DNA of 64,000 nucleotides from Arcobacter ellisii. GTDB lineage: Bacteria; Campylobacterota; Campylobacteria; Campylobacterales; Arcobacteraceae. Below the pieces are notes generated by a model. The model did no database searches. It was not told the DNA's origin and worked only from the letters and a program-made list of their open reading frames with translations. This document shows positions 1 to 64,000 of this stretch, in pieces; position 1 is the stretch's first letter, and the number at the start of each line of letters is the position of its first letter. Location: NCBI RefSeq assembly GCF_003544915.1, contig NZ_CP032097.1, forward strand, positions 1,178,001 through 1,242,000. Reading direction: 5' to 3'. Position numbers and translations under genes: made by a program.

Positions 1-420
1 TCTTATTGTGTACTGTATTTCATGCACTTTAATAAATGCGTACTTTAATTTGGGTTGCTTGCAAAGTACGCTGCGGCCTTTTTTAATATATCTCGTTCTT
101 CTGTAACTCTTTTTAGCTCTTTTTGTAATCTTTTTATTTCAGCTTGTGTATCTTGAAACTTTTTTGTTTCTACTTCTGCTTCAGGTGATTGGTACTTTCT
201 TATCCAATTTCTCAAAGAATCATGATGTACACCTAATCTCTCAGCTGTTTCAACAATCCCATATCCATTCTCAACAACTTGTTTTACAGCATCCCTTCTA
301 AACTCTTCACTATATTCTCTTCTTCCCATTTTTAATTCCTTCAATTATTTACAATTTTCTCTAAATTGTTATATTAATTAACTGAATTATTTTATGTCTA
401 TATTTTTGGGGTCATTCCAA
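1..420 (-). mobile_element. IS3-family insertion sequence, partial copy (right end; left part outside window)
   Basis: This stretch is the same, base for base as far as I can compare, as the right-hand part of the complete IS at 31700-32990. It holds the start of orfB, the whole of orfA and the terminal inverted repeat ending GGGGTCATTCCAA at 420. From 421 onward the sequence is in-frame histidine kinase coding sequence, so the element sits inside that gene. The target duplication cannot be checked because the left end is outside the window. Confidence 0.93.
45..344 (-). CDS. IS3-family transposase OrfA (copy 1)
   Basis: A 99-residue protein with an N-terminal helix-turn-helix of the HTH_Tnp_1 type (about residues 8-50: EEFRRDAVKQV, then ETAERLGVHHDSLRNWIRKY) followed by a leucine-rich coiled coil (about 60-95). 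This is the DNA-binding and multimerisation half of IS3-family transposases. It normally acts as the OrfAB fusion made by -1 frameshifting at an A-AAA-AAG site, which is present near its 3' end. The protein is identical to the one at 32615-32914. Confidence 0.93.
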   Translation of the reverse strand: MKELKMGRREYSEEFRRDAVKQVVENGYGIVETAERLGVHHDSLRNWIRKYQSPEAEVETKKFQDTQAEIKRLQKELKRVTEERDILKKAAAYFASNPN

Positions 421-1121
421 ATCTTCTAAGTAATGCATTAAAATTTACAAAGGAAGGTAAGGTAGAAATATTATCAAAAGAATTTGATGAATATTTTGAA
501 ATAAGTATAATTGATTCAGGTATAGGAATATCTAAAAATAATTTAAATTATATTTTTGATAGATTTAAACAAATTGATGATTCAATGGGTAAAAAACATC
601 AAGGTACAGGTCTTGGATTGGCTATTTCTAAACAATTGTCAAAAATGTTAAATGGATATATAACTGTAGAAAGTGAAGAAGGAATAGGTTCTACTTTTAA
701 ATATATAATTTATAAAAAATCTAATAAAAATATATTAGAAAATTATAATAAAACTGAAAGTGATATAAAAGAATCTGTTTTCTTATTTGATAAAATTTTT
801 TTAGAAAAACAAATATATTTATTTCACTCAAATAGTATAGAACAATTTAATTTGACAATAAATCTAAAAAAATATGGATTAAAAGTAATACCTATTTTGA
901 ATGAAGATAAATTAAAAGAGAAAATTGATGATATTAAAAATAACAACAATTTACTTATTTTAGATTCAAAAATAAAAAATTTACAAAATATAATAGATAA
1001 TGAAAAAATAATAAAATCAAATTTAATAATTTTAGAAGAAGGAATATCAATAGAAAATTTAATAGAAAATTTAAAAAACATTCAGTTTTTTAAAGGGGAG
1101 CTTATCAATGGGAAAATTTAA
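421..1121 (+). pseudogene. Sensor histidine kinase, 5' part separated by IS3 insertion
   Basis: Read in the frame that ends at 1121, the sequence starts straight after the IS end with the ATPase N-box (LLSNALKFT), then DSGIGI (G1) and GTGLGLAIS (G2). About 130 residues resembling a decayed receiver domain follow. The dimerisation/phosphoacceptor region and any sensor region lie left of the IS, outside the window or lost. It is a clear paralogue of the intact kinase at 3043-4902, with the same kinase-plus-degenerate-receiver order. An internal ATG at 585 would give only a useless C-terminal piece. The 3' end overlaps the next gene by 14 bp. Confidence 0.85.
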
Positions 1122-2232
1122 TGTGTTAATAGTTGACGATATTGAAGAAAATATATATTCACTTAGGTTATTAATTGAAGATAATTTTGATTTAAATATT
1201 TTTACAGCAACAAATGCAAATGATGCTATGAGTATTTTACTTAATAAACGAATTGATTTAATTTTAATGGATGTTCAAATGCCAGAAGTTGATGGTTTTG
1301 AGTTTACACTATATTTAAAAGATTTAGAAATTATAAAAGATATTCCTATTATATTTATTACAGGAATATATAATAATGAAGAATATAAATCAAAAGCTTA
1401 TGAAATAGGTGGTATTGAATACATTACTAAGCCTATTGATAATAATTTATTAATTTCTAAATTAAAAGTTTATATTGATATTTATGAAAATCTAAATAAT
1501 TCAAAAGAGGATTTGGTTAAAACTAAAAATTTATTGGTTCATAATAGTAAAATGGCAAGTTTAGGGGAAATGATAGGAATAATTTCACATCAATTAAAAC
1601 AGCCATTAAATGTATTATCTCTTTATTGTGATTGTGTAGAGTATTCTTATAAAGAAGGAGAAGTTGATGATATATATGTTAAGGAATTTTCTACAAATAC
1701 AAAATCTCAAATTAATTATATGAATGAAACAATTAACGGATTTTTAGATTTTTATAATCCAAATAAGAAAAAAGAAGTTTTTAATATTTCAGAAGCAATA
1801 AATTTTGCTTTAGCCATCTTGAAAAGTAAAATTATTGTAAATAATATAAAAGTTAATTTAGAACTTAATGAAAAATTAGAAATAGCAGGTGTAAAAATGG
1901 AACTTGCACAAGTTGTTATAAATATTGTAAATAATTCAATAGATGCATTTATTGAAAGAGGTATTTTTGAAAAAGATATAAATATTAAATTATTTGCCAA
2001 CGATTCAAAAGTAGTATTATTCATAGAAGATAATGCTGGTGGAATTGAAAATAAAAATTTAGAAAAAATTCTAGACCCTTATTATACAACAAAAGTTGAT
2101 GGTACAGGAATTGGTTTATATATGGTTAAACTAATAGTAAAAAATAATTTTAATGGTGAATTAAAAGTAATGAATAGTGAAAAAGGTTTGAAGTTTATAA
2201 TTTTATTGGATTTATATCAAAAGAAAAATTAA
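1108..2232 (+). CDS. Response regulator-histidine kinase hybrid (REC-HisKA-like-HATPase)
   Basis: A 374-residue soluble protein. Residues 1-125 form a CheY-type receiver: acidic pair at 10-11, phosphoacceptor Asp near 53 in LILMDVQMPEVDG, Thr in FITG, Lys in ITKPID. A kinase core follows, with the phosphoacceptor His near 161 (SHQLKQPLN) and an ATPase domain with NIVNNSIDA (N-box), EDNAGGI and GTGIGLYMV. There are no membrane segments, so it probably relays a signal from a partner. A GGGGAG ribosome site lies before the ATG. It overlaps the broken kinase upstream and is followed after 14 bp by the PhnD-like gene, so the three look like one operon. Confidence 0.9.
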   Translation: MGKFNVLIVDDIEENIYSLRLLIEDNFDLNIFTATNANDAMSILLNKRIDLILMDVQMPEVDGFEFTLYLKDLEIIKDIPIIFITGIYNNEEYKSKAYEIGGIEYITKPIDNNLLISKLKVYIDIYENLNNSKEDLVKTKNLLVHNSKMASLGEMIGIISHQLKQPLNVLSLYCDCVEYSYKEGEVDDIYVKEFSTNTKSQINYMNETINGFLDFYNPNKKKEVFNISEAINFALAILKSKIIVNNIKVNLELNEKLEIAGVKMELAQVVINIVNNSIDAFIERGIFEKDINIKLFANDSKVVLFIEDNAGGIENKNLEKILDPYYTTKVDGTGIGLYMVKLIVKNNFNGELKVMNSEKGLKFIILLDLYQKKN

Positions 2233-2246
2233 TTTAATTAGGAGCG

Positions 2247-3035
2247 ATGATGTTTAAAAGAGTTTTATGTTTTATGTTTTTTACAACAGTATTATTTTCT
2301 CAAGAAATAGTACTAGGTGTAGTTCCTCAACAAAGTCCATTAGAATTATCAAAAAAATGGTTAAAAGTAACTGATTACTTGGATAAAAAAACAGGTATTC
2401 ATGTTGTATTTAAAACAGAAAAATCAATAGATTTATTTGAAGAAAAACTTTATAATGGTCAATATGATATAGCTTATATGAATCCCTATCATTTTATTAT
2501 TGCAAATAAAAGAGAAAATTATAATGCTTTTGTAAGATCCAATGAAAATATAGTTGGAATAATTTTAGGTAAAAAAGATAAAGAGTTTAATGTTAATAAT
2601 TTAAAAGGTACTACATTTCTTTTTCCCGCACCAAATGCATTTGCTGCAACACTTTTGACAAAGTATGAATTAAAAGAAAAATACAATTTTGATATAAGTA
2701 AAGAAACAAAAGTAATTTATGTAAATTCTCATGATTCTGTTTACAAAGGAATTGCAAGAGGTGTTGGTGATTTTGGTGGTGGAATAAAAAGAACATTTGA
2801 TAATTTTAAAGATACAGAAGATAAAGATAAAATAGATATTGTTTATAAAACTAACAATTATCCAAGTCATCCATTTGCAAGTCATCCAAGAGTTAGTAAA
2901 GAAATAGTTGAAAAAATTTCAAAAGCAATTATTGAGATGCCAGATGAACTAAAAGAAATATTAAGTATAAAAGATTTTATACTTACTAGTACAATTGAAT
3001 ATGATGTAATTAAAAATTTAGAAATTAATAAATAA
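2247..3035 (+). CDS. PhnD-family periplasmic binding protein, probably a sensor-partner protein
   Basis: A 262-residue protein with a signal peptide (FKRVLCFMFFTTVLFSQE) and the phosphate/phosphite/phosphonate substrate-binding fold: GVVPQQSPLELSKKW, then YDIAYMNPYHF, then a hinge region near DSVYKGIARGVGDFGGG. No ABC permease or ATPase gene is nearby; instead two histidine kinases flank it. In other bacteria PhnD-like proteins paired with kinases (for example AioX with AioS for arsenite) act as ligand receptors, so a sensing role is inferred. The ligand cannot be told from sequence. AGGAG lies 2 bp before the ATG at 2247 and 5 bp before a second ATG at 2250, which is the likelier start. Confidence 0.82.
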   Translation: MMFKRVLCFMFFTTVLFSQEIVLGVVPQQSPLELSKKWLKVTDYLDKKTGIHVVFKTEKSIDLFEEKLYNGQYDIAYMNPYHFIIANKRENYNAFVRSNENIVGIILGKKDKEFNVNNLKGTTFLFPAPNAFAATLLTKYELKEKYNFDISKETKVIYVNSHDSVYKGIARGVGDFGGGIKRTFDNFKDTEDKDKIDIVYKTNNYPSHPFASHPRVSKEIVEKISKAIIEMPDELKEILSIKDFILTSTIEYDVIKNLEINK

Positions 3036-3042
3036 CCAAATA

Positions 3043-4902
3043 ATGTCATTTAAATATAGATTCATATTATCTTTTGTAGTATTAGAAGTATTTTTTATTT
3101 TATTAATTGTTTCATTTAATTTTAATGTAATTAGCAATTCTTCTAAACAATTAATTAATGAAAAAATTGATTTAAATATATCTTTTCTAAAAAATCTAAT
3201 AATTATACCTTTGAGCATTTATGATTTAGCAACATTAGATAATATCACTGAAAATACTGCAAATTTAAAATATATAAATTCAATAATTATACTAGATAGT
3301 AAAAATAATATTGTATCTTCTAAGTTTAGATTCAAATATAAAAGTATTGAAGAAATTTTAAAAATAAAATCTGATGAAAATTTATCATCAGATGAAGATG
3401 AATATGAATTAAGATATGAAGAATTTAAAGAAGATGATACTTACATTGGGTCTATGTATGTAATTTTTGATCATTCTAAAAATAGAATTTTTTTAAATGA
3501 AACAAAAAATAATAATATTTTAATTATATTGATAGAAATATTTATTTCAAGTATATTAGCTTTTATAGTAGGAAATAAATTAAATAAAAAACTTATACAT
3601 TTATCTGAAGTAGCAAAAAATATTGGTAAAAATAAAGAAATAAAAATCCCTTATTTAAAATTAAATGATGAAATTGGTATTTTGTCAAAATCTTTAAATC
3701 AAATGCAAATAAATTTAGAAAATCGAAATAAAGATTTGAAAAATTTAACAAAAGATTTAGTTAATCAAAAATTTGAATTAATAGAAATTCAGAAATACAA
3801 AGATTTGTTTTTTGCTAATATGAGCCATGAATTAAAAACACCATTGAATTCTATAAATATTTTATCATCAATTATGATGAACAATAAAAAAGGAAATTTA
3901 GATGAAATTCAAATTAAAAATTTAACAATAATAAATGATTGTGGTAAAAAACTTTTAGATTTAATAAATGATATTATGGATATTTCTAGAATTGAAGCTG
4001 GTGAAGTTATTATTAATTCTAGGCATTTTAATTTTTATGAATCAATAAATAAAATATATGATATGTTTTTGATACAAGTAGAAAAAAAGGGATTAGAATT
4101 TATTTTCAAGAATGATTCTTCAATAGAATTTATTAGAAATGATGAAAAGTTAATTGGACAAATATTAATAAATCTTTTAAGTAATGCTATTAAATTTACT
4201 AATAAAGGAAAAATAGAATTTATTATTAATAATAAAAATGAATATATAGAGTTTATAGTAAGAGATGAAGGAATAGGAATTGAAAATGACAAATTAGAAT
4301 ATATATTTGAAAGATTTAAACAAATAGATGGAAAATTAAATAGAAAATATGGAGGAACAGGACTTGGATTAGCTATTTGTAAAGAATTGACAAAAATATT
4401 ATATGGTAAAATTAGTGTTAAAAGTGAATTAGAAAAAGGAAGTGAATTTACTGTCCTAATCAAAAAGAACTTAGATGGACAAGATAGTATTCTACCCCAA
4501 ATAACAAAACAAGTAGATAAAAAAAACACTTTTATAAAAACTGAAAAATTTGAGGAAAAAAAGAATAAAAATATTATCATATTAAATAATGATCCAATGT
4601 ATTATTTTGAAATAGTACTCAAATTAAAAAAGAAATTTTTTCTAGTAAAACAAATAACTTCATTTGAGAATTTATTACTAGAACTTGAAAATGAAAAAAC
4701 GAGTTATGATAAAATTGTTATTGACCTAGATTTCATTAATGAACCTAACCTAAAAGAGTTTTTGAAAATGAAAAATAATAATTTATTTATTGTTACAAGT
4801 GATATTCATAAACTTGATGAAGAGTTAAAAAATATTATTCAAGGAATAATAGAAAAAACTAACAAAGAGAAATTTTTAGAAACTCTTTTTTTAGACACTT
4901 AG
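3043..4902 (+). CDS. Membrane sensor histidine kinase with HAMP and degenerate receiver domain
   Basis: A 619-residue kinase. A membrane segment lies at about 5-28, a periplasmic sensor region at about 29-160, a second membrane segment at about 161-183, then a HAMP-type linker. The HisKA domain has SHELKTPLN (His near 262), and the ATPase domain has NLLSNAIKFT, DEGIGI and GTGLGLAI (near 440). The last 110 residues resemble a receiver (NNDPMYYF, KIVIDLDF) but lack a normal Asp/Lys set. It begins 7 bp after the PhnD-like gene, so the two are probably made together and the binding protein may signal through this kinase's periplasmic domain. It overlaps the convergent gene at 4891 by 12 bp. Confidence 0.9.
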   Translation: MSFKYRFILSFVVLEVFFILLIVSFNFNVISNSSKQLINEKIDLNISFLKNLIIIPLSIYDLATLDNITENTANLKYINSIIILDSKNNIVSSKFRFKYKSIEEILKIKSDENLSSDEDEYELRYEEFKEDDTYIGSMYVIFDHSKNRIFLNETKNNNILIILIEIFISSILAFIVGNKLNKKLIHLSEVAKNIGKNKEIKIPYLKLNDEIGILSKSLNQMQINLENRNKDLKNLTKDLVNQKFELIEIQKYKDLFFANMSHELKTPLNSINILSSIMMNNKKGNLDEIQIKNLTIINDCGKKLLDLINDIMDISRIEAGEVIINSRHFNFYESINKIYDMFLIQVEKKGLEFIFKNDSSIEFIRNDEKLIGQILINLLSNAIKFTNKGKIEFIINNKNEYIEFIVRDEGIGIENDKLEYIFERFKQIDGKLNRKYGGTGLGLAICKELTKILYGKISVKSELEKGSEFTVLIKKNLDGQDSILPQITKQVDKKNTFIKTEKFEEKKNKNIIILNNDPMYYFEIVLKLKKKFFLVKQITSFENLLLELENEKTSYDKIVIDLDFINEPNLKEFLKMKNNNLFIVTSDIHKLDEELKNIIQGIIEKTNKEKFLETLFLDT

Positions 4903-6183
4903 TCTTACACTACCAAATATACCTTTTTTAAGTTCTTTCTCTTGTTGTTTTTCTAAGTCACTAATAATATCTTCTAAATTTTTGATCTTACTATTTAATT
5001 TTAATTCATTTTTTTGAAATATATCTATAAGATTATTTTTATTCTCAAGTGTGTGTTTTTGATCATTGTTTTTTTCAATTAATAAATTTTTTTCAACTTC
5101 AAATTTTTGAATAGTTTTTCTTAGTTGTTCAATCTCTTCATTCTTTTTTCTTAATAATTCTAATTTTATACTAGATTGATTTAAACTACTTATTTCATAT
5201 GCTTCCACTTGAGTTAATAAACTCAATTTAGATTTATTTGCATTAATTAGCTGTTCTTCTAATTGAATTATGTGATTTTTAAGTAATTTTATTTCCTCTT
5301 CCATTTTTTTATTTTCAAGTAAATTATTGTGGGATTCTTTTTTTAGATGGGCAATATTTTGAAACATTTTTTTATTTAATTCTTTTTTTTCATTTTCTTG
5401 ATCAGTTATTGTATAAGCAATAAAAACATACTCTTGTACATTTTTATTTGAAGTATCCAATATTTGTATAATCTTTGCTTTTAAATAAATAAATTCATTT
5501 TTATCTTTTTCTATTTTAATAGTATCTTCCCAAATTTGACCATTTAATAAGTTTTCTTTTAAATTATCAAATACAGAAGAAGTAGATATTTTTGATTTTA
5601 ATAAGTTGAAATTTTGACCAATCACATCGGACATTTCACAAGCTATAGTATTACAAAAAAGTTGATTTATATAAGTAATATTGAAATCTAAATCCATTTT
5701 AATAATGAATGCGATTTGTTCAATAGTTTTAAGATAGAGTTCTAGTTCAGTATTTTTTTTAAGTAATGTATTTATTAAAAATAGTTTCTCTGATGCTTTA
5801 TTTATAATAGTAGTTATAGTATCAATGCTTAAAGGTTTGATAATAAAATCTGAAATTTGTAATTCAATTGCTCTTAATAAGATGTTAGATTCATGTCTTG
5901 CTGTAATAAAAATTACAGGTACTTGCGTATCCATTTCTCTAATTTTTTCTAACATCTCCATTCCATCTAATATGGGCATATTAATATCACTTATAATCAA
6001 ATCATATCTTTCATTGTTAAGATATTTTTCTTTAAATGCAAAATATCCTTCTAATCCATTTCCTTTTGCATCAACTCTATTAAAAAATATTTTTAATATT
6101 TTTGTTGAAATCTCTCTAGCACTTGTTTCATCTTCTACATAAAGTACATTTAACGTTTTTATAAAATCTTTTAAGTTATCCAT
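4891..6183 (-). CDS. Response regulator with PAS domain and long coiled coil
   Basis: A 430-residue protein with no membrane segment. A receiver occupies about 1-125 (YVEDE, phosphoacceptor Asp in LIISDINMPILDG, FITA, IIKPLS). A PAS-like domain follows at about 150-265 (IAFIIKMDLDFNITYINQLF). The rest, about 270-420, is coiled coil rich in Glu, Lys, Leu and Asn. There is no DNA-binding or enzymatic output domain, so output is probably through protein contact. AGGAAAC precedes the ATG. It follows the OmpR-type regulator gene at 6193 by 9 bp on the same strand and is convergent with the kinase operon, so it is a likely target of those kinases. Confidence 0.85.
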   Translation of the reverse strand: MDNLKDFIKTLNVLYVEDETSAREISTKILKIFFNRVDAKGNGLEGYFAFKEKYLNNERYDLIISDINMPILDGMEMLEKIREMDTQVPVIFITARHESNILLRAIELQISDFIIKPLSIDTITTIINKASEKLFLINTLLKKNTELELYLKTIEQIAFIIKMDLDFNITYINQLFCNTIACEMSDVIGQNFNLLKSKISTSSVFDNLKENLLNGQIWEDTIKIEKDKNEFIYLKAKIIQILDTSNKNVQEYVFIAYTITDQENEKKELNKKMFQNIAHLKKESHNNLLENKKMEEEIKLLKNHIIQLEEQLINANKSKLSLLTQVEAYEISSLNQSSIKLELLRKKNEEIEQLRKTIQKFEVEKNLLIEKNNDQKHTLENKNNLIDIFQKNELKLNSKIKNLEDIISDLEKQQEKELKKGIFGSVRLSV

Positions 6184-6192
6184 TATAGTTTC

Positions 6193-6909
6193 CTATTTAC
6201 TAATTTTAATTCTATATCCTAAACCATAAATATTTTCTATTATTATTTGAGGTATTTTATTTCGAAGACGAGAAATTATATTTTTTAAATTAGAAATATA
6301 ATCCTTTTGTCCCAATTCTTCTTCCCATAAGTAATATATTATTTCTGATATAGAACAAATTTTATCATCGTATTGTAATAATAATTCAAATAATAATAAT
6401 TCTTTTTTTGTTAATTTGATTACAACATTATTTTTAAAAAGTGCTTTTGTTTGTCTGTTCCAAGAAAAGTTATTATCTATTTTTATTAGATATTTTTCTT
6501 CTGAATTTATGTATTTTTTATATTCTTTTTCTAATGTTTTATTAATTATATGAAAAAAATTATTTAAATCAATAGGTTTTAAAATATAACTACTTATGTC
6601 ATATTCAATGGACTCAATTATTGTATTAACTTCTTGTTTTGCTGTTAAAAAAATAAAAGAAATATCATTATTTATTTTTCTTAAATTTTTTAAAAAAGTT
6701 AATCCATCCATCCTTGGCATATTTATATCACTAATTATTAAATTAATACAATTGGATTTAAAAATTTTCAATGCTTCTTCTCCATTTGAAGCTACAAATA
6801 TAGATTTAAAATTTTTTTGAAGTATTAATTTTATTTTAGATACCAATACTTTGTCGTCTTCAATATATAAAATATTTAACGTTTTTTTATACTCTTCTAA
6901 TGTTATCAT
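6193..6909 (-). CDS. OmpR-family response regulator
   Basis: A 238-residue protein. The receiver (1-120) shows YIEDD, LIISDINMPRMDG with the phosphoacceptor Asp, FLTA and YILKPID. The C-terminal winged helix (about 145-237) has KLTKKELLLFELLL and the end motif ENIYGLGYRI typical of OmpR/PhoB DNA-binding domains. It is first in a two-gene unit with the REC-PAS protein. Its partner kinase is probably one of those at 1108 or 3043, by position only. Confidence 0.92.
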   Translation of the reverse strand: MITLEEYKKTLNILYIEDDKVLVSKIKLILQKNFKSIFVASNGEEALKIFKSNCINLIISDINMPRMDGLTFLKNLRKINNDISFIFLTAKQEVNTIIESIEYDISSYILKPIDLNNFFHIINKTLEKEYKKYINSEEKYLIKIDNNFSWNRQTKALFKNNVVIKLTKKELLLFELLLQYDDKICSISEIIYYLWEEELGQKDYISNLKNIISRLRNKIPQIIIENIYGLGYRIKISK

Positions 6910-7369
6910 GTCTAATTATATTATTAAATAGTATTAGAAAGATATTATTATTTAAAATCTTTCAAATTTTATTTAAAATAAAAAATTATTATTTAACAAT
7001 TATAATTTTAAATAATGAATATTTATAAGTTTTATTACTAAACGAAGTGTATAGGGTCTTCTGCATTGAATCTCTAAAAAGCCCTAAATATATCATTTTA
7101 GTAAACTCATTGCCTATTTTGATAGTGTTAAAAAAGTATAATTGTATTGAAAAATTCAAATTCACTATTGATTATCTTCTTGAATAATAAAAAATGATAA
7201 ACCTGACTAATTGTTTCTAAACTCATAAATAAAAATAATTAAAATCAAGTCCTGAATAAAGAATATAATTATATTTAATAATTTTTATACGAAATCATTA
7301 CAATGATATTATTTTAACACTATTTAATTATAGAATTTTATCAAGAGATATAATTCAAGGAGATTTTAT
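6910..7369 (+). other. 460-bp intergenic region between divergent regulator genes
   Basis: No coding sequence is supported here. It is extremely AT-rich. It holds a short element at 7050-7090 (TAGGGTCTTCTGCAT ... AGCCCT) that recurs almost exactly at 20429-20490 and looks able to form a stem. Promoters for the genes at 6909 (minus) and 7370 (plus) must lie here; an AAGGAG ribosome site sits at about 7358. Confidence 0.6.
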
Positions 7370-8062
7370 ATGAATAGTGGTTTTATAGATTCTAGAAATA
7401 ATAAGAAAATTAGTTCGATTTTATTTATTAGTACTGATATAAATTATGTAGAAAAAGTAAAAAAAATTTTAAATAATAGATGTAATATAGTTTTTTTTGA
7501 CAGTGATAGATTTTATTTATTGAATGAAAATATTGCTAATTTTGATTTGATTATTTTTGATAATAATGAAAATTTATTACCAAATTTTATAGAAGAATTT
7601 AAATTTACACAATCATACAATTTTAATATTCCAATGATTTTATTAGAAGATGAGATCTCAAATGATCTTTCTTTATACAAATTTTGTAATACATGTGCAA
7701 TCTTAAATAAAAATATTGATGAAAATTTTCTAGTTAATAATATTGAATTAAACTTGAATTTTTTTAATAATAATCAAAAAGTTCACTTTAAAAAAGGATT
7801 TTATTTCGATATGACTAATGATCTTTTATATCAAGATAAGAAAATTATTAAACTTACACGTACTGAAAAAAAACTGATAAGTTTACTTGCTGCAAACGTA
7901 AATGAATTGGTTACTTATGAAGATATTTCAAGTGTTGTTTGGAAAGGCAAGGAATTTTCAATATATTCCTTAAGAAATGTGGTTAAAAATATTAGAGAAA
8001 AAACAGATGAACTATTTATCAAAAACTCTTCAAATAGAGGTTATATAATTAATAAAATTTAA
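7370..8062 (+). CDS. Orphan OmpR-type regulator with degenerate receiver
   Basis: A 230-residue protein. The C-terminal half (about 140-230) is a winged-helix domain with KLTRTEKKLISLL and the terminal SNRGYIINKI typical of the OmpR family. The N-terminal half has the length and pattern of a receiver (SSILFISTDINYVEKVKKIL, then DLIIFDNNEN) but lacks the acidic pair and the normal Thr/Lys neighbourhood, so phosphorylation is doubtful. No kinase gene adjoins it. It is followed after 10 bp by a small lipoprotein gene. Its target is unknown; its position before the copper block makes that block a candidate. Confidence 0.8.
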   Translation: MNSGFIDSRNNKKISSILFISTDINYVEKVKKILNNRCNIVFFDSDRFYLLNENIANFDLIIFDNNENLLPNFIEEFKFTQSYNFNIPMILLEDEISNDLSLYKFCNTCAILNKNIDENFLVNNIELNLNFFNNNQKVHFKKGFYFDMTNDLLYQDKKIIKLTRTEKKLISLLAANVNELVTYEDISSVVWKGKEFSIYSLRNVVKNIREKTDELFIKNSSNRGYIINKI

Positions 8063-8072
8063 GGAGTTTTCA

Positions 8073-8243
8073 ATGTACAAATATTTATTAATTTTTTGTT
8101 TTATCTTTTTGTTTAGTGCTTGTGATTCTAAGTCTTTAGAAAATGCAAAAGCTATGTGTATAAAAGATAATAAAAATTTTTATATTACTAAAGCATTGAA
8201 TTATAGAACTGGAAAATATGAACCAAGAGTTGTATGCGATTAA
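8073..8243 (+). CDS. Small lipoprotein, unknown function
   Basis: A 56-residue reading frame starts at ATG 8073 with AAGGAG 7 bp upstream, overlapping the end of the regulator unit. It has a hydrophobic leader and a clear lipobox (FLFSAC, Cys near 17), then a short polar tail with two more cysteines (AMCIKD, VVCD). I do not recognise a family. It is probably co-transcribed with the regulator at 7370. Confidence 0.7.
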   Translation: MYKYLLIFCFIFLFSACDSKSLENAKAMCIKDNKNFYITKALNYRTGKYEPRVVCD

Positions 8244-8343
8244 AAATTTTCAAGATTTTTTTATTTATTTTATAGAAAAAATAACTTAAATATATCATAA
8301 TAATTCTATAAGTTTAATGAAAAAAGGTATTAAGATAGTAGTT

Positions 8344-8502
8344 GGCTACATTTACATAAAGGTACTAAAAGCGACACGCATCTTAAATATAGCTTAATTT
8401 GATATGCCAAAGCTTATAGAATAGACCTATAAATCATCTTCTCTCACTTTGATACAACATTAACTCTAAAAATCATTTCTCGTTGAAATATAAATTTATA
8501 AG
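8344..8502 (+). repeat. Dispersed noncoding repeat, copy A
   Basis: The first 34 bases (GGCTACATTTACATAAAGGT then ACTAAAAGCGACAC) match 20244-20277 exactly. Similarity continues in patches, including AGACCTATAAATC against AGCCCTATAAATC and TTCTCGTTGAAATATAAA. The two copies are in the same orientation 11.9 kb apart and bracket the copper block. No reading frame of note runs through it. Confidence 0.75.
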
Positions 8503-8535
8503 TTCCACATTCTCTCCTTATTAGATTATTACCAT
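8503..8535 (+). promoter_or_regulatory. Copper-box promoter 1 (before the YtkA-like gene)
   Basis: TTCCACATT-CT-CTCCTTATT forms two half-sites 11 bp apart, and the -10 TACCAT follows at 8530-8535, 24 bp after the first CACATT. The same layout recurs at 9032, 9245, 11842, 14764 and 15813. Confidence 0.65.
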
Positions 8536-8564
8536 TACACATATAAAAAATTAAAGGATAGAAA

Positions 8565-8954
8565 ATGAAAGTTTTACAAAAAGTAATTTTGGGATTAGGT
8601 TTAGTTATTGGAAGTGTATATGCACAAGATGTATCAAATACTATTCACAGTCCAGGATATATTAAGGACTATAGAGTAATTATAAAACCTGCAACAGAAT
8701 TAAAACAAGGTAATAATGATATAAATGTAAATTTTACACATAAAGGTCATTCTCATAATGATTTAAATACAAAATTAACTGTTTTGTCACCAGATAAAAC
8801 TTCTATTGATTATAAAGGTGCAAATACAAATAAGAATGGAGAATATGTATTTAATGTAAATCTTCCACAAAAAGGTTCATATAATTATATTTTAACTTTT
8901 AGTCATAATGTTGGTGTAACACAAACAAAAAGAGGAAGTTTTAATTTAAATTAA
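8565..8954 (+). CDS. Periplasmic YtkA/FixH-like beta-sandwich protein
   Basis: A 129-residue protein with a signal peptide (about 1-20, ending VYAQD). The mature part looks like a YtkA-like domain: KDYRVIIKP, then NDINVNFTHKG, LTVLSPDKT and a C-terminal strand TFSHNVGVTQTKRGSF. A His-containing turn (HKGHSHND) could bind metal. It stands alone between a copper-type promoter and a terminator at 8971. A paralogue lies in the efflux operon at 26545, and a broken 3' piece of a third lies at 15181. The role in copper handling is inferred from context. Confidence 0.72.
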   Translation: MKVLQKVILGLGLVIGSVYAQDVSNTIHSPGYIKDYRVIIKPATELKQGNNDINVNFTHKGHSHNDLNTKLTVLSPDKTSIDYKGANTNKNGEYVFNVNLPQKGSYNYILTFSHNVGVTQTKRGSFNLN

Positions 8955-8970
8955 ATTCTTAATTTTTATA

Positions 8971-9006
8971 AAATACCTTCAAGAAATATTTTGAAGGTAT
9001 TTTTAT
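8971..9006 (+). terminator. Rho-independent terminator after the YtkA-like gene
   Basis: AAATACCTTCAA and TTGAAGGTATTT form a strong hairpin with a short loop (GAAATAT) followed by TTTTATT. It sits 17 bp after the stop codon at 8954. Confidence 0.85.
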
Positions 9007-9031
9007 TAACCCTGCCTAGATATAAAATTCT

Positions 9032-9065
9032 TTACACATTCATTCCTCACAAATAGTAGTATCAT
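9032..9065 (+). promoter_or_regulatory. Copper-box promoter 2 (before the small lipoprotein)
   Basis: TTACACATT-CA-TTCCTCACA gives the two half-sites with an 11-bp period. The -10 TATCAT is at 9060-9065, 25 bp from the CACATT start. Confidence 0.62.
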
Positions 9066-9107
9066 ACATATAGATTATTTTAATTAAAATACATAAAAGG
9101 AAAAATA

Positions 9108-9206
9108 ATGAAAAAAATAAATATATTAAAAATAGGTATTAGTCTATTTTTAATAAGTACTTTGTTTACGGGGTGTTTTATGATGGGTGGAATGTTTTTT
9201 AAATAA
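9108..9206 (+). CDS. Very small lipoprotein (32 residues)
   Basis: ATG at 9108 is preceded by AAAGGA. The product has a hydrophobic leader and the lipobox LFTGC (Cys near 23), then only about nine residues with three methionines (FMMGGMFFK). It has its own copper-box promoter and is followed by another before the multicopper oxidase. A Met-bearing membrane-anchored peptide would suit copper handling, but this is inference; I know no family for it. Confidence 0.6.
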   Translation: MKKINILKIGISLFLISTLFTGCFMMGGMFFK

Positions 9207-9244
9207 ACTAAATAATTAGATTTTTAACTATTTATAAAATTTTT

Positions 9245-9277
9245 CTACACATTCATTCCTTATATAAATAGTAATAT
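9245..9277 (+). promoter_or_regulatory. Copper-box promoter 3 (before the multicopper oxidase)
   Basis: CTACACATT-CA-TTCCTTATA holds the paired half-sites. The -10 TAATAT at 9272-9277 lies 24 bp from the CACATT start. AAGGAA precedes the ATG at 9307. Confidence 0.65.
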
Positions 9278-9306
9278 CTTCAATATGAATAAAAAAGGAA
9301 TTTCTT

Positions 9307-11133
9307 ATGAATAATATGAACAGAAGAACATTTGTAAAAGGCGTTTTGGCAACAAGTATCATAGCCTCTATACCTATAAACCTGAGTGCAAATTCTAAAA
9401 TATCGACTCGAAAAAAAACGATTGAATTAAGTGGAAATACATTTAATTTAAGCATTGAAAAAATAGCTGTAAATGTTACTGGTAATCCAAGTATTGCAAA
9501 AACAGTAAATGGAATGCTAAGTGGTCCTACTCTTAGATGGAAAGAAGGTGATACAGTTACAATAAATGTCACTAATAATCTTAATGAAGATACTTCTATT
9601 CATTGGCATGGAATTATTTTACCTGCTTCTATGGATGGTGTTCCTGGATTTAGCAACTTTAATGGTATTAAACCAGGAGAAACTTTTACTTATAAATTTC
9701 CAATACTTCAAAGTGGGACTTATTGGTATCATTCACACTCTGGATTTCAAGAACAAGAAGGTGTTTTTGGAGCAATTATAATTGAACCAAAAATAAAAGA
9801 CCCATATGAATATGATAGAGAATATGTAATCTCATTATCAGATTGGTCAGATGAAAAACCATCTTCAGTTTACAGAAAAATTAAACTTTCTTCTTCTTAT
9901 TATAACTTCAAACAACGAACAGTTGGTGATTTTATTGATGAAGTAAAAGAAAAAGGTTTCTTCGAAGCATTTAGTGAAAGAAAAATGTGGAACGAAATGA
10001 AAATGACAGATAGAGATATTTCAGATGTATCAGGATATACATATACATATTTAATGAATGGTGAGAACCCAGCTACAGGGTTTAAAGCATTATTTAAAAA
10101 TGGTGAGAAAATTAGATTAAGATTTATAAATAGTGCAGCTATGACATTTTTTGATGTAAGAATTCCTGGTCTTAAAATGACAGTAGTTGCAGCGGATGGG
10201 AATAATATTCAACCTGTAACTGTTGATGAATTTAGAATAGGAGTTGCTGAAACTTATGATGTAATAGTAGAACCTGAAGTAAATAAAGCTTATTCGATTT
10301 TTGCTCAAAGTATTGATAGAAGTGGATATGCTCTTGGAGCTTTAACTTTTGATGAAAAAGTAATTGCTCAAACTCCACAAATGGATGCATTCCCAATATT
10401 AACACATGCAGATATGGGTATGGGAGGGACTAGTGATAATAATTCAGAACATGATATGTCGACTATGGAAACTCAAAAACCTGCTAAACAAGAAAGTGCT
10501 ATGAAATGTGGAGCAGGAATGGATATGTCTAGTGTGGAAAAACCAAAACCTATAATGAATCATTCTATGATGGGACATGATATGTCAACTATGAATAGTA
10601 ATCAGAAAAAAGAAATACCAATTACTAAACTTGAAGAATCAACAGGTGTTCAAGTAGATGCAGTAGCAATGAATCCACAATATAGACTTAGTGACCCAGG
10701 AGTTGGACTTAGAGATAATGGAAGAAGAGTTTTAACATACGCAGATTTAAAATCATTAACTCCTACAACTAATGATAAATATCCTGATAGAGAGATAATT
10801 TTAAGACTTACAGGGAATATGGAAAGATATATGTGGTCTATTAATGGTATAACTTATAAAGATGCAAAACCTTTAGAGTTCAAATATGGAGAAAGATTAA
10901 GAATAACATATATTAATGACACGATGATGAATCATCCTATGCATTTACATGGTATGTGGAGTGATTTAGAAACAGGTGATGACAATTATTTACCGAGAAA
11001 ACATACAATTGTTGTACAACCAGGTTCAAAAATAAGTTTTAGAGTAAATGTAGATGCAAAAGGTTCTTGGGCTTATCATTGTCATTTACTTTATCATATG
11101 ACTGATATGTTCAGAAAAGTAATAGTATCTTAA
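9307..11133 (+). CDS. CopA/PcoA-type multicopper oxidase, Tat-exported
   Basis: A 608-residue periplasmic cuprous oxidase. A twin-arginine signal (NRRTFVKG, Arg near 6-7) starts the protein. The copper ligands are present in order: HWHG (near 98), WYHSHS (near 138), HPMHLHGMW (near 541) and the Cys-His cluster YHCHLLYHM (near 590), so both the type 1 site and the trinuclear cluster should form. A Met/His-rich insert (about 365-445, repeated HDMSTM) fits Cu(I) binding as in PcoA/CopA. CopB follows 12 bp later, making the usual copAB pair. Expected role: oxidise periplasmic Cu(I) to the less toxic Cu(II). Confidence 0.95.
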   Translation: MNNMNRRTFVKGVLATSIIASIPINLSANSKISTRKKTIELSGNTFNLSIEKIAVNVTGNPSIAKTVNGMLSGPTLRWKEGDTVTINVTNNLNEDTSIHWHGIILPASMDGVPGFSNFNGIKPGETFTYKFPILQSGTYWYHSHSGFQEQEGVFGAIIIEPKIKDPYEYDREYVISLSDWSDEKPSSVYRKIKLSSSYYNFKQRTVGDFIDEVKEKGFFEAFSERKMWNEMKMTDRDISDVSGYTYTYLMNGENPATGFKALFKNGEKIRLRFINSAAMTFFDVRIPGLKMTVVAADGNNIQPVTVDEFRIGVAETYDVIVEPEVNKAYSIFAQSIDRSGYALGALTFDEKVIAQTPQMDAFPILTHADMGMGGTSDNNSEHDMSTMETQKPAKQESAMKCGAGMDMSSVEKPKPIMNHSMMGHDMSTMNSNQKKEIPITKLEESTGVQVDAVAMNPQYRLSDPGVGLRDNGRRVLTYADLKSLTPTTNDKYPDREIILRLTGNMERYMWSINGITYKDAKPLEFKYGERLRITYINDTMMNHPMHLHGMWSDLETGDDNYLPRKHTIVVQPGSKISFRVNVDAKGSWAYHCHLLYHMTDMFRKVIVS

Positions 11134-11145
11134 AGGAGTTTTATT

Positions 11146-11832
11146 ATGAAAAAATTATTATTAGCAACATCTCTATTGGGATTTATTACAACAAATAGTT
11201 TTGCAATGGAAGGTGAAGGAGATATTTTTAGAAGTTCTTTAGTTGTAGATAAACTTGAATATCAATTTAGTGATGAGAAAGCTACTAATTGGGATGTATA
11301 TGGATATGCAGGTTATGATATAAATAAGATTTATATTTATTCAGAAGGTGAGAAAGTTAAAAATGAATCTGCAAATAGTGAAAACCAATTAGTTTATTCA
11401 AGAGCAATTTCTCCTTTTTGGGATGCTCAGATAGGTATTGGTTATGATAAAAATAATGAAGCTCATCAAACTTGGGGTATTATAGGATTACAAGGATTAT
11501 CTCAATATTTCTTTGAAACAAGAACTACTCTTTTATTAGGTGAAGATGGAAATATGGGATTAAAAACTCAAGCTGAATACGATGCATTATTAACACAAAA
11601 GCTTATATTAACCCCAAGTATTCAATTATCTGCTTATACAAAAGATAATGAAGAAATGGGTATTGGAAGCGGATTCTCAAATATTACAATAGGTACAAGA
11701 TTAAGATATGAAATTACAAGAGAATTCGCACCTTATATAGGAGTTGAATGGAATAAAAATTTAGGCAATACAAATGATATTTCATCATTAGATGAAGTAT
11801 ATGCAGTAGTTGGTGTGAGATTCTGGTTTTAA
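11146..11832 (+). CDS. copB: Copper resistance outer membrane protein CopB
   Basis: A 228-residue protein with a signal peptide (ending NSFAMEG) and alternating beta strands ending in aromatic VVGVRFWF, the usual outer-membrane C-terminal strand. It matches the CopB family in pattern (WDVYGYAGYDINKIYIYSEGE, SPFWDAQIGIGYD, LRYEITREFAPYIGVEW). The His/Met-rich N-terminal region seen in many CopB proteins is absent, so it is a short form. It directly follows the multicopper oxidase gene with its own AAAGGAG, as in other cop operons. Confidence 0.9.
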   Translation: MKKLLLATSLLGFITTNSFAMEGEGDIFRSSLVVDKLEYQFSDEKATNWDVYGYAGYDINKIYIYSEGEKVKNESANSENQLVYSRAISPFWDAQIGIGYDKNNEAHQTWGIIGLQGLSQYFFETRTTLLLGEDGNMGLKTQAEYDALLTQKLILTPSIQLSAYTKDNEEMGIGSGFSNITIGTRLRYEITREFAPYIGVEWNKNLGNTNDISSLDEVYAVVGVRFWF

Positions 11833-11841
11833 GAATAATTA

Positions 11842-11874
11842 CTCCACATAGATTCCTCATAATAAAAATATAAT
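11842..11874 (+). promoter_or_regulatory. Copper-box promoter 4 (before the Met-rich repeat protein and CopA operon)
   Basis: CTCCACATA-GA-TTCCTCATA shows the paired half-sites; the final base changes together in both halves (ATA rather than ATT). A perfect -10 TATAAT is at 11869-11874, 24 bp from the CACAT start. Confidence 0.68.
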
Positions 11875-11901
11875 TACGAATAAAATAAAAAAGGATTTAA
11901 A

Positions 11902-12249
11902 ATGAAAAAGTTATCAACAGTATTATTAGGTTTAGGGTTATTTGTAAGTAGTGCATTATATGCAGCTGAAGCTAATAAATCTACAACTCAACAAGCTACT
12001 CATATGGGTGACCACATGCATGAAGGAAAAATGATGAACCATATGAATATGAATGGTATGACTGATGAAGAAATGAAAAAAATGCATGATAAAATGAATG
12101 GCATGAACGATGAAGAGATGAAAAAAAACCATGAGAAATTAGATAGTATGTCTAATGAAGAAATGAAAAAGATGCATGAAGATATGGCTAATGAAAAAAC
12201 TAAAAATGGCATGAGTGATGAAGAAATGAAGAAAATGGGTCATAAATAA
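11902..12249 (+). CDS. Periplasmic Met/Lys-rich repeat protein, probable copper binder
   Basis: A 115-residue protein. A signal peptide ending ALYAAE is followed by a Met/His segment (HMGDHMHEGKMMNHMNMNG) and then four imperfect repeats of about 15 residues built on M-x-D/N-E-E-M-K-K-M-H. There is no known enzymatic domain. The composition suits binding of several Cu(I) ions through Met and His. It is first in a likely operon with the HMA chaperone and CopA ATPase. The repeats look like a recent internal expansion. Confidence 0.78.
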   Translation: MKKLSTVLLGLGLFVSSALYAAEANKSTTQQATHMGDHMHEGKMMNHMNMNGMTDEEMKKMHDKMNGMNDEEMKKNHEKLDSMSNEEMKKMHEDMANEKTKNGMSDEEMKKMGHK

Positions 12250-12253
12250 AAAC

Positions 12254-12460
12254 ATGAAAAAAACATTTAAAGCAAATAACATCTCTTGTATGAGTTGTGC
12301 AAATCTTATTAAAGGTTCTTTAGAAGATAGTTTTGGAGAGATTGAAGTAAATTTAAATACTTCACCAAGAGAAGTCACTCTTGAAATCTTAACAGAAGAA
12401 CAAGAAGTTACATTTAAAAAAGAAATGCAAGAACTAGGATTTGAAATAATAGACAATTAA
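12254..12460 (+). CDS. HMA-domain copper chaperone (CopZ-like)
   Basis: A 68-residue single heavy-metal-associated domain with the metal site SCMSC near residues 11-15. It should be a cytoplasmic Cu(I) carrier that hands copper to the ATPase encoded 27 bp downstream. The gene starts 4 bp after the Met-rich protein gene, so translation is probably coupled. A related protein with CGGC lies at 48419. Confidence 0.88.
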   Translation: MKKTFKANNISCMSCANLIKGSLEDSFGEIEVNLNTSPREVTLEILTEEQEVTFKKEMQELGFEIIDN

Positions 12461-12487
12461 AATATATAAGTTATTCAAGGATTAAAA

Positions 12488-14668
12488 ATGTCAAAAGAAA
12501 TCATAAAAATAAATATTTCGGGAATGACTTGTGTAAATTGTTCAAATGGAATTGAGAAAGCTGTCAATAAACTTGATGGCTTACTCTCTTCAAAAGTAAG
12601 TTTTGCTTCAAACGAAGGTGAATTTGAAATTGAAAATAAACTTTTAGATAAAGAATCTTTGTTCAATAAAATCAGAAAGTTAGGTTATGGAGTTGAAGAG
12701 AATTTAGAGGCTTTAGAAAAATCTAAATTAATCGCTTACAATAAACTAAAATATAATTTCTTTATAAGTATCTCACTCACAATCATAATACTTTATTTTA
12801 TGTTATTTCCTCTTCAAAATTTGCTAAACAATCAATATATTATGTTTTCACTTGCAACTGTTATTCAATTTTATTCAGGAAGAAGATTTTATACTCTAGC
12901 ATATAAGGCTGTAAGTAATAAAAATTATGATATGAATGTTTTAGTTGCACTAGGAACTAGTGCTGCTTATTTCTACTCAGTTTTTGTAGTATTTTCCCCT
13001 TCACTATTTCCTGAAAATTTAAGATTTTTATATTTTGATGGAGCTGCTGTTATAATTAGTTTTATTCTTTTAGGACGATTACTTGAAGAGCGTTCAAAAG
13101 CAAAAGCTACTGATTTCTTAAAAAAACTTATGGACTTAGCTCCTTTAAATGCAACACTTATTTCTGAAGATGGTAGTTTTAAAACTATTTTAGCAACACA
13201 ACTAAAAATAGGAGATAAAGTTCTAATAAAAACTGGTGAAAAGATTTCAACAGATGCAGTTATTGTAAAAGGTAGTGCAGATATTGATACCTCTATGATT
13301 ACAGGTGAATATATGCCTATTTATAAAACTATCGGAGATGAAGTAATTTCTGGAACTTTAAATACAAATGGAATTATAGAAGTAGTAGTTTTAAGAGAAT
13401 CAAAAGATACAACCTTATCAAAAATAGTTGCACTATTAAGTACCGCTCAAAGTAAAAAACTTCCTATAAGTAGATTTGCTGATGATGTTGCAAATATTTT
13501 TGTTCCTATTGTTATTGCTATTTCTATACTCACTTTTTTGGCTTGGTATTTTATAGTTGGTGATGCTCTTAATGCTATATTAGCTTCAATTTCTGTTTTA
13601 ATAATTTCTTGTCCTTGTGCTTTGGGACTTGCAACTCCTATTGCAATAGTAAGTTCTGTTGGAAAAGCTGCACAAGAAGGAATTCTAATACGAAATCCTG
13701 AAATATTAGAAATTATAAAAGATATAAAATATGCAGTATTTGATAAAACGGGAACTTTAACAAGTGGAATTATAAGTGTTAAAGATGCTATTTATGAAGA
13801 AAAATATTTAGATATTTTAGCTTCTTTAGAAACTAAAAGTGAACATCCTATTTCAAAAGCAATAGTAGATTTTGCGAAAAATAAAAATATACCATTAAAT
13901 ATTGAACTTGAAGATATAAAACTGGTACCGGGACTTGGTATTAGTGCAATTTATGAAAAGAAAATGGTATTGATTGGTTCTCTATCTTTCTTAAAAAATA
14001 ATGGTATTAAATTAGATACTAAATATTTAGATTTTTATAATAACTCTTTAAAAGATGGAGCAGGAGTTATTTTAGCATCTATAGAAAAAGAATGTATTGC
14101 TGTTTTTGCTTTAGAAGATAGTATAAAAAATGGAGCAAAAGAATTAATTGCTGATTTAAAAGCAAAAAATATTATTCCTATATTATTAACAGGAGATAAT
14201 GAAATTACAGCAAATTATGTTGCTAAAAAACTAGATATAGATAAAGTATATTCTCAAGTTCTTCCTGATGAAAAATATAAAGTAATAATAGAACTTCAAA
14301 AAGATGCAAAAGTAATGTTTGTAGGAGATGGCATAAATGATTCACCTTCAATTAAACAAGCAGATATTGGAATTACTTTAAATTCTGGTTCTGATATTAC
14401 AAAAGATGCAGGAGATATTATTTTAATAAACAATGAGCTAAAAGCTGTATTAAAAAGTATAAACTTATCAATTGAATCAATGAAGATTATTAAACAAAAT
14501 TTATTTTGGGCTTTTATTTATAATATAGGAGGAATTCCTCTAGCAGCAGGTGTTTTTTATCCTATTATTGGTGTTATGTTGACTCCAATGTACGCAGGAA
14601 TTGCTATGAGTTTTTCATCTGTGACAGTTGTTTTAAATTCTCTTAGACTAAAATTAAAAAAGATATAG
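12488..14668 (+). CDS. copA: Cu(I)-exporting P1B-type ATPase CopA
   Basis: A 726-residue transporter. One N-terminal HMA domain has GMTCVNC (near 11-17). Membrane helices follow, then the actuator motif TGEYMP, the transmembrane CPC site in SCPCALGLATP (near 374), the phosphorylation motif DKTGTLTSG (near 418), the HP motif in SEHPISKA and the hinge GDGINDSP (near 613). The CPCALGLATP form is that of the Cu(I) class. It pumps cytosolic Cu(I) into the periplasm, where the multicopper oxidase can act. CAAGGA precedes the ATG. Confidence 0.96.
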   Translation: MSKEIIKINISGMTCVNCSNGIEKAVNKLDGLLSSKVSFASNEGEFEIENKLLDKESLFNKIRKLGYGVEENLEALEKSKLIAYNKLKYNFFISISLTIIILYFMLFPLQNLLNNQYIMFSLATVIQFYSGRRFYTLAYKAVSNKNYDMNVLVALGTSAAYFYSVFVVFSPSLFPENLRFLYFDGAAVIISFILLGRLLEERSKAKATDFLKKLMDLAPLNATLISEDGSFKTILATQLKIGDKVLIKTGEKISTDAVIVKGSADIDTSMITGEYMPIYKTIGDEVISGTLNTNGIIEVVVLRESKDTTLSKIVALLSTAQSKKLPISRFADDVANIFVPIVIAISILTFLAWYFIVGDALNAILASISVLIISCPCALGLATPIAIVSSVGKAAQEGILIRNPEILEIIKDIKYAVFDKTGTLTSGIISVKDAIYEEKYLDILASLETKSEHPISKAIVDFAKNKNIPLNIELEDIKLVPGLGISAIYEKKMVLIGSLSFLKNNGIKLDTKYLDFYNNSLKDGAGVILASIEKECIAVFALEDSIKNGAKELIADLKAKNIIPILLTGDNEITANYVAKKLDIDKVYSQVLPDEKYKVIIELQKDAKVMFVGDGINDSPSIKQADIGITLNSGSDITKDAGDIILINNELKAVLKSINLSIESMKIIKQNLFWAFIYNIGGIPLAAGVFYPIIGVMLTPMYAGIAMSFSSVTVVLNSLRLKLKKI

Positions 14669-14696
14669 AAAGTAATTCTTTCTATATCTTTTTTTA
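14659..14696 (+). terminator. Rho-independent terminator after copA
   Basis: AGATATAGAAAG and CTTTCTATATCT form a 12-bp stem around a loop of about 4 bases, followed by seven T. The stem overlaps the stop codon of the ATPase gene. Confidence 0.92.
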
Positions 14697-14763
14697 ATGG
14701 CAATTCCAAATAATAGCTTCTAAATTAAAACTTTTTATAAAAAAATTAATCAAATACATAGTC

Positions 14764-14796
14764 TTCCACATTCTTTCCTTATTAGATTATTATAAT
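14764..14796 (+). promoter_or_regulatory. Copper-box promoter 5 (before Met-rich protein, copy 1)
   Basis: TTCCACATT-CT-TTCCTTATT is the cleanest copy of the tandem half-site (TTCC-N2-ATT twice, 11 bp apart). TATAAT is at 14791-14796, 24 bp from the CACATT start. Confidence 0.7.
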
Positions 14797-14825
14797 TCTA
14801 CATATAAAAAATCAAAGGATAAAAA

Positions 14826-15047
14826 ATGAAAAAATTAACAATCACAGTTCTAGTAGCAGGTTTATTTGCAGGAAGTTTGTTTGCAAGTGAAAATAACACG
14901 ATGATGGGTATGGATAAAGAAAAATGTATGGCAATGCATAAATCAATGCATGAAATGAATAAAGACAATTCATCAAAAAAAGAATTATCTGTATATGAAA
15001 AACATCAAGAATTTCTTAATTCTGATAATACAGGATATGGAGGTTGA
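14826..15047 (+). CDS. Small periplasmic Met-rich protein, copy 1
   Basis: A 73-residue protein with a signal peptide (ending LFASE) and a Met/His/Cys patch (MMGMDKEKCMAMHKSMHEMN) suited to Cu(I) binding. The tail ends NTGYGG. It differs from copy 2 (15875) at only a handful of residues. It has its own copper-box promoter and terminator. No family is recognised; a copper-storage or shuttle role is inferred from composition and context. Confidence 0.78.
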   Translation: MKKLTITVLVAGLFAGSLFASENNTMMGMDKEKCMAMHKSMHEMNKDNSSKKELSVYEKHQEFLNSDNTGYGG

Positions 15048-15060
15048 TTATTAATAAACC

Positions 15061-15117
15061 TTCTTTAGTATTTTTTTTTAAAACCTTCAAGTACTAACTC
15101 TTGAAGGTTTCTTATTT
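15061..15117 (+). terminator. Terminator hairpin after Met-rich copy 1
   Basis: AAACCTTCAAG and CTTGAAGGTTT pair around TACTAACT. T-rich sequence lies on both sides (TTTTTTTTT before, TTCTTATTTT after), so it may act in both directions. The same hairpin follows copy 2 at 16130-16166. Confidence 0.85.
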
Positions 15118-15180
15118 TATAGAAGTTTTTAAAAAATTAATTTAAAAGTTGTACTTTCATTTAATTCTGAATCAACTACT

Positions 15181-15252
15181 ACTTATGTTTTAACATTTAG
15201 TCATGAAGTAGGTGTAACAAAATCAAAAAGAGGTTCATTTATTGTTAATTAA
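15181..15252 (+). pseudogene. 3' fragment of a YtkA-like gene
   Basis: The frame ending at TAA 15250-15252 reads YVLTFSHEVGVTKSKRGSF and two or three further residues, closely matching the C-terminus of the protein at 8565 (LTFSHNVGVTQTKRGSF). Everything upstream of 15181 belongs to the duplicated unit, so only the last 23 or so codons of a third YtkA-like gene remain, stranded by recombination. Confidence 0.82.
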
Positions 15253-15305
15253 ATGATAATTTTGAACGATTCAAAATAAAAAAAGATTTAGTAGGAGATA
15301 ATCTC

Positions 15306-15752
15306 TTATCTCTCACTTTTCTTTTTTAATCCTCCTCCTTCTAACCAAAGATTATAAAATTCATCACTCCATAAAGATTGAAAATATGCAATTGCATCCT
15401 CTTTTTCTTCATTAGTTAATATATTTTTAAATGGAGGCATTTTACCGTCATACTTTGCACCACCATTAGTTATTATCTCAATTAATTGCCACTTTGGATG
15501 ATGCCATGCATGAGCAGTGTCATTTAATGGTGGTGGAGGATATGAGCCATCTGATAAAGTTTTTTTCCAATTAATAGTTTTTTCTGCTTTTTCTCCATGA
15601 CATGAGGCACAATTTTTCAGAAATACTTGTTCTCCAAGCTTAACTTGTTTTTCACTATACCATCTTCCCGTATCATTATTTCTATTTGAAAATATTATAA
15701 AAATAACTATTATAAAAAAAATTACTATTAAACTTATATATTTAGTTTTCAA
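15306..15752 (-). CDS. Membrane-anchored c-type cytochrome
   Basis: A 148-residue protein with an N-terminal membrane anchor (about 5-23) and one haem site CASCH (near 50). Later methionines, for example GGAKYDGKMPPFKN (near 105), give a likely axial ligand in the usual class I position. It faces the periplasm. It is transcribed against the copper genes and sits between the two copies of the Met-rich unit. It could take electrons from copper oxidation or simply be a passenger; nothing in the sequence settles this. Confidence 0.85.
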   Translation of the reverse strand: MKTKYISLIVIFFIIVIFIIFSNRNNDTGRWYSEKQVKLGEQVFLKNCASCHGEKAEKTINWKKTLSDGSYPPPPLNDTAHAWHHPKWQLIEIITNGGAKYDGKMPPFKNILTNEEKEDAIAYFQSLWSDEFYNLWLEGGGLKKKSER

Positions 15753-15812
15753 TGTGTATCCTTTTTTTTTAATTATATTTAAATTATGTGTAGATAATCA
15801 GGAGTTGTATCT

Positions 15813-15845
15813 TTCCACGTTGCTTCCTTATTAGATTACTATAAT
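15813..15845 (+). promoter_or_regulatory. Copper-box promoter 6 (before Met-rich protein, copy 2)
   Basis: TTCCACGTT-GC-TTCCTTATT keeps the paired half-sites, and TATAAT lies at 15840-15845, 24 bp on. It is the duplicate of promoter 5 and lies in the divergent region with the cytochrome gene. Confidence 0.66.
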
Positions 15846-15874
15846 TCAACATATAAAAAATCAAAGGATAAAAA

Positions 15875-16096
15875 ATGAAAAAATTAACAATCACAGTTCT
15901 AGTAGCAGGTTTATTTACAGGAAGTTTGTTTGCAGCTGAAAATAACATGATGATGGGTATGGATAAAGAAAAATGTATGGCAATGCATAAATCAATGCAT
16001 GAAATGAATAAAGACAATTCAGTAAAAAAAGAGTTCTCTATACAAGAAAAACATCAAGAACTTCTCAATTCTGATAATACAGGATATGGAGGTTGA
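15875..16096 (+). CDS. Small periplasmic Met-rich protein, copy 2
   Basis: A 73-residue paralogue of the protein at 14826 with the same signal peptide and the same Met/His/Cys core (MGMDKEKCMAMHKSMHEMN). Differences cluster in the linker (VKKEFSIQEKHQELL against SKKELSVYEKHQEFL). Its own copper box and terminator flank it. Probably a periplasmic Cu(I)-binding protein. Confidence 0.78.
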   Translation: MKKLTITVLVAGLFTGSLFAAENNMMMGMDKEKCMAMHKSMHEMNKDNSVKKEFSIQEKHQELLNSDNTGYGG

Positions 16097-16129
16097 TTAT
16101 TAATAAACCTTCTTTAGTATCTTTTTTTA

Positions 16130-16166
16130 AAACCTTCAAGTACTAACTCTTGAAGGTTTCTTATTT
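16130..16166. terminator. Terminator hairpin between Met-rich copy 2 and the convergent kinase
   Basis: The same 11-bp stem as at 15080-15110, with T-rich sequence on either side, placed between two converging genes, so it probably serves both. Confidence 0.82.
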
Positions 16167-16177
16167 TATAGAAGTCT

Positions 16178-17305
16178 TTAAAAAATTAATTTAAAAGTTG
16201 TACTTTCATTTAATTTTGAATCAACTACTATTTTTATATTATAATCTTTACATATTTTACTTACAATATTTAATCCTATTCCAAAACCACCTTGTTCTGA
16301 AGTTGCTCTATAATATCTATCGAAAATATTTTTGATTTTTTCTTCTCGAATTCCTATTCCTGTATCTTTAATAGTTAAAGTTTTATTTTTTAAAGATATA
16401 TCTATTTCTCCACTTATTTTGTTATATTTAATTGAATTAGATACTAAATTATTAAAAACTCTTATAAAATCATCTTCATTGATTTTATATTCAAATTCTT
16501 CTAAATTTGTGGTAATTGTAATTCTTTTTTTAGATGCAAGTGGTTCAAAATATTTTAACTGCTCATTTATTATAGTATTCAATGAAAGTTTATTTATAAT
16601 TTTTTCTTTTAGATGATTCTCTAAAAATACATATGTTAAATCTTTATAAATTTCAGATACTCTTTTAGCACTTAATCTAACTCTTTCAATTTGTTTATGA
16701 GTTAAATTAGTAGATTCAGTTGACATTAAAATAGCACTTATTGGTGTATTTAGTTCATGAGTTGTATCTTTAATAAAAATATTTAATCTTTCTCTTTCAT
16801 CTTTTATTGGTATTAAAAAAAGTTTTGCTAAATAAAATCCAACTAAAGAAATAATAGAATAAATGAATATAAAAATAAAAATAATATTAATTGTTAATTC
16901 TTTTATCTTTTCAGATAATAAGTTTTCTTCAATTACAATATAAAATATTCCAAGATGACCCAATGTTGATTTATCAACTAATACAAAATGTTCTTCATGT
17001 TGAAGAAAATCTTTTGAAAAATCTATATTATCATCAAAATTACCAAAAATTTTCTCTTTATTCTCATTGTAAAAAGAAATCTTATACTCCTTAGTTTCTA
17101 ATAATTTACTAGTATCTAAACTTGTATTTGTCATATGTGAAGATATTATTTTTGACGATAATTTTGAAGTAATATTTTGCATATCTGATTTTGTCAAATC
17201 AAAATATAAATTTTTTTGATTTTGATAATATAAAAATGCTACTAGTACTATTAAAATAAACGATGAACCTAAATATAAAGATAAAAATCTTATAAATGTT
17301 GTTTT
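16178..17305 (-). CDS. Sensor histidine kinase of a copper-type two-component pair, start out of frame
   Basis: From TTG 17197 the frame encodes a periplasmic loop, a membrane segment (about residues 92-115), HELNTPISAI with the phosphoacceptor His near 147, and an ATPase domain with NLVSNSIKYN, DTGIGI and GFGIGLNIV. The frame stays open upstream to about 17315 and encodes the missing first membrane segment (RFLSLYLGSSFILIVLVAFL), but has no ATG, GTG or TTG there. A GTG overlapping the TAG of the regulator gene would start MKKTTFIRF if the A6 run at 17302-17307 were A7. See findings. It pairs with the regulator at 17310 (CusSR-like). Confidence 0.8.
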   Translation of the reverse strand, partial: KTTFIRFLSLYLGSSFILIVLVAFLYYQNQKNLYFDLTKSDMQNITSKLSSKIISSHMTNTSLDTSKLLETKEYKISFYNENKEKIFGNFDDNIDFSKDFLQHEEHFVLVDKSTLGHLGIFYIVIEENLLSEKIKELTINIIFIFIFIYSIISLVGFYLAKLFLIPIKDERERLNIFIKDTTHELNTPISAILMSTESTNLTHKQIERVRLSAKRVSEIYKDLTYVFLENHLKEKIINKLSLNTIINEQLKYFEPLASKKRITITTNLEEFEYKINEDDFIRVFNNLVSNSIKYNKISGEIDISLKNKTLTIKDTGIGIREEKIKNIFDRYYRATSEQGGFGIGLNIVSKICKDYNIKIVVDSKLNESTTFKLIF

Positions 17306-17309
17306 TTCA

Positions 17310-17969
17310 CTATTTGTTAAATTTATAACCTACTCCTCTTATATTTGTAATAAATTTTTCTCCAAGAATTTTTCTTAAATTCTTTATATATGTTCTAACT
17401 GTCGATGGATTTGGTGAATCTTCATAACTCCAAACATTTGTGCTTAGTTCATCTATACTTACTATTTTTTGATGATTATTTATCAAATATAGGAAAATTT
17501 CAGATTCTTTTCTTGCAATATGTATCTCCTTATTATTTATTTTAATAAATAAATTTAATCTATCTAAATATATATTTTGTGAAATCTCTATAATGTTATC
17601 TGGCAAAATATTAAATAATCTTTTTATATTATTTATTCTTAAATCTAATTCCTTCAATTCAATAGGTTTCTTTACATAATCATCACAGCCTGATTCAAAT
17701 CCTTTTTCTATATCATCAACCATATTTAAAGATGTTAAAAAAATTGTAGGAGTTTTTATATCATTTTGTCTTGCATTTTTTAACAATTCAAAACCATTAA
17801 TTTCAGGAACATTCACATCAAACAAAAATAAATCAAATTTTTCAGAATATATTAATTCTTCTGCTTCATACCCTGAAAAAGCTGATTTAACGACATAGCC
17901 TTTATTTATTAAGTGTTCCTCTATAATTTCATTTAAAATAATGTCATCTTCTAATAAGAGTATTTTCAT
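17310..17969 (-). CDS. OmpR-family response regulator, probable copper regulator (CusR/CopR-like)
   Basis: A 219-residue regulator. The receiver (1-115) has LLEDD, FDLFLFDVNVPEINGFELL with the phosphoacceptor Asp, FLTS and DYVKKPIEL. The winged helix (about 125-219) has ARKESEIFLYL and the end NIRGVGYKF. It lies directly before a sensor kinase gene, within the copper block, so it is the best candidate to bind the tandem TTCC boxes. AAAGGA lies before the ATG. It is about half identical by eye to the regulator at 18741. Confidence 0.9.
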   Translation of the reverse strand: MKILLLEDDIILNEIIEEHLINKGYVVKSAFSGYEAEELIYSEKFDLFLFDVNVPEINGFELLKNARQNDIKTPTIFLTSLNMVDDIEKGFESGCDDYVKKPIELKELDLRINNIKRLFNILPDNIIEISQNIYLDRLNLFIKINNKEIHIARKESEIFLYLINNHQKIVSIDELSTNVWSYEDSPNPSTVRTYIKNLRKILGEKFITNIRGVGYKFNK

Positions 17970-18023
17970 AAAAATCCTTTGAAAAATTCTATCATAAAAT
18001 TTTTAAACTAATTTATTTTTACT

Positions 18024-18060
18024 CATACACTCCACACTTTCTTGCTACAATCAAAATAAA
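18024..18060 (+). promoter_or_regulatory. Weak copper-box-like site before the SHOCT/DUF411 unit
   Basis: CTCCACACT-TT-CTTGCTACA at 18030-18049 resembles the tandem box, but the second half is poor and the nearest -10 (TACAAT, 18046) is at a different spacing. It lies between divergent transcripts (regulator at 17969, SHOCT protein at 18074), so it could serve either. Confidence 0.35.
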
Positions 18061-18073
18061 AAAAGGATTTATT

Positions 18074-18286
18074 ATGTTTGAGTTTATGAATATGAACATG
18101 ACACTATTTCATGGTTTTACAATGTTTATTTTTTGGGCAATATTTTTTTATTTATTAATTTCAATTGATACAAAAGAAAAACCATCTTTATTAGATATAT
18201 TAAAAAAACGATTAGCAAAAGGTGAAATAACTCAAGAGCAGTTTGAATCAATAAAAGCTACATTAAAATTAAAAGAAGGAAATTAA
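18074..18286 (+). CDS. Small membrane protein with SHOCT domain
   Basis: A 70-residue protein. A Met-rich start (MFEFMNMNMTLFHGFTM) leads into one membrane helix (about 12-33), then a C-terminal SHOCT motif (DILKKRLAKGEITQEQFESIK). Such small proteins are common beside copper genes in Gram-negative bacteria, but their function is not defined. The DUF411 gene follows 2 bp later, so the two are translated together. Confidence 0.8.
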   Translation: MFEFMNMNMTLFHGFTMFIFWAIFFYLLISIDTKEKPSLLDILKKRLAKGEITQEQFESIKATLKLKEGN

Positions 18287-18288
18287 AT

Positions 18289-18717
18289 ATGAAGAAAACA
18301 ATTTTATTTTTAGCACTAATAACAAGTTCAGTTTTTGCGATGGAAGGTAAAACTATGACTGTTTATAAATCACCTTATTGTGGTTGTTGTACCAAATGGA
18401 TTGATATTATGAAAAGTGAAGGGTTTAAAGTAAATAGTATTGAAACAAATGAGGTTAATAATATAAAACAAAAAGCTGGTTTACAAGCTGGACAAACATC
18501 ATGTCATACAGCATTTGTTGATGGATATGTAGTTGAAGGTCATGTAGACTATAGTGCAATAAAAAAAATGCTTGTTGAAAAACCAAATATTTTAGGAATT
18601 ACTGTTCCTGGTATGCCAATAGGAAGTCCTGGAATGGAGCAAGGAAATACTAAACAAGCTTATAATATATTGTATGTAAATAAAGATGGTTCTACAGGTG
18701 TGTATGAATCTCATTAG
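18289..18717 (+). CDS. DUF411-family periplasmic metal-binding protein
   Basis: A 142-residue protein with a signal peptide (ending SVFAMEG), the thioredoxin-like motif YKSPYCGCCTKW (near 23-34), a conserved TSCHTAFVDGYVVEGHV stretch and GITVPGMPIGSPGME. This is the DUF411 pattern, seen widely in copper and silver resistance loci. CxCC and Met residues could bind Cu(I). It is translated with the SHOCT gene and followed 23 bp later by a regulator gene. Confidence 0.88.
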   Translation: MKKTILFLALITSSVFAMEGKTMTVYKSPYCGCCTKWIDIMKSEGFKVNSIETNEVNNIKQKAGLQAGQTSCHTAFVDGYVVEGHVDYSAIKKMLVEKPNILGITVPGMPIGSPGMEQGNTKQAYNILYVNKDGSTGVYESH

Positions 18718-18740
18718 AAAATAAATAGGATATTAATAAA

Positions 18741-19403
18741 ATGAAAATACTTTTACTTGAAGATGATGTTATTCTAAATGAGATAATTGAAGAATTTCTA
18801 TTATCTTTAAATTATGAAGTAATTACTGCTTTTGATGGGAATATTGCTGAAGAGTTAATCTATGAAGAGAGTTTTGACCTTCTTTTATTTGATGTAAATA
18901 TTCCTAATATTACAGGATTTGAACTATTAAAAAATATTCGTCAAAATAATATTAATATTCCTACGATATTTATAACATCAAGACATACAGCTGATGATGT
19001 AAAGATAGGATTTAACTCTGGTTGTGATGATTATATTAAAAAACCATTTGAATTAAGTGAATTACAACTTAGAATTGAAAATATAAAAAGATTAAGACAA
19101 ATTGATAATCATGGACAAATAAAAATAGACAATGACACTTTTTATAATTATGAAAAGAAAGTTATTACAAGAAATCATGAAGAATTTAATTTATCAAAAA
19201 TAGAATCAAAAATTTTAGAATATTTCTTAAAAAATAAAAATAAAACTATTTCTATAGATGAAATATCAGTAAATAATTGGCTTTATGATGAAATGCCTGA
19301 ATCTACAACAATAAGAACTTACATTAAAAATTTAAGAAAAAAACTTAATGATGAAACTATAACAACCCTCAAAGGAATTGGATATAGATTTAATATTAGT
19401 TAA
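18741..19403 (+). CDS. OmpR-family response regulator without an adjacent kinase
   Basis: A 220-residue regulator with a complete receiver (LLEDD, LLLFDVNIPNITGFELL, FITSRH, DYIKKPFEL) and a winged helix ending TLKGIGYRF. It closely resembles the regulator at 17310 and is probably a duplicate of it. No kinase follows; a thioredoxin-like gene does. It may share the kinase at 16178 or answer to one elsewhere. Its operon with DUF411 suggests metal control. Confidence 0.88.
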   Translation: MKILLLEDDVILNEIIEEFLLSLNYEVITAFDGNIAEELIYEESFDLLLFDVNIPNITGFELLKNIRQNNINIPTIFITSRHTADDVKIGFNSGCDDYIKKPFELSELQLRIENIKRLRQIDNHGQIKIDNDTFYNYEKKVITRNHEEFNLSKIESKILEYFLKNKNKTISIDEISVNNWLYDEMPESTTIRTYIKNLRKKLNDETITTLKGIGYRFNIS

Positions 19404-19482
19404 GATTGATTATTTTATAGAAAAAAACAAATTCTAAATGTTAAAAACAAAAAAACAAAAAATTAATCTAGCAAGGAAAAAT

Positions 19483-20052
19483 ATGAAAAACAAATATTTG
19501 CTTCTTTTAATCTCTTTATCATTTCTATTTATAGGTTGTGAAGAGGGGAAAAAAGCCCAAGTTATTGAACAAAAAGATATAAAAAATACCATTGAATTAA
19601 AAAAAGAAGTTGATAAAACTTATAATTTAAAAACATTTGATGGAGAAACAATAAAATTAACAGTTGATAATAATATATTAATATCAGATAAATTAGAAGA
19701 TAAGCTAGTTCTTATAAATTTCTGGGCAACTTGGTGTCCTCCTTGTAAAAAAGAAATTCCTGTATTTAATGAAATTTACGAAAAATACAAAGATAATTTT
19801 ATTATTATAGGTATTTTATATGAAAAAGATATTGATATGAATACTTTATCTAATTTTATAAAAGAAAATAATATAAAATTTCCAATTACTATTAGTGAGG
19901 ATGAAAACTTTAGATTAGCTAAAGAACTTGGGGATGTAAAAAAAGTTCCAGAATCTTTTTTATATGGAAAAGATGGATTATTTATTGAAAAATATATTGG
20001 AATTGTAGATGAAAAAAAACTTGTTAATCATATAAAAGATAGTTTAAAATAA
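19483..20052 (+). CDS. TlpA-like thioredoxin-fold lipoprotein
   Basis: The ATG at 19483 follows AAGGA and opens a lipoprotein signal with lipobox FIGC (Cys near 20). An earlier in-frame ATG at 19438 lacks a ribosome site. The mature protein is a TlpA/ResA-type domain with ATWCPPCKKEIPVF (CPPC active site) and the cis-Pro region KKVPESFLYG. It should be a membrane-anchored periplasmic thiol-disulphide reductase, perhaps keeping cysteines of DUF411 or cytochrome c reduced. About 190 residues. Confidence 0.87.
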   Translation: MKNKYLLLLISLSFLFIGCEEGKKAQVIEQKDIKNTIELKKEVDKTYNLKTFDGETIKLTVDNNILISDKLEDKLVLINFWATWCPPCKKEIPVFNEIYEKYKDNFIIIGILYEKDIDMNTLSNFIKENNIKFPITISEDENFRLAKELGDVKKVPESFLYGKDGLFIEKYIGIVDEKKLVNHIKDSLK

Positions 20053-20097
20053 AATTATTGTAATCTTTTTATTAAAATTATTTCTTCATTAGAGTTT

Positions 20098-20243
20098 TTA
20101 AGTTGCAGGAATCCATCTATAAAGGGTAGCAAGAGATACACCTAAATCTTTTGCCACATCTTTTGGTGGAATACCAGATTCTAAAAGTTTTTTTGCACTT
20201 GCAAGTTTACTATCAGTCATAGTTCTTTTTCTTCCACCAATAC
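20098..20243 (-). pseudogene. Serine resolvase remnant (C-terminal helix-turn-helix only)
   Basis: The minus strand encodes the last 48 or so residues of a resolvase (GGRKRTMTDSKLASAKKLLE, then a helix-turn-helix ending LYRWIPAT), nearly identical to the end of the intact gene at 29863-30411. The match stops at 20243, where repeat B begins. The catalytic domain is gone. Confidence 0.9.
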
Positions 20244-20400
20244 GGCTACATTTACATAAAGGTACTAAAAGCGACACACGTCTTAAAGATTACTTAATCT
20301 AAAGTATCAAAGGTTTTAAAATAGCCCTATAAATCTATTAATTCTCGTTGAAATATAAACTTAGCCTCTTATAATTCTAAAAGTGCTACCATTACGAAAT
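20244..20400 (+). repeat. Dispersed noncoding repeat, copy B
   Basis: Matches copy A (8344) over its first 34 bases exactly, then in patches (GCCCTATAAATC, ATTCTCGTTGAAATATAAA). It abuts the resolvase remnant with no gap. Confidence 0.75.
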
Positions 20401-20428
20401 CTAAACAAAGATAGATTTTTATAATAAA

Positions 20429-20497
20429 TAGGGTACTTCTGCATAAAGGTACGAAAAGTTCCAAGTTGCTTAAATATGGAGTATAGCCCTACAAAGG
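20429..20497 (+). repeat. Short element C, related to 7050-7090 and to repeats A/B
   Basis: TAGGGTACTTCTGCAT matches TAGGGTCTTCTGCAT at 7052, and GCATAAAGGTAC resembles ACATAAAGGTAC of copies A and B. TAGGGT at its start and AGCCCTA at its end could pair. Confidence 0.6.
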
Positions 20498-20666
20498 TAT
20501 TTTTTTACTAACAATATTTAAACTAAGCTTAATATATTTTTTCTCAAAAAAGAAAAATACCAAAATAGATTGGATAAAGTTATTCAAATCAAGTTTTTGT
20601 AAAATTCATTAATAATTCGTTAAATAAATTTTGATATAATTGCACTTGAACTTACGAAAGGAATTT

Positions 20667-20978
20667 ATGAAAAAAAATATCGTTTTATCTATTGTTTTTT
20701 TTTCTATCTTATTTTCTTCTGTACACTCGTTTGCTTTTGAGTTTTTCAATGATGAAAAAAACTGTGTTATAACTTCCAAACAGTGTGCAACAGAGTTTAA
20801 TACATCTTCAGTAGATACTGAAGTTTGTGAAAAGCATCATAAGTGCCACCACTCTTATGTCCTTAACCAAAATGATTATATTTCAAAATTTGAATTTAGA
20901 AATATCAATGAAACTTTAAAAGCAACAAACTATATCTTTCAATTCTCCACATTTCTACTCAAACCACCTATTATTTAA
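20667..20978 (+). CDS. Small exported Cys/His protein heading the metal-efflux operon
   Basis: The ATG at 20667 follows AAAGGA and is preferred to an in-frame start at 20640. The product (103 residues) has a signal peptide (about 1-24, ending SFAFEF), then a mature part with four Cys and several His (CVITSKQCATEF; VCEKHHKCHHSY). It is 59 bp before the TolC-like gene. The spacing of Cys and His suggests a periplasmic metal-binding or sensing protein; no family is recognised. Confidence 0.68.
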   Translation: MKKNIVLSIVFFSILFSSVHSFAFEFFNDEKNCVITSKQCATEFNTSSVDTEVCEKHHKCHHSYVLNQNDYISKFEFRNINETLKATNYIFQFSTFLLKPPII

Positions 20979-21037
20979 TTTACTTTCATTCATTCTATCT
21001 CTATATTTATAGAGCAAACTTATACTAAGGAAAGTAA

Positions 21038-22234
21038 ATGATAAAAAATAGATTAATTTCTATGTTTATCTTGTTTTCTTGCAGTAGTGGAGTACTTTTT
21101 GCAGATGATTTTAATCAATTTTTAAATAAAGCAATTGAAACAAGTCCTTATTTGCAATCTTCAGCTATTGGAGTTGAACAAGCTAAACAAGAAAGTTATA
21201 AACAATTACGATATGAAAACCCCACTTTAAGTGGAGAGTTTTTAAAATATAAACCCAATGATGGTTCTAATGATAGTGGTTATAATATTAGCCTTACCCA
21301 ACCATTTAGATTATGGGGCGTATCAGGTGATAAAGAGCGTTTTTCACAAGCAATTGTAAAAGGTGCTAACAGTGAATATATGTTAAATACATCCGATTTT
21401 ATTCGAAATATCTCTTTATATTTTACTGTTTATGCACAAGAAAAAATGCTTCTTGACTTAATGCTAGATGCGACGAACATTGCAAAGACCATTTATGATA
21501 TTTCTCAAGAACGTCATGCTGTTGGTTCAATTTCACGAGCAGATATGCTTCAAGCCAAAGCTATATTTTTGGAACAACAAACACAATATGATAGTTTAAA
21601 TATATCTTCGATTGAAAGCTATTATGAGTTATTGAAACTTGCAGGTATCAAAGAAAAAATTGAGATAAACACGAATCATACTTTTGAAGTTAAGAAATCA
21701 GATATCTCTGAAAACCCTGAGTTAAACCTTCTGATTCATAAAAAAGATATTGCACAAGCTGAAGCTGAATTAACTTCCAATATTCTTGAAACAGTTGATG
21801 TGACTGCTTCATACAGTAAAGAACCTGACCAAATTGTCAATGGTGTTGCTCTAAGTTTTCCTTTTCCTCTTTTTAATACAAAGTATGAAGAAAAAAGAAT
21901 AGCACAATTAGAAGCAAAAAAAATGAATTTTTTAATTGAGAATGAAAAAAACTCCATACAGACAGAACACTCTAAACTTTTAATACAAAGAGAGTTACTG
22001 GAAAAGTTAAAATTAAAAAATGAGAATGTATTAAAATTAAAAATGGAAGTTCTTGAAATGTTTTTAGAAAAATATAAAGTTTCTCAAACAACCCTAATGG
22101 AGCTTTTAAATATAAAAAACCAAGTGATTCAAACAAAAGAGAATCTTATTAAAATCAATATTGCATTAAATCAAAATGCAATTAACATAAATTACATCCA
22201 AGGAGATATCAATGCACAAAATCTTATTAATTAG
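21038..22234 (+). CDS. TolC-family outer membrane channel of an RND metal-efflux system (CzcC/CusC-like)
   Basis: A 398-residue outer membrane efflux protein with a signal peptide (ending LFADD) and two repeats of long coiled helices typical of TolC (LNKAIETSPYLQSSAIGVEQAKQES; ITSLQAK-type segments around SISRADMLQAKAIFLEQQ; KYKVSQTTLMELLNIK near the end). It overlaps the adaptor gene by 23 bp, so the two are translated together. It forms the exit duct for the pump at 23423. Confidence 0.9.
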   Translation: MIKNRLISMFILFSCSSGVLFADDFNQFLNKAIETSPYLQSSAIGVEQAKQESYKQLRYENPTLSGEFLKYKPNDGSNDSGYNISLTQPFRLWGVSGDKERFSQAIVKGANSEYMLNTSDFIRNISLYFTVYAQEKMLLDLMLDATNIAKTIYDISQERHAVGSISRADMLQAKAIFLEQQTQYDSLNISSIESYYELLKLAGIKEKIEINTNHTFEVKKSDISENPELNLLIHKKDIAQAEAELTSNILETVDVTASYSKEPDQIVNGVALSFPFPLFNTKYEEKRIAQLEAKKMNFLIENEKNSIQTEHSKLLIQRELLEKLKLKNENVLKLKMEVLEMFLEKYKVSQTTLMELLNIKNQVIQTKENLIKINIALNQNAININYIQGDINAQNLIN

Positions 22235-23414
22235 TTTATCTTTTATTATTGGACTTTATGCGATTGAAATACCCATAGAAAAAGTTCAAATTCATGAATT
22301 TGGGAAATCGATTGAATTAAATTCAAAAATTGTTCAGCTCTCTTCGGCAAAACAATCCATCATGACTTTGTTGGATGGTCAAATTACAGAGTACTATGTT
22401 AAAGAAGGAGAAACAGTTAACAAAGGTCAAAAAATAGCTTTGATTGAATCAATTGAACTGTCAAAAATGAGTGCTGAATATCTCTCTTTAAAAAATCAAT
22501 ATTTGAGTATGAATAAAACGTATGAAGCCAACAAACAGCTTTATGATAAAGGCATCATATCTTTAGAAGCATTAAATCGTATCAATATTGAAAACAATGA
22601 AATGTTAGCCAAACTTGAGACCTTAACATCACAGTTAGAGACCTTAGGAATAGAAACAAAAAATATAAGTAATACTACATCAAAATATATTTTAAGAGCA
22701 CACAATGCAGGACGTATTGGAACATTGTTAAAGGGAAAACATGCAACTGTTTCAAAAGATACAGAAATTGCTACAGTTATAAAGGAGCAAGCTTTTTATC
22801 TTAAATCTTATATTCCTTTATCCTATGCAAATGATTTAAAAGTGGGACAAAAAATTACTATTACACATAATAACAAAACCTTTGCCACTTATATAGACAA
22901 AATCTTGCCTGAATTGGATGAAACCACTCAAAGAATTGTTGTATTATCAAGTATAAATGAACCTATTGATGGATTATTTATCAATTCATATATTAACTCT
23001 ACTTTATATATCAATACTGATAAAAAATATTTGGCAGTTAAAAAAACCGCACTGACTTTTTTAAATAATGAATGGGTTGTTTTTGTACCAAAACAGGAAG
23101 TTCATGAAGAGAAAGCAAAAAGCAGTAAAGAACACAATGATGAGCATGATAAAGAAGATAAGCATGAAGATAAAGATGGGCATAAAGATGAACATAATGA
23201 CAAAGATGAACATAATGATGAACATAAAAAAGAGGGTGATTCTCATGAAGAAGAACCTCAATATGAAGCAAGAGATGTAAAAATTGTTAATCAAGATGAC
23301 TCTTATGTTGCCATTGAAGGTTTAAATATTAATGAAGAGTATGTCAGTGATAAAACATATTATGTGAAGTCATTGGTATTAAAATCATCAATGGGTGACG
23401 GACATGGGCACTAG
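22212..23414 (+). CDS. RND periplasmic adaptor with His/Asp-rich segment (CzcB/CusB-like)
   Basis: A 400-residue membrane fusion protein: signal peptide, biotinyl-lipoyl half motif (LLDGQITEYYVKEGETVNKGQ), a coiled-coil hairpin (about 75-150), then beta-barrel domains. Unusually, residues about 297-345 are a run of His, Asp, Glu and Lys (repeated HKDEHNDKDEHNDEH), and the protein ends GDGHGH. This could bind Zn, Co, Ni or Cd in the periplasm and feed the pump. CAAGGAG precedes its ATG inside the upstream gene. Confidence 0.92.
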   Translation: MHKILLISLSFIIGLYAIEIPIEKVQIHEFGKSIELNSKIVQLSSAKQSIMTLLDGQITEYYVKEGETVNKGQKIALIESIELSKMSAEYLSLKNQYLSMNKTYEANKQLYDKGIISLEALNRINIENNEMLAKLETLTSQLETLGIETKNISNTTSKYILRAHNAGRIGTLLKGKHATVSKDTEIATVIKEQAFYLKSYIPLSYANDLKVGQKITITHNNKTFATYIDKILPELDETTQRIVVLSSINEPIDGLFINSYINSTLYINTDKKYLAVKKTALTFLNNEWVVFVPKQEVHEEKAKSSKEHNDEHDKEDKHEDKDGHKDEHNDKDEHNDEHKKEGDSHEEEPQYEARDVKIVNQDDSYVAIEGLNINEEYVSDKTYYVKSLVLKSSMGDGHGH

Positions 23415-23422
23415 GGGATATT

Positions 23423-26400
23423 ATGTTAGATAAACTTATTGACCTATCTTTAAAATACAGACTTTTAGTCATTGTTCTTTTTATATCCATTTGTGCATTG
23501 GGATTTAGAGCCTATAAAAATATCCCTGTTGATGCATTTCCTGATATTACTCCTAAGCAAGTAGTGATTTATACAGAAAGCCCAGGGAATTCTGCAGAAG
23601 ATATTGAAAAGTTAATTACTTATCCGATTGAATCAGCAATGTCTGGTATGGCAGGCGTTGAAATGATAACGTCCAATTCTATATTTGGATTATCGTATGT
23701 CTCTATATTTTTTGAAGATGATATGGATATAAACTTTCTAAGACAACTTGTAAGTGAGCGATTAAATACAGTTGACATTCCAAATGGTTGGGGAAAACCT
23801 ACACTTGGACCCAATACAACAGGTTTAGGACAAGTATTTTGGTATGAGATAAAAGATAAAAACAATCAATACTCTTTGCAAGAGTTAAGAGAAATGCAAG
23901 AGTATATTGTAAGTCCTTTGTTTAAAAGTGTAAAAGGTGTTGAAGAAGTCATTGGATGGGGAGGAAAAGAAAAACAATATGATGTCTTAATTGATACTAA
24001 AAAGCTACAAAGCTTAAATATTACTTATGATGATGTCGTTCAAGCACTACAACGAAGTAATATAGCAGCAGGTGGACAATATTTAGAGTTTAATAAAGAA
24101 CAGTATCTTATTCGAGGTGCTGGTTTATATAAAAATATTGATGATATAAAAAATAGTGTGATTAAATCACAAAATGGACAAGCAATCGTTATTCAAGATG
24201 TTGCAAAAGTACAAATAGGTTCGATGCCAAGATTTGGAGCCATCTCTATTGATGGAAAAGAAGCTGTTATTGGAATGGTATTACAAAGAACAGAAACAAA
24301 TGCGGCAAAAGTAGTTGAATTATTAAAAGAAAAAATTTTAACAGTTAACTCAACATTGCCAGATGGTGTAGAAATAAACCCAATTTATGACCGTTCAGAA
24401 ATCACATTAAAAGCAGTGAATACTATGACATCTGCATTAACTTCAGGAGTTGTTTTAGTTGCAATTGTACTGTTTTTATTCTTATTTGAACTTCGTTCCG
24501 CATTTATTGTTATATTATCATTACCTGTATCTTTACTTATTGCCTTTTTACTTATGGAGTATTTTGGATTAAGTGCAAACTTGATGAGTCTAAGTGGTTT
24601 AGCAATTGCAGTTGGTATGATTGTTGATGGTACCATTGTAATTGTTGAAAATACTTTTAGAAAACTTCATGATGAAAAAGATAAAAGTAAATTTGAAATT
24701 GTCGCAGAATCCACAAAAGAAGTAGCTACTCCTGTAACATTTGCTATTTTAGTTATTGCAGCAGTATTTATACCATTGTTAAGTTTAGGTGGTTTAGCAG
24801 GAAAACTCTACAGTCCTATGGCGATTAATATTGTATTTGTTATGTTGGGTTCATTAGCTGTTGCTTTAATCTTAGTTCCTGTATTAACTTACTTATTGCT
24901 AAAACCAGCAAAGAGTTCTGATAACTCAATTATGAAAAAGATTAAACATGGATACAGTCCAATATTGGTTTTTGCTTTAAATAATGCAAAAAAGCTTTTT
25001 ATAGGTATATCTGCTTTGTTTTTTATCTGCGTAGCATTATTGTCTTTTCAAGGACGAGAGTTTATGCCAACTTTAAATGAAGAATCAATCATGTACAGAG
25101 TAGTAGCAATTCCTGGAACAAGTCTTAGTCAATCAGTTGAAATGGCACAAGAAGTTGAGAAGTATATCTTAAAAGAGTATCCCAAAGAGGTTCTTTCTGT
25201 TTTATCAATGATGGGAAGAAGTGAAAAAGGTGAAACTGCTCAACCAAACTATATGGAAGTCTTATTAACGCTTAGTAATGATATTGAAGATTTAGAACAA
25301 TTGACAAATGAACTTAATGAAAAACTTGAGAAAAAGTTTGAATATGTACAATTTGTTCCTACACAACCTATTGCTATGAGAGTTGAAGAGTTATTAGCAG
25401 GTGTTAAAGCTGAATTAGCCATAAAAGTATTTGGAAATGACCAAAAAGTACTTAATGATATTGCCACAAAAATACAGCAAAACATTAGTGATATTGATGG
25501 TGCAAAACAATTGAGTCTTGAATCACAATTGGGACAATCTCAAATTAAAATTGAACCTGATTATTTGGCACTTGCTCGATATGGAATTAATGTTGATGAA
25601 GTAATGAGTGTGATTCGAAATGGTATAGGAGAAGAAGAAGTTACAGAAAAAATTGAAGGTGTAAAACGATTTGGTATTGTCGCAAAAATAGAAAATGCTA
25701 AAAAGGATATTCAAAGTATTAAAGAATTAACCTTGCGTTCTTCTTCAGGAGCTGTTGTAACATTAGAACAAATCAGTAAAATATCGATTGTTCAAGGTCC
25801 CTCATTTATTAAAAGAGAGAATTTAAATCGTTATATGGTACTTTCTATAGAAGTTGATGGAAGAGATATTGCATCATTTGTTAAAGAAGCAAATGAGATA
25901 ATACAAGAAAAAGTGGATATGCCAACGGGTTATTTTATAGAATGGGCAGGTGATTTTAAAAATATGCAAGAAGCTACGCAAAAGCTTATGATACTAGTAC
26001 CTTTATCAGTATTTCTTGTAATATTGCTATTATATACTGCCTTTAATTCATTAAAAAAAGCCTTATTGATTTTATTGAATGTTCCATTTGGTTTAATTGG
26101 TGCTATTTTAGCGTTGGTAGCAAGTGGTGTATATTTATCGGTATCTGCTATTGTAGGATTTATTGCAATTTTTGCTATTGCTATACTCAATGGAATCGTA
26201 CTTGTTAGTTTTATCGATGAATTAAGAGAAAAATTTCCCCATGTGGATTTAAAAACTCTTCTAAAAGATGCAACACTATTGCGACTCAGACCTGTTTTAA
26301 TGACAGCATTTACAACACTTTTTGGTATTTTACCTTTGTTGTTTGCTACAGGAGTAGGAAGTGAAATACAATATCCCTTATCCGTCGTTGTAATTGGAGG

Positions 26401-26515
26401 AATAATAAGTTCAACACTATTAACCCTTCTGATTTTACCTTCAACATATTATTTGTTTTATAAAAACGATCATCATGGAGAAGAAAAAGTCACAGTTAGC
26501 TTAAAAGCTCAATAA
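23423..26515 (+). CDS. Heavy-metal RND efflux pump (CzcA/CusA family)
   Basis: A 1030-residue inner-membrane proton antiporter: DAFPDITPKQV near the N-terminus, two large periplasmic loops, twelve membrane helices. The helix-4 motif reads AIAVGMIVDGTIVIVEN (near 395-411): it keeps the proton-relay Asp but has AVG where CzcA proteins have DFG, so it is nearer to the CusA-type or unassigned subgroups and the metal cannot be named safely. It forms a tripartite system with the two genes upstream. GGGGA precedes the ATG. Confidence 0.93.
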   Translation: MLDKLIDLSLKYRLLVIVLFISICALGFRAYKNIPVDAFPDITPKQVVIYTESPGNSAEDIEKLITYPIESAMSGMAGVEMITSNSIFGLSYVSIFFEDDMDINFLRQLVSERLNTVDIPNGWGKPTLGPNTTGLGQVFWYEIKDKNNQYSLQELREMQEYIVSPLFKSVKGVEEVIGWGGKEKQYDVLIDTKKLQSLNITYDDVVQALQRSNIAAGGQYLEFNKEQYLIRGAGLYKNIDDIKNSVIKSQNGQAIVIQDVAKVQIGSMPRFGAISIDGKEAVIGMVLQRTETNAAKVVELLKEKILTVNSTLPDGVEINPIYDRSEITLKAVNTMTSALTSGVVLVAIVLFLFLFELRSAFIVILSLPVSLLIAFLLMEYFGLSANLMSLSGLAIAVGMIVDGTIVIVENTFRKLHDEKDKSKFEIVAESTKEVATPVTFAILVIAAVFIPLLSLGGLAGKLYSPMAINIVFVMLGSLAVALILVPVLTYLLLKPAKSSDNSIMKKIKHGYSPILVFALNNAKKLFIGISALFFICVALLSFQGREFMPTLNEESIMYRVVAIPGTSLSQSVEMAQEVEKYILKEYPKEVLSVLSMMGRSEKGETAQPNYMEVLLTLSNDIEDLEQLTNELNEKLEKKFEYVQFVPTQPIAMRVEELLAGVKAELAIKVFGNDQKVLNDIATKIQQNISDIDGAKQLSLESQLGQSQIKIEPDYLALARYGINVDEVMSVIRNGIGEEEVTEKIEGVKRFGIVAKIENAKKDIQSIKELTLRSSSGAVVTLEQISKISIVQGPSFIKRENLNRYMVLSIEVDGRDIASFVKEANEIIQEKVDMPTGYFIEWAGDFKNMQEATQKLMILVPLSVFLVILLLYTAFNSLKKALLILLNVPFGLIGAILALVASGVYLSVSAIVGFIAIFAIAILNGIVLVSFIDELREKFPHVDLKTLLKDATLLRLRPVLMTAFTTLFGILPLLFATGVGSEIQYPLSVVVIGGIISSTLLTLLILPSTYYLFYKNDHHGEEKVTVSLKAQ

Positions 26516-26544
26516 TATAATTTAAATCAAACAAAAGGAAAAAA

Positions 26545-26937
26545 ATGAAAAATTTACTCAGAATATTACTTGTATCAGGAATTTTATTAAGTGGGACTAC
26601 TTCTTTAAATGCAAAAGAGATATATTTATCACATCAAACTACTAAAGACTATAGAGTTTTAGTAAAAGTGTACGATGAATTAAAATTAGGAGATAATGAA
26701 TTTAACGTTAAAATTCTTTATAAAACTAAATCTTTAGATGGAGTAAATGTAAATTTAAAAGTATATAAACCAAATGGTGAAGTAGTTGAGTATAATAGTA
26801 ATAAAGTAAATGATAAAAAAAACTATTCATTTAATGTTACGCTTTCAGAAAAGGGTGAATATGGATACGTTATCACATATAATATAATGACAGGAGGAGT
26901 TACTCGAACTTCAAAAGGTTCTTTTGCATTTAATTAA
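26545..26937 (+). CDS. Periplasmic YtkA-like protein in the efflux operon
   Basis: A 130-residue protein with a signal peptide (ending SLNAKE) and the same domain as the protein at 8565: KDYRVLVKVYDELKLGDNEFNVK, then GVNVNLKVYKPNGE and GGVTRTSKGSF at the end. The His-rich turn of the 8565 protein is missing. It is 29 bp after the pump gene with AAAGGA before the ATG. Its role is unknown; the repeated presence of this fold beside metal genes suggests a periplasmic partner. Confidence 0.75.
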   Translation: MKNLLRILLVSGILLSGTTSLNAKEIYLSHQTTKDYRVLVKVYDELKLGDNEFNVKILYKTKSLDGVNVNLKVYKPNGEVVEYNSNKVNDKKNYSFNVTLSEKGEYGYVITYNIMTGGVTRTSKGSFAFN

Positions 26938-26949
26938 CGAAAAATAAGT

Positions 26950-26985
26950 AAGATAAGAGATATTTAACATCTCTTATCTTTTACT
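26950..26985 (+). terminator. Hairpin between the YtkA-like gene and the P-type ATPase gene
   Basis: AAGATAAGAGAT and ATCTCTTATCTT make a 12-bp stem with a 7-base loop, followed by TTACTTT. The T-run is interrupted, so it may reduce rather than stop transcription into the ATPase gene. Confidence 0.65.
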
Positions 26986-27002
26986 TTAAAGGAAAAATAT
27001 CA

Positions 27003-29087
27003 ATGACAACAGTAAAACTTCAAAATCTTGATTGTGCAAATTGTGCGGGAAAAATCGAAAAAAGATTAAATGAACTCGATGAACTTAGTAATGTAAAATT
27101 AAATTTTGCTACTTCGACTTTGAGTTTTGAACAAAAAAGTGAAAAAAATTTATTAGACAAAATTGAAAATGAGATTCAAAAAATCGAGAAACAAGTCCTA
27201 ATTATAAAAGATGAAACAAAAAAACAGAGAACTTTTTGGGAACTTCTTAATAAAAAACTTTTATTAATTACAATTATTTCTATTATTTTAACATTTATAT
27301 CTTACAACTATGTAAGCAATAAAAACCTTCAACTCATTTTATATGTAACTGCTTATTTGTTAGTTGGTCGGGATGTAATATTTCAAGCTATTAAAAATAT
27401 AAAAAATGGTAAAGTATTTGATGAACATTTTTTAATGAGCATTGCAACTATTGGAGCCTTTGCATTGGGTGAATATGTTGAGGGGATTGCTGTTATGCTA
27501 TTTTATCAAATAGGAGAGATGTTCCAAGCAGTTGCTGTTAATAATTCAAGAGATAATATTAATGCACTTATAGATATTAAACCTGAATTTGCAAATGTTA
27601 AAGAGGGTGAAAATATTATTCAAAAAACACCTGAAAATGTAAAAATCGGCGATACTATTTTAGTTAAAGTAGGAGAAAAAGTACCTGTAGATGGGATACT
27701 TCTTTCAAAAAAATGTTCTTTTGATACAAGTACAATTACAGGTGAATTTAAACCTAAAACCATCAATGAAAATGAAGAACTTATCAGTGGTTATATCAAT
27801 ATATCAAATGCTTCATATATAAAAGTAAAATCCCTTTATAAAGATTCAACTATTGCTAAAATTGTAGAACTCATTGAAAATGCAGCTTCAAAAAAAGCAT
27901 CTGCTGAGAAATTTATCTCGAAGTTCGCTGCTGTATATACACCCATTGTAGTTATTTTTGCTGTTTTATTAAGTACACTTCCCCCATTATTTATCCAAGG
28001 AGCAGTGTTTACAGATTGGATAGAAAGAGGATTAATTTTTTTAGTAATTTCTTGCCCTTGTGCTTTAGTGGTTTCTGTTCCATTATCTTTTTTTAGTGCC
28101 ATTGGTGCTATATCTAAAAGAGGTGTATTGGTAAAAGGTGCAAACTATGTAGAAAAACTAACAGAAATAAGAAATATTGTATTTGATAAAACAGGTACAC
28201 TTACCCATGGAGTATTTGAAGTCACAGATATTAAGAGCAAACTATTACCAGAAGATGAACTTTTAAAACTTGCAGCCTATTCAGAGAGTTTTTCAACGCA
28301 TCCTATTGCACTGTCTATTGTAAAGGCTTATGGTAAAGAAATTGACTTAAAACATATAATAACTCATGAAGAGTTTGGTGGCATGGGAATAAAAGCAATT
28401 GTAGATAACAAAGAAGTTTTAATAGGAAATACAAAACTTCTTACAAAATTTAATATACAACATGATGATGTAAAAGAGAATTTAAGTGCAATCTTAATCG
28501 CCATTGATAATGTATTTGCAGGTTATATTGTAGTAGATGATATTATCAAAACTGAAGCAAAAAGCATCATTAGTGAACTCAAAAAACTCAATATCAATAA
28601 AACGTATATGTTAACAGGAGATAAAAAGGAAGTTGCTTTAAATGTAGCTACTGCATTGGGCATAGATGAAGTAAAATATGAACTTTTACCTCAAGAAAAA
28701 TTGACTTATTTTGAGAAGATAAAAAAACAGACCAATCAACCTACGGCTTTTGTAGGTGATGGAATAAATGATGCTCCAACTTTAGCAAACGCAGATCTTG
28801 GAATTGCTATGGGTGGAATTGGTAGTGATTTAGCTGTAAAATCTGCTGATATTATTCTTTTAAATGATAATATCCAATCGATAGTAGATGCCATCAAAAT
28901 ATCTAAAAAAACCAAAACAATTGTTTATCAAAATATAGCTTTTATTATGATAGTTAAAATTGGTTTTCTTTTCCTTGGTGCAGGAGCAATCATTGGGATG
29001 AAAGAGGCTATTTTTGCAGATGTTGGTGTGGCTTTACTTGCCATTTTTAACTCTATGAGAATTTTAAGAATGATAAAAGAAAAATAA
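27003..29087 (+). CDS. zntA: Zn/Cd/Pb-type P1B ATPase (ZntA/CadA family)
   Basis: A 694-residue exporter with one N-terminal HMA domain (LDCANCAGKI, near 9-18), the actuator TGEFKP, the membrane CPC site in ISCPCALVVSVP (near 350), DKTGTLTHG (near 393), SFSTHPIALS and GDGINDAP (near 585). CPC followed by ALVVSVP is the form of the Zn/Cd/Pb class and differs from the Cu pump at 12488. It moves divalent metal from cytosol to periplasm, where the RND pump could expel it. AAAGGA precedes the start. Confidence 0.94.
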   Translation: MTTVKLQNLDCANCAGKIEKRLNELDELSNVKLNFATSTLSFEQKSEKNLLDKIENEIQKIEKQVLIIKDETKKQRTFWELLNKKLLLITIISIILTFISYNYVSNKNLQLILYVTAYLLVGRDVIFQAIKNIKNGKVFDEHFLMSIATIGAFALGEYVEGIAVMLFYQIGEMFQAVAVNNSRDNINALIDIKPEFANVKEGENIIQKTPENVKIGDTILVKVGEKVPVDGILLSKKCSFDTSTITGEFKPKTINENEELISGYINISNASYIKVKSLYKDSTIAKIVELIENAASKKASAEKFISKFAAVYTPIVVIFAVLLSTLPPLFIQGAVFTDWIERGLIFLVISCPCALVVSVPLSFFSAIGAISKRGVLVKGANYVEKLTEIRNIVFDKTGTLTHGVFEVTDIKSKLLPEDELLKLAAYSESFSTHPIALSIVKAYGKEIDLKHIITHEEFGGMGIKAIVDNKEVLIGNTKLLTKFNIQHDDVKENLSAILIAIDNVFAGYIVVDDIIKTEAKSIISELKKLNINKTYMLTGDKKEVALNVATALGIDEVKYELLPQEKLTYFEKIKKQTNQPTAFVGDGINDAPTLANADLGIAMGGIGSDLAVKSADIILLNDNIQSIVDAIKISKKTKTIVYQNIAFIMIVKIGFLFLGAGAIIGMKEAIFADVGVALLAIFNSMRILRMIKEK

Positions 29088-29092
29088 AATAA

Positions 29093-29422
29093 ATGATAGG
29101 TAATTTAGGGATATTCTTTTTAGCAGCTTTTTTTGAAATATTTGGCTGTTTTGCTTTTTGGTTGTATTTTAGACTTGGAAAAACTCCTTGGTGGATAGTG
29201 TTAGGGGTTATTTCTTTAATTCTTTTTGCTTATGTTTTAACCAAAATTGATGTGGAAAATGCAGGAAGAATTTATGCTATATATGGTGGGATTTATATAA
29301 TAGCTTCTTTAATTTGGCTTGTTTTAGTTGAAAGAGAGAGTTTTAATAGATGGGATATTATAGGTGCAAGTTTAGCAATGATTGGAGCATTTATTATATT
29401 TATTGGAAATAAAGCAAACTAA
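29093..29422 (+). CDS. YnfA/UPF0060-family small membrane protein
   Basis: A 109-residue protein with four predicted membrane helices and the family's hallmarks (AAFFEIFGCFAFWLYFRLGK; GRIYAIYGGIYIIASL; DIIGASLAMIGAFIIF). It is related to small multidrug resistance transporters; the natural substrate is not settled. It begins 5 bp after the ATPase gene, so it is part of the metal operon, and this family is often found beside metal resistance genes. Confidence 0.9.
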   Translation: MIGNLGIFFLAAFFEIFGCFAFWLYFRLGKTPWWIVLGVISLILFAYVLTKIDVENAGRIYAIYGGIYIIASLIWLVLVERESFNRWDIIGASLAMIGAFIIFIGNKAN

Positions 29423-29477
29423 TTGGGAATGTCAAGATAAATTTTGATAGGAGTACACTAAGCTCCTTCATTTTTGA

Positions 29478-29822
29478 ATGTATTACATTATAAAAGTTTT
29501 AATTTCTGCTATTTTAATTGTGGGTATATCAGAACTTTCAAAAAGAAGTTCATTCGTTGGAGCTATCTTAGCATCTATACCTTTTGTATCCGTGTTGGCT
29601 TTTATTTGGATATATGTTGATACAAAAAATGTAGAAACTATCTCAAAACTTTCATATTCAATTTTTTGGTTAGTTATTCCCTCTTTAGTATTATTTGTTA
29701 CTTTGCCTATTTTTCTCAAATATTTTAACTTCTATATCTCATTATTGGGTTCAATATTTATTACAATTATTAGTTATTATATAATGATTTCTTTACTTCA
29801 AAAATTTAATATTAGTTTGTGA
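29478..29822 (+). CDS. DUF3147-like small membrane protein
   Basis: A 114-residue protein with four hydrophobic helices, a conserved-looking SELSKRSSFVGAILASIPFVS segment in the first half and DTKN after helix 2. This pattern matches the DUF3147 group, which commonly accompanies metal efflux genes. No enzymatic motif. It is 55 bp after the YnfA-like gene and is the last gene of the efflux cluster before the Tn3 module. Confidence 0.75.
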   Translation: MYYIIKVLISAILIVGISELSKRSSFVGAILASIPFVSVLAFIWIYVDTKNVETISKLSYSIFWLVIPSLVLFVTLPIFLKYFNFYISLLGSIFITIISYYIMISLLQKFNISL

Positions 29823-29862
29823 TTCCTAAAATAAACAACAGAGAAAAACAAATTTTATTTTT

Positions 29863-30411
29863 TTATGTTGCAGGAATCCATCTATAAAGTGTAGCTAAAG
29901 ATACACCTAAATCTTTTGCTACATCTTTTGGTGAAATACCAGATTCTAAAAGTTTTTTTGCACTTGCAAGTTTACTATCAGTCATAGTTCTTTTTCTTCC
30001 ACCAATACGTCCTAGTTTTTTAGCAGATTCAAGCCCAGCTTTTGTTCTTTCAACAATTAATTCTCTTTCCATTTGGGCTAAACTTGCCATCACATGAAAA
30101 AAGAATCTTCCACTTGGTGTTGATGTATCTATTGAATCAGTTAAACTTTTAAAATGTATATTTTTAGAATTAAGTTCGCTAACAAGTTCAATTAAACTTT
30201 TTACACTTCTTCCTAATCTATCAAGTTTCCATACAACTAAAGTATCATTTTCTCTTAGCATTTCAAGAGCTTTTAAAAGACCTGGGCGATTATCTTTTGT
30301 ACCACTTAGTTCATCTTCATAAATTCTTTCGCATCCAGCTTTTTCTAAAGCATCTTTTTGAAGTGTTAAGTTTTGGTCAGTTGTAGAAACTCTTGCATAT
30401 CCTATAAGCAT
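29863..30411 (-). CDS. tnpR: Serine resolvase/invertase (TnpR family)
   Basis: A 182-residue recombinase. The catalytic domain has YARVST with the nucleophilic Ser near 9, GTKDNRPGL, VWKLDRLGRS and the long E-helix region SLAQMERELIVERTKAGLE; the C-terminal helix-turn-helix is KDVAKDLGVSLATLYRW. It resolves cointegrates of Tn3-type transposons at a res site. It lies 9 bp after the toxin gene on the same strand. A truncated copy is at 20098. Confidence 0.94.
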   Translation of the reverse strand: MLIGYARVSTTDQNLTLQKDALEKAGCERIYEDELSGTKDNRPGLLKALEMLRENDTLVVWKLDRLGRSVKSLIELVSELNSKNIHFKSLTDSIDTSTPSGRFFFHVMASLAQMERELIVERTKAGLESAKKLGRIGGRKRTMTDSKLASAKKLLESGISPKDVAKDLGVSLATLYRWIPAT

Positions 30412-30420
30412 TAGATTATC

Positions 30421-30756
30421 CTAGTGAAAATTTTTACAAAGTGCCTGTATAACTAAATCATATTCTTCATTTGAAAGTTTTGCAATTTTTTCTTTGATTC
30501 TTGTTTTTGATAAAGTTCTAATTTGATTGATTAAAATATCAGAATCTTCTTTTAGATTATCTCTTTTTTCTATTCTTAATCTATATGGAAACATATCATC
30601 TATTAAATCAGTTGAAAGAGGAAGTAAAATAACAGTATCTAAAATTGAATTTTCATCATTTCCTGAAATAATTACAGCTGGTCTAATTTTTCCAACTTCA
30701 TCACCTTTTTTAGGATATAGATTTACAATTACAATATCTCCTCTATTTAATTCCAT
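30421..30756 (-). CDS. PemK/MazF-family toxin
   Basis: Starting at the ATG at 30756 (GGAG 6 bp upstream) the product is about 111 residues: RGDIVIVNLYPKKGDEVGKIRPAVIISG, then VILLPLSTDL, then NQIRTLSKTRIKEKIAKLSNE. These are the standard blocks of the MazF/PemK mRNA endonuclease fold. It overlaps the antitoxin gene. The pair sits between resolvase and transposase pieces, a place where toxin-antitoxin genes are known to occur in Tn3-family elements. Confidence 0.9.
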   Translation of the reverse strand: MELNRGDIVIVNLYPKKGDEVGKIRPAVIISGNDENSILDTVILLPLSTDLIDDMFPYRLRIEKRDNLKEDSDILINQIRTLSKTRIKEKIAKLSNEEYDLVIQALCKNFH

Positions 30757-30991
30757 CATCAACTCCAATTTCTGCAAATTCTAAATCTTGATGTTGTTTT
30801 AATTTATTTAACTTTGCTAATTTTTCTTCCCTATCAATTTTTTCAATTATTGGTTTAATATAATTATCATATTTTGAAGAGATAAAATATCCTAAAGTTG
30901 TGTGAGCTCTTTTATCTATTATCTTAGCTATATCTATAGCTTTTATTAAAGATGGTTTATTCTGAATATCTGTAACACCATAAGTTATCAT
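30743..30991 (-). CDS. Antitoxin partner of the PemK-like toxin
   Basis: The ATG at 30991 follows AAAGGATATATA; an upstream in-frame ATG at 31096 has no ribosome site. The 82-residue product begins MITYGVTDIQNKPSLIKAID and contains AHTTLGYFISSKYDNYI, then an acidic/Lys C-terminal helix (DREEKLAKLNKLKQHQDLEF) that would wrap the toxin. It resembles small Phd/RelB-type antitoxins in layout; the exact family is not certain. Confidence 0.8.
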   Translation of the reverse strand: MITYGVTDIQNKPSLIKAIDIAKIIDKRAHTTLGYFISSKYDNYIKPIIEKIDREEKLAKLNKLKQHQDLEFAEIGVDDGIK

Positions 30992-31224
30992 TATATATCC
31001 TTTAAATTGTTTTAATCTATTATGATTATATCTAATAATATAAGATATATCAAATATTATATTATTTTTACTTGCTAAAATATTCTTAAAACTCATTATA
31101 ATTATAGTAAATTAAGAATTGGTTTTGAGAATAGTTTTTGAGAATTTAAAAGTATGATTTTATGGAATTTAGGAATTTACTTTTTTTCATTCTTAAAAAC
31201 CACCATTTATGAGAAAGGATTTTT
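30992..31224. promoter_or_regulatory. Divergent control region of the Tn3 module, possible res site
   Basis: A 233-bp AT-rich gap between the antitoxin gene and the divergent transposase fragment. It contains short repeats (TTTTGAGAATAG, TTTTGAGAATTT; TTAAGAATTG and the opposite-strand ATTCTTAAAA). Resolvase sites normally lie between tnpR and tnpA units, so this is the likeliest res location. No experimental or exact-motif support. Confidence 0.4.
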
Positions 31225-31554
31225 ATGGCAAGAATTGAATATCTATCTGAGTCAGAGATAAAAAAATTTGAAAAAGCACCAGAGTTTGAAAATGATATAG
31301 AAAGAAATTATTATTTTACTTTACCAACTTTAATTCACAAGCAAACAGTTAATTTTATAAATGATGAATCTTTTATAATTCTTACTTTAATGTTTGGTTA
31401 TTTTAAAGTTACTAATAAGTTTTTTGAATTAAATTCATTTTCACCAATAGATACAAAATTTATTAGCGATAAATATCAATTATCTACTTTTGATTCAAAT
31501 GTAACATTTACTTCAAGAACAATACAAAGATATAAACAACTTAGGCTTAATTAA
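31225..31554 (+). pseudogene. Tn3-family transposase, N-terminal fragment only
   Basis: A 109-residue frame with the N-terminal DUF4158-type block of Tn3 transposases (LSESEIKKFEKAPEFENDIERNYYF, then FGYFKVTNKFF). A full TnpA is nearly 1000 residues with a DDE catalytic domain; here the frame stops at 31554 and the catalytic part is missing. AAAGGA before the ATG is intact. Confidence 0.85.
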
Positions 31555-31561
31555 AAAAAAT

Positions 31562-31590
31562 GGGGTCTGAAAAGTTAAGCTAGCTTCGAT
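31562..31590 (+). repeat. Possible Tn3-type terminal repeat after the transposase fragment
   Basis: GGGGTCTGAAAAGTTAAGC begins like the Tn3-family terminal repeat (GGGGTCTGACGC...). It lies 8 bp after the transposase stop, where an end repeat would fall after an internal deletion. The partner end was not found in the window. Confidence 0.4.
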
Positions 31591-31730
31591 ACTATGGTTG
31601 TTTAAAAAGGATTATCTACAGATGTCTGTAAAAAAATAGTAAAATATGTCCAAAATGCTTATCAAAAAACACAAAAAAGATTGGTAAAAGAAATGAAATT
31701 TGGAATGACCCCGAAGTAGTAGACACTTTT

Positions 31731-32597
31731 TTAATCAGTTAACACCTCAGGTTGAGTAACATTTTCATTGTACCTTTTCTCAAATTCATTTGGACTTATA
31801 AAACCTAAATAACTATGTCTTCTTTTTGAATTATAAAACATCTCAATATATTCAAATATTTTATCTCTTGCTTCTTCTCTTGTTCTAAAAATGGTTTTTC
31901 TTACTAACTCTTTTTTTAATGTTTTAAAAAAACTTTCTGCAACTGCATTATCATAACAATTTCCTCTTCTACTCATACTTGGTGTGATGTTATGATGTTT
32001 TAAAAAAGTTTTATATTCATATGAGCTATATTGACTCCCTTGATCTGAATGTAAAATTACTCCATCTTTTGGAATTCTATATTTAGTATTTTTTAATGCT
32101 TGAATTATTAAATCTGTTGTAATTCTATGACTTGTTGCCCATCCTATAATTTTCCTTGAAAATAAATCTAAGATAATTGCAAGATATATCCATCCTTCAT
32201 GAGTTCTTATATAAGTTATATCACTTACCCATGATTCATTTGGAGTTTGTGATATAAAACATTGTTTTAAATGATTTGGATGAGCTTTATGAATTGAACC
32301 TGCTTTATACTTAGGTCTTCTTTTATAATTTCCTATTCCACAAAGTTTTGCTTCTTTCATTAATCTTGCAACTCTTTTTTTATTTACATGAATATTTGAA
32401 GCTTTCAAATCCTTATGAATATTTCTATAACCATAAATTCCATTTGATTCTTTATATGCTTTTTTTATTTCAATAAGAAGTTCTTGATTCTCTTTTTCAA
32501 GATTTGAAATAGGTTGTTTTAACCATTTATAATACCCACTTGGATGAACTTTTAACACAGTACACATTCTTCTTATTGTGTACTGTATTTCATGCAC
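31731..32597 (-). CDS. IS3-family transposase OrfB (DDE integrase domain)
   Basis: A 288-residue frame from GTG 32597; the frame stays open upstream across the orfA end, as expected for a fusion product. It has an HTH_21-like start (RRMCTVLKVHPSGYYKW) and an rve-type catalytic core with DITYI, LHSDQGSQYSS and ESFFKTLKKE giving the DDE triad. A -1 slip at A-AAA-AAG (plus-strand 32648-32654) joins OrfA to this frame through GRSVLCKQPKLKYAFIKVHE. Confidence 0.95.
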   Translation of the reverse strand: MHEIQYTIRRMCTVLKVHPSGYYKWLKQPISNLEKENQELLIEIKKAYKESNGIYGYRNIHKDLKASNIHVNKKRVARLMKEAKLCGIGNYKRRPKYKAGSIHKAHPNHLKQCFISQTPNESWVSDITYIRTHEGWIYLAIILDLFSRKIIGWATSHRITTDLIIQALKNTKYRIPKDGVILHSDQGSQYSSYEYKTFLKHHNITPSMSRRGNCYDNAVAESFFKTLKKELVRKTIFRTREEARDKIFEYIEMFYNSKRRHSYLGFISPNEFEKRYNENVTQPEVLTD

Positions 32598-32614
32598 TTT
32601 AATAAATGCGTACT

Positions 32615-32914
32615 TTAATTTGGGTTGCTTGCAAAGTACGCTGCGGCCTTTTTTAATATATCTCGTTCTTCTGTAACTCTTTTTAGCTCTTTTTGTAATC
32701 TTTTTATTTCAGCTTGTGTATCTTGAAACTTTTTTGTTTCTACTTCTGCTTCAGGTGATTGGTACTTTCTTATCCAATTTCTCAAAGAATCATGATGTAC
32801 ACCTAATCTCTCAGCTGTTTCAACAATCCCATATCCATTCTCAACAACTTGTTTTACAGCATCCCTTCTAAACTCTTCACTATATTCTCTTCTTCCCATT
32901 TTTAATTCCTTCAA
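32615..32914 (-). CDS. IS3-family transposase OrfA (copy 2)
   Basis: Identical to the protein at 45-344: helix-turn-helix followed by a leucine-rich coiled coil, 99 residues. The slippery heptamer near its 3' end lets ribosomes move into OrfB. A 3'-adjacent stop limits the normal product to OrfA alone, which acts as a regulator in this family. Confidence 0.94.
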   Translation of the reverse strand: MKELKMGRREYSEEFRRDAVKQVVENGYGIVETAERLGVHHDSLRNWIRKYQSPEAEVETKKFQDTQAEIKRLQKELKRVTEERDILKKAAAYFASNPN

Positions 32915-32991
32915 TTATTTACAATTTTCTCTAAATTGTTATATTAATTAACTGAATTATTTTATGTCTATATTTTTGGGGTCATTCCAAA

Positions 32992-33693
32992 ATGAGTCTA
33001 AAAAATAAAGTAGTCTTGATTACAGGTGCAAATGGAGGTTTAGGACAAGCTTTTGTAAATTATTGTTTAGAACAAAATGTAAAAAAAATATATTGTTGTG
33101 CAAGAGATATAAAAAAACTAAATATTATTGACAAGAGAATTGAACCATTAACATTAGACATAACTAGTTCTTTTGATATCAATAATTTAGTAAATTCAAT
33201 AGATTCTATTGATATATTAATAAATAATGCTGGTGTGAATAATGAAAAAAGAATATTTGAAGATTTTAATAATGATTTTGAAGTTAATGTTTTTGGAACT
33301 TTAAATATTTGTAGAGCTCTACATTCAAAGATTAAAGAAAAAGGCTCAATTATAACTATAAACTCTGTTCTTGCTTTTATGAATCTTCCAATAATGGCAC
33401 AATATTGTGCTTCAAAAAGTGCTTTACATTCTATTATGCAAGCAATTAGGGCAGAATTAAAAACTAAATCAATAGATGTATTTGAAGTCTTTCCTGGACC
33501 AATAGATACAAGAATGTCTAAAAATATTCAAATGCAAAAAACTTCTCCTGCAGAAGTTGTAAAAAATATTTTTAATGATTTTAACAATAAAATTTTTGAA
33601 ATTTATCCAGATGAGTTTTCAAAAAATATAATTTCTATGTTTAAGAATAATCCTGAACAGTTAGCAGAAGAATTTGCTATTTCTATACAATAG
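32992..33693 (+). CDS. Short-chain dehydrogenase/reductase
   Basis: A 233-residue NAD(P)-binding enzyme: cofactor motif TGANGGLGQAF (near 11-21), NNAG (near 76-79), catalytic Ser in ITINSVLAF, and YCASK giving Tyr and Lys of the active site; GPIDTRM follows. Substrate cannot be told. The IS3 element ends one base before its ATG, so its native promoter and ribosome site are displaced and expression is uncertain. Confidence 0.9.
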   Translation: MSLKNKVVLITGANGGLGQAFVNYCLEQNVKKIYCCARDIKKLNIIDKRIEPLTLDITSSFDINNLVNSIDSIDILINNAGVNNEKRIFEDFNNDFEVNVFGTLNICRALHSKIKEKGSIITINSVLAFMNLPIMAQYCASKSALHSIMQAIRAELKTKSIDVFEVFPGPIDTRMSKNIQMQKTSPAEVVKNIFNDFNNKIFEIYPDEFSKNIISMFKNNPEQLAEEFAISIQ

Positions 33694-33931
33694 TAAATTT
33701 TATTTTTTAATATGCTAGAATGAGCGTTATATATATTTAATTATTAAAAAAGTTGTTTCATGACAAAAATTCAAGAGATTATAGAAAAGTTACCAGATTT
33801 ATCAGAGACTGTTTTTAAACTACAGAAAAAGTTTATTCTCTCTTCTATTGTCAATCCTTGCTATTATTTTATTAGATTAACACGGAATTTATAACAGTCT
33901 CAACTCTCGAACTTAATTTGTAAATGATTGC
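33694..33931 (+). other. Intergenic stretch with a short possible gene remnant (33760-33894)
   Basis: ATG at 33760 opens a 44-codon frame (MTKIQEIIEKLPDLSETVFKL, then an unrelated-looking tail). The first 25 residues look like the start of a real helical protein and the rest like run-on, so this may be a gene cut by rearrangement. No other feature seen. Confidence 0.35.
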
Positions 33932-34297
33932 TTAATATACTGGCTTAACTAATATTTCTAAAGGAATATGTAAAGCTTCAGATAAATTTCTAACCATAGA
34001 AAGAGACAAAGATATTTTTCTATTTAAAAGCTCTGATACTTTGCTTTTATTTCCAATATAAGGTACTAAATCTTTTTGTTTTAAGTTCATCTCTTCCATT
34101 CTATATTTAATAGCTTCAATTGGGTCAGGAGTTGATATATTCCAGTTTATTTCTTCATATTTTTCAACTAATAAAACTAAAATTTCAAGTTCATCACTCT
34201 CTTTAGTTCCTAAATCTGGATTTAATTCCATTAATTCATCAATTCTATTTAGAGCTTCATCATACTCTATTTCATTTTTTATAATTTTTAATTGCAT
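33932..34297 (-). CDS. higA: HigA-like antitoxin (helix-turn-helix)
   Basis: A 121-residue protein. The N-terminal part is acidic (YDEALNRIDELMELNPDLGT); the C-terminal part is an XRE-type helix-turn-helix (EEMNLKQKDLVPYIGNKSKVSELLNRKISLSLSMVRNLSEAL). It follows the toxin gene by 2 bp, the toxin-first order typical of HigBA. It should bind and silence both the toxin and the operon promoter. Confidence 0.9.
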   Translation of the reverse strand: MQLKIIKNEIEYDEALNRIDELMELNPDLGTKESDELEILVLLVEKYEEINWNISTPDPIEAIKYRMEEMNLKQKDLVPYIGNKSKVSELLNRKISLSLSMVRNLSEALHIPLEILVKPVY

Positions 34298-34299
34298 GG

Positions 34300-34593
34300 T
34301 TATATTTCCTTTGCATTTATCTTGTCATATTCAGCATGAGTACCAATAAATTTTACTCTAACAATTTTTCTTAGATAATCAATATGAACAATTAATCTAT
34401 AGTCATTACCTTTAATATTAAAAACAACTCTATTAACTTCTAAAAAAGAAGCATTTGAATATACTTTTTTAATATCATCAGGAGTTTTCCACTCTGCTTT
34501 TCTTGTATCAAGATGCCAAACTTCTAATGGAGTTTTAGCTTGTGGATGTTTTTCGTAAAATTCTATTAATGTTCTTTTGCTTATTACATTCAT
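34300..34593 (-). CDS. higB: HigB-like toxin
   Basis: A 97-residue protein of the HigB mRNA-interferase family: SKRTLIEFYEKHPQAKTPLEVWH, then FNIKGNDYRLIVHIDY and VRVKFIGTHAEYDKI. These blocks are characteristic of the RelE-fold HigB group that cleaves mRNA on ribosomes. It is the first gene of the pair and lies just downstream of the integrase gene, as maintenance modules often do in islands. Confidence 0.92.
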   Translation of the reverse strand: MNVISKRTLIEFYEKHPQAKTPLEVWHLDTRKAEWKTPDDIKKVYSNASFLEVNRVVFNIKGNDYRLIVHIDYLRKIVRVKFIGTHAEYDKINAKEI

Positions 34594-34641
34594 TTTGTAT
34601 TGTAACTCTTGTTCCTTTATAGGGAACTTAAATATTTTTTA

Positions 34642-35925
34642 TTAGATTGATATTAATTTGTCTAACCAATCAGCATACCATTGCATTAATTCTTTTTTCT
34701 CATCATAATACTTCATTTTAGATTCTCTGTTATAAGCAGCTTTGATTTTATTTGTTTCTGCATGAGCTAAACATGATTCTATAATATCACTATGAAATCC
34801 ATGCTCTTTTATTTTTTCATGGGCTGTAGTTGAAAACATAGCTCTAAATCCATGAGAAGTTATTTTATCTTTATAACCAAGTTTCATAAGTGCATGATTT
34901 AATGTTGCATCTGAAAAAGGTTTTAAATTTGAAGTAGGTGAGGGAAATACATATTTACTTTTATCAAAAGAATACGGTTTTATTGCTTTTAATATTTCAA
35001 GAGCTTGTTTGGATAAAGGTAAAACAAAATCTTTATTAGTTTTCATTTTATTTGCTGGTATATCTAAATATTCTTTTTCAAAATTTACTTCGTTCCATTG
35101 AAGAAATCTAATGTTATAAGGTCTTAGTGCAAGATATGGAGTGATATTTAATGCGTAAATTGTAGATATATCTGCTTTATAAAGTTCTCCATAAGATTTT
35201 ATATCTTTTAATAGTTCTTTTATCTCTTTTTCTTTTGTTAAAGTTGCTCTATGAGTAACTATCTTTTTAGCAAAAACAGTTCTTTTATCAATATCTGCAA
35301 TTATATTATGTTTTGTATATCCATAAGTAACTGCATACTTATAAATTCTTTCTATAACATTTAAAATTCTTTCTGCAATTTCAAAATATTCTTTTTCTTG
35401 TAATTTTTGAATAATTTTTAATATGTCTAATATTTCTATACTTGAGATATCTTTATCTCCTATTGAAGGGTAAACATGTATTTTTAATCTATTTTCATTT
35501 AATTCGTAAGTTACAGCTTTCCATTCGCTTGTCATTAATTTGAGCCATTTTTCAGTAATATATTTAAAAGTTGTAATATCTTCAAAATCTGAGTTTTTAG
35601 CTTCAATAGGATTTATATTTTGTTTTAATTGCTCTTTTGCTTTTTCTCTTAATTCTCTAGCTTCTTTTAATGAAATATCAGGATAAATACCAAAACTCAT
35701 AGATTTTCTTTTCCCTATATGAACAAAATCAAATTGAAAAAATTTTGTACCATTTTCTCTTATAACTAAATAAAGTCCTTGACCATCTGATAATTTATTA
35801 CTAAGTTTTGGTTCAGGTAGATTATTCTGCTTAGCAATTTTTTTTAATTTTTCAAAATCTTCTTTTGATGTATATTTAGCTTTCTTAATTTCCGTATCTG
35901 TGAGGGGTTTAACTATTTTTGCCAT
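34642..35925 (-). CDS. Tyrosine integrase (P4-type) of the genomic island
   Basis: A 427-residue recombinase. The N-terminus is a DUF4102-like arm-binding domain (LSDGQGLYLVIRENGTKFFQFDF), followed by a core-binding domain and a catalytic domain with ALRPYNIRFLQW (first Arg), ITSHGFRAMFST (His-x-x-Arg) and a final Tyr in KAAYNRESKMKYYD. Its gene lies 178 bp from the 3' end of tRNA-Leu, the standard position for tRNA-targeted islands. Confidence 0.93.
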   Translation of the reverse strand: MAKIVKPLTDTEIKKAKYTSKEDFEKLKKIAKQNNLPEPKLSNKLSDGQGLYLVIRENGTKFFQFDFVHIGKRKSMSFGIYPDISLKEARELREKAKEQLKQNINPIEAKNSDFEDITTFKYITEKWLKLMTSEWKAVTYELNENRLKIHVYPSIGDKDISSIEILDILKIIQKLQEKEYFEIAERILNVIERIYKYAVTYGYTKHNIIADIDKRTVFAKKIVTHRATLTKEKEIKELLKDIKSYGELYKADISTIYALNITPYLALRPYNIRFLQWNEVNFEKEYLDIPANKMKTNKDFVLPLSKQALEILKAIKPYSFDKSKYVFPSPTSNLKPFSDATLNHALMKLGYKDKITSHGFRAMFSTTAHEKIKEHGFHSDIIESCLAHAETNKIKAAYNRESKMKYYDEKKELMQWYADWLDKLISI

Positions 35926-36103
35926 TATTATTACGGTACTACTTTCATAAATTTATATATTTTATCATCCAATACCGTCAATAATACCGTTATTATTTTT
36001 ATATATAGATAAATATGAACAAACATAAATAAGCACAAATAAATTAAGATGTTCTATTTTTAGGGGTTTTAAGGAAATAAATAAACATGAAAAAACAAAG
36101 TGG
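35926..36103. promoter_or_regulatory. Integrase upstream region with repeated TACCGT sites, probable attachment region
   Basis: TACCGT occurs at 35973 and 35985 (12 bp apart, both as AATACCGT) and in the opposite orientation at 35933-35938 (ACGGTA). Such repeats between integrase and tRNA are good candidates for arm-type integrase sites or autoregulation. The right attachment site should lie in the tRNA 3' end; the matching left site was not found in the window. Confidence 0.5.
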
Positions 36104-36186
36104 TGGTACCGCTAGTCGGAGTCGAACCGACACGCCGAAGCGAGGGATTTTGAATCCCTTGTGTCTACCAATTTCACCATAGCGGC
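36104..36186 (-). tRNA. tRNA-Leu (anticodon CAA)
   Basis: On the minus strand GCCGCTA pairs with TAGCGGT at the acceptor, with ACCA encoded. The anticodon stem-loop AGGGA-TTCAAAA-TCCCT gives CAA. A short variable arm (CGCTTCGGCG) marks a class II tRNA, and GGTTCGACTCC is the T-loop. Length is 83 nt. Its 3' end faces the integrase. Confidence 0.96.
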
Positions 36187-36203
36187 ATTTTTTTAGAGAA
36201 TAA

Positions 36204-36238
36204 AAAAAGAACCCATTAAAAAATGGATTCTTTTTTAG
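36204..36238 (-). terminator. Rho-independent terminator of the HU gene
   Basis: On the minus strand AAAAAAGAATCCATT pairs with AATGGGTTCTTTTTTT around a short loop, ending in a T-run, 10 bp after the stop of the HU gene. Confidence 0.88.
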
Positions 36239-36247
36239 AAGAAGAGA

Positions 36248-36526
36248 TTATTTTGCTGATACAGCTTCTTTAAGAGCTTTTCCAACTTTAAATTTTGCAA
36301 CAGTCGTAGCTGGTACTTCAACAGTTTTATCTGTACCTGGAACTTTTGCTGTTCTTGCAGCTCTATCTGCAACTGCAAATGTACCGAATCCAATAAAGCT
36401 TACAGACTCTTTTTTTACTAAAGATTCAGTAATTGTGTCTAACACAGCATCAACAGCACCTTTTGCATCTTTTTTAGATAAACCAGCTTTTGCAGCTACT
36501 GCATCGATAAATTCTGCCTTGTTCAT
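36248..36526 (-). CDS. hup: HU-family histone-like DNA-binding protein
   Basis: A 92-residue protein with the HU dimer fold: NKAEFIDAVAAKAGLSKKDAKGAV at the start, SFIGFGTF and a beta-arm region with a Pro tip (KVPGTDKTVEVPA), ending VAKFKVGKALKEAV. It bends and compacts DNA. A single gene with its own terminator; AAGGAG precedes the ATG. It is the first clearly core gene right of the island. Confidence 0.95.
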   Translation of the reverse strand: MNKAEFIDAVAAKAGLSKKDAKGAVDAVLDTITESLVKKESVSFIGFGTFAVADRAARTAKVPGTDKTVEVPATTVAKFKVGKALKEAVSAK

Positions 36527-36647
36527 GGATGAACTCCTTGTATAAAATTAAATTGTGAAAACTTTATAGTATTTAAGCTTTGAAATAGCTAAAATTTGGG
36601 GGCTTAAAGCCAAAATTCCAAGAAAAATAATCAAGATTTACTTTTTT

Positions 36648-37226
36648 TTATTGAAAAGAGCTTTTTATACTTAAAAGTCTGCAAGAATTTTCAAGAATTG
36701 CTATCTTTTTTACTAACTCATGTACGTCTCTATCATACACATAAGTTCCAATTCCTTTTATGACCATAATGTTATGATTTGATTCTTTTAGATATTTTGT
36801 TATTTCAAGAGCATTTCTTTTATACCAAGTTGAAAAATCACCAGGATTATAGATATCAATCTCACCAAAAATAGTTTTTCCAAAAAAATCTTCAAATATA
36901 ATTTTATCGTGTTCTAAAGTATACGCTGTTGTATAAATAGGCATTCCAAATGCTATATATTTTGCTTCATGAATATTTGCATATATAGTTGCATGAATAT
37001 GTGACTCCATACTTGCAATATTCCATCTATAATCTTGTTTATTTATATTTAAACTACAAAATGATTTTTCATCCATCTTATCAAAAATAGCATCACTTGT
37101 ATTAATTATAAAATTATATTGATCGAATTTTGTAGAAATTGCTCCATGATAGATTCCAAAGAAGTTTTTACTAAACATACTTAAAGACAAATCAGAGAGT
37201 AATTTTACAGTATCTTTTTCAATCAT
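36648..37226 (-). CDS. Class II aldolase/adducin-family protein
   Basis: A 192-residue protein with the fold's metal-site pattern: SHIHATIYANIHEAKYI (two or three His) and a later MVIKGIGTYVYDRDVHELV. The early acidic residue of classical fuculose-phosphate aldolases is not obvious, so substrate and activity are uncertain. It is a single gene divergent from rsmH. Similar proteins of unknown function occur in Campylobacterota. Confidence 0.75.
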   Translation of the reverse strand: MIEKDTVKLLSDLSLSMFSKNFFGIYHGAISTKFDQYNFIINTSDAIFDKMDEKSFCSLNINKQDYRWNIASMESHIHATIYANIHEAKYIAFGMPIYTTAYTLEHDKIIFEDFFGKTIFGEIDIYNPGDFSTWYKRNALEITKYLKESNHNIMVIKGIGTYVYDRDVHELVKKIAILENSCRLLSIKSSFQ

Positions 37227-37287
37227 TTTAAAAGCCCTTGAATATATTTTTGGATATTATATAGTAAATTAAATAAGGACCATTTTA

Positions 37288-38190
37288 ATGAATATTCCTC
37301 ATATACCTGTTTTATACAATGAAGTTTTAGAAACTTTTAAAAATATAAATGAAGGTTATATAATAGATTGTACTACAGGATTTGCAGGTCATAGTAGTGG
37401 ATTATTGGGTCAAAATGAAAATATAAAATTAATTTGTAATGACCAAGATGATGAAGCTTTAGCTTTTAGTAAAAAAAGACTTGAAAGTTTTGAAAGTAGA
37501 GTGATTTTCAATAAAGGTAATTTTGAACATGTTATAGATACATTTAAAGATTATGATATAAGAGGTGTTTTGGCTGATATTGGAGTCTCTTCTTTACAAC
37601 TTGATAAACTTGAACGAGGTTTTGGATTTGAGAGTTTAACACTTGATATGAGAATGAACCAAAATCAAAGCTTAGATGCAGCAACAGTTGTAAATACATA
37701 CTCACAAAGTGACCTTGAAAGAGTTTTTAGAGATTTTGGAGAAGTAAGAGAGTATAAAAAAGTTGCTTCACTTATAGTAAATAATAGGCCTTTTAATAGT
37801 TCAAAAGAGCTTGCAGATTTTTTATCTAAAAAAATGCCAAAAGGAAAACTTCATGCTGCAACTTTACCTTTTCAAGGAATTAGAATAGAAGTAAATGATG
37901 AATTAGGAGTTTTAGAACGACTTTTTGACTCTTTAGAAAAAGCAAAATTAAAAAATTGTTTAATAGCGATTATCTCTTTTCACTCCTTAGAAGATAGAAT
38001 TGTAAAAAACTATTTTAAGAAATGGAGTAAATCTTGTATCTGTCCAGAAGGTGTTTTTAGATGTGAATGTGGAAATAATCACGCTTTAGGAAAAATTATT
38101 ACAAAAAAACCTATAATTCCAACTCCATTAGAGATTAAACAAAACCCACGAAGTAGAAGTTCTAAATTAAGGATTTTCAAATTTGACTAA
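37288..38190 (+). CDS. rsmH: 16S rRNA (cytosine-1402-N4) methyltransferase RsmH
   Basis: A 300-residue enzyme with the family signatures HIPVLYNEVLE at the start, DCTTGFAGHSSGLL (SAM binding), GVLADIGVSSLQLDKLERGF, LPFQGIRIEVNDEL and ISFHSLEDRIVKNYF. It methylates C1402 of 16S rRNA. The next gene overlaps by 8 bp, matching the usual rsmH-ftsL arrangement of the division cluster, though no ftsI follows here. Confidence 0.96.
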   Translation: MNIPHIPVLYNEVLETFKNINEGYIIDCTTGFAGHSSGLLGQNENIKLICNDQDDEALAFSKKRLESFESRVIFNKGNFEHVIDTFKDYDIRGVLADIGVSSLQLDKLERGFGFESLTLDMRMNQNQSLDAATVVNTYSQSDLERVFRDFGEVREYKKVASLIVNNRPFNSSKELADFLSKKMPKGKLHAATLPFQGIRIEVNDELGVLERLFDSLEKAKLKNCLIAIISFHSLEDRIVKNYFKKWSKSCICPEGVFRCECGNNHALGKIITKKPIIPTPLEIKQNPRSRSSKLRIFKFD

Positions 38191-38488
38191 ACTAACAGCA
38201 AAAGGCGCTTTAAATATCGTTTTTGGATTATTGTTTTTAGGATTATTTATATATTTCCCAAAAATATATATAAGAAATAATATTTATTACACAAGTAAAG
38301 ATATAAATAAATTATATGCACACTATATTTCACTTCAAGAAGAGAATACTTTTTTAGCCCAACAACTTGAAGATATGAAATTTAAAAATCAAATTATGGA
38401 TTCTTTATTATTTAATCCATTAGATAAACTAAATAATAAAAATTTAAACTCACTGGATAAAATGAATGATAATCAAAGCAATGATTGA
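38183..38488 (+). CDS. FtsL-like small bitopic membrane protein
   Basis: A 101-residue protein with one membrane helix (about 8-27) and a periplasmic coiled coil (DINKLYAHYISLQEENTFLAQQLEDMKFKNQ). Size, topology and place right after rsmH fit the divisome protein FtsL; sequence alone does not prove it. It overlaps rsmH by 8 bp and the pump gene by 23 bp. Confidence 0.7.
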   Translation: MTKLTAKGALNIVFGLLFLGLFIYFPKIYIRNNIYYTSKDINKLYAHYISLQEENTFLAQQLEDMKFKNQIMDSLLFNPLDKLNNKNLNSLDKMNDNQSND

Positions 38489-41400
38489 GTTTTCTTTAAG
38501 AAAACCTCTTTTAAATCATTTTATTCTTTTTTTTATTTTTCTTTTATCTATTTTCTCATATTTAAAAATTCCAAAAGAGATTTTCCCACCATCAGCCATG
38601 GATGCTGTCGTTATAAATGGCTCTTATTCTGGAGCTAGTTCAGAGTTACTTGATAAAATAGCAGTTTCTGAAATAGAAGATGAATTATTAAGTCTTAGTA
38701 GTGCTGATACTATCTCTTCAACTATAAAAAATGGAAGTTTTTCGATAAATGTAGATTTAAAAGATGGATATAAAGCAAAAGATATTTTAGATGATGTAAA
38801 AGATATTATTACAAAAATAAAAACCAATTTACCTTCTGATATGGACGAGCCAACTGTAAAAGCTATGGAATTTGCATTTCCTTTAATAACAGTTGCTGTT
38901 TATTCAAAAAATAATGATTCAAAAGAAGAGTTAATAAAAGTTGCAAAAGAGGTAAAATCAAAAGTTATGCAACTAAAAGATTTATCACAAGTTCAAGTTT
39001 TAGGTGAAAGTGATAAAGAACTTTTGATGATTTTAAATGATGAAAAGATAAATGCTTATGGTTTTGATAAAATTTCTGTGATAAATGCTTTATCATCTTT
39101 GAGTTCTATTTTCCCAATAGGAATGATAAAAGATAGCTCTACACACTATTATTTATCGACATTTAATGGAGAAAAAGATGTTGAAAAAATAAAAAATACT
39201 ATAATAAAAATCAATGGAAAATCAATCTATTTAAAAGATATTGCTGAGATAAAATATGAATTAGCTGATGTTTCAAATATCTCTCATTTTAATGGAAATA
39301 CAAATATTGCAGTTTCAATAAATAAGGGGTTTGAAGGTGATGCTATTGAATTAGTAAAACAGATAAAACAAATAACAAAAGATTTTGAAAAAAAATATGA
39401 AAATTTAGAGTTTGATACATATATTGATACTTCTATTTGGATTAAAAATAGGCTAAATACGGTTGTTTCTAATATTATTTTTGGACTTATTTTACTTTGT
39501 ATTGCTTTATATTATTTTATTAATCTAAGAATTGCTATTATTATTGCTCTTGGAATTCCAACTTCATTTATGATTGGACTAATTTTTGCTGATTATTTAG
39601 GATATAGCTTAAATATGCTCTCTTTATTGGGTGCTTTAATTGCCCTTGGAATGTTGGTTGATGAAGCTATTGTTGTGGGTGAAAATATTTATAGACATCT
39701 TGAAATGGGAAAAGATAAATTTAGTGCAGCACGTGATGGAGCTTTAGAGATGTATCCAGCTGTTTTAACAGCAACTGCAACAACAATATTTGCTTTTTTA
39801 CCAATTTTACTAATGACAGGTGAAGTTGGGAAATTTATGCAGATTTTGCCTATTATGATAAGTATTTTGCTTTTAAGTTCTTTACTTGAAGCATTTTTCT
39901 TTTTACCTTTACATGCTAAAGATATATTAAAAGTAAATCATGCTGAAAAAAAATCCCATAAAATTTGGGATTTTAATTATAAACTTTATGGAAATATTTT
40001 AGAGTTTTTATTAAAAGGAAAATATATAACAATTGGCTTGATGTTATTTTTGATAATTATTGGTTCAATTATGATATTTAAAACACAAAAATTTCAATTT
40101 ATGCCATCTTTTGATTCAACACAAGTTTATATAACAGGTTCAGTTGGTGTTGGTAAAAAAATAGAACAAACAGAAGCATTAGTTTTAGAACTTGAAAAGA
40201 AAATGTTAGATTCAATGGATTTTAAAAATAGTATTAGTTCTGTTAGTTCAGTTATAGGAATGAAACTAGATGGAAAAAATTTACCACATTATGAAGAGTT
40301 TTATTTCCATATTTTTGTAAATTTACACGAACGTGCTGCTGAAAATTTCTTTGAAAAATATATAAATCCATATTTATCACCAAAATACGATGATTCAAAT
40401 ATGATTAGAACTATAAGTGCCCAAGATGTTGAAAAAGAGTTAAAAAATATTTTAGAAGCAGATGTTCAATCTGGAAAATTTGAAGAACTTAAAGTATTTG
40501 TTCCTCAAACTGGAATTGTAAAAAATGATGTTGAAATAGCTGTTTCTGGGAAAAAAGAAGAGGTTTTAAAAGCTGTTGAAGAATTAAAAAGTAGTTTAAA
40601 TAAAGTAGAAGGTGTTTCAAATATTGCTGATGATTCTATTGTTGGAAATTATGAATTAAAATTTAAAGTTAACTCTTATGGAAATAGTTTAGGGATAACA
40701 GAAGAGACAATTTTAAATCAACTAAGACCTTTTTATCTAAAAGCTTCTTATTCTAAAATGTTTGATACAGAAGGTTTAGTTGATATAGTTTTTGAAAGTT
40801 CAAAAAAAGATATTTTAGAAAGTTTAGATAGTTTTACAATAAATACTTCAAATGGAAAAGTTTTATTAAAAGAGGTTGCAGATTTTATAAAAATACCTTC
40901 ATATTCACAAATCTTTAAAGAAAATAGTGAACAAATTATTAGTGTTACGGCATCTTTGACAAAAATAACGTCAGCTGAACTGTTTGAAAAGATAAATGAT
41001 GAAATTCTTGAGCTTAGAAAAAATGTAAATATATCTATAAAAGGTGAACAAGAAGAGAATGAAAAGGTGCAAAGAGAAATGGCACAAGCTGCTATTATTG
41101 CAATAGTTCTTATTTTTATGGCACTTATTTGGATGTTTGATTCAATTTTAAAACCTTTAATTATTTTAAGTACAATTCCTTTATCAATTCTAGGTGTTTT
41201 ATTAGGGCATTTAATAATGGATATAAACATTACAATGCCGAGTTTAATAGGAATGGTTGGACTTGCTGGAGTTATTGTAAATGATGGAATTATTATGATG
41301 GATTTCATTAAAAAAGCAAAAAATCTTGAAGAGTTAGTCTCTTTTGCAAAAATGAGATTAAGACCAATTTTATTAACTTCAATTACAACAGTTTTAGGAC

Positions 41401-41549
41401 TTGGAACTTTGATATTTTTTGCCTCAGGACAAGCTTTGATACTTCAACCAATGGCAGTTTCTTTAGGATTTGGAATATTATGGGCTACAGTATTAAATCT
41501 ATATTTTGTACCGATGATTTATAGAATATTTTATTTAAGAAAAAATTAG
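38466..41549 (+). CDS. RND transporter (AcrB/HAE-like), no adaptor gene nearby
   Basis: A 1027-residue protein with RND architecture: an N-terminal helix, KIPKEIFPP, two large periplasmic regions, twelve membrane helices, and the helix-4 motif LIALGMLVDEAIVVGEN with proton-relay acidic residues. It starts inside the FtsL-like gene (ATG 38466; 38481 is also possible), so translation is coupled. There is no adaptor or outer membrane gene next to it, so either it borrows them or it moves envelope lipids or other molecules alone. Substrate unknown. Confidence 0.85.
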   Translation: MIIKAMIEFSLRKPLLNHFILFFIFLLSIFSYLKIPKEIFPPSAMDAVVINGSYSGASSELLDKIAVSEIEDELLSLSSADTISSTIKNGSFSINVDLKDGYKAKDILDDVKDIITKIKTNLPSDMDEPTVKAMEFAFPLITVAVYSKNNDSKEELIKVAKEVKSKVMQLKDLSQVQVLGESDKELLMILNDEKINAYGFDKISVINALSSLSSIFPIGMIKDSSTHYYLSTFNGEKDVEKIKNTIIKINGKSIYLKDIAEIKYELADVSNISHFNGNTNIAVSINKGFEGDAIELVKQIKQITKDFEKKYENLEFDTYIDTSIWIKNRLNTVVSNIIFGLILLCIALYYFINLRIAIIIALGIPTSFMIGLIFADYLGYSLNMLSLLGALIALGMLVDEAIVVGENIYRHLEMGKDKFSAARDGALEMYPAVLTATATTIFAFLPILLMTGEVGKFMQILPIMISILLLSSLLEAFFFLPLHAKDILKVNHAEKKSHKIWDFNYKLYGNILEFLLKGKYITIGLMLFLIIIGSIMIFKTQKFQFMPSFDSTQVYITGSVGVGKKIEQTEALVLELEKKMLDSMDFKNSISSVSSVIGMKLDGKNLPHYEEFYFHIFVNLHERAAENFFEKYINPYLSPKYDDSNMIRTISAQDVEKELKNILEADVQSGKFEELKVFVPQTGIVKNDVEIAVSGKKEEVLKAVEELKSSLNKVEGVSNIADDSIVGNYELKFKVNSYGNSLGITEETILNQLRPFYLKASYSKMFDTEGLVDIVFESSKKDILESLDSFTINTSNGKVLLKEVADFIKIPSYSQIFKENSEQIISVTASLTKITSAELFEKINDEILELRKNVNISIKGEQEENEKVQREMAQAAIIAIVLIFMALIWMFDSILKPLIILSTIPLSILGVLLGHLIMDINITMPSLIGMVGLAGVIVNDGIIMMDFIKKAKNLEELVSFAKMRLRPILLTSITTVLGLGTLIFFASGQALILQPMAVSLGFGILWATVLNLYFVPMIYRIFYLRKN

Positions 41550-41551
41550 AA

Positions 41552-41581
41552 ATAAGCTTTAGAGTTTTTCTAAAGCTTATA
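41552..41581. terminator. Hairpin between the convergent pump and lipoprotein genes
   Basis: ATAAGCTTTAGA and TCTAAAGCTTAT form a 12-bp stem around GTTTT. The T-runs are weak on both sides, but its place between converging genes supports a shared terminator. Confidence 0.65.
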
Positions 41582-42851
41582 AAATAGTGATACCTAAAAC
41601 TTTTCGTAAGATATTATTATCTTCATCAAAGTCTTTTAAATCTTTTCCAGGTTCTAGTGTAGTTATAGTTGCTTTTCCTATAATATTTCTATATTTTCTT
41701 CCTGAACTATCTTTTAATCTAACACTCCAAACATTATGAATTACTAAAGGTTCATTATCTTTAATTCCAGCGTAAAGCATAATATGACCTTTTAGATAAA
41801 CCAATGTAGAAAATGGAACTCCATTTTTTTTGATAAAATCTTTTTTCTCATTTATATCCATTTTTGACATATCAAGATATTTCCCATTTGATATCTGTGA
41901 TTTAGAGTTTCTATGTAGATATTTCCCAAATGGAACAAAAAAATCTTGAGTAAAACTAGAACAATCTCTATTATTTAATAATCCACCCCAACCATAAGGT
42001 TCATCAAGTAATTGATTTAAAATTTTTACTCTATTTTCAGAAGTATAAGCTATAGGCATAGCTTCGATTTCATCCTCATTTAAATCTATATAAGCAATCT
42101 TTGCCTTTTGGTTGTCATCTTTTTTTGCGATTATATATTTATTATTTTTTTTTGGGAAAATTGTTGCTACTTTTACATATTCTCTAAAAATAGGGTCATA
42201 AATTGGGAATTTCTCTTTTACACTTACATAATAGTTAGAATTTTTGAACTCTTTTATAAAATCTTCATCAACAAAAGCAATACTATTAATCTCTACCCAA
42301 CCTCCAACTATACTTGATTCCATATAAGCCCAAGCCTTATCTTTTGAAAGATGAGAAACTATAATTGGAGTATTTATTTTGATTAAAGAGTTTTGATTAT
42401 AATCAAAAGGAAAACCTTCTCCTGGTTGTGTAGGGTCATAAAACATAGGTGAATTTGTTGGTAAAACTCTTACATTTGCATTTTTTAACATAATTGCTTT
42501 TTTAGGTACAACATTATATTCATCAAAATTTGAGTTAGTGATTTGTTTATCAAACCATTCAGCACTTGCTAATTTGTGATTTTCTAAATAGACTTTTTTG
42601 TATTTATAAGATTGTCCCCACATAGCTTCAATTTTAGGATATGAAACTTTTGATGAATCCCATGGTTTAAAATATTTTATAAAATAATCATTTGTAGCTT
42701 TATTTTGATTTATAAAATTGTCATTTGCTTTTTTAGAAAGTTCAACTATATCACTCTCTTTTGGAACAACAATTGGTTCTTTTACAGAACAAGCAGTAAA
42801 TAAAGTGGCAATTAAAAAAATAAGAGATAATTGTTTGAAATTTTTTAACAT
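41577..42851 (-). CDS. SH3-domain NlpC/P60 peptidoglycan hydrolase, lipoprotein
   Basis: The ATG at 42851 (GGAAA upstream) opens a lipoprotein signal with lipobox LFTAC; an earlier ATG at 42890 would spoil it. The protein (about 424 residues) has a stabilising N-terminal region, an SH3b-like part (NANVRVLPTNSPMFYDP; AYMESSIVGGWVEI) and an NlpC/P60 catalytic domain with Cys in NNRDCSSFTQDFF, His in KGHIMLYAG and a downstream His in VIHNVW. It should trim peptidoglycan cross-links or stem peptides in the periplasm. Monocistronic. Confidence 0.9.
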   Translation of the reverse strand: MLKNFKQLSLIFLIATLFTACSVKEPIVVPKESDIVELSKKANDNFINQNKATNDYFIKYFKPWDSSKVSYPKIEAMWGQSYKYKKVYLENHKLASAEWFDKQITNSNFDEYNVVPKKAIMLKNANVRVLPTNSPMFYDPTQPGEGFPFDYNQNSLIKINTPIIVSHLSKDKAWAYMESSIVGGWVEINSIAFVDEDFIKEFKNSNYYVSVKEKFPIYDPIFREYVKVATIFPKKNNKYIIAKKDDNQKAKIAYIDLNEDEIEAMPIAYTSENRVKILNQLLDEPYGWGGLLNNRDCSSFTQDFFVPFGKYLHRNSKSQISNGKYLDMSKMDINEKKDFIKKNGVPFSTLVYLKGHIMLYAGIKDNEPLVIHNVWSVRLKDSSGRKYRNIIGKATITTLEPGKDLKDFDEDNNILRKVLGITIL

Positions 42852-42968
42852 CCAAATTTCCTTTAATAATTTTTTTTGTGATTGTAACATTTTATCATTA
42901 AAGCAACTTGTAATATTTTTAATTTAGTAATATATAGTTATAGTAAACAAAAACTTTGAAGGAATAGG

Positions 42969-43367
42969 GTGTATAAACTTTCTATAAATAAAGAGTTATT
43001 TGAAAAAGTTTTATTTAAAAAGATTAATATATTAGAAAAAGAGAATAATAACTATTGGAAAAAAGAGCTTCTTGAACCAATAATTAAAGATGATAAATTA
43101 ACATATACTATTAAACAAATAAAAAAACTTTTGATTACAAATGGTTTAGGAGATGATAAACCTCAATTATTAGTTGAGTGTTTAAAAGTTGATTATTCTA
43201 TTGAAAAGGGTTTATTTGAATTTTATTTAGGAAAAATATTGGAACAAAAAAATATACCTGAAATAGATGATGAAAAAGATATTTTAATAAAACAACTTTT
43301 AGATGAAAAAAAAGAGCTGATGAATATACTCGAAGAGATAAAAAAAAGTAAAATATTTAAAAACTAG
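42969..43367 (+). CDS. Hypothetical protein, helical, cytoplasmic
   Basis: A 132-residue frame from GTG 42969 with AAGGAATAG upstream. It is Lys/Glu/Leu-rich and mostly helical, with no signal peptide, membrane segment or known motif; the C-terminal third (KDILIKQLLDEKKELMNILEE) looks like a coiled coil. A terminator follows. I do not recognise the family. Confidence 0.7.
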   Translation: MYKLSINKELFEKVLFKKINILEKENNNYWKKELLEPIIKDDKLTYTIKQIKKLLITNGLGDDKPQLLVECLKVDYSIEKGLFEFYLGKILEQKNIPEIDDEKDILIKQLLDEKKELMNILEEIKKSKIFKN

Positions 43368-43387
43368 GTTAATTTCCTAGTTTTTAA
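43359..43387 (+). terminator. Terminator after the hypothetical gene
   Basis: AAAAACTAGG and CCTAGTTTTT pair around TTAATTT; the T-run follows directly. It overlaps the stop codon of the upstream gene and lies 12 bp before the end of the convergent cytochrome gene, so it may serve both. Confidence 0.85.
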
Positions 43388-43398
43388 AATGAATTGGA

Positions 43399-43677
43399 TT
43401 ATTTGATAATTAAATCAGCAATCTCGTTCATAGTTGCTTCTGTCATACCTTTAACTTGTCCAGCCATTAAAGCTTTTTGAGCTCCACCATAAGTTCCATC
43501 TTGGTAACCTTTTAATGCAGCAACAAAATCAGCTTTTGTCATATCTTTGATGATTTTTGATTTACCTAAAGCAACTTTTTCTCCATTAGCACCATGACAT
43601 GCAACACATTTAGCATAAGGGCTTGCAAATGCAACACTTGCAGTTAATAAAGATGCAGCGATAATTATTTTTTTCAT
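43399..43677 (-). CDS. Small class I c-type cytochrome
   Basis: A 92-residue periplasmic protein: signal peptide (about 1-18, ending VAFAS), haem site CVACH (near 24-28), HGANGEKVALGKS and a likely axial Met in the segment ALMAGQVKGMTEATM. It resembles the cytochrome c553 group that carries electrons to terminal oxidases or peroxidases in Campylobacterota. Monocistronic, with AAGGA upstream. Confidence 0.92.
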   Translation of the reverse strand: MKKIIIAASLLTASVAFASPYAKCVACHGANGEKVALGKSKIIKDMTKADFVAALKGYQDGTYGGAQKALMAGQVKGMTEATMNEIADLIIK

Positions 43678-43765
43678 GAATAATCCTTTTTTTTATAAGA
43701 TAAAGTAATTATATATAAATATTATTTAGAGTTTATTGACTTCCATCAAGTATTTTAAGAATTTT

Positions 43766-43796
43766 AAAAAGAATAATTAAAAATTATTCTTTTTAT
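43766..43796 (-). terminator. Terminator of the glutamate mutase operon
   Basis: On the minus strand AAAAAGAATAATT pairs with AATTATTCTTTTT around a short loop, with the T-run built in. It overlaps the end of the ligase gene at 43793. Confidence 0.85.
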
Positions 43797-45364
43797 TTAG
43801 AAATAAGCTCTTTTTTTAGCTCTTCTTTATTGATTTTATTTTTATCAGAAGGAACAAGTGGTAATGATTTTTTATAAATTATTTTAGAAGGAATCATATA
43901 TGAAGCTAAATGTTTTTTTAGTTCAAATAAAATTTCACTTGAACTTAATTCAGATTTTGCACTGTAAACTAAAACAATTTCTTCTTCAATCTCTTCATTT
44001 TCTATTGAAAATACTGCACATTTTTCTATATCTTTTAATTCTCTTTTAACAACAGATTCAATTTCATAAGGATTTACTCTATATCCTCTTGTTTTTATCA
44101 TGTCATCATGTCTTGAAACAAAATAGAAATATCCCTCTTCATCTTTATAAACATAATCTCCTGTTTGAACAACAATCTCATCTGTTAATTGCCCTTCAAG
44201 ATTAATTACATTTTTTAAAATTTGAATAGATTTGAATCTCTCTTTAGTCTCTTTTGGTGCATTCCAATAACCTTTATAGATATATCCACCTCTATGAATT
44301 AGTTCACCAACAACTCTTGGTGGACATTCATTTCCATTTTCATCAATAACATATAATTCAACATCAGGAATAGCTTTTCCAATAGAGTCTGGTCTTATTT
44401 TTAATTGACTTGGGTCTAAATAAGTTGATCTAAATGCTTCTGTTAATCCGTGCATTGAATAGAATTTTGCTTTTACAAAATATTTTTCAATATCTTTTAT
44501 CATTTTTGCTGTTACATTACCACCTGAAGATGCAATAATTCTAATATTTTCAAGTAAAGATGGATTTGGAAGTTTATACTCTTCTTCATCAAACATTTCA
44601 GTAATATTTATAGGCATTAAAGAGATTACAGATACTTTATCATTTATTAAATGGTTAAAGAAATCTGTTGGTAAAACAAATCTATGTAATGCTAAAGTTG
44701 CTCTTTTATATAAAGAACAGAAAATTTGATTTAATCCATAATCTAAATTAAAATATAATAATCCAGAAATTACATCATCCTCTTTTAATTGTAAATAAGA
44801 AGATACAACTCTTGCACTATCAATTAAATTTCTATGAGAAATTACAATTCCTTTTGGTTGTCCACCAAGACCAAAAGAGTAAGTAATAATTGCATTATCA
44901 TGTCCATTTATATTACAAACATAAGGTTTATTATAATATTTATAAATCTCTTCAAATGAAGGTAAATCTTTATTTGTAGTCTCATAAGAGATTATTTTTC
45001 CATTAAATTTAATCTCTTCAATTGATTCTATTTTAACTCTATCTGTAATAATACATTTAATATCACAATCACTAATTATATATTCAACTTGTTCAGGTTT
45101 TAGAAATTTTGTTAAAGGAACTAAAACATAATTAGTAGATAATGTAGCTAATATAGCGATTACTTGGTCTATTCCTTTGTTTGAATAAATCCCAATTCTA
45201 CTTCCTTTTGGTAAATCAAGTTCTGATAAATAAAGGGCAATTTGATTAACTTTTGTAAATAATTCTCCATAAGTTAATTTTTCATTTCCATATACTAATG
45301 CAACTTTTTGTGGATGAGAAATATTTGCATCTTCTATTAAAGTTCTAATACAATTTATTGACAT
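43793..45364 (-). CDS. Stand-alone AMP-forming adenylating enzyme, last gene of the glutamate mutase operon
   Basis: A 523-residue member of the acyl/aryl-CoA ligase and NRPS adenylation superfamily. The large domain has SMHGLTEAFRSTYL, then TGDYVYKDEEGYFYFVSRHDD and KTRGYRVNPYEIE, with a C-terminal lysine near SDKNKINKEEL. The phosphate-binding loop is altered: YSFGLGGQPKG where SGTTGxPKG is usual. There is no attached carrier or condensation domain. In vicenistatin biosynthesis a stand-alone enzyme (VinN) activates 3-methylaspartate made by a glutamate mutase; the same role is inferred here from the operon. Substrate and carrier are not proven. Confidence 0.85.
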   Translation of the reverse strand: MSINCIRTLIEDANISHPQKVALVYGNEKLTYGELFTKVNQIALYLSELDLPKGSRIGIYSNKGIDQVIAILATLSTNYVLVPLTKFLKPEQVEYIISDCDIKCIITDRVKIESIEEIKFNGKIISYETTNKDLPSFEEIYKYYNKPYVCNINGHDNAIITYSFGLGGQPKGIVISHRNLIDSARVVSSYLQLKEDDVISGLLYFNLDYGLNQIFCSLYKRATLALHRFVLPTDFFNHLINDKVSVISLMPINITEMFDEEEYKLPNPSLLENIRIIASSGGNVTAKMIKDIEKYFVKAKFYSMHGLTEAFRSTYLDPSQLKIRPDSIGKAIPDVELYVIDENGNECPPRVVGELIHRGGYIYKGYWNAPKETKERFKSIQILKNVINLEGQLTDEIVVQTGDYVYKDEEGYFYFVSRHDDMIKTRGYRVNPYEIESVVKRELKDIEKCAVFSIENEEIEEEIVLVYSAKSELSSSEILFELKKHLASYMIPSKIIYKKSLPLVPSDKNKINKEELKKELISK

Positions 45365-45376
45365 AATAGCCCCTTT

Positions 45377-46561
45377 TTATTGTTGAGTTATACCTAAAGT
45401 CCAAATATCATAGTCATAATCCATGATAATTGAAGGATAAATATCTGAATTTAAAATCTTTTTGTAGAAGAAAGAGATAATATCTGTTGCTTCATCAAAA
45501 GTTAAAACTTTAGTGATTCCACCTGTTAATACAATTGATTTTAGTAAATTTAACTTTAATTTTATATATAAAGGATGAGCATCACTTACTTTATATAAAA
45601 CTAGGAAAATCGCTAATTGCATTAAAACTCTTAAAGCTTTTGGAGAATCTTCATTAAAGATATTTTCTGTAACTTTTAAATGTGCTAATAATTCATAAAC
45701 AAACTCATTGTTTTTAGCTGCAAAAATTAAAGACTCTTTTGATTTATAAACACCTAGTTTTTTGAATACAAGTCTATCATACTCATTTTCAGTTACCATA
45801 TTATCCATAGATAAATCTTTTGAGTAGTGAATATCTGTTGTTGCTCCACCAATATCAATTAAAATAAATGGATTTACAACAGCAAATTTTGTATCAATTA
45901 ATGGAAGAGTTTTATTTACAATATATGGAGTTGAATAGATTTGATTAGAAGTTAAATCATAAAGATGTTTTATATCTTCTTTCCCCATAATATCAGCTTG
46001 ATAAAGGTTTGTTAAATACTCTTTTAATGGCTCTTCAACCACATGAAGTTTATTATTTATGATATTTTCTACAACAACTAAATTTTTTATATTTGAGTTT
46101 AAATATTCTGCATCTTGTGTTGTTCCTGCAAAAACCACATTTGAATAGTTTAAGTTTTGTAAGAAATTAAAAAGTTTTTCATCAAATACATTTGAAACAG
46201 AGTTAATTCCACCAACAATAATAACAACATCAATTAAGTCACTAGGAATTGAAGTTGTGTCTATATCTTGGTATAAAACCGTATTAATGATATTAATACC
46301 TGAATTATATGCAATATTTGTAGCAAATTTTAATGAAAAAGAGTTAGTAACACCAATAATAAGTGTTGTTAATCCACCATTTGCAGATGAACAGATAAAC
46401 ACTTCATCTTTTTTAAATTTAGAGATAGTTTCATTACATTTAGAAGTTAAATCATCAAAAATATTTTTGTTAAAATCTCTGAAATGTTGTTCTATATTTC
46501 CGTTGGCACAAACTTTAAAATATGTACTTCCAACATCTATTAATAATTTATTTTGGCTCAT
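45377..46561 (-). CDS. glmL: GlmL/MutL-like protein, putative glutamate mutase reactivase
   Basis: A 394-residue ASKHA-fold ATPase: DVGSTYFKVC at the start (phosphate 1), FILIDIGGATTDIHY (phosphate 2) and VLTGGITKVLTF. This matches MutL/GlmL, which accompanies glutamate mutase and is thought to repair or chaperone the B12 enzyme. It is shorter than the roughly 460 residues usual for the family. It overlaps the GlmE gene by 4 bp (ATGA), so translation is coupled. Confidence 0.9.
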   Translation of the reverse strand: MSQNKLLIDVGSTYFKVCANGNIEQHFRDFNKNIFDDLTSKCNETISKFKKDEVFICSSANGGLTTLIIGVTNSFSLKFATNIAYNSGINIINTVLYQDIDTTSIPSDLIDVVIIVGGINSVSNVFDEKLFNFLQNLNYSNVVFAGTTQDAEYLNSNIKNLVVVENIINNKLHVVEEPLKEYLTNLYQADIMGKEDIKHLYDLTSNQIYSTPYIVNKTLPLIDTKFAVVNPFILIDIGGATTDIHYSKDLSMDNMVTENEYDRLVFKKLGVYKSKESLIFAAKNNEFVYELLAHLKVTENIFNEDSPKALRVLMQLAIFLVLYKVSDAHPLYIKLKLNLLKSIVLTGGITKVLTFDEATDIISFFYKKILNSDIYPSIIMDYDYDIWTLGITQQ

Positions 46562-47922
46562 TGCATAATTCCTATATCATGGATAATATCATTTACAATT
46601 GAAGAAGCGTCTTTGTTTAAGTCACATTTTGATTTTTCATATTCAAAACATCTATCACTAATTGGAAGATTTCCTCTTTTTATGATTCTAATATTTTTAT
46701 TTTTATCTCTAACTGTTACAACTTCATTGTGATTTATAATATGTGGAGAGTATGGAACATCAATAATTCCAGCTTTTATACAGTTAAATACCTTTCTCCA
46801 TAAAGTGTCAGCTTTATCATTAAACACAGCTTCCATAATACTTTTTACTTCTTCTGTTAGGATTTCTTCTTCCATCTCATCAGTAATTGTAGGAATTCCA
46901 TGTAACATTCCTAAAGTATATTGAGTATTTGCAACTGTTTTTGCATTTGATTCACGTGTTGGAATACCAAAAGACTCATCTCTTGTTTTTGTAATAATTT
47001 TATCAGCTTTTACCATCATAGCAATAACTGTTGAAGTGTTAATTAATGATTCTGAATAATCTTTATTTGAAGGGAAAGCACCCATCCATTGATGATAAAC
47101 TAGATTTATTCTTGCATCTGCACATCCAATCTGTTCTGCATAATGTTTTGCCATTTTTCTTAAAACATTAGCTGTTACAATATCTTGAATCATTGAACCA
47201 GTTTGTGAGAATGATACAGAGAAAGATTTTACTCCCTCTTCAAGTGATAAAAGCATTTCACAAAGTTGAATAACTATTGTAATACAAGGTGGAACTAATG
47301 TTGCAGTTAATGGACCAAAAGATTCTCTATTTATTGGTTCATTTAATTTTGAGTAGTTTGCACAAATTTTTTCTACATATTTCCAATACATAAAGGCTTT
47401 ATCAAGTGGAAAGTTTTTTGAATATGGTAAAAGATAAGTAATTGGACCACCTTCAATTTCAAAAATACCAGAAGCTAAAGCAGTTTCTATTAAAAGTCTA
47501 GCATCAGGAGTTCCGTGTCTTAGAGAAATTGGTTTATCAAAATGAGTCATCATTTTTCTAGTTGTTCTATATCCATGATTTACAAGTGGATAACCATTTA
47601 ACATATCAACTTCATTCTCTTCACTAAGTTTTAGCATTTTTGCACTTGTTGCATAGTCGTTTAATCTTGTATTTGAATCAATTGTACAAGGTAATACATC
47701 AACATTTGCACCAACAAAATATTCATATAATGAGAACATTTTTTTATAAGTTGGAAATCCACCTCTTGGTTGAACTAACATTTTATTAGAATTTTTAAAG
47801 TGGTGAGAAATAAATAGATTTTTTGAAGCATTTTTTATAAACTCTTCAATCTCTGCAAAGTCAAAATTATCTGCATATTTATTTTGAACAATTATGTTTC
47901 TTTCTTCTTGCAGTAAACTCAA
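46558..47922 (-). CDS. glmE: Glutamate mutase epsilon (catalytic) subunit
   Basis: A 454-residue TIM-barrel enzyme. The family's stretches are clear: PRGGFPTYKKM, NGYPLVNHGYRTTRKM, LRHGTPDARLLIETALASG, EGGPITYLLPY and NLVYHQWMGAFPSN. The conserved arginines that hold the substrate carboxylates have counterparts here, so catalysis looks intact. With the S subunit and adenosylcobalamin it interconverts L-glutamate and (2S,3S)-3-methylaspartate. No methylaspartase, mesaconase or citramalate genes adjoin, unlike the fermentative pathway. It overlaps GlmS by 4 bp. Confidence 0.95.
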   Translation of the reverse strand: MSLLQEERNIIVQNKYADNFDFAEIEEFIKNASKNLFISHHFKNSNKMLVQPRGGFPTYKKMFSLYEYFVGANVDVLPCTIDSNTRLNDYATSAKMLKLSEENEVDMLNGYPLVNHGYRTTRKMMTHFDKPISLRHGTPDARLLIETALASGIFEIEGGPITYLLPYSKNFPLDKAFMYWKYVEKICANYSKLNEPINRESFGPLTATLVPPCITIVIQLCEMLLSLEEGVKSFSVSFSQTGSMIQDIVTANVLRKMAKHYAEQIGCADARINLVYHQWMGAFPSNKDYSESLINTSTVIAMMVKADKIITKTRDESFGIPTRESNAKTVANTQYTLGMLHGIPTITDEMEEEILTEEVKSIMEAVFNDKADTLWRKVFNCIKAGIIDVPYSPHIINHNEVVTVRDKNKNIRIIKRGNLPISDRCFEYEKSKCDLNKDASSIVNDIIHDIGIMQ

Positions 47923-48326
47923 TTTCTCTCCTTTAAAAATCTTTCTAATTCGTCAAGTCCAGTATTTAAGTCAACTTGATGAAATACTAAATCAAAACCA
48001 TAGTTTTTGAATTTTGGCACAATAACACTTGCATCACCTTCACCAACTGCTAAGTTTCCACCTAACATAAATACAACATCTTTTAAGTTCTTATATTTTG
48101 ATTTTAAAATAGGTAAGTCTCTACACCAACCTTCTGCTTCACCATTTAATGAAGAGATTAATAAAACATCAGCATTTGTTTCAATAACTGCATCTATAAA
48201 CTCTTCTAGGTATGTATTAACACCAAGATTAAAAACTTCAAACCCTCTTGCTTGTAGTGATATATCAATTAGTCGATTTGCAACTACGTGAATATCATTA
48301 CCTACTACTCCAATAACTACTTTCAT
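47919..48326 (-). CDS. glmS: Glutamate mutase sigma subunit (B12-binding)
   Basis: A 135-residue Rossmann-like B12 domain. The cobalamin motif is GNDIHVVANRL: Asp and His are kept, but the usual Gly three residues after His is Ala. LLISSLNGEAEG and FMLGGNL supply the other conserved parts. It heads the operon S-E-L-ligase. GlmS here means glutamate mutase, not glucosamine-6-phosphate synthase. The 92 bp upstream are too short for a standard cobalamin riboswitch. Confidence 0.93.
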   Translation of the reverse strand: MKVVIGVVGNDIHVVANRLIDISLQARGFEVFNLGVNTYLEEFIDAVIETNADVLLISSLNGEAEGWCRDLPILKSKYKNLKDVVFMLGGNLAVGEGDASVIVPKFKNYGFDLVFHQVDLNTGLDELERFLKERN

Positions 48327-48418
48327 GTTTTCTACCTAAATAAGTTTATCTATTTACAAAGGGCGTAATTCTATCTAAAGAAGTGTTATAAAATCTTTAG
48401 TTGTTATGAAATACTAGT

Positions 48419-48709
48419 CTATTTTTTTGTTGCAACGTCGAATTTACCAATTGCACAAGATACAAAACTTTTTGCAGTTGTTGTTGCCTTTTCAAAACCA
48501 CTTAATTCATCAGTAGTTAAAGGATAACCTAAACTTCTAAGTTTTAGTTTTAAAGCCTCTTTTTTATTTTCATCAATATCAAGAGTTATTTGTCTTGGAT
48601 TTACATCAAGATTTACTTCAACCTCTCCAAACTCTTCTTTTAAAGATTTTGTTAAAGTGTTCGCGCAACCACCACATTTTACATTTAATACTTCAAATGT
48701 TTCTTTCAT
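48419..48709 (-). CDS. HMA-domain protein with C-terminal extension
   Basis: The ATG at 48709 follows AAGGAG; two codons upstream is a GTG that is less likely. The product (about 96 residues) has an HMA domain with metal site VKCGGCANTL and then an extra tail of about 30 residues with one Cys (SFVSCAIGKF). It starts 12 bp after malate dehydrogenase, so both are on one transcript. A Cu or Zn carrier role is likely; the link to malate dehydrogenase is unexplained. Confidence 0.85.
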   Translation of the reverse strand: MKETFEVLNVKCGGCANTLTKSLKEEFGEVEVNLDVNPRQITLDIDENKKEALKLKLRSLGYPLTTDELSGFEKATTTAKSFVSCAIGKFDVATKK

Positions 48710-48721
48710 AATCACTCCTTT

Positions 48722-49669
48722 TTAATTGTTTAAAAATTTCTCTTTTAGTATATCAACTAATTCTTGAACAGAAGAGACAGATTTTGCAAATTGTTTTTTT
48801 TGTTCCTCTTTTAGATTTAATTCAATAACTTTTTCAACTCCATTTGAACCTAACATAACTGGAACACCTGAAACTATATTTTCATATCCATATTCACCCT
48901 CAAGCATAATAGCACAAGGATAAATTTTCTTTTTATCTTCAAGTATTGCTTCAATCATCAATGTTGTTGAATATGCTGGTGCATAATAAGCAGAACCTGT
49001 TTCAAGTAGTTTTACAATTTGAGCTCCACCATTTTTTGTTTTATTTACAATATCATCAACATCTTCTTTTGATAAAAGTTCATCTAATTTAACTCCAGCA
49101 ACTGTGGAAAAATCAGCCAATGGAACCATATCATCTCCATGTCCACCCATAACTGAAGCCTCAATTTGTCCTTGACCATAACCTATTTTTTCAAAAATGA
49201 AATGACTCATTCTTGCACTATCTAAAATTCCAGCCATTCCAATTACTTTATTTCTAGGTAGATTAGAAGCTTTAAGTGCAGTATAAACCATAACATCAAG
49301 TGGATTTGAAACAATTATAAAAATGGCATTTTTATTATTTGGTAAAATATCATTTATTACAGAAGTCATAATTTTTGCATTTGTAAGAAGTAAATCATCT
49401 CTACTCATTCCAGGCTTTCTGGCAATTCCAGCAGTTATAACTACAACATCACAATCTTTAAACTCTTCATTTTTTAAACAAGCTTTCGTGATGGTTTTAC
49501 TACGTGCTGCATTTGTAGCTTGGGAAATATCAAGTGCCATGGCTTGAACAAAATTTTCTCTTACATCTTTTAAAAGAAGGGTTGAACATATATTTTTTGT
49601 TGCAAGTGTAAAAGCTAAAGTTGAACCTACATTTCCAACTCCAACGATTCCAATAGTTTTTTTATTCAA
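48722..49669 (-). CDS. mdh: Malate dehydrogenase
   Basis: A 315-residue NAD enzyme of the lactate/malate dehydrogenase family: GVGNVGSTLAF (cofactor), ITAGIARKPGMSRDDLL with the substrate Arg, VSNPLDVMVY, and the catalytic His in MGGHGDDMVPL. The Arg in GIARKPGMSR favours malate over lactate. It serves the TCA cycle together with the isocitrate dehydrogenase gene 99 bp upstream. Confidence 0.93.
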   Translation of the reverse strand: MNKKTIGIVGVGNVGSTLAFTLATKNICSTLLLKDVRENFVQAMALDISQATNAARSKTITKACLKNEEFKDCDVVVITAGIARKPGMSRDDLLLTNAKIMTSVINDILPNNKNAIFIIVSNPLDVMVYTALKASNLPRNKVIGMAGILDSARMSHFIFEKIGYGQGQIEASVMGGHGDDMVPLADFSTVAGVKLDELLSKEDVDDIVNKTKNGGAQIVKLLETGSAYYAPAYSTTLMIEAILEDKKKIYPCAIMLEGEYGYENIVSGVPVMLGSNGVEKVIELNLKEEQKKQFAKSVSSVQELVDILKEKFLNN

Positions 49670-49718
49670 AATATAACCTTTTAAATTTTATTTAAAATGA
49701 TTATATCTTTTTGGGCAT

Positions 49719-49750
49719 AAAAAAAGGCAAAGCCAAAGCTTTGCCTTCTA
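49719..49750 (-). terminator. Terminator of icd
   Basis: On the minus strand AAGGCAAAGC pairs with GCTTTGCCTT around TTTG, followed by seven T. It lies about 20 bp after the icd stop, between icd and mdh. Confidence 0.92.
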
Positions 49751-49768
49751 AAAAATTAAAGGAAAAAA

Positions 49769-51982
<2,214 letters not shown>

Positions 51983-52048
51983 TTAATGTTGGAGATATAT
52001 TAGCTAGATTTGATTTTAGGGAAATTGAAAGTTTTGAATATTTAAAGA

Positions 52049-52079
52049 TGTGAAAATTTGATTGTTTCAAATTTTCACA
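52049..52079 (-). terminator. Hairpin downstream of mltG
   Basis: GTGAAAATTTGA and TTCAAATTTTCAC form a 12-bp stem around TTGT, 8 bp after the mltG stop on the minus strand. The following T-run is weak (ATCTTTAAA). Confidence 0.6.
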
Positions 52080-52086
52080 AGTTAGA

Positions 52087-53178
52087 CTAATTTATATTGT
52101 TAAATAAATCTTTAATTGAAGTTGGTTTCTGTTTTGTAACATCTGTTTTCATAATCGTTTCAGCTTCTTCATCAATTTTTGTTTCAACTTCTTTTACTTT
52201 TGTATATGTTTTTTCTACACCAACATTTGCTTTTATATTTGCTTGATGTTCTTCAAATGTAGTTGCAAATTTGTGTAAACCATTTCTATTATCTCTTACA
52301 AAATAGATATAATTACTTTTTACAGGGAAAATTGCCGCTTTAATTGCGTCAAGGCTAACAGCACAAACAGGGTCTTTGGGAAGTCCAGCAAATTTATATG
52401 TATTGTATGAAGTTTCATCTTCTCTTATTCTATCAGCTGTTACAACTTCATTTGAATATTTACCATAATTTAAAGTTCCATCCATTTGAAGCCTCATTCC
52501 TTTTTTTAGTCTATTATGAATTACACTTGCAATAATTGGCATTTCATTTATAGTTGCTGCTTCTTTTTGTATCACTGAAGCTAAAATCAAATAGTTGTAC
52601 CATTTATTTTTATCATATATTCCAAAAATCTTTTTAGAAAACTCTTCATATTTTTTGTTTGTTTGAGAAAATAGATAAAAAATCATATAATCTTCTTTCA
52701 TCCCTAGAGGTAAAGAATAAGTATCTGCTAAAATATTTCCATCAGCTTTAAAGGCAAATTCATTGTAAATTTGTGTTAGTTTTTCTTCTGATAAATTAAA
52801 CTCTTGTGCTAATTTTTTCAAAAATACATAAGAAGTCTCACCTGGGATTAATGTGATATCTTTTAAAGCAGCTTTTGAAGTGACTAATTTATATATAAAA
52901 TCCATTTTTGTTAATCTGTTTTGATTTATATCAATCCAACCACTTTGAACAAAACCAAAAGTTTTGATTATCAAACCATCAAGTGCATTCATCTCATAGC
53001 CACTTTTATTTAAGTATGATATAATATTAGCTGTACTGCCTTTAGGAATAAACAACACTTTTGTAGAAGTTACTGGCATAGTTACATAAAATAAAACCAC
53101 AATTAAGCCAACAAGGATAAAATCAATAATGTTGAAGAGTATTAAACTTTTACTTGTTCTCCTTTTTTTAATCATCAT
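52087..53178 (-). CDS. mltG: Endolytic murein transglycosylase MltG
   Basis: From the ATG at 53178 the product has about 363 residues (an in-frame ATG at 53208 would add ten). A basic N-terminus, one membrane helix (IDFILVGLIVVLFYVTM) and a LysM-like then YceG catalytic domain follow: LIPGETSYVFLKKLA, ILASVIQKEA, MPIIASVIHNRLKKGMRLQMDGTLNYG and DPVCAVSLDAIKAA. It cuts nascent glycan strands at the membrane. The first Glu of the EKET motif of E. coli is Gln here, while the second is kept. Confidence 0.93.
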   Translation of the reverse strand: MMIKKRRTSKSLILFNIIDFILVGLIVVLFYVTMPVTSTKVLFIPKGSTANIISYLNKSGYEMNALDGLIIKTFGFVQSGWIDINQNRLTKMDFIYKLVTSKAALKDITLIPGETSYVFLKKLAQEFNLSEEKLTQIYNEFAFKADGNILADTYSLPLGMKEDYMIFYLFSQTNKKYEEFSKKIFGIYDKNKWYNYLILASVIQKEAATINEMPIIASVIHNRLKKGMRLQMDGTLNYGKYSNEVVTADRIREDETSYNTYKFAGLPKDPVCAVSLDAIKAAIFPVKSNYIYFVRDNRNGLHKFATTFEEHQANIKANVGVEKTYTKVKEVETKIDEEAETIMKTDVTKQKPTSIKDLFNNIN

Positions 53179-56074
53179 ATCATTTCTTTCGTATCTGTAT
53201 TCGGGCATAAAAATAGACTCTTTCTCTTTTTCAAATTTTTCAGTTTCGCAATTCTATATTAAATTGGATAAAAAACTTATTTTGGATGTTGGAAATATCG
53301 AATATAAGTCAAAAAAGAGTGAAACAAAAACTTCTTTTGAGGATTTGAAAAAAGACCTTGAACTTTTACCAAAAATTTTAATGTTATTTGAATGTATCAA
53401 TATTCAAAGCCTAAAAATTGATGATAATGAATTTAAAATTATTTTAAATGAACAAGATTTATATTTGGATAATAAATTTGTAAATCTCTCTTCAAAAGTT
53501 GATATAACGGCAAATCAAATCTTATTTGATATGCAATCTTTGTATTTAAAAGATTATGAAATATTATTTAATGGAAAAATAAAAATCGATTATTTTAATA
53601 ATAATTTAAACTATTTTGGAAACTTTTATTATCAAGATTTAGAAGCGAAATTAAATGTTGATATGACAGAAGATTTAGCAAAATTTTATATAGTTAGTTC
53701 TCCTTTTAAAAGTTTAAAATTTATAAAAAAATTTTTAGATTTACCAAAAGAAGCTGAAGAATGGATGTATGATAATGTTGAAGGTGATATAAAACTTGAA
53801 GGTTTATATGCTGAATATGATTTAAAAAATAATCAACTTGTTGAAAAATCTTTGAATGGAAAAGCACAAATTAAAGAAGCAAAAATAAGATTTCATAAAG
53901 ATGTAGATGTAATTCAAACAAAAAATTTAGATATCATTTTTAAAGATGATAATCTTCATTTTGATTTAGTAGAACCAATTTTTAAAGGTAAAAGTTTAGC
54001 TGGAAGTTTTGTAACAATTCACAATCTTACAAGTGCACAAAATGGTGAAGTTGAAGTACATATAGAAGCAAATAGTAAACTTGATACGGATATTTTAGAT
54101 ATTTTAAAAGCTTATAAAATCAATCTTCCATTACTTCAAAAAAGTGGAAATACAAATGCAAAATTGACTTTAATATTTCCATATGAATTAGAAAAACCAA
54201 TGACAACAAAAGGTGAATTTTTAGTAAGTGATGCTTTGATTTCTATTGGAAATTTTGCTTTTAATAGTAAAAATGCAACTGTAATTTTAGATGGAAGTAA
54301 TGTTTTAGTAAAAGATGCCAATTTTAAATATAAAGATATGATAGATGCTTTAGTAAATATTGAAATTGACACAAAAACTTTAAAATCTTCAGGTGATGCA
54401 GTTATAAACTCTTTAATAATTAAAAAAGATAGTGGTGAAAAAATTGTTGAAATAAAAGATAAAAAAACTCCTTTGGAAATGGATTTTAATAAAGAAACAA
54501 TTATTAGTTTAAAAGATTTGGAAACAACTGTAAAAGTTACTGATGTGGTTTCTGTAAATATTAATAATTTATCAAAAATTTATCCATATTCAAAGCTTTT
54601 GAAAGATATTTCAATAAAAGATGGAAATATAACTTTAGATATCAAAAATGACAACAATATCAACTTCAAAGCTTTAATAAAAGGTTTAAATTTACCTATT
54701 CAAAAAGATGGACAAAATATTGAAAATCTTGATATTTTAGGAACAATCAATGGAAAAAATATTGATATTAGTTCAATTGATGAGAATATAAAACTTGAAG
54801 TAAGAGATGATTTAAAAATATATTTAAAAAATCTAAATATAACTTTAGATACAAAAAAACAAGATACAAATAGTATAAATCAAAATATAAATTTATATTT
54901 AATAAATAGTGAATTAAATCTAGATGGAACTATTTATAAGATAAAAAATGCAAATATATTTTTGAAAAAAGAGGAAATTTCATTTGAAGTTACATTAAAA
55001 GATTTGGATATTCCTTTAAAAAAAGATGGAAAAAAAGTTGAGGAATTGACACTTTTTGGAGTTTATAAAAATAATTATACGAAATTAAATACAAAAAATA
55101 GTGATTTGATTTTAGAGTTAAAAAATGGAAACATATCTTTAAATGTTAATGGCTATGATGTAATATATCAAACTGAAGATAAAGAAGAAGATAGTAGTAA
55201 TAAAAATATTAATATAGTTGGAAATAATTCAAATATTTATGTAAATGATAAGTATAAATTTTTAGCTGATAATTTTGAAGTAAGAGTTCGAGATAATGAA
55301 AAATTTGTTCATTTACAACATAAAAAAACAGATATAACATTAAAAATTTCAAAAGATAATAAGGTAGATATTTTTACAAATGAAATTAGTGATGAGTATG
55401 TAAATGCAATTTTTGATAAGAATATTTTTAAAGGTGGAAAGATTTTATTCCTAGCAAATGGGAATTTAGATAATCTAAATGGAAAAGTTATAATAGAAAA
55501 TAGCAATATTGAAGATTTGGCTATTATCAATAATCTTTTGATTTTTATTCATACTTCTCCTGCTCTTGTAAATCCACTTTTAGCAGTTCCTTCTGTTGTT
55601 GGAATGGCAACAAATTCTGGATTTAATTTAACAGCATATAAAATCGTAAATGGAGTTATGGAGTTTAACTACAATAAAGAAAAAGAGTTATTAGATGTAA
55701 AAAAACTTGTAACTGTTGGAAATGGTATTGATTTTGAAGGAAAAGGAAAAGTAAATCTAAATGATTTAACTTTGGATTCTGAGATTAAATTGATATTTTT
55801 AAAAGATTATTCAAAAATAGTTGGAGCTATTCCTGTTGTAAATTATGTGTTATTAGGAGATAGTAATAGAGTTGAAACTCAAGTAAATATCTTTGGTGAT
55901 TTGGCAAATCCAAGTATTTCAACAAATCTTACAAAAGAGACTTTTAGTATTCCTATGAATATTGCAAAAAGAATATTAAGTTCACCATCAATGTTCTTAG
56001 ATTTTATAAGTGGAAAAAGTAGTTTAGAAGAAGAAAAAAAGAAAGAAGAACCAATAAATAAGCCTTTAAAATAG
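53129..56074 (+). CDS. Large AsmA/YhdP-like (DUF3971) envelope protein
   Basis: A 981-residue protein with one N-terminal membrane helix (LLLVLLFLIIISFLSYLY) and then a very long beta-rich periplasmic part with repeating strands, ending in an AsmA-like C-terminal block (LTLDSEIKLIFLKDYSKIVG, then NPSISTNLTKETFSIPMNIAKRIL). Proteins of this kind form bridges that carry phospholipids to the outer membrane. Its 5' end overlaps the 5' end of mltG, which runs the other way. Confidence 0.82.
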   Translation: MLKSIKLLLVLLFLIIISFLSYLYSGIKIDSFSFSNFSVSQFYIKLDKKLILDVGNIEYKSKKSETKTSFEDLKKDLELLPKILMLFECINIQSLKIDDNEFKIILNEQDLYLDNKFVNLSSKVDITANQILFDMQSLYLKDYEILFNGKIKIDYFNNNLNYFGNFYYQDLEAKLNVDMTEDLAKFYIVSSPFKSLKFIKKFLDLPKEAEEWMYDNVEGDIKLEGLYAEYDLKNNQLVEKSLNGKAQIKEAKIRFHKDVDVIQTKNLDIIFKDDNLHFDLVEPIFKGKSLAGSFVTIHNLTSAQNGEVEVHIEANSKLDTDILDILKAYKINLPLLQKSGNTNAKLTLIFPYELEKPMTTKGEFLVSDALISIGNFAFNSKNATVILDGSNVLVKDANFKYKDMIDALVNIEIDTKTLKSSGDAVINSLIIKKDSGEKIVEIKDKKTPLEMDFNKETIISLKDLETTVKVTDVVSVNINNLSKIYPYSKLLKDISIKDGNITLDIKNDNNINFKALIKGLNLPIQKDGQNIENLDILGTINGKNIDISSIDENIKLEVRDDLKIYLKNLNITLDTKKQDTNSINQNINLYLINSELNLDGTIYKIKNANIFLKKEEISFEVTLKDLDIPLKKDGKKVEELTLFGVYKNNYTKLNTKNSDLILELKNGNISLNVNGYDVIYQTEDKEEDSSNKNINIVGNNSNIYVNDKYKFLADNFEVRVRDNEKFVHLQHKKTDITLKISKDNKVDIFTNEISDEYVNAIFDKNIFKGGKILFLANGNLDNLNGKVIIENSNIEDLAIINNLLIFIHTSPALVNPLLAVPSVVGMATNSGFNLTAYKIVNGVMEFNYNKEKELLDVKKLVTVGNGIDFEGKGKVNLNDLTLDSEIKLIFLKDYSKIVGAIPVVNYVLLGDSNRVETQVNIFGDLANPSISTNLTKETFSIPMNIAKRILSSPSMFLDFISGKSSLEEEKKKEEPINKPLK

Positions 56075-56084
56075 AGGCTTATTC
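56057..56084. terminator. Hairpin between the convergent YhdP-like and LolC/E-like genes
   Basis: AATAAGCCT and AGGCTTATT pair around about 9 bases between two converging genes; it overlaps both stop regions. Confidence 0.6.
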
Positions 56085-57284
56085 ATTTCTTAATACGTCA
56101 ATAACATCAATATTTGTAGCTTTACTAGCTGGATAATAAGATGAAATAAGAACAATTATAACAGCACCAACAATAATTGAAACAAAATCTGTTAATGCTA
56201 AATTAAGAGGTAATTTTGCACTTCCATAAACATCAGCAGGAAGTGTAACAATATCAAAGTTATCTAAAAACCAATAACCAACAAATCCTAAAACAATACC
56301 TGTTAATATTCCTGAAAATCCAATAATAGTTCCAACTCTTAAAAATATTGTTTTAATCTCTTTAGAACTAGCACCCATTGATAAAAGTAGGGCAATCTCT
56401 TTTCTTCTACTCATAACAGTCATTAAAAGTGAAGAGATAATATTTAATGAAGCAACCAAAATAATTAACATTAAAACTATAAATAAAGCTGTTTTTTCCA
56501 TTTTCATAGCAGCAAAGAAATTACCATTTTGTTGCCACCAACCAACGATTCCAGTATCTGTACCTTGAAGTGATACTTTTAATTTTTCAATATCAGCAAA
56601 GGCATCTTCTGAATATATATGAATTCCATCATATATATTTGTTTCTTTTTTTAGTAAAGTTTGTAAAGATTCTAAAGTTGTATACATATAAGCTTTATCA
56701 TAGGCATTTAGTCCTGATGTAAAAGAACCAATGTAATTAAATCTTTTCATTTTAGGCATCATTGAAAAACCAGTTGGATTTAATTCTGTAAAATAGAGTG
56801 TTGTTTTTGTTCCATCATTTAAGTATAACTTTTCAGTTATTCCAGAACCAGTTATTACATCAAATTTATTTATTAGTAAATCACCAATTGCTTCTTTATA
56901 AATAGGATTTATTTCTGCTTCTTTTTGAGGAATTACACCAAAAATCATACCACCACTCATAACATCACCATTTTGAATAATTGCCTGAGATGAAACAAAA
57001 GGAGAAAATTTTAAATAAGGATAATCTTTTTGAAGTTTTTCAAGTAATTGTTCATTTACAGAGTTTTCAATTTTTGGATAGATAGTCAAAGGATAGTTCA
57101 TTGTAAATAGTTTTTTTTCAAACTCTTTTGCTGTTCCATTCATAATAGCCATTGAAAGAATTAAAACCATTACACCTATTGAAACCCCTATAAATGCTAA
57201 AATAGCACTTATAGATATAAAAGGATTTTTTTTATCAAATCTTAGATATTTTTTTACAATAAAATTAACTAATTTTTTATTCAA
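56079..57284 (-). CDS. Lipoprotein-releasing ABC permease (LolC/LolE-like)
   Basis: A 401-residue FtsX-type permease: first membrane helix near 25-48 (ISAILAFIGVSIGVMVLIL), a large periplasmic domain, then three helices with SLLMTVMSRRKEIALLLSMGAS and the end YYPASKATNIDVIDVLRNE. This is the LolC/E layout, whose complex extracts lipoproteins from the inner membrane to LolA. A lolA gene lies 2.7 kb away. It follows secA by a single base, so both are co-transcribed. The LolD ATPase gene is not in the window. Confidence 0.88.
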   Translation of the reverse strand: MNKKLVNFIVKKYLRFDKKNPFISISAILAFIGVSIGVMVLILSMAIMNGTAKEFEKKLFTMNYPLTIYPKIENSVNEQLLEKLQKDYPYLKFSPFVSSQAIIQNGDVMSGGMIFGVIPQKEAEINPIYKEAIGDLLINKFDVITGSGITEKLYLNDGTKTTLYFTELNPTGFSMMPKMKRFNYIGSFTSGLNAYDKAYMYTTLESLQTLLKKETNIYDGIHIYSEDAFADIEKLKVSLQGTDTGIVGWWQQNGNFFAAMKMEKTALFIVLMLIILVASLNIISSLLMTVMSRRKEIALLLSMGASSKEIKTIFLRVGTIIGFSGILTGIVLGFVGYWFLDNFDIVTLPADVYGSAKLPLNLALTDFVSIIVGAVIIVLISSYYPASKATNIDVIDVLRNE

Positions 57285-57285
57285 A

Positions 57286-59904
57286 CTATTTTCCCGCTGC
57301 TAAACCAATTTTTGGTCCACTTTTACCACAACATTGTTTATATTTTAATCCACTACCACAAGGACAAGTTTCATTTCTAGCAATTTTTTTATCACTATTT
57401 CTAACAGCTTCTTGTGCTATATTTGTAGTAATATGTTCAGTTGAACTTTCCATTTGTTCTTTCATTTTTGCGATTGCTTCTTGCTCTTTTTGTCTATCTT
57501 CATTTGATTGAAGTTGGATTGTAAATAGAATTTTTATAATTTCATGTTTAATATTTGCAATTAATTCAATAAACATATTATAAGACTCTTTTTTATACTC
57601 AACAAGTGGATCTTTTTGATTATAACCTCTAAGTCCAATACCTGCTTTTAAAGTATCCATTGCATATAAATGTTCTCTCCAAGCATTATCTAAAATTTGT
57701 AAATATAAAATTCTTTCAATTTCACTTTTTTGTTCAGGTGCAGCCATAGACATTTTTCTATTATAAACTTCTTTTAAGAAAGAACTTAAATTTTCTTCTA
57801 ACTCTTCATATGAATCACTTTTCATATCTTCAATATCAACAAGAAGTCTTAACTCTTCTTCAAATTTTGTTTTTATAAATTCATAATTAAAATCTTCACT
57901 AGCCATTCCAGGGATAATATTTGCATCACTTAATAAATTTTGAACATATTCAAGTCTATTTTCATCAAGTTTTGAATCAATATCAAAATCAGGTTTTAAT
58001 AAATCATTTCTAAATGAGTAGATTACTTTTCTTTGTTCATTTGCAACATCATCATACTCAAGTAGGTGTTTTCTACTTTCAAAGTGCATTTGTTCAACTT
58101 TTTTCTGAGCATTTTCAACAGCCCTTGTAACCATTCTTGATTCAATATGTTCACCTTCTTCAATACCAAGTCTTTCCATAATTCCTTTGATTTTATCGCT
58201 TCCAAAGATTCTTAAAAGATTATCTTCTAAAGATAGATAAAATTGAGATTCTCCAACATCTCCTTGACGTCCTGATCTTCCTCTTAATTGGTTATCAATT
58301 CTTCTACTTTCATGTCTTTCAGTTCCAATTATTGCTAATCCACCAAGGTCAAGAATTTCTTGAGTAAGTTTAATGTCAACTCCCCTTCCTGCCATATTTG
58401 TAGCAATTGTAACCGCACCTTTTTGTCCAGCATCAGCAATAATTTTTCCTTCTTTTTCGTGTTGTTTTGCATTTAAAACAGTGTGAGGAATTTTTTTCTC
58501 AACTAAGATTTTATGTAATTTTTCTGATTTTTCAATTGAAGCAGTTCCCACAAGAACAGGTTGTCCTTTTTCATGTAACTGTTTAATTCTATTACAAACA
58601 GCTTCAAATTTTTCTTTTTCACTTTTATAAATTAAATCGTTTTTATCAATTCTTTTAACTGGAATATTTGTAGGAATTGAAACAACATCTAAATTATAAA
58701 TTTCAGCAAACTCTGTTGCTTCTGTTTGAGCAGTTCCTGTCATACCAGCTAATTTTTTATACATTCTAAAATAATTTTGGAAAGTAATATCTGCTAAAGT
58801 TTGAGATTCATCTTGAATAGCAACACCTTCTTTTGCTTCTAGAGCTTGGTGTAATCCTTCAGAAAATCTTCTTCCTTCACTTAATCTTCCTGTAAATTCA
58901 TCTACAATAACTATTTGATTATCTTTTACAACATAATCAACATCTTTTTCAAAGATATAATTAGCTTTTAAAGCTTGGTCTAAAGAGTGAGAAAGCATTG
59001 CATTTTCTAAAGAGTATAGGTTTTCAACTCCAAAAAGTTTTTCTGCATTTTCATGCCCTTGTTCTGTTAGCATAACAGCTCTATTTTTTTCATCAACGAT
59101 AAAATCACCAGTAGTTGTTGGTTTTTCAGCTGCACTTTTTGGTTGAATTAATTCACCTTTTTCTAATTTTAAAGCAATTTCATTTGCTTTTACATAATTT
59201 GAATTTTTGTGATTTGTTGGTCCTGAAATAATAAGTGGAGTTCTAGCTTCATCAATTAAAATTGAGTCAACTTCATCTACGATTACGAAGTTATGACCTC
59301 TTTGAACTTTTTCATTGATATCATAATTCATATTGTCTCTTAGATAATCAAATCCAAATTCGTTATTTGTTCCATAAGTAATATCGCAAGCATATTGTTC
59401 TCTTCTTTCTTGGTCATTTCTTAAACCACCAACAATTGCTCCAACGCTATATCCTAAGAAGTTGTATAAAGGTGTTAATTCATTTGCATCTCTGCTAGCT
59501 AGATAATCATTAACAGTTACAACATGTACACCTTTACCTGTAAGTGCATTTAATGCAACAGCAAGTGAACCAACAAGAGTTTTTCCTTCTCCTGTTTTCA
59601 TCTCTGCAATTCTTCCATCATGTAAAACCATAGCACCTATTAATTGTACATCATAAGGTCTCATCCCAAGAGTTCTGCTACTTGCCTCTCTTGTAATTGC
59701 AAAAGATTCAAATAATACATCATTTAATGATTTTTCTTCTTTTTGTACAAGCTCTTTAAGCTTATTAAATTCATTTTTTAATTCTTCATCACTTAAGTTT
59801 TTATACTTGCTTTCTAAAGCAGTTATAGCTTCTGCTTTTTTTCTATAATTTTTTACTTCTCTATCATTTCTTGTACCAAAAATTTTTGAAAAAACATTTA
59901 ACAT
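57286..59904 (-). CDS. secA: Preprotein translocase ATPase SecA
   Basis: An 872-residue motor: Walker A in [14 protein letters not shown] (near 103), [54 protein letters not shown], and a C-terminal zinc motif [13 protein letters not shown] followed by a short tail. It drives secreted proteins, including the many signal-peptide proteins in this window, through SecYEG. Full length; it heads a unit with the LolC/E-like permease. Confidence 0.98.
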
Positions 59905-59960
59905 AAAATTAGTTCCTTTTCGTTATAATCGCAAGATTATATAAAAAAAAAGGTTAAAGT

Positions 59961-60488
59961 ATGTTTTATAAATCGCTAATTTTTTTAGCATTCTTCAGTA
60001 TTACTTGTATAGCTTCTAGTGATATTCGAAATTTGGATTCTTTTAAAGCTAGTTTTACACAAGTTATTACTTCTAGTTCAAAAAATGTAATTGAATACAA
60101 AGGTGAAGTTTTTATCAAAAAAAGTGGAAAAATTTTATGGAAATATGAAACACCAGTTGTAAAAAATGTTTACATAAATAATGATTTTGCAATAGTTGAT
60201 GAACCAGAGTTAGAACAGGCCATATTTACACAGTTAGATAGTGAAATAAATATCATAAAACTTTTAAATAGTTCTAAAAAAAGTAGTGAAAATAACTATA
60301 TAACAAATATAGATGATGTTGATTATTTAATTAAAACTTCAAATGATAAAATTCAAGAGATTACTTATAAAGATAAATTAGAAAATAGTGTTGACATTAA
60401 ATTTTCAAATGTGGTACAAAATAGTGATATTTCTGATGAGATATTTAAGTTTGAAGTACCAGACTCTTACGATATTATAAAAAAATAG
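59961..60488 (+). CDS. lolA: Outer-membrane lipoprotein carrier LolA
   Basis: A 175-residue periplasmic protein with a signal peptide (ending CIASSD) and the LolA pattern: LDSFKASFTQVITSSSKNVIEYKGE, then GKILWKYETPVVKNVYINN and a C-terminal KFEVPDSYDII. It ferries lipoproteins across the periplasm. It is divergent from secA (56-bp gap) and followed by the RNase P RNA gene. Confidence 0.92.
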   Translation: MFYKSLIFLAFFSITCIASSDIRNLDSFKASFTQVITSSSKNVIEYKGEVFIKKSGKILWKYETPVVKNVYINNDFAIVDEPELEQAIFTQLDSEINIIKLLNSSKKSSENNYITNIDDVDYLIKTSNDKIQEITYKDKLENSVDIKFSNVVQNSDISDEIFKFEVPDSYDIIKK

Positions 60489-60506
60489 ATTTTAAGAATT
60501 AAAAGC

Positions 60507-60512
60507 TATAAT
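60507..60512 (+). promoter_or_regulatory. -10 box of the RNase P RNA gene
   Basis: TATAAT lies 6 bp before the inferred RNA start at about 60518 and falls 19 bp after the lolA stop. The -35 is not obvious. Confidence 0.6.
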
Positions 60513-60515
60513 TTC

Positions 60516-60840
60516 ACAGGTAAACCAGACAATAGCTTGAGTATTCAAGAGGAAAGTCCGGGCTGCTGTGAAGAATGGTTCCATTTAAATAATGGCTAGG
60601 GTAACCTAAGGGATAGTGCAACAGAGAGTAGACAGCCAATTTTTTGGTGATGGTGAAACGGTAGAGTAAGAGCCTACCAGCATTTTGAGTAATCTTAATG
60701 GCTTTGTAAACCCAACCTGCAGCAAGAAGACTAGGTAATTCCTTCACACTTTTTTGGTCTTCGCAAGATTACTAAAGTAATTTAGTAACTAGATAAATTA
60801 TTGTCTTAAAAACAAAACGCGGCTTATTGGTTTACCTACT
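60516..60840 (+). ncRNA. rnpB: RNase P RNA (bacterial type A)
   Basis: AGGTAAACCAG at the 5' end pairs with TTGGTTTACCT at the 3' end (helix P1). Conserved landmarks are in order: GAGGAAAGTCCGGGCT (60549-60564), ATAGTGCAACAGAGAG, GGTGATGGTGAAACGG, GTAAACCCAACCTGCAGCAAG and AACGCGGCTTATTGG near the end. Length of about 325 nt is normal. It lies between lolA and the dlt operon. Confidence 0.96.
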
Positions 60841-60975
60841 TTCTCTTTTCTGTTTATTTATTTACCTTTTGTATATTTTTTTGTTCAATAACTCCAATAA
60901 TTTATTATAATGTCATTCAATTTTTTATGAAGTACTTTTTGTAAAGTATTTTAATAAATCTAGGAGAATAAATTT
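60841..60975 (+). promoter_or_regulatory. Promoter region of the dlt operon
   Basis: TTATAAT at 60904-60910 is a good -10. Downstream, AAGTACTTT and AAAGTATTTT could form a small leader hairpin before TAGGAGAATAA, the ribosome site of dltC. No known riboswitch motif was seen. Confidence 0.5.
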
Positions 60976-61203
60976 ATGGAAATTCTTGAAAGAATTAGGC
61001 CTTTAGTTGAAGAGATAGCTTTTAAAAAAGTTACAGATGATGAAGCATTATATACATCTAATTTAATAGATAGTATGGGTACAGTTGATTTGGCTATGAT
61101 GTTAGAAGAAGAGTTTAATATCAAAATAGATACAAGAGATATTATAGAGAGTAATTTTGATAGTATTGATAAATTAGCAAATTATATAAAAAGTAGAATT
61201 TAG
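60976..61203 (+). CDS. dltC: DltC-like D-alanyl carrier protein
   Basis: A 75-residue acyl carrier protein with the phosphopantetheine Ser in NLIDSMGTVDLAMMLEEEF (near 37), matching DltC's DSxGTVxL form. It would accept D-alanine (or another amino acid) from the ligase encoded at 63605 and deliver it to the membrane. It is the first gene of the operon and ends 1 bp into dltD. Confidence 0.92.
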   Translation: MEILERIRPLVEEIAFKKVTDDEALYTSNLIDSMGTVDLAMMLEEEFNIKIDTRDIIESNFDSIDKLANYIKSRI

Positions 61204-62321
61204 TGAATAAATTTTTTATAAATGTTTTTGCTTTACTTATTTCAACTTTTATAGTTGGAATAGGAGTTTTTTTATTTAAGAATGAAATTTTAAATTATTA
61301 TGATAAATCTTTAGAATCACTAAAAAAAACAAATGAGTTACAAAGTGATTTAGAGAGTGGAAAAATTGTTGTTTTTGGCTCATCTGAATTATTAAATAGT
61401 AACCAAAAATTTATTCCTCAAAATTATTTTAACAATGATTTAAAACTTCCTTTGAGAGTTCAAGGAAATGAAGGACATCAAGAGTTTGTAATACTTTCTC
61501 AATTAGCTGCATTAGAAAATGAAAAAGTAAAAGAAAATGCAAAAGTTGTAATACTTTTATCTCCAAGTTGGTTTACTGGAAATAGTGATAATGGTACAAA
61601 AATTCCAAAATTTTTAGAATATATGTATCCAGGAATGATGAATAAGCTCTATTTTCAAAGTAGTGTAGATGATAAATTTAAGATTTTAATAAATGAATAC
61701 GTAAGAAAAAATTTTAACCTTATAAAAGAACCAGGTTATATTTATACTCATACTTTTGAAGAATTTAAAGAAAATTATTTTGATAATCAAATAAAAAAAT
61801 TCATAATCAATGTTTATGAGAACAGAAATAAAATATCTCAAACAGTAAGTTATCAAAAACCAAAATTTGATTATGAAGCTTTAAAAATTGAAGCTAAAAA
61901 TTTTGAATTACCTTCAAACAATAATAGTTTTGGAATAAATAATGATAATTATACAAAATTTATAGAGCCAACTGTAAATAAAGAGTATTTCCCATTTACT
62001 ATAATTTTGCCTAAAATTGAAGAAAATCAAGAGTATAAAGATTTTTTACTTTTATTAGAATTATTACAAAACTATAAAATAAAACCACTTTTTATTATGC
62101 AAGACTTAAATCCTTATATTTTTGCTAAAAATAGGGAAGAGATGAATATTTTGGTCTCTTTAATAAAATCAAAAGTTGAAGAAAAAGGTTTTGAATATTT
62201 TGATATGTGGTCTTATAAAAAAGAGGATTATGAGTTTGGAGTTCTAACAGATTCAGTTCATCTTGGAGAATTAGGTTGGGTAAAAGTTAACCAAAAAATA
62301 ATTGAACATTTTATGCAATAA
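61203..62321 (+). CDS. dltD: DltD-like protein
   Basis: A 372-residue protein with an N-terminal membrane anchor (about 5-25) and an SGNH-hydrolase-like extracytoplasmic domain: VVFGSSELLNS (nucleophile Ser), SPSWF and TDSVHLGELGWVKV (Asp and His of the catalytic site). DltD completes D-alanyl transfer on the outer side of the membrane in Gram-positives. Here it would face the periplasm. The start codon is GTG, overlapping the dltC stop. Confidence 0.92.
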   Translation: MNKFFINVFALLISTFIVGIGVFLFKNEILNYYDKSLESLKKTNELQSDLESGKIVVFGSSELLNSNQKFIPQNYFNNDLKLPLRVQGNEGHQEFVILSQLAALENEKVKENAKVVILLSPSWFTGNSDNGTKIPKFLEYMYPGMMNKLYFQSSVDDKFKILINEYVRKNFNLIKEPGYIYTHTFEEFKENYFDNQIKKFIINVYENRNKISQTVSYQKPKFDYEALKIEAKNFELPSNNNSFGINNDNYTKFIEPTVNKEYFPFTIILPKIEENQEYKDFLLLLELLQNYKIKPLFIMQDLNPYIFAKNREEMNILVSLIKSKVEEKGFEYFDMWSYKKEDYEFGVLTDSVHLGELGWVKVNQKIIEHFMQ

Positions 62322-62331
62322 GGGAATTTAA

Positions 62332-62472
62332 TTGGGATATTTCTTCAAAAATTTTGTAATCTATTTTTTATTGATAATAGGAATACTTTTTATATCAATA
62401 GATAAAAATATTAGTGATTTAAACGGAAAAGATACAGATTCAGAAGTAGAATTTGTATATGAGGAATTTTAA
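62332..62472 (+). CDS. dltX: DltX-like small membrane peptide
   Basis: TTG at 62332, with AAGGGAA 7 bp upstream, opens a 46-residue frame ending at TAA 62470-62472, whose last A is the first base of dltB's ATG. The product has one membrane helix (about 9-23) and ends in VEFVYEEF. A C-terminal F-x-Y-x-x-F motif is the hallmark of DltX in Gram-positive dlt operons, where its Tyr is proposed to carry the alanyl group. Position between dltD and dltB supports the call. Confidence 0.82.
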   Translation: MGYFFKNFVIYFLLIIGILFISIDKNISDLNGKDTDSEVEFVYEEF

Positions 62473-63608
62473 TGGAGAGTTTTTTACCTTTCTCTGGAAT
62501 AGGTTTTTTTATAATAAGTTTCATTTTTGTTATATTTTTACATCTATTTAAAAATATTTTAAATAAATTTGTTTCATATAAAATAGTTATGTTTTTAGCT
62601 GTTGTTATTTATATATATTTTTGTGTTCCTGAATCTTATGAACTTTTTATATTACTTTTGTATGTTTATATAATTTATACAATTTTTGTATCAAACAATT
62701 ATCAAGAAACGATTTTTCCTATGATTGTAATTGCATTTCCTATGATTTTACATAAATTGGAAATAGACCCAATTTTTAAGATTATAGGAATTTCATATAT
62801 AACTTTTAGAACTATACAAGCAATTGTTGATAGTCATAACTATGGAAAACTCTCTTTTATGGAGTTTACATCTTTTTTACTTTTTCCAACAACACTTCTT
62901 GCAGGACCAATTGATAGGTCATATAGATTTCAAGAAGATTTAAAAAAAGGGTATGAAAATTTAACCTTATCAAATATTGGTAAAGGTTGGGATATTTTAG
63001 TTATTGGTGTTTTATTTAAGTTTGTAATTGCTGAATTAGTAGCTATGTTTTGGTTATCAAAAATAGATGAAAATAGTACAAACTTAATTGATATGATAAA
63101 TAGTGCATATTCATATACAACATATCTATTTTTTGATTTTGCTGGATACAGTGCGATGGCAGTAGGTTTGAGTTATATGATTGGAATTTTTACACCAATG
63201 AATTTTAATCATCCATATTTAGCACCAAATCCACAAGATTTTTGGAGAAGATTTCATATTACTTTAGGAACTTGGTTAACAGATTATTTCTTTAAACCTT
63301 TATATAAATATTTACATAAATTTAAGTATTTAAAAAATAGAAAATTACTTATTCAAAATATCGCAATTATTTGCACTTTTTTACTTATGGGAATGTGGAA
63401 TGGTTTAACTTGGTATTTTATATTTAGTGGATTTTTATTTGGAATTTATTCAAGTATTCATAATGCTTATGTTTTATATGTAAAAAAGGGTGGATATGAT
63501 TATTTTACATTTTTTCCTGAAATAATTAGTATTAATTTAAAAAGATTTTTGATGATAAATGCTGCTGTTTTTGCTTTATATTTTTTTAGTGGAAGGGTTC
63601 CTTTATGA
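62472..63608 (+). CDS. dltB: DltB-like MBOAT membrane acyltransferase
   Basis: A 378-residue multi-pass protein with MBOAT landmarks: LFPTTLLAGPIDRSYRFQED, YTTYLFFDFAGYSAMAVGLSY, NFNHPYLAPNPQDFWRRFHITLGTWLTDYFF and MGMWNGLTWYFI. In most relatives the last reads WHG, and a second His lies in the final helix before FSG; here both positions appear to be Asn (WNG; LMINAAVFALYFFSG). It would move the alanyl group across the membrane with DltC. It overlaps its neighbours on both sides. Confidence 0.9.
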   Translation: MESFLPFSGIGFFIISFIFVIFLHLFKNILNKFVSYKIVMFLAVVIYIYFCVPESYELFILLLYVYIIYTIFVSNNYQETIFPMIVIAFPMILHKLEIDPIFKIIGISYITFRTIQAIVDSHNYGKLSFMEFTSFLLFPTTLLAGPIDRSYRFQEDLKKGYENLTLSNIGKGWDILVIGVLFKFVIAELVAMFWLSKIDENSTNLIDMINSAYSYTTYLFFDFAGYSAMAVGLSYMIGIFTPMNFNHPYLAPNPQDFWRRFHITLGTWLTDYFFKPLYKYLHKFKYLKNRKLLIQNIAIICTFLLMGMWNGLTWYFIFSGFLFGIYSSIHNAYVLYVKKGGYDYFTFFPEIISINLKRFLMINAAVFALYFFSGRVPL

Positions 63609-64000
63609 GATTTGATTTAGAGATTTTAGATTTTCTTGAGTGTGATAAAGATATTCAAAAGTTAGCTGTTTGTGGGAGTAATAAAGATTTAACTTGGATT
63701 GAATTTAAAAAAGAGGTTGAACTTTTAAAAAATGAACTTTTAAAATATAATCTTCCTAAAGGTCATCCTATAATTATTTATGGACATAAAGAAGTTGAAT
63801 TTATTGTAAGTATGGTTGCTTGTATGAGTTTAGGTTATCCATACATTCCAATTGATACAATTTATCCAAAACAAAGAGTTGAAAAAATAAAAAATATAGT
63901 TAACTCTTCAATTGTAATTGATACAACAATAAATGAAATAGAGTTTAATAAAGAAAATATAAATACAAACTATTTTTTAGATGATCAAATCATTTATATT
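63605..64000 (+). CDS. dltA: DltA-like D-alanine-carrier protein ligase, N-terminal part (cut by window edge)
   Basis: ATG at 63605 overlaps the dltB stop by 4 bp and the frame is open to the end of the window. The 132 visible residues match the start of adenylating enzymes (LTWIEFKKEVELLKNEL; IIIYGHKEVEFIVSMVACMSLGYPYIPIDTIYPKQRVEKI), including the G-Y-x-Y-I-P-I-D-x-x-P segment typical of DltA. Its catalytic motifs lie outside the window, so the amino-acid choice cannot be read. Confidence 0.88.
   Translation, partial: MRFDLEILDFLECDKDIQKLAVCGSNKDLTWIEFKKEVELLKNELLKYNLPKGHPIIIYGHKEVEFIVSMVACMSLGYPYIPIDTIYPKQRVEKIKNIVNSSIVIDTTINEIEFNKENINTNYFLDDQIIYI

Follow-up and report, generated by a model that had tools for sequence, protein, structure and literature searches.

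The locus raises the question of what a glutamate mutase operon that ends in a stand-alone AMP-ligase-like gene could produce in Arcobacter ellisii. In the original prediction, made for the window (the whole 64,000-nucleotide stretch of DNA that was analysed), a mutase and a stand-alone adenylating enzyme were proposed to make and activate 3-methylaspartate, as in vicenistatin biosynthesis. The four ORFs were confirmed at their place on the minus strand, followed by a hairpin:

47919..48326, minus strand: glmS, 135 aa, cobalamin-binding subunit of glutamate mutase (Pfam B12-binding, NF002612)
46558..47922, minus strand: glmE, 454 aa, TTG start, catalytic subunit of glutamate mutase (PF06368)
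45377..46561, minus strand: glmL-type gene, 394 aa, short ATPase, probable mutase reactivase (Pfam MutL)
43793..45364, minus strand: ligase gene, 523 aa, stand-alone ANL protein with a VinN-like pocket and a remodelled phosphate loop
43765..43795, minus strand: AT-rich hairpin resembling a terminator, 3' of the ligase gene (RNA fold)

From the ORF coordinates, the junctions in the order S-E-L-ligase measured -4, -4, and +12 bp. Thus, the 4-bp overlaps expected throughout were found at two junctions of three, while a 12-bp gap separates GlmL and the ligase. The expected terminator was recovered as an AT-rich hairpin 3' of the ligase gene, with a 14-bp stem, an energy of -10 kcal/mol, and a z of -2.68; 3 of 200 shuffles were equally good, and the hairpin was absent from the list of a GC-based terminator scan. 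Ahead of glmS, no cobalamin riboswitch was found in 601 bases using Rfam. The sole match upstream was a snoRNA far under the gathering score, and the riboswitch was rejected.

A conserved neighbourhood in relatives had been suggested as a check. Order and common strand were kept in 69 of the 72 related loci fetched, an arrangement that exceeds chance. The four genes and their conservation as a unit are apparent directly from sequence; the unit is present across several families of Campylobacterota and is not peculiar to A. ellisii. Among 104 family genomes, GlmE was found in 60 and the ligase in 57, all GlmE-positive; the ligase was never seen without GlmE, and G052 is a GlmE-positive genome without the ligase. 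In the titles and abstract openings of open-licence PubMed Central, no published description of the four-gene unit was found. The unit is of interest because it brings together one mutase, one ligase, and one candidate substrate in a gene arrangement conserved across these families.

GlmS scored 47.5 bits against Pfam B12-binding (above cut-off), 164.3 bits against NF002612 (cut-off 110, exceeded), and 101.6 bits against TIGR01501 (below the cut-off of 135.8). Its cobalamin motif reads DIHVVA where DxHxxG is expected; D11, H13, and A16 were present in 72 of 72 sequences, the Asp and the cobalt-binding His being kept and Gly replaced by Ala in every one. GlmE scored 386.9 bits against PF06368 (Met_asp_mut_E), above cut-off, and 373.2 bits against TIGR01503, below the cut-off of 390.1. 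The C. cochlearium GlmE residues R66, R100, and R149 (arginine claw), E171, and Y177, whose roles are described in a portion of PMC10947579, were kept in 71 of 71 GlmE; judged by these residues, none has lost the active site of the mutase. The GlmL-type protein exceeded the cut-off of Pfam MutL (103.2 bits), fell far below that of NF040745 (81.5 bits; cut-off 475), and had both the DxGST and the DIGGATTD motif in all 71 sequences compared. In a first probe, hydantoinase PF01968 had no match in the A. ellisii genome.

The ligase scored 203 bits against Pfam AMP-binding (above cut-off), and its nearest NCBIfam model was TIGR03098 (424.5 bits; below the cut-off of 592.35). When PDB entries were ranked over the full ligase length, VinN came 23rd, after NRPS A domains and malonyl-CoA synthetases. 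The pocket was compared with VinN, as had been suggested, at the positions given in an excerpt of the review PMC11253843 (D230, F231, S299, and K330-R331, with a short beta13-beta14 loop). Ligase D208, Y209, S280, and R312 fall on VinN D230, F231, S299, and R331, so that four of the five positions agree, Tyr209 being aromatic like F231; VinN K330 corresponds to F311, and the alignment is gap-free across the beta13-beta14 loop. Each of the four residues was present in 71 of 71 ligases and in both Actinokineospora ligases described below, and the full D/Y/S/R set occurred in 0 of 8 comparison ANL sequences and was also missing from the S. meliloti TIGR03098 ligase. The predicted vicenistatin-like combination of a mutase and a stand-alone ligase is supported by this VinN-like pocket. 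An AlphaFold model of the ligase built from 4 sequences had a mean pLDDT of 46.5.

In the vicenistatin set, whose VinN-VinO-VinL starter-unit logic is outlined in part of PMC11284099, VinH/VinI is the mutase, VinN the ligase, VinL the carrier, and VinO the decarboxylase. The unit resembles this set in the linkage of a glutamate mutase to a stand-alone ligase and in the pocket (with Tyr for F231). Unlike the vicenistatin set, it contains a GlmL gene, lies outside a polyketide cluster, and has no carrier or recognised decarboxylase tracking with it; its ligase has Phe for K330 and Phe in the phosphate loop. Loading on a carrier had been proposed, and two PP-binding matches were found in the A. 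ellisii genome, neither of them functionally close to the genes of the unit. Within the genus, PP-binding counts were 2.07 per genome in 14 genomes with the unit and 2.41 in 17 without it (p 0.85), at an E limit of 0.001 below which a carrier would escape; a dedicated carrier protein was rejected because the counts did not differ. No VinO-type decarboxylase was recognised by eye among the recurring neighbour clusters. A VinN homologue beside plasmid-borne Streptomyces and Methylobacter mutases was also rejected, as the seven loci compared yielded nothing beyond NRPS-type matches and the S. meliloti ligase.

The best explanation overall, which we consider probable, is that the mutase makes 3-methylaspartate and the VinN-like ligase binds and activates it for an acceptor not encoded nearby. 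GlmS and GlmE would form an adenosylcobalamin-dependent glutamate mutase converting L-glutamate to (2S,3S)-3-methylaspartate, and the GlmL-type ATPase would keep it active. Like VinN, the ligase would take 3-methylaspartate as a beta-amino acid and activate its beta-carboxylate for transfer; CoA, AcpP (the housekeeping carrier), or a small nucleophile, for instance ammonia, could be the acceptor. In many relatives, a metal aldolase/decarboxylase of the RraA type is probably also involved. We infer the substrate, activation step, acceptor, RraA role, and end product. Against this explanation count the altered phosphate loop, Phe in place of VinN K330, the low full-length rank of VinN, the sub-cut-off NCBIfam scores of GlmE and GlmL, the missing carrier and adenosyltransferase matches, and G052. 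The original prediction was partly supported, its core idea largely so: the pairing of a mutase with a VinN-like ligase stood and no methylaspartase was found in the genome, while the carrier acceptor and the product have so far gained no support. The unit is best described as a putative VinN-like mutase-ligase module that is spread over Campylobacterota, stands outside fermentation, and lacks the customary downstream genes.

An ordinary catabolic glutamate mutase of the methylaspartate pathway, with its lyase elsewhere in the genome, would fit the GlmE active site, which is the same as in the catabolic enzymes. However, methylaspartase PF07476 had no match in the A. ellisii genome, and the controls were working (11 of 14 control genomes matched, 2 above cut-off); PF05034 was matched in 0 of 104 family genomes but also in no control, and carries little weight alone. 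The catabolic operons of Prevotella, Gemmobacter, Peptoclostridium, Rhizobium, and E. coli share the C. cochlearium GlmE catalytic residues with the unit. Unlike the unit, all five have methylaspartase directly 3' of GlmE, four in the order S-L-E-methylaspartase and the fifth as S-E-methylaspartase, and an adenosyltransferase adjoins the Peptoclostridium operon. GlmE also sits on a separate branch from the catabolic enzymes (split support 0.992). Because no methylaspartase was found in the A. ellisii genome and the order is unlike that of the five named operons, the reading that the unit is not the catabolic pathway is supported by the sequence comparison, and the catabolic alternative is very improbable. 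Less remote, though still improbable, is a 2-oxobutyrate route, in which 3-methylaspartate would be transaminated to 3-methyloxaloacetate and decarboxylated by the RraA-type enzyme to an isoleucine or propionyl-CoA precursor, with the ligase as a side branch. An RraA-type aldolase/decarboxylase gene with the Arg-Asp pair lies divergently upstream of glmS in 50 of 72 loci, and an HMG/CHA aldolase of the RraA fold also decarboxylates oxaloacetate, according to an extract of PMC5065237. Strong RraA matches were found in 58 of 60 GlmE-positive versus 10 of 44 GlmE-negative family genomes, a co-occurrence inflated by shared descent and genome size. This route leaves the strictly linked ligase unexplained, however, and in the A. 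ellisii genome the RraA gene is not near the unit. Moreover, 100 of the 104 family genomes have a threonine dehydratase (IlvA, TIGR01127) above cut-off. Isoleucine thus needs no bypass, and such a bypass as the main role is weakened.

Other doubts concern the ligase itself. Many acyl-CoA ligases are among its weaker NCBIfam matches, yet it is highly unlikely to be a merely cotranscribed CoA ligase for fatty or aryl acids of the ordinary kind, given its strict association with GlmE; in addition, Asp208, at the amino-group-binding position of VinN and GrsA, is invariant, whereas three comparison stand-alone AMP-ligase ORFs have Val, Ala, and Ser there. The phosphate loop carries Phe164 in 70 of 71 ligases, at a position occupied by Ser in VinN, all 8 comparison sequences, both Actinokineospora ligases, and the S. 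meliloti ligase. Residue 166 was hydrophobic in 54 of the 69 ligases for which it was read, and 24 of the 71 have Arg or Asn in place of Lys171. Since the loop is altered, ordinary adenylation by the ligase comes into question. These changes, together with the invariant pocket, would suit an ANL protein that is no longer an ATP-dependent ligase and instead serves the mutase as a 3-methylaspartate-binding partner (product sink or regulator) or performs other chemistry in the same pocket. We regard this as unlikely: all 71 ligases, like the two from Actinokineospora, kept Glu309, Asp403, Arg418, and Lys424, and most sequences have a lysine at or adjoining the A10 position. These features suggest a retained nucleotide chemistry. 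Loss of the A10 lysine is not claimed; residue 510 was neither Lys nor Arg in 12 of 71 (one being a gap), yet several of these have a lysine 1-2 residues off. More doubtful still, the protein might make no free acyl-AMP and keep the 3-methylaspartate pocket with a rebuilt phosphate loop, for example to supply, exchange, or gate the mutase cofactor. If true, this would explain an adenosylcobalamin enzyme running without a recognised adenosyltransferase: corrinoid adenosyltransferases PF02572 and PF01923 were found in 0 of 104 family genomes, 60 of which carry the mutase, and matched in 7 and 9 of 14 control genomes, respectively. This gap raises the question of the adenosylcobalamin source in these bacteria; the mutase carriers possibly import it in finished form.

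The preferred reading, activation of 3-methylaspartate by the ligase, can be set beside two further systems. The exosortase-A-associated ligase TIGR03098 of S. meliloti pSymB has approximately 36% identity to the ligase and a common GLTEAFRST motif; its system includes decarboxylase TIGR03099 and a carrier but no mutase, and, unlike the unit's ligase, it carries Ala at position 209 and Thr at position 280. In Actinokineospora auranticolor and A. bangkokensis, the best match to the A. ellisii ligase sits in a GlmS-E-L cluster, and the same four gene types are clustered with a PLP decarboxylase nearest TIGR03099, to which A. bangkokensis adds a PP-binding protein. By analogy, these clusters follow the VinN-VinO-VinL logic as far as PMC11284099 sets it out, and they offer a second, independent setting where a 3-methylaspartate-derived product could be found. 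Unlike the unit, they have a normal phosphate loop, ATP-grasp and acetyltransferase genes between GlmL and the ligase, and, besides the decarboxylase, radical SAM, exporter, and P450 genes nearby. They share with the unit a GlmS with DIHVVAN, a short GlmL, identical ligase pocket motifs, and a GlmE of 40-43% identity.

The glutamate mutase unit lies on the minus strand of the window (C1:1178001-1242000 of the A. ellisii genome, G000, which is one contig of 2.8 Mb), and its genes, recognised as ORFs with profile matches, are listed below together with the gene that follows the unit.

47919-48326, minus strand, GlmS
46558-47922, minus strand, GlmE
45377-46561, minus strand, GlmL-like protein (probable mutase reactivase ATPase)
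43793-45364, minus strand, ligase (stand-alone ANL protein)
43399-43677, small cytochrome c gene, 3' of the unit

The gene junctions were -4, -4, and +12 bp, and an AT-rich hairpin was found 3' of the ligase gene. The original prediction that the four genes form one unit was borne out, as their order and strand were kept in 69 of the 72 loci fetched, a subset of GlmE-positive genomes (40 loci from the family, which we take to be Arcobacteraceae, and 32 from other families). The exceptions were L044, without the ligase, and two loci at contig ends, L070 without GlmS and L117 without GlmL and the ligase. Among the ordered loci, 2.3 kb precede the ligase in L050 and approximately 4.5 kb precede GlmL in L098. 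A 359-residue ORF between GlmE and GlmL was seen at L107 only (8331-9410). The unit was also present on contigs named Sulfurospirillum, Hydrogenimonas, and Nitratifractor. PF06368 detected GlmE in 60 of the 104 genomes of the family. Of 397 genomes sampled across the phylum, a set that overlaps with the first, 57 encode it, representing 20 of 68 genera. The ligase (E <= 1e-100) was found in 57 family genomes, all of which also encode GlmE; it was missing from three genomes with GlmE, namely G042 and G073, in both of which GlmE is a fragment, and G052. The flanks varied between loci, with two recurrent neighbours, an RraA-family gene and a cytochrome c gene cluster, the latter at 35 of 41 family loci (window counted), in most cases immediately 3' of the unit and in the same orientation.

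In GlmE, R66, R100, R149, E171, Y177, Y181, K326, and E330 (C. cochlearium numbering) were kept in 71/71 sequences. PMC10947579 names the arginine claw as well as E171 and Y177. GlmS retained Asp11 and His13 in 72/72 loci, with the Gly of the motif replaced by Ala in all of them, while GlmL was short (389-403 aa counted from the match start) and carried both ATPase motifs in 71/71. A profile search of G000 for methylaspartase with PF07476 gave no match. In five named catabolic operons, methylaspartase directly follows GlmE. A GlmE tree (n=25) split the Campylobacterota and Actinokineospora sequences from methylaspartase-linked, NRPS-linked, and Streptomyces/Methylobacter types with a support of 0.992. 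The mutase genes of Methylobacter and Streptomyces sp. NBC_00829 (L127, L133) adjoin a gene annotated as asparagine synthetase A, an arrangement suggesting that 3-methylaspartate is amidated in these organisms.

The top NCBIfam model for the ligase was TIGR03098, at 424.5 bits, below its cut-off of 592.35. When residues 150-335 were used as the query, VinN (3wv4) ranked third. With the full-length query it ranked only 23rd, after NRPS A domains and malonyl-CoA synthetases, which counts against likeness to VinN. The alignment with VinN contained two short gaps, both within residues 249-270, and was ungapped in the D208-Y209 segment and between S280 and residue 333, a stretch that spans the beta13-beta14 loop. 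D208, Y209, S280, and R312 align with VinN D230, F231, S299, and R331 (VinN numbering by a 16-residue offset derived from printed chain positions; pocket residues from PMC11253843), whereas VinN K330 corresponds to F311. These four residues were present in 71/71 Campylobacterota ligases and both Actinokineospora ligases. In contrast, the full set occurred in 0/8 comparison ANL sequences, and at the four positions the TIGR03098 ligase of S. meliloti carries D, A, T, and R. At the sequence level, there is good support for a glutamate mutase that acts outside fermentation and is coupled to an ANL protein specific for 3-methylaspartate.

Similar clusters were sought with a pattern that encodes the GlmS motif in GC-rich codons. 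It returned six stretches, four from Campylobacterota and two from Actinokineospora; the pattern is blind to GC-poor genomes and other codons and so uninformative on absence elsewhere. The window ligase had 67 and 77 matches in the two Actinokineospora genomes, and in each genome the top-scoring one sits in the GlmS-GlmE-GlmL cluster, with an ATP-grasp gene on the opposite strand and an acetyltransferase gene between GlmL and the ligase. By Pfam, the A. bangkokensis cluster encodes a PLP decarboxylase (nearest TIGR03099, 219 bits, below its cut-off), a radical SAM protein, two ATP-grasp proteins, an MFS exporter, and a P450, with a PP-binding protein approximately 5 kb further on. Stretches L148-L151 show that the two species, A. 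auranticolor and A. bangkokensis, have in common glutamate mutase, ligase, decarboxylase, radical SAM, and ATP-grasp genes; to our knowledge, no product of this cluster is known. The A. bangkokensis ligase, decarboxylase, and PP-binding protein parallel the VinN-VinO-VinL logic as set out in PMC11284099.

The original prediction of a mutase with an activating partner outside fermentation was largely supported at the sequence level, while loading on a carrier has found no support so far: PP-binding counts were not raised in genus genomes with the unit (2.07, 14 genomes) compared with those without (2.41, 17 genomes; p 0.85). The phosphate loop of the ligase is YSFG, with Phe164 in 70/71, whereas VinN, both Actinokineospora ligases (whose loops are normal), the S. 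meliloti ligase, and 8/8 comparison sequences have Ser at this position; the way in which the ligase handles ATP may therefore be atypical. G000 gave two PP-binding matches, one at C1:2483297, presumably AcpP, and one at 61066-61188 of the window, adjoining two ORFs in a Dlt-like set (60976-64000) of this Gram-negative host.

60976-61203, carrier protein
61203-62321, DltD-like, 105.9 bits, below cut-off
62472-63608, DltB-like, 235.7 bits, below cut-off
63605 to the window end, truncated ORF resembling an adenylating enzyme by eye

In the case of cofactor supply, the corrinoid adenosyltransferase models PF02572 and PF01923 matched 0/104 family genomes, although 60 of these have glutamate mutase, and matched 7 and 9 of 14 controls. 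Adenosylcobalamin would be either imported ready-made or synthesised by an unrecognised enzyme in this family.

An RraA-family gene was found in 50 of 72 stretches (23/40 family, 27/32 other), always divergent to glmS at 26 bp to 7.2 kb, and its Arg-Asp pair was kept in 50/50, the family assignment having been run on three of these genes. According to PMC5065237, class II pyruvate aldolase activity is likely for most homologues with the metal motif. G000 has two copies, both away from the unit. Strong RraA matches occurred in 58/60 GlmE-positive and 10/44 GlmE-negative family genomes (Fisher p 4e-16; weak matches in G005 and G040 scored as absent), a co-occurrence that is inflated by descent and genome size. 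Among genus genomes at least 90% complete, the mean size was 2.73 Mb where the unit is present and 2.17 Mb where it is not.
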